DNA of 5,971 bases from Planctomycetota bacterium (GTDB taxonomy: Bacteria; Planctomycetota; Brocadiia; JAJRTI01). The notes under the pieces were generated by a model. That model made no database searches. It was not told the origin of the DNA and worked only from the letters and a program-made list of their open reading frames with translations. Numbering within the stretch: position 1 is the first letter of the stretch; each line of letters begins with the position of its first letter. Below, piece by piece: positions 1 to 5,971 of this stretch. The DNA is taken from contig JAJRTI010000325.1 of assembly GCA_024278415.1 (NCBI GenBank), positions 1-5,971 on the forward strand, given 5' to 3'. The position numbers and the translations under genes are program-made.

Positions 1-46
1 GATGGTTGATGGTGGAGCAGATCCCGACTACCCCAGATCAGCCATC
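1..46. repeat. Heptad-based inverted repeat at the window edge
   Basis: The left edge starts with two 7-base units, GATGGTT and GATGGTG. The related unit GATGGCT is on the opposite strand at 40-46. Bases 1-10 (GATGGTTGAT) pair with 37-46 (ATCAGCCATC) as a 10-bp stem with one G-T wobble and a 26-base loop. The units match those at 3808-3880, so this looks like a second copy of the same repeat, cut by the window boundary. It lies 39 bases beyond the stop codon of the minus-strand gene at 85-753 and could end that transcript, but no T-run follows it. Confidence 0.55.
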
Positions 47-84
47 GTGTGACAGGCGATTCTAACGCGACGCGGCGACTGGGG

Positions 85-753
85 TCAAGATTGGGCGCTT
101 GGGAGTAATGGCGCAGCTTCGAGCGCTTCCTTCACGGCCGAGAGCTTTTCCGCGCCGGCCGCGAGGGCTTCGTCGGCTTGGCGCTGGGTCTCGTCAACGG
201 CCTTGAGGTTCTGAGGCGACGGGTTTTCCAGACAAGCCGCGGCGAACCCCAGGGCGCGCGCCCACAGGCCGTAGGCGTTGAGCAGGTCCGCCTTCGCCTC
301 GTACAGATCGCCCAGCGTGGCCGAAGGCAGAGTCGTGGGCAGCGCGGCGTTGGCGATGGCTTGCTGGACTTGGGCGCATCGCTTGGCGAGCGCATCGAGC
401 GTCGTCTGCACTTCCTCCGCGGTCGCCTTGTCTTGGGCGAGCTTGTCGAACGCGCGGCGGAGTTCGTCCGCGGTGCCCGCGTGCGGCTCTTGTGCTGTCG
501 TGAGCGCGGCCACGTATTCGTCGAGCACCTCCAACTGCTGTTGCCGCTCGTCTTGGGCCGCGCGCAGGTTCATGTCCATCGAGACCTTTTGCACCGCGTA
601 GTAGCCCACCCACACGACCGCGGCGCCTCCGAGCACGCCGACCGCGATGCCGATCCACGTGCTGCGGCCGGACTTGGCCGCGGGGTAGCGCGCCTGGCCA
701 CTGTGCCGAGCAGCGGGGTGCAGCGAGTCGGGGCGGTGGAAAGGGAAGTGCAT
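85..753 (-). CDS. Membrane-anchored coiled-coil protein of unknown function
   Basis: I do not recognise this 222-residue protein as a member of a named family. A short, basic, proline-rich N-terminus (1-30) precedes one clear transmembrane segment at about 32-54 (WIGIAVGVLGGAAVVWVGYYAV). The rest is almost wholly helical, alanine-, glutamate- and glutamine-rich, and probably outside the membrane. Coiled-coil-like stretches lie at about 60-135 and 185-212. There is a single Cys at 126, another at 174, and no visible catalytic motif. A structural or scaffolding role is possible but is inference. The start is the ATG at 753; a GTG four codons upstream (765) is an alternative, and neither has a clear Shine-Dalgarno. 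The frame stays open far upstream, but that part lies opposite the neighbouring coding gene and has no protein-like composition. It is co-directional with the gene at 885-2573, 131 bases away. Confidence 0.6.
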   Translation of the reverse strand: MHFPFHRPDSLHPAARHSGQARYPAAKSGRSTWIGIAVGVLGGAAVVWVGYYAVQKVSMDMNLRAAQDERQQQLEVLDEYVAALTTAQEPHAGTADELRRAFDKLAQDKATAEEVQTTLDALAKRCAQVQQAIANAALPTTLPSATLGDLYEAKADLLNAYGLWARALGFAAACLENPSPQNLKAVDETQRQADEALAAGAEKLSAVKEALEAAPLLPSAQS

Positions 754-827
754 ACGAACGTTCACGCGATGTGGCAGGCCACCTGGAACACTTTCGCCGC
801 GCGCGCGGGCAGCGTGGGTCGAAGTGG

Positions 828-838
828 GGTGCGTCGCC
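828..838. repeat. 11-base motif shared with the 5502-5512 intergenic region
   Basis: GGTGCGTCGCC occurs here, between two genes, and again at 5502-5512 in the repeat-rich intergenic region on the right. Nearby bases (GGCAGGCCA at 774 onward; CAGGCCAGATG at 5490 onward) also look related. This suggests diverged copies of a dispersed repeat, but an 11-base match in GC-rich DNA is weak evidence. Confidence 0.25.
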
Positions 839-850
839 GATGAATGTGAG

Positions 851-868
851 GCGCTCGGCCGCGAGCGC
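851..868 (-). terminator. Hairpin after the secreted-protein gene
   Basis: GCGCTCG (851-857) and CGAGCGC (862-868) form a perfect 7-bp stem with a 4-base loop. It begins 16 bases after the stop codon of the minus-strand gene at 885-2573. No T-tract follows on the minus strand, so it is not a classical intrinsic terminator. It may stabilise the 3' end or pause transcription before the next gene. Confidence 0.4.
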
Positions 869-884
869 GGCGTTGCTGCGCGCG

Positions 885-2573
885 TCAGTTCGTGTGCAGC
901 GGCTTCGCGCGTTGGCGCACAGCGTCGCCGAACGCGGGCAGCAACTTGTACTTGTTGCGCCACGTGGTGTACATGATGCCGCGGCACTTGGGCGTGCGGT
1001 TGCAGGTGTCGATCCAGCCGTTGATGTTGTCGAGCGTGTCGCCATCGTAGTACGCGCCGGCGAGCGTGGCGAAGCCGAGCTTGGAGAAGAAGCTCATGCT
1101 GGCCTCGCGTTTCTTGAAATACCAGCACGCGATCACGAGGTCCTTGGGCACGTGCTCCCACGAGCCGGTGAAGTCGCCGTCCACGAGGTAGTAGTTGCCG
1201 TGCGCGTTGTGGTTGGGGTCGAGCATGTCGGACCAGGCGTAGACCTGGGCATCGGGCCGGACCTGGCGAATGATCTGGACCTGCTTGGTGATGCAGTCTC
1301 CGAGGATTTCGCCCATGGTCATGCCCCGCGCTTTGCAGGCCGCGCACGAGCCGCCGGCGCGGATCTCGTCCATGCTGAGAAACCACTGGGCTGGGTCGAG
1401 GTGCTTCTTGATCGCGGCCGCGGACTCACGCCACAGGTCGTAGAGCTTGGGCTCGGACATGCACACGCTCACCTGCCCGCGGTTGATGGCGACGCCGTGG
1501 TAGTAACTCACGAGCAGGCGCTGGCCGTCGCGGATGCGGCTGTTGGGCGTGAGTTGGATCGTGGGGCTGTCCGCGCGCGGGCGGCGGAAGTTGAGCTTGT
1601 CGTCGCGGATGGGCTCGAAATCCCGGCCTTCCTCGTACGCGACGCCGTCTTCGCTCTTGACGCTGATGGGCGCGCCTGGCCGGCGGATCACGTTCACGAG
1701 CGCAAGGGGGTCGATGCGGAAGTCGTCGAGCCAGACCTTGCCCGACTTCCCGCCCCACACGCCAGCGTAGATGCGGACGCGATCGTATTGAAGACTGTTG
1801 AAGATGAGCGACACCCGGCGCCAGCCCGTGGTCGGCTGAATGCGAACCCTCAGCGGAGCGATCGGGCCTTTGGGGCTGTAGACCTGCACCCTGAACGCGT
1901 TCGTCGGCTCCAGCGACTCCGTCTTGACCCAACACGAGACGCGGTACTGGCCGTAGGGCCGCACCGCGACGATTTGCATGACCCGGCCGTGGCCGTGCTT
2001 GAACTTGCCGAAGCCCTCGAACCGCAGCGAGGCCTTGCCGCTGTGGCGAACCGCGGTATCCACGAATGACACCTGGCCGGGCTTGTCGTGGAAGTTGTAG
2101 CCGGCCATGCGGTTGCCCGTGAACTCCTCGAAGCCAGGGTTGGCGAACGCGGTCTCGCGTTCAGGCGCCAAACGCGCCACACCGCCCTTGGCGACAAACG
2201 GCGCGTCGCGGCACGGCAGCCCCGCGGCGAGGTTGGGATCAATGCCGAGACACGTGCCGTACCCGACACTCCAGATGATCGGAATGATGTCGATGCCCTT
2301 GGCCCGGCAGATGGCTTTGACGCGGTCGAGCCGCGCGAGCCGGTCCGGCTTCCATCGGCCCACGGCTTCGAGCCCTCCGGCGAGCACCATGCCGTTGAGG
2401 CCATGCTGGCTCGCAGTGGCCACGATCTGCTCGATGTCGGCGACATGCTCGTCGCGCGTGAGGCTGCGTGAGACGTAGACCCAGCGCTTGGGGTAGGGCG
2501 CTTGTTGGGCCGCGAGCAGAGGCGCGGCGCCGGCGCAAAAGAAGGCGGCGGCCAATAGGGTATTGATCTTCAT
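885..2573 (-). CDS. Secreted glycosidase-like protein with an inserted carbohydrate-binding-like domain
   Basis: A 562-residue protein with a Sec signal peptide (MKINTLLAAAFFCAGAAPLLAA, cleavage near residue 22). The layout suggests a TIM barrel split by an insertion. Barrel-like strands come first (VYVSRSL 32-38, GMVLAGG 61-67, IDIIPIIW 94-101). A CBM4/9-like beta-sandwich follows from NPGFEE (145-150) to VWLDDFRID (280-288). After a linker, barrel elements resume at about 368. The motif SMDEIRAGG (400-408) carries adjacent Asp402-Glu403, as in GH20-type substrate-assisted hexosaminidases, so a glycosidase role on an extracellular glycan is inferred. Cys410 and Cys413 form a CxxC. YAWSDMLDP (445-453) and YTTWRNKYK (535-543) look like further barrel-end motifs. 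The first ATG of the long frame, 50 codons upstream, is rejected because the signal peptide begins at this ATG. The Shine-Dalgarno is weak. Family assignment is uncertain; the secreted carbohydrate-active character is more secure. Confidence 0.75.
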   Translation of the reverse strand: MKINTLLAAAFFCAGAAPLLAAQQAPYPKRWVYVSRSLTRDEHVADIEQIVATASQHGLNGMVLAGGLEAVGRWKPDRLARLDRVKAICRAKGIDIIPIIWSVGYGTCLGIDPNLAAGLPCRDAPFVAKGGVARLAPERETAFANPGFEEFTGNRMAGYNFHDKPGQVSFVDTAVRHSGKASLRFEGFGKFKHGHGRVMQIVAVRPYGQYRVSCWVKTESLEPTNAFRVQVYSPKGPIAPLRVRIQPTTGWRRVSLIFNSLQYDRVRIYAGVWGGKSGKVWLDDFRIDPLALVNVIRRPGAPISVKSEDGVAYEEGRDFEPIRDDKLNFRRPRADSPTIQLTPNSRIRDGQRLLVSYYHGVAINRGQVSVCMSEPKLYDLWRESAAAIKKHLDPAQWFLSMDEIRAGGSCAACKARGMTMGEILGDCITKQVQIIRQVRPDAQVYAWSDMLDPNHNAHGNYYLVDGDFTGSWEHVPKDLVIACWYFKKREASMSFFSKLGFATLAGAYYDGDTLDNINGWIDTCNRTPKCRGIMYTTWRNKYKLLPAFGDAVRQRAKPLHTN

Positions 2574-2655
2574 TTGGGCCACTCGGTCGCAGGGGGGATG
2601 GGTTCGAAGACAGCGGGGCCATGGGCTCACACACGCGGCGCGAGCCGAGAAGGGG

Positions 2656-2684
2656 AGCGTAGGCCGTGCGCACCGGAAAGTCAA
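2656..2684 (-). promoter_or_regulatory. Possible sigma70-like promoter for the secreted glycosidase-like gene
   Basis: On the minus strand, TTGACT (2679-2684) and TACGCT (2656-2661) are separated by 17 bases. The -35 box matches five of six consensus positions and the -10 box only three. It would give a leader of roughly 75 bases before the ATG at 2573. It is the best match I saw in the divergent region for this gene. Confidence 0.33.
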
Positions 2685-2753
2685 TGCGTGTGCGGGGGCT
2701 TGAATGCTGTTGAGCGTTTGCATGAATTGCGGGCGGCCGGAGTCGCAGGGTCC

Positions 2754-2781
2754 TTGACCGCACAGTCGCGCCGGTTAGAAT
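2754..2781 (+). promoter_or_regulatory. Sigma70-like promoter for accA
   Basis: TTGACC (2754-2759) and TAGAAT (2776-2781) are separated by 16 bases, and each matches the consensus at five of six positions. Transcription would begin near 2788-2790. That leaves about 50 bases of leader before the GTG start at 2839, but only about 15 before the alternative TTG at 2803. It sits in the 265-base gap between divergent genes. Confidence 0.55.
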
Positions 2782-2823
2782 ACAGAACTCAAGTGAACGG
2801 CCTTGGCCGAGTTGGCACCTACT

Positions 2824-2828
2824 GGGAG
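2824..2828 (+). promoter_or_regulatory. Ribosome binding site that selects the accA GTG start
   Basis: GGGAG lies ten bases before the GTG at 2839. The upstream in-frame TTG at 2803 has no purine-rich Shine-Dalgarno in front of it. The spacing is slightly long, but this site supports the shorter 325-residue protein. Confidence 0.5.
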
Positions 2829-2838
2829 CATCGCCGAC

Positions 2839-3816
2839 GTGAGCCCCATCATCTATCGTGCACTGGAGGGCGGCGACGTGTTGCCGTTCGAGGCGCCTCT
2901 CCGGGAGCTTGACGAGCAGATCGAGGCTTTGCGCCGCTCCGCCCGGGAGGCGGACCTCGACGCGGCGGACGCTCTGGCCAGCGAACGGGCGGACGTGCGC
3001 CGGCGCATCTATGCCAATCTCACGCCTTGGGATCGCGTGTGCTTGGCGCGGCATCCGGGCCGGCCCACCGCGGACGACTACCTGGCCGGCATGTGCGATG
3101 ATTGTTTCGAACTACGCGGCGACCGGCGAAGCGCCGATGACCCGGCCATGTTTGCCGGCCTGGCGAACGTAGGGGGCCGGCGCATCGTAATCATTGCCGA
3201 CCGCAAGGGCCACGCGGCGGGCGAGAATCGAGACATGGGCTTCGGCATGGCCAAGCCGGAAGGCTACCGCAAAGCGTTGCGCGCGATGAAGCTCGCGGAG
3301 AAATTCGGCCTGCCGGTCGTCTCGCTCATTGACACCCCCGGCGCGAGCCCGACCATCGACGCGGAGGACCGCGGCCAGGCGCAGGCCATCGCGGAGAACC
3401 TCGCTGCCATGAGCCAACTGCGCACGCCCATTCTGTCGCTCATCGTGGGTGAGGGCGGGAGCGCCGGCGCGCTGGCCATCGGCATGGCCGATTGGCTGGG
3501 CCTGTTGGAAAATGCGTATTACACCGTCGTGTCGCCCGAAGGCGCGGCCGCGGTGCTGTGGCACGACCCGGAGCGCGCAGCCGATGCCGCACAAGCGCTC
3601 AAGCTGACCGCGCACGAACTCGTCGAGTTGGGCATCGCGGACGACGTCATCGCCGAGCCTTTCAGCGCGGCCCACATGGACAAGCTCGCGACGGTCGAGT
3701 GCGTGCGGGAGGCCCTCATTCAGCAAGTCGACCGCTTTGCCAGCGAGCCCGTCGACGATCTCCTGGCCCGCCGCTACGCGCACTACCGGCATGTCGGCGT
3801 CGCCCCGAATGGTTGA
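2839..3816 (+). CDS. accA: Acetyl-CoA carboxylase carboxyltransferase subunit alpha
   Basis: The cytoplasmic alpha subunit of the carboxyltransferase that, with AccD, transfers the carboxyl group from biotin carboxyl-carrier protein to acetyl-CoA, making malonyl-CoA for fatty acid synthesis. From the GTG start it has 325 residues, close to E. coli AccA (319). Family landmarks run in order: helical N-terminus with ELDEQIEAL (23-31), ARHPGRPTADDY (70-81), ELRGDR (91-96), GFGMAKPEGYRKALR (135-149), IDTPGAS (164-170), the glycine-rich GEGGSAGALAIG (204-215) and VSPEGAAAVLW (231-241). E. coli has DTPGAYPG where this protein has DTPGASPT, so Tyr is Ser and Gly is Thr near the active site. GTG 2839 is preferred over TTG 2803 (12 codons upstream) on Shine-Dalgarno and promoter spacing. 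The last two codons and the stop lie inside the 7-base repeat at 3808. No accD is in the window, and a YkgJ-like gene follows 68 bases later. Confidence 0.95.
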   Translation: MSPIIYRALEGGDVLPFEAPLRELDEQIEALRRSAREADLDAADALASERADVRRRIYANLTPWDRVCLARHPGRPTADDYLAGMCDDCFELRGDRRSADDPAMFAGLANVGGRRIVIIADRKGHAAGENRDMGFGMAKPEGYRKALRAMKLAEKFGLPVVSLIDTPGASPTIDAEDRGQAQAIAENLAAMSQLRTPILSLIVGEGGSAGALAIGMADWLGLLENAYYTVVSPEGAAAVLWHDPERAADAAQALKLTAHELVELGIADDVIAEPFSAAHMDKLATVECVREALIQQVDRFASEPVDDLLARRYAHYRHVGVAPNG

Positions 3817-3880
3817 TGGCTGGTGGCTAATGGGGCCGAGTCCTTCTGCATAAACCATCAACCATTGACCCTCAACCATT
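3808..3880. repeat. Inverted array of 7-base repeats between accA and the YkgJ-like gene
   Basis: Rightward 7-base units start at 3808, 3815, 3822 and 3829 (AATGGTT, GATGGCT, GGTGGCT, AATGGGG). Leftward units, read on the minus strand from 3880, are AATGGTT, GAGGGTC, AATGGTT, GATGGTT and TATGCAG. Together they make an inverted array. Bases 3808-3819 (AATGGTTGATGG) and 3855-3866 (CCATCAACCATT) are a perfect 12-bp stem with a 35-base loop. The array starts inside accA, giving it Asn-Gly-stop, and ends four bases before the next ATG. It fills nearly all of the 68-base gap and may act as an attenuator, a partial terminator or a mobile repeat. Confidence 0.7.
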
Positions 3881-3884
3881 CCGC

Positions 3885-4298
3885 ATGATAGTTCCTCTCG
3901 ACCAAGACCTCCTTGCGGTCTACGCGGCGCTTGATAACGAGATCGCGGCCGCGGCTCCCTCGTGCCGCGCGTGCGGGGAGTGTTGCGACTTCCCCAAGCA
4001 GGGGTTCACGCTCTTCGCGACCACGGCGGAGGTCGAGTTAGCCTTACGCCTGGGGCCAGGGCCGGGACGCTGGACGAATCGCCAGTTCTGCCCCTTCCAG
4101 GCCGGCGGCAAGTGCGCGAACCGGCGCTGTCGCCCCCTCGGGTGCCGCACGTATTTTTGTGACGCTGCGTTCGGCGACACCGGGCCGGTGCTCTATGGCA
4201 GGTATCACGATGCGATCAAGGCCGCCATCGACCGGCACGGACACGAGTATCAGTACGGGCCGTACCTGGAGCTGCTGGCGGACGCGTGGGAACGCTAG
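3885..4298 (+). CDS. YkgJ-family cysteine-cluster protein (putative zinc/iron chelating)
   Basis: A 137-residue soluble protein with nine cysteines in the YkgJ/CxxCxxCC pattern. The cluster CRACGECC is at 27-34, and further cysteines lie at 69 (FCPF), 77, 82, 87 and 92, ending in CRPLGCRTYFC (82-92). Members of this family are thought to bind zinc or an iron-sulfur centre, but no reaction is established for most of them, and I cannot assign a substrate. The C-terminal third (about 100-137) is helical and rich in His and Tyr, with no cysteine. The length is normal for a stand-alone member. The ATG at 3885 is the only sensible start; it lacks a Shine-Dalgarno and is preceded almost directly by the heptad repeat array. 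The gene could share the accA transcript or be translated through coupling, and ends just before two strong hairpins. Confidence 0.85.
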   Translation: MIVPLDQDLLAVYAALDNEIAAAAPSCRACGECCDFPKQGFTLFATTAEVELALRLGPGPGRWTNRQFCPFQAGGKCANRRCRPLGCRTYFCDAAFGDTGPVLYGRYHDAIKAAIDRHGHEYQYGPYLELLADAWER

Positions 4299-4318
4299 CC
4301 GCACGCGCCAGCGTGCGG
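4299..4318. terminator. First hairpin between convergent genes
   Basis: CCGCACGC (4299-4306) and GCGTGCGG (4311-4318) form a perfect 8-bp stem with a 4-base loop (GCCA). It starts directly after the TAG of the YkgJ-like gene. No T-run follows on either strand. It is symmetric, so it could act on transcripts from both sides. Confidence 0.55.
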
Positions 4319-4320
4319 GC

Positions 4321-4359
4321 CTGCGGGGCGTCGGGTGAGTCGTGGGAGGCGTCCCGCAG
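4321..4359 (+). terminator. Second hairpin between convergent genes
   Basis: Bases 4321-4332 (CTGCGGGGCGTC) pair with 4348-4359 (GGCGTCCCGCAG) as a 12-bp stem with a 15-base loop. The two non-Watson-Crick positions (4328 with 4352, 4331 with 4349) are G-U pairs only in the plus-strand RNA; in minus-strand RNA they become C-A mismatches. The structure is therefore better formed in the transcript of the upstream YkgJ-like gene. It ends eight bases before the stop codon of the convergent dehydrogenase. Confidence 0.5.
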
Positions 4360-4367
4360 CCTACACG

Positions 4368-5423
<1,056 letters not shown>

Positions 5424-5428
5424 GGGAG

Positions 5429-5436
5429 TCCTCCCT
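5429..5436 (-). promoter_or_regulatory. Strong Shine-Dalgarno of the polyol dehydrogenase gene
   Basis: On the minus strand, AGGGAGGA lies five bases before the ATG at 5423. It fixes the first Met over the alternative Met7. It is the clearest ribosome binding site in the window, whereas the other genes have weak or no sites. Confidence 0.75.
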
Positions 5437-5467
5437 CATGCGATGTGTTGTTGGTGGGTGTGAGGGC

Positions 5468-5496
5468 AGTATAGCGTTGATAGTGGCAGCAGGCCA
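5468..5496 (-). promoter_or_regulatory. Possible promoter of the polyol dehydrogenase gene
   Basis: On the minus strand, TATACT (5468-5473) matches the -10 consensus at five of six positions. A weak -35 (TGGCCT, 5491-5496) stands 17 bases upstream. The predicted leader is about 38 bases. The -35 overlaps the edge of the repeat region, so the repeats could influence this promoter. Confidence 0.42.
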
Positions 5497-5497
5497 G

Positions 5498-5578
5498 ATG
5501 TGGTGCGTCGCCACACCTCAGGGCACTCGCGGCGGACGGCCTCGTCCGCCGTTGCGCGTCATCCGCTCATGTGGTGCG
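5498..5578. repeat. Direct repeat ATGTGGTGCG flanking a 9-bp hairpin
   Basis: ATGTGGTGCG occurs at 5498-5507 and again at 5569-5578, 71 bases apart. Between them, CGGCGGACG (5530-5538) and CGTCCGCCG (5543-5551) make a perfect 9-bp stem with a 4-base loop (GCCT). The first repeat also folds on itself: TGTGG (5499-5503) pairs with CCACA (5511-5515). The layout, short direct repeats around a hairpin, is that of a small non-coding repeat element. No protein-coding signal is visible here. Confidence 0.5.
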
Positions 5579-5590
5579 GGACGAGGGCAT

Positions 5591-5689
5591 CTGCCCCAAA
5601 GGGGCAGCGGATATCAGCCCAGGGTTGCGAGCGCAGCTCGCTACCCTGGGTGCGAGGATGTGCGAATCCAACGTTCCCTGAAAGGGAAC
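5591..5689 (+). repeat. Three-hairpin repeat element, copy 1
   Basis: Hairpin 1 is CTGCCCC/GGGGCAG (5591-5607, loop AAA). The 10-base linker CGGATATCAG (5608-5617) follows. Hairpin 2 spans 5618-5650: outer arms CCCAGGGT and ACCCTGGG, a T-T mismatch, then inner arms GCGAGC and GCTCGC with loop GCA. After 22 bases comes hairpin 3, GTTCCCT/AGGGAAC (5673-5689, loop GAA). The same order and linker recur in inverted orientation at 5783-5875. It resembles REP-like or other non-autonomous hairpin repeats dispersed in bacterial genomes; no transposase is in the window. Confidence 0.85.
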
Positions 5690-5782
5690 CAGAAACCCCG
5701 AGGCCCAGTCAGTCCCAGATGGACCTGTCATCGTACATGGGATCCTTCTTCGTCCTTGTCGGTAGACGGCAAATGCGTTCCG
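5690..5782. other. Spacer between the two inverted three-hairpin copies
   Basis: These 93 bases separate the two copies. They are noticeably less GC-rich than the genes and hold no convincing coding sequence. A weak inverted pair, TCCCA (5713-5717) and TGGGA (5738-5742), is the only structure I see. If the two copies and the spacer move as a unit, this is its core. Confidence 0.4.
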
Positions 5783-5875
5783 CATCCCTTTCAGGGATGT
5801 GGTCTGTGGGGGGGCATCGCTCTCCCAAGGTAGCTTCGCAACCTTGGGCTGATATCCGCATCCCCGTTGGGGATG
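5783..5875 (-). repeat. Three-hairpin repeat element, copy 2 (inverted)
   Basis: Read on the minus strand, hairpin 1 is CATCCCC/GGGGATG (5859-5875, loop AAC). The linker CGGATATCAG (5849-5858) is identical to copy 1. Hairpin 2 spans 5824-5848: outer arms CCCAAGGT and ACCTTGGG, a T-T mismatch, and a shortened inner stem GC/GC with loop GAA. After 24 bases comes hairpin 3, CATCCCT/AGGGATG (5783-5799, loop GAA). Sequence changes relative to copy 1 fall as compensatory pairs in all three stems, and the inner stem of hairpin 2 is shortened symmetrically. Confidence 0.85.
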
Positions 5876-5878
5876 GCC

Positions 5879-5890
5879 GAGCCGCGGCTC
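5879..5890. repeat. Perfect 12-bp palindrome at a stop codon
   Basis: GAGCCGCGGCTC is a perfect palindrome without a loop. It begins three bases after copy 2 of the three-hairpin element and overlaps the stop codon (5889-5891) of the truncated minus-strand gene by two bases. It could be a protein-binding site, the outer boundary of the repeat, or chance in GC-rich DNA. Confidence 0.45.
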
Positions 5891-5971
5891 AACCCTCCAA
5901 CCCGTACAGCTCGACGCCATTGTCGTGGAGCATCTGCCCCGCGAGGCGCATCGCGGCCTCCTCGCTCAGGA
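5889..5971 (-). CDS. 3' end of a truncated gene, possibly an amidohydrolase
   Basis: Only the last 26 codons and the TGA are in the window; the rest lies beyond the right edge. The tail reads LSEEAAMRLAGQ then MLHDNGVELYGLEG. A helix followed by a segment like N-x-x-x-L-Y-G-L at the very C-terminus is the usual ending of amidohydrolase-2 type TIM-barrel metal hydrolases (compare ILxxNAxRLYGL). That resemblance is the only ground for the guess. The frame is coding-like, in contrast to the repeats next to it. Active-site residues cannot be checked here. Confidence 0.5.
   Translation of the reverse strand, partial: LSEEAAMRLAGQMLHDNGVELYGLEG

Follow-up and report, generated by a model that had tools for sequence, protein, structure and literature searches.

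Two inverted copies of a three-hairpin element were found near the end of the window (the whole stretch of planctomycete DNA analysed here, 5,971 nucleotides). They most probably represent the two terminal inverted repeats, left and right, of a small element that is non-autonomous and comparable to a REPIN or a MITE, in a family served by an IS200-like Y1 (HUH) transposase of the Y-x-x-x-Q type (TnpA). The location of the two copies, of their hairpins (H1 to H3) and of their flanking genes is as follows.

4368..5423, minus strand: gene of a zinc-binding alcohol-dehydrogenase-type protein (ADH_N and ADH_zinc_N); the element lies upstream of its start
5589..5696, plus strand: element copy 1, whole (H1, linker, H2, spacer, H3, tail); model R1, 68.1 bits, 1e-15
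5591..5607, plus strand: copy 1 hairpin 1, CTGCCCC AAA GGGGCAG; direct reading and fold
5592..5650, minus strand: sub-threshold match to Rfam RF01687 (Acido-Lenti-1), spanning hairpins 2 and 1 of copy 1 read in reverse complement; 29.9 bits (gathering 37), E 5.7e-5
5608..5617, plus strand: copy 1 linker CGGATATCAG, identical to that of copy 2; direct reading
5618..5650, plus strand: copy 1 hairpin 2, with a T-T mismatch and a 6-pair inner stem; direct reading and fold
5673..5689, plus strand: copy 1 hairpin 3, GTTCCCT GAA AGGGAAC; direct reading and fold
5697..5775, no strand: 79-nt spacer separating the two inward-pointing copies, site of the transposase gene in related loci; model R1 and relatives
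5776..5877, minus strand: element copy 2, whole; model R1, 43.0 bits, 1.1e-9
5779-5782, minus strand: copy 2 tail CGGA after hairpin 3; direct reading
5783..5799, minus strand: copy 2 hairpin 3, CATCCCT GAA AGGGATG; direct reading and fold
5824..5848, minus strand: copy 2 hairpin 2, inner stem reduced to 2 pairs; direct reading and fold
5849..5858, minus strand: copy 2 linker CGGATATCAG; direct reading
5859..5875, minus strand: copy 2 hairpin 1, CATCCCC AAC GGGGATG; direct reading
5889..5971, minus strand: putative 3' end of the next gene (stop at 5889-5891), a 26-residue open frame before the stop

Direct reading places both three-hairpin copies exactly where the original prediction had located them and recovers the features said to be common to them, namely the order of the hairpins, the linker CGGATATCAG, the T-T mismatch in hairpin 2 and the GAA loop in hairpin 3. 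The stem differences are indeed paired, with two base pairs changed in hairpin 1, one in the outer stem of hairpin 2 and two in hairpin 3, and the inner stem of hairpin 2 is shortened from 6 to 2 pairs, as had also been claimed. Identity between the two copies is 65.5%, and an inverted-repeat search detects two matches between them, I1 (37 nt, with 89% complementarity) and I15 (20 nt, 85%). When compared to shuffled sequences, the fold of copy 1 has a z-score of -4.8 (0/200 as good) and that of copy 2 is weaker (z -2.3, 7/200 as good). Tails at the window hairpins read CGGA or CAGA, and the CGGA contained in the linker is the tail adjoining the foot of hairpin 1. The two copies are bounded on one side by the start of the dehydrogenase gene, whose nearest relative among 392 genomes is 55% identical, and on the other by what may be the 3' end of a further gene on the minus strand. 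Hairpin 1 of copy 2 starts 13 nt beyond the stop codon of the latter. No transposase gene occurs within the 5971-base window. A consensus scan, which is a weak test, returned no candidate promoter between 5400 and 5971, nor any candidate terminator inside the element, and the hypothesis that the elements act as transcription terminators was dropped on the latter result.

Elsewhere in the window, a second and unrelated type of repeat corresponds to the intergenic inverted repeat I4 (3807-3881), which is made of units resembling ATGGTTGATGG and separates an accA-like gene from its neighbour; positions 1-13 carry a comparable string. For AccA, the closest relatives reach 69% and 67%, and those bearing a name among at least 120 matches, at about 50%, belong to Planctomycetales, to several groups of Verrucomicrobiota and to Omnitrophica. 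Two predicted products have no Pfam match at E 0.001: a 562-aa protein (885-2573, minus strand) and a small cysteine-cluster protein with CxxCxxCC near its start (3885-4298, plus strand).

A pattern combining the linker and hairpin 2 was used to scan the genome collection and returned six stretches, five of which are located in three uncultured Schlesneria MAGs (Planctomycetota). The sixth, in Planctomycetaceae HKST-UBA56 (locus L005), was discarded as a chance match having neither hairpin 1 nor hairpin 3, with 0 further matches in that genome. This three-hairpin element recurs at the Schlesneria loci in several copies whose orientation alternates, and when one mismatch was allowed the pattern occurred in 15, 10 and 13 copies in the three genomes while the reversed pattern gave 0; the linker of many of these copies reads CGGATAYCAG, with variants. 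A covariance model, R1, was then built from 18 copies of these three MAGs only, with no window sequence, 10 of the 28 Schlesneria copies of alignment A3 having been excluded because their hairpin 1 or 2 was out of register. In an unfiltered scan of the window, R1 retrieved copy 1 and copy 2 with the scores given above, and the next best of its 17 rows (14.8 bits, 0.0066) was copy 1 read on the opposite strand; these E-values are rough because model calibration was shortened. The window pair is thus not a chance resemblance. R1 matches were detected in 20 of 99 Planctomycetota genomes, with at least 39 copies in each of two genomes (39/39 scored). A second model, R2, derived from 57 matches, among them those of the window and none from Schlesneria, matched 115 of 392 Planctomycetota genomes in a survey in which 10 candidates were scored per genome. 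The element is therefore a dispersed structured family in Planctomycetota. Neither of the two outcomes set in the original prediction as refuting, a lack of further copies and unpaired stem differences, occurred in these relatives.

Several equal-scoring copies lie within about 150 nt of contig starts in three genomes (G026, G036 and G045), as would be expected of recently amplified repeats breaking assemblies. Tandem arrangements also occur: units of hairpin 1 and hairpin 2 are placed head to tail at one locus (L046, genome G084), and matches to RF01687 follow one another on one strand at 67-68-nt steps in G045 (C181, C360). These arrays suggest that hairpin 3 is a repeated hairpin 1.

The claim that the fold is the conserved feature is supported by the alignment of 54 distinct copies (A5), in which 93.4% of cells are paired, 25 of 26 pairs show changes on both sides, and the covariation score reaches 0.397 versus 0.123 when shuffled and at most 0.077 when slid; A5 leans towards the proposed structure because it was fitted to the model, and it includes a wrong-strand reading (L055 1506-1628 +) of a copy already present as another row. 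In the MAFFT alignment A4, covariation is 0.223 versus 0.095 when shuffled and at most 0.074 when slid, the number of pair types being no higher than in shuffles (13 vs 13.1). Counts of G-T versus A-C, which bear on the folding strand, are 13 to 2 in A4 and 21 to 17 in A5. Pairing is imperfect in Schlesneria, where 8 of the 18 copies have two broken pairs in the inner stem of hairpin 2. The loops of hairpins 1 and 3 resemble each other, with CGAAG or TGAAA in hairpin 1 of 33/54 copies and TGAAA, TGAAG or TGTAA in hairpin 3 of 35/54.

The tails differ across the family, and within an element the tail of hairpin 1 resembles that of hairpin 3 (3.44 matches out of 7 versus 2.78 when shuffled, 0/2000; control segments 2.65 and 2.73 of 7) in a comparison of the 7 nt following each hairpin that covers 52 of the 54 rows, was chosen after seeing the data and ignores kinship. 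The guide sequences of IS200 and REP elements are described as lying 5' of a hairpin foot (Quentin 2018, PMC6006769), and the tails of H1 and H3 fall 5' of a hairpin foot when the element is read on the opposite strand. By analogy, this position hints at a guide-like role.

In all three Schlesneria genomes, a gene for a Y1 transposase of about 150 aa (PF01797) was found near element copies. Two TnpAs of this type that were scored in full reach 59.4 and 58.6 bits with the NCBIfam model of IS200/IS605 transposases (NF033573, cut-off 55) as compared to 19.2 and 22.8 with the RAYT model (NF047646, cut-off 80). All 16 members of a larger alignment (A6) match NF033573 at E <= 0.001, and 11 of the 16 also match the RAYT model at this threshold, with 6.5e-7 at best. 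The A6 sequences display the motifs DH[VIL]H, WQ and Y-x-x-x-Q-x-x-[HR]H, with D54, H55, H57, W95, Q96, Y115, Q119 and H123 invariant over the 16 rows and H122 present in at least 90% (L080 has RH, and L072 has DHLH); as an alignment, A6 thus agrees with the motif set of TnpA subclass 1.2 (DH[IV]H, WQ, Y---Q--HH).

This TnpA occurs in 18 of the 99 genomes, 15 of which are among the 20 with R1 matches, and the remaining three carry R2 matches, so that all 18 belong to the 23 genomes in which the element was detected by R1 or R2. Y1 transposases of any type were found in 62/99 genomes, which indicates that the element tracks one type of TnpA and not Y1 transposases in general. In the 392-genome set, in which TnpA was searched at E <= 1e-20, 87 genomes possess the transposase and 82 of these also possess the element, with 33 genomes having the element only, 5 TnpA only and 272 neither (Fisher p 1.5e-50, kinship not controlled). 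The 33 of 115 element genomes with no match to a TnpA of subclass 1.2 type in this search, and the 3 of 23 element genomes of the 99-set with no match to any Y1 (G045, G084 and G093), could be accounted for by MAG gaps or gene loss. Conversely, divergent ends are possible in the five TnpA genomes having no R2 match (G170, G213, G265, G279 and G370).

Among the 58 TnpA matches in the 99 genomes, 30 loci were read, some of which are gene fragments. Inward-pointing copies of the element occur within 200 bp of tnpA on both sides in 17 of the 30 loci, on one side in 7 and on neither in 6, a count based on 84 of 95 model rows that becomes 18/6/6 when all rows are used and 17/6/7 at E <= 0.001. Autonomous units have the order [element >] tnpA [< element]. 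At four loci (L062, L067, L082 and L085) the near copies face outward and none faces inward. Ends were compared over 17 units, made up of one Persicobacter unit and the bracketed loci other than L090; in 16 of these units the left end is closest to its own right end, with a mean identity of 71% within units versus 54% between them. Since copies bracket tnpA in inverted orientation and an end generally has its best match at the other end of its own unit, they are terminal inverted repeats.

Outside Planctomycetota, 16 copies were found on the 632-kb plasmid of Persicobacter sp. JZB09 (Bacteroidota; CP012861.1), where tnpA (286852-287301) is flanked by one pair and the remainder includes six convergent pairs whose members are separated by 31-33 nt. 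On a Bernardetia plasmid of the same phylum, whose TnpA is 36% identical, no R2 match was detected at E <= 0.001. At one further locus (L079, genome G092), two copies that keep hairpins 1 and 3 but lack hairpin 2 still flank a tnpA match interrupted by in-frame stops.

The two copies of the window converge and are 79 nt apart, which is the geometry of the autonomous units without the gene, and the pair was therefore read as non-autonomous and REPIN- or MITE-like. Such pairs are common in the family: when neighbouring copies no more than 150 nt apart were compared, the 20 cases comprised 15 convergent, 3 head-to-tail and 2 divergent arrangements, a count made on 52 of 57 rows with the window, duplicate and wrong-strand rows omitted. 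The spacer is kept in repeated pairs, measuring about 50 nt in those Schlesneria pairs that form a class of about 268 bp and 31-33 nt in 6/6 Persicobacter pairs. The outer flanks of repeated pairs diverge further out, 10-40 nt or more being common to some pairs, which is what segmental duplication would give too. In one case, a pair of genome G001 has no counterpart in G002, whose syntenic gap measures 180 nt between conserved gene parts as compared to about 515 nt in G001, and the intergenic DNA around this gap is so strongly diverged that the insertion boundaries are unreadable.

By analogy with the route published for REP and IS200 elements (PMC6006769; PMC8266576), on which the following scheme is modelled, TnpA would recognise the folded hairpins on one strand of single-stranded DNA, would cut at sites fixed by the short tails beside the hairpins, and would excise and reinsert the whole pair. 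We propose that stems remain paired despite drift because the fold is what TnpA recognises, selection for this recognition keeping the pairing while the sequence changes.

A structured RNA family had been put forward in the original prediction as an alternative to a mobile element, and such a family does exist, namely Acido-Lenti-1 (RF01687), which spans two of the three hairpins. At gathering thresholds the whole window has no match in Rfam. A permissive scan of 5500-5971 returned RF01687 on the opposite strand of copy 1, below its gathering score (see above), the other six rows having E-values of 1.3 or more. Element loci from other genomes exceed this gathering score in 5 cases out of 20. 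The 46 positions of the RF01687 model align as hairpin 2, linker and hairpin 1, without hairpin 3, and the R2 element overlaps RF01687 in 10/10 loci listed. RF01687 was detected in 24 of the 99 genomes, 18 of them over the cut-off, and in 0/14 controls, and these 24 comprise all 23 element genomes plus one (G043). The latter has a single RF01687 match and no match to R1 or R2, and may represent a diverged copy or a false match. At least 53 copies occur in three genomes (53 of 55 scored), and among the matches listed RF01687 also brackets tnpA (e.g. G051:C12, G090:C24 and G065:C37).

Acido-Lenti-1 has been noted near group II introns. The family is filed as an sRNA and is qualified as "probably" RNA in Table 1 of Weinberg 2010 (PMC2864571), it has already been used in genome annotation (PMC10059132), and its function is described as little known in a 2026 paper (PMC13298647). 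A survey of the literature on Acido-Lenti-1/RF01687 and on RAYT, REP and TIRYT retrieved no link of Acido-Lenti-1 to a transposase in the main texts examined, and a search with three core strings of the element retrieved no related work among the titles examined. The alignments described above point to RF01687 as what may be transposon-end DNA, consisting of hairpins 2 and 1 of these ends on the opposite strand. Both leads, the Y1 transposase and the structured RNA family, hold and converge on the same element.

The possibility that the copies are a small RNA or an array of hairpins at mRNA 3' ends, which would act as RNA and would have hitch-hiked on a mobile element, draws on this curation as sRNA, on covariation that suits RNA as well as single-stranded DNA, and on the position of window copy 2, 13 nt past a stop codon. 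It is nevertheless improbable, since copies flank a transposase as matched inverted repeats, are found mostly as convergent pairs and reach high numbers (at least 39 with R1 in two genomes, at least 53 with RF01687 in three); the absence of promoter-like sites in 5400-5971 and of terminator-like sites in the element goes in the same direction, as a weak test.

Convergent pairs, high copy number, hairpins and a Y1 partner are all traits of canonical REPs or REPINs moved by a RAYT (TnpA-REP) instead of an IS200-like transposase, and a REP-like element with a RAYT had been one of the explanations first offered. The link to a Y1 transposase was borne out in relatives. The RAYT part was not, given that the transposases match the IS200 model in 16/16 cases, that two of them score far below the RAYT cut-off (19.2 and 22.8 vs 80), that the copies are terminal inverted repeats, and that the window hairpins have no GTAG, GTGG or CGTC foot. 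Strict membership in the REP/RAYT system is largely refuted by foot and transposase type, and this origin is very unlikely. Even less credit is given to the view that the hairpins are host-domesticated (gyrase or IHF sites, or mRNA stabilisers) and no longer mobile in the host of the window. The divergence of the two copies (65.5% identity) and the lack of tnpA in the window would fit such a situation, but it leaves the origin of the element and its pairing with tnpA unexplained, and would constitute a later role that is not exclusive of the terminal-repeat reading.

Y1 transposons with structured inverted-repeat ends and non-autonomous pairs are of an already known kind, of which the present family would be a variant. 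Among the closest arrangements are TIRtrons or TIRYTs (Di Nocera 2013, PMC3733652), in which a tyrosine transposase gene lies between long terminal inverted repeats; some of these repeats are self-complementary over part or all of their length, and in some genomes further copies occur elsewhere as dimers and clusters. However, 20 of the 26 described TIRYTs belong to subclass 2.1 and most of their repeats carry GGGGWSAS (Quentin 2018, PMC6006769), whereas the present ends are three-hairpin arrays and the present transposase has the motif of subclass 1.2. TnpA-IS200 of subclass 1.2, as described in PMC6006769, shares DH[IV]H, WQ, Y---Q--HH and a length of about 150 aa with our TnpA. In that description the subclass generally lacks typical terminal structures, has "no" in the REP column and occurs mostly in Cyanobacteria and Bacteroidetes, unlike the present TnpA, which is linked to structured ends and occurs in 87/392 Planctomycetota genomes.

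REPs and REPINs with their RAYTs are likewise short, paired, inverted hairpins in high copy number whose mobility is attributed to a Y1 transposase working on folded single-stranded DNA (PMC8266576), but REPs are 20-40 bp palindromes, most of them tagged GTAG or CGTC, and the element described here is about 100 nt long, with three hairpins and another foot. The class 3 TnpAs of Quentin (Planctomycetes and Acidobacteria, foot CnGA; PMC6006769) were also considered, since the window has CGGA 5' of hairpin 2 and since both the phylum and the "atypical secondary structures" reported for this class agree; this candidate was dropped because the motifs of the class are NHVH, W[TA] and YV[VI]-EQ versus DH[VIL]H, WQ and YI---Q in A6. 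Finally, the two-hairpin motif of RF01687 (PMC2864571) is equivalent to a reverse-strand reading of hairpins 2 and 1, but it is filed as an sRNA with neither hairpin 3 nor inverted partner nor transposase, and the window copy falls below its gathering score.

On the basis of these comparisons, we lean towards the view that Acido-Lenti-1 is not primarily an RNA and would instead represent the two outer hairpins of the three that compose each terminal inverted repeat used by HUH transposases of the Y-x-x-x-Q type (subclass 1.2), in both Planctomycetota and Bacteroidota. Hairpins 1 and 3, whose guide-like tails match, would each serve as a recognition site, one duplicating the other on either side of hairpin 2, in what would be a new architecture for the ends of Y1 elements. 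This offers a likely explanation for an Rfam "sRNA" family whose function is little known, and supplies structured ends to a TnpA subclass described as generally without terminal structures. It also provides a testable case in which stems of transposon DNA drift in sequence while their pairing is kept, so that covariation alone is no proof of RNA.
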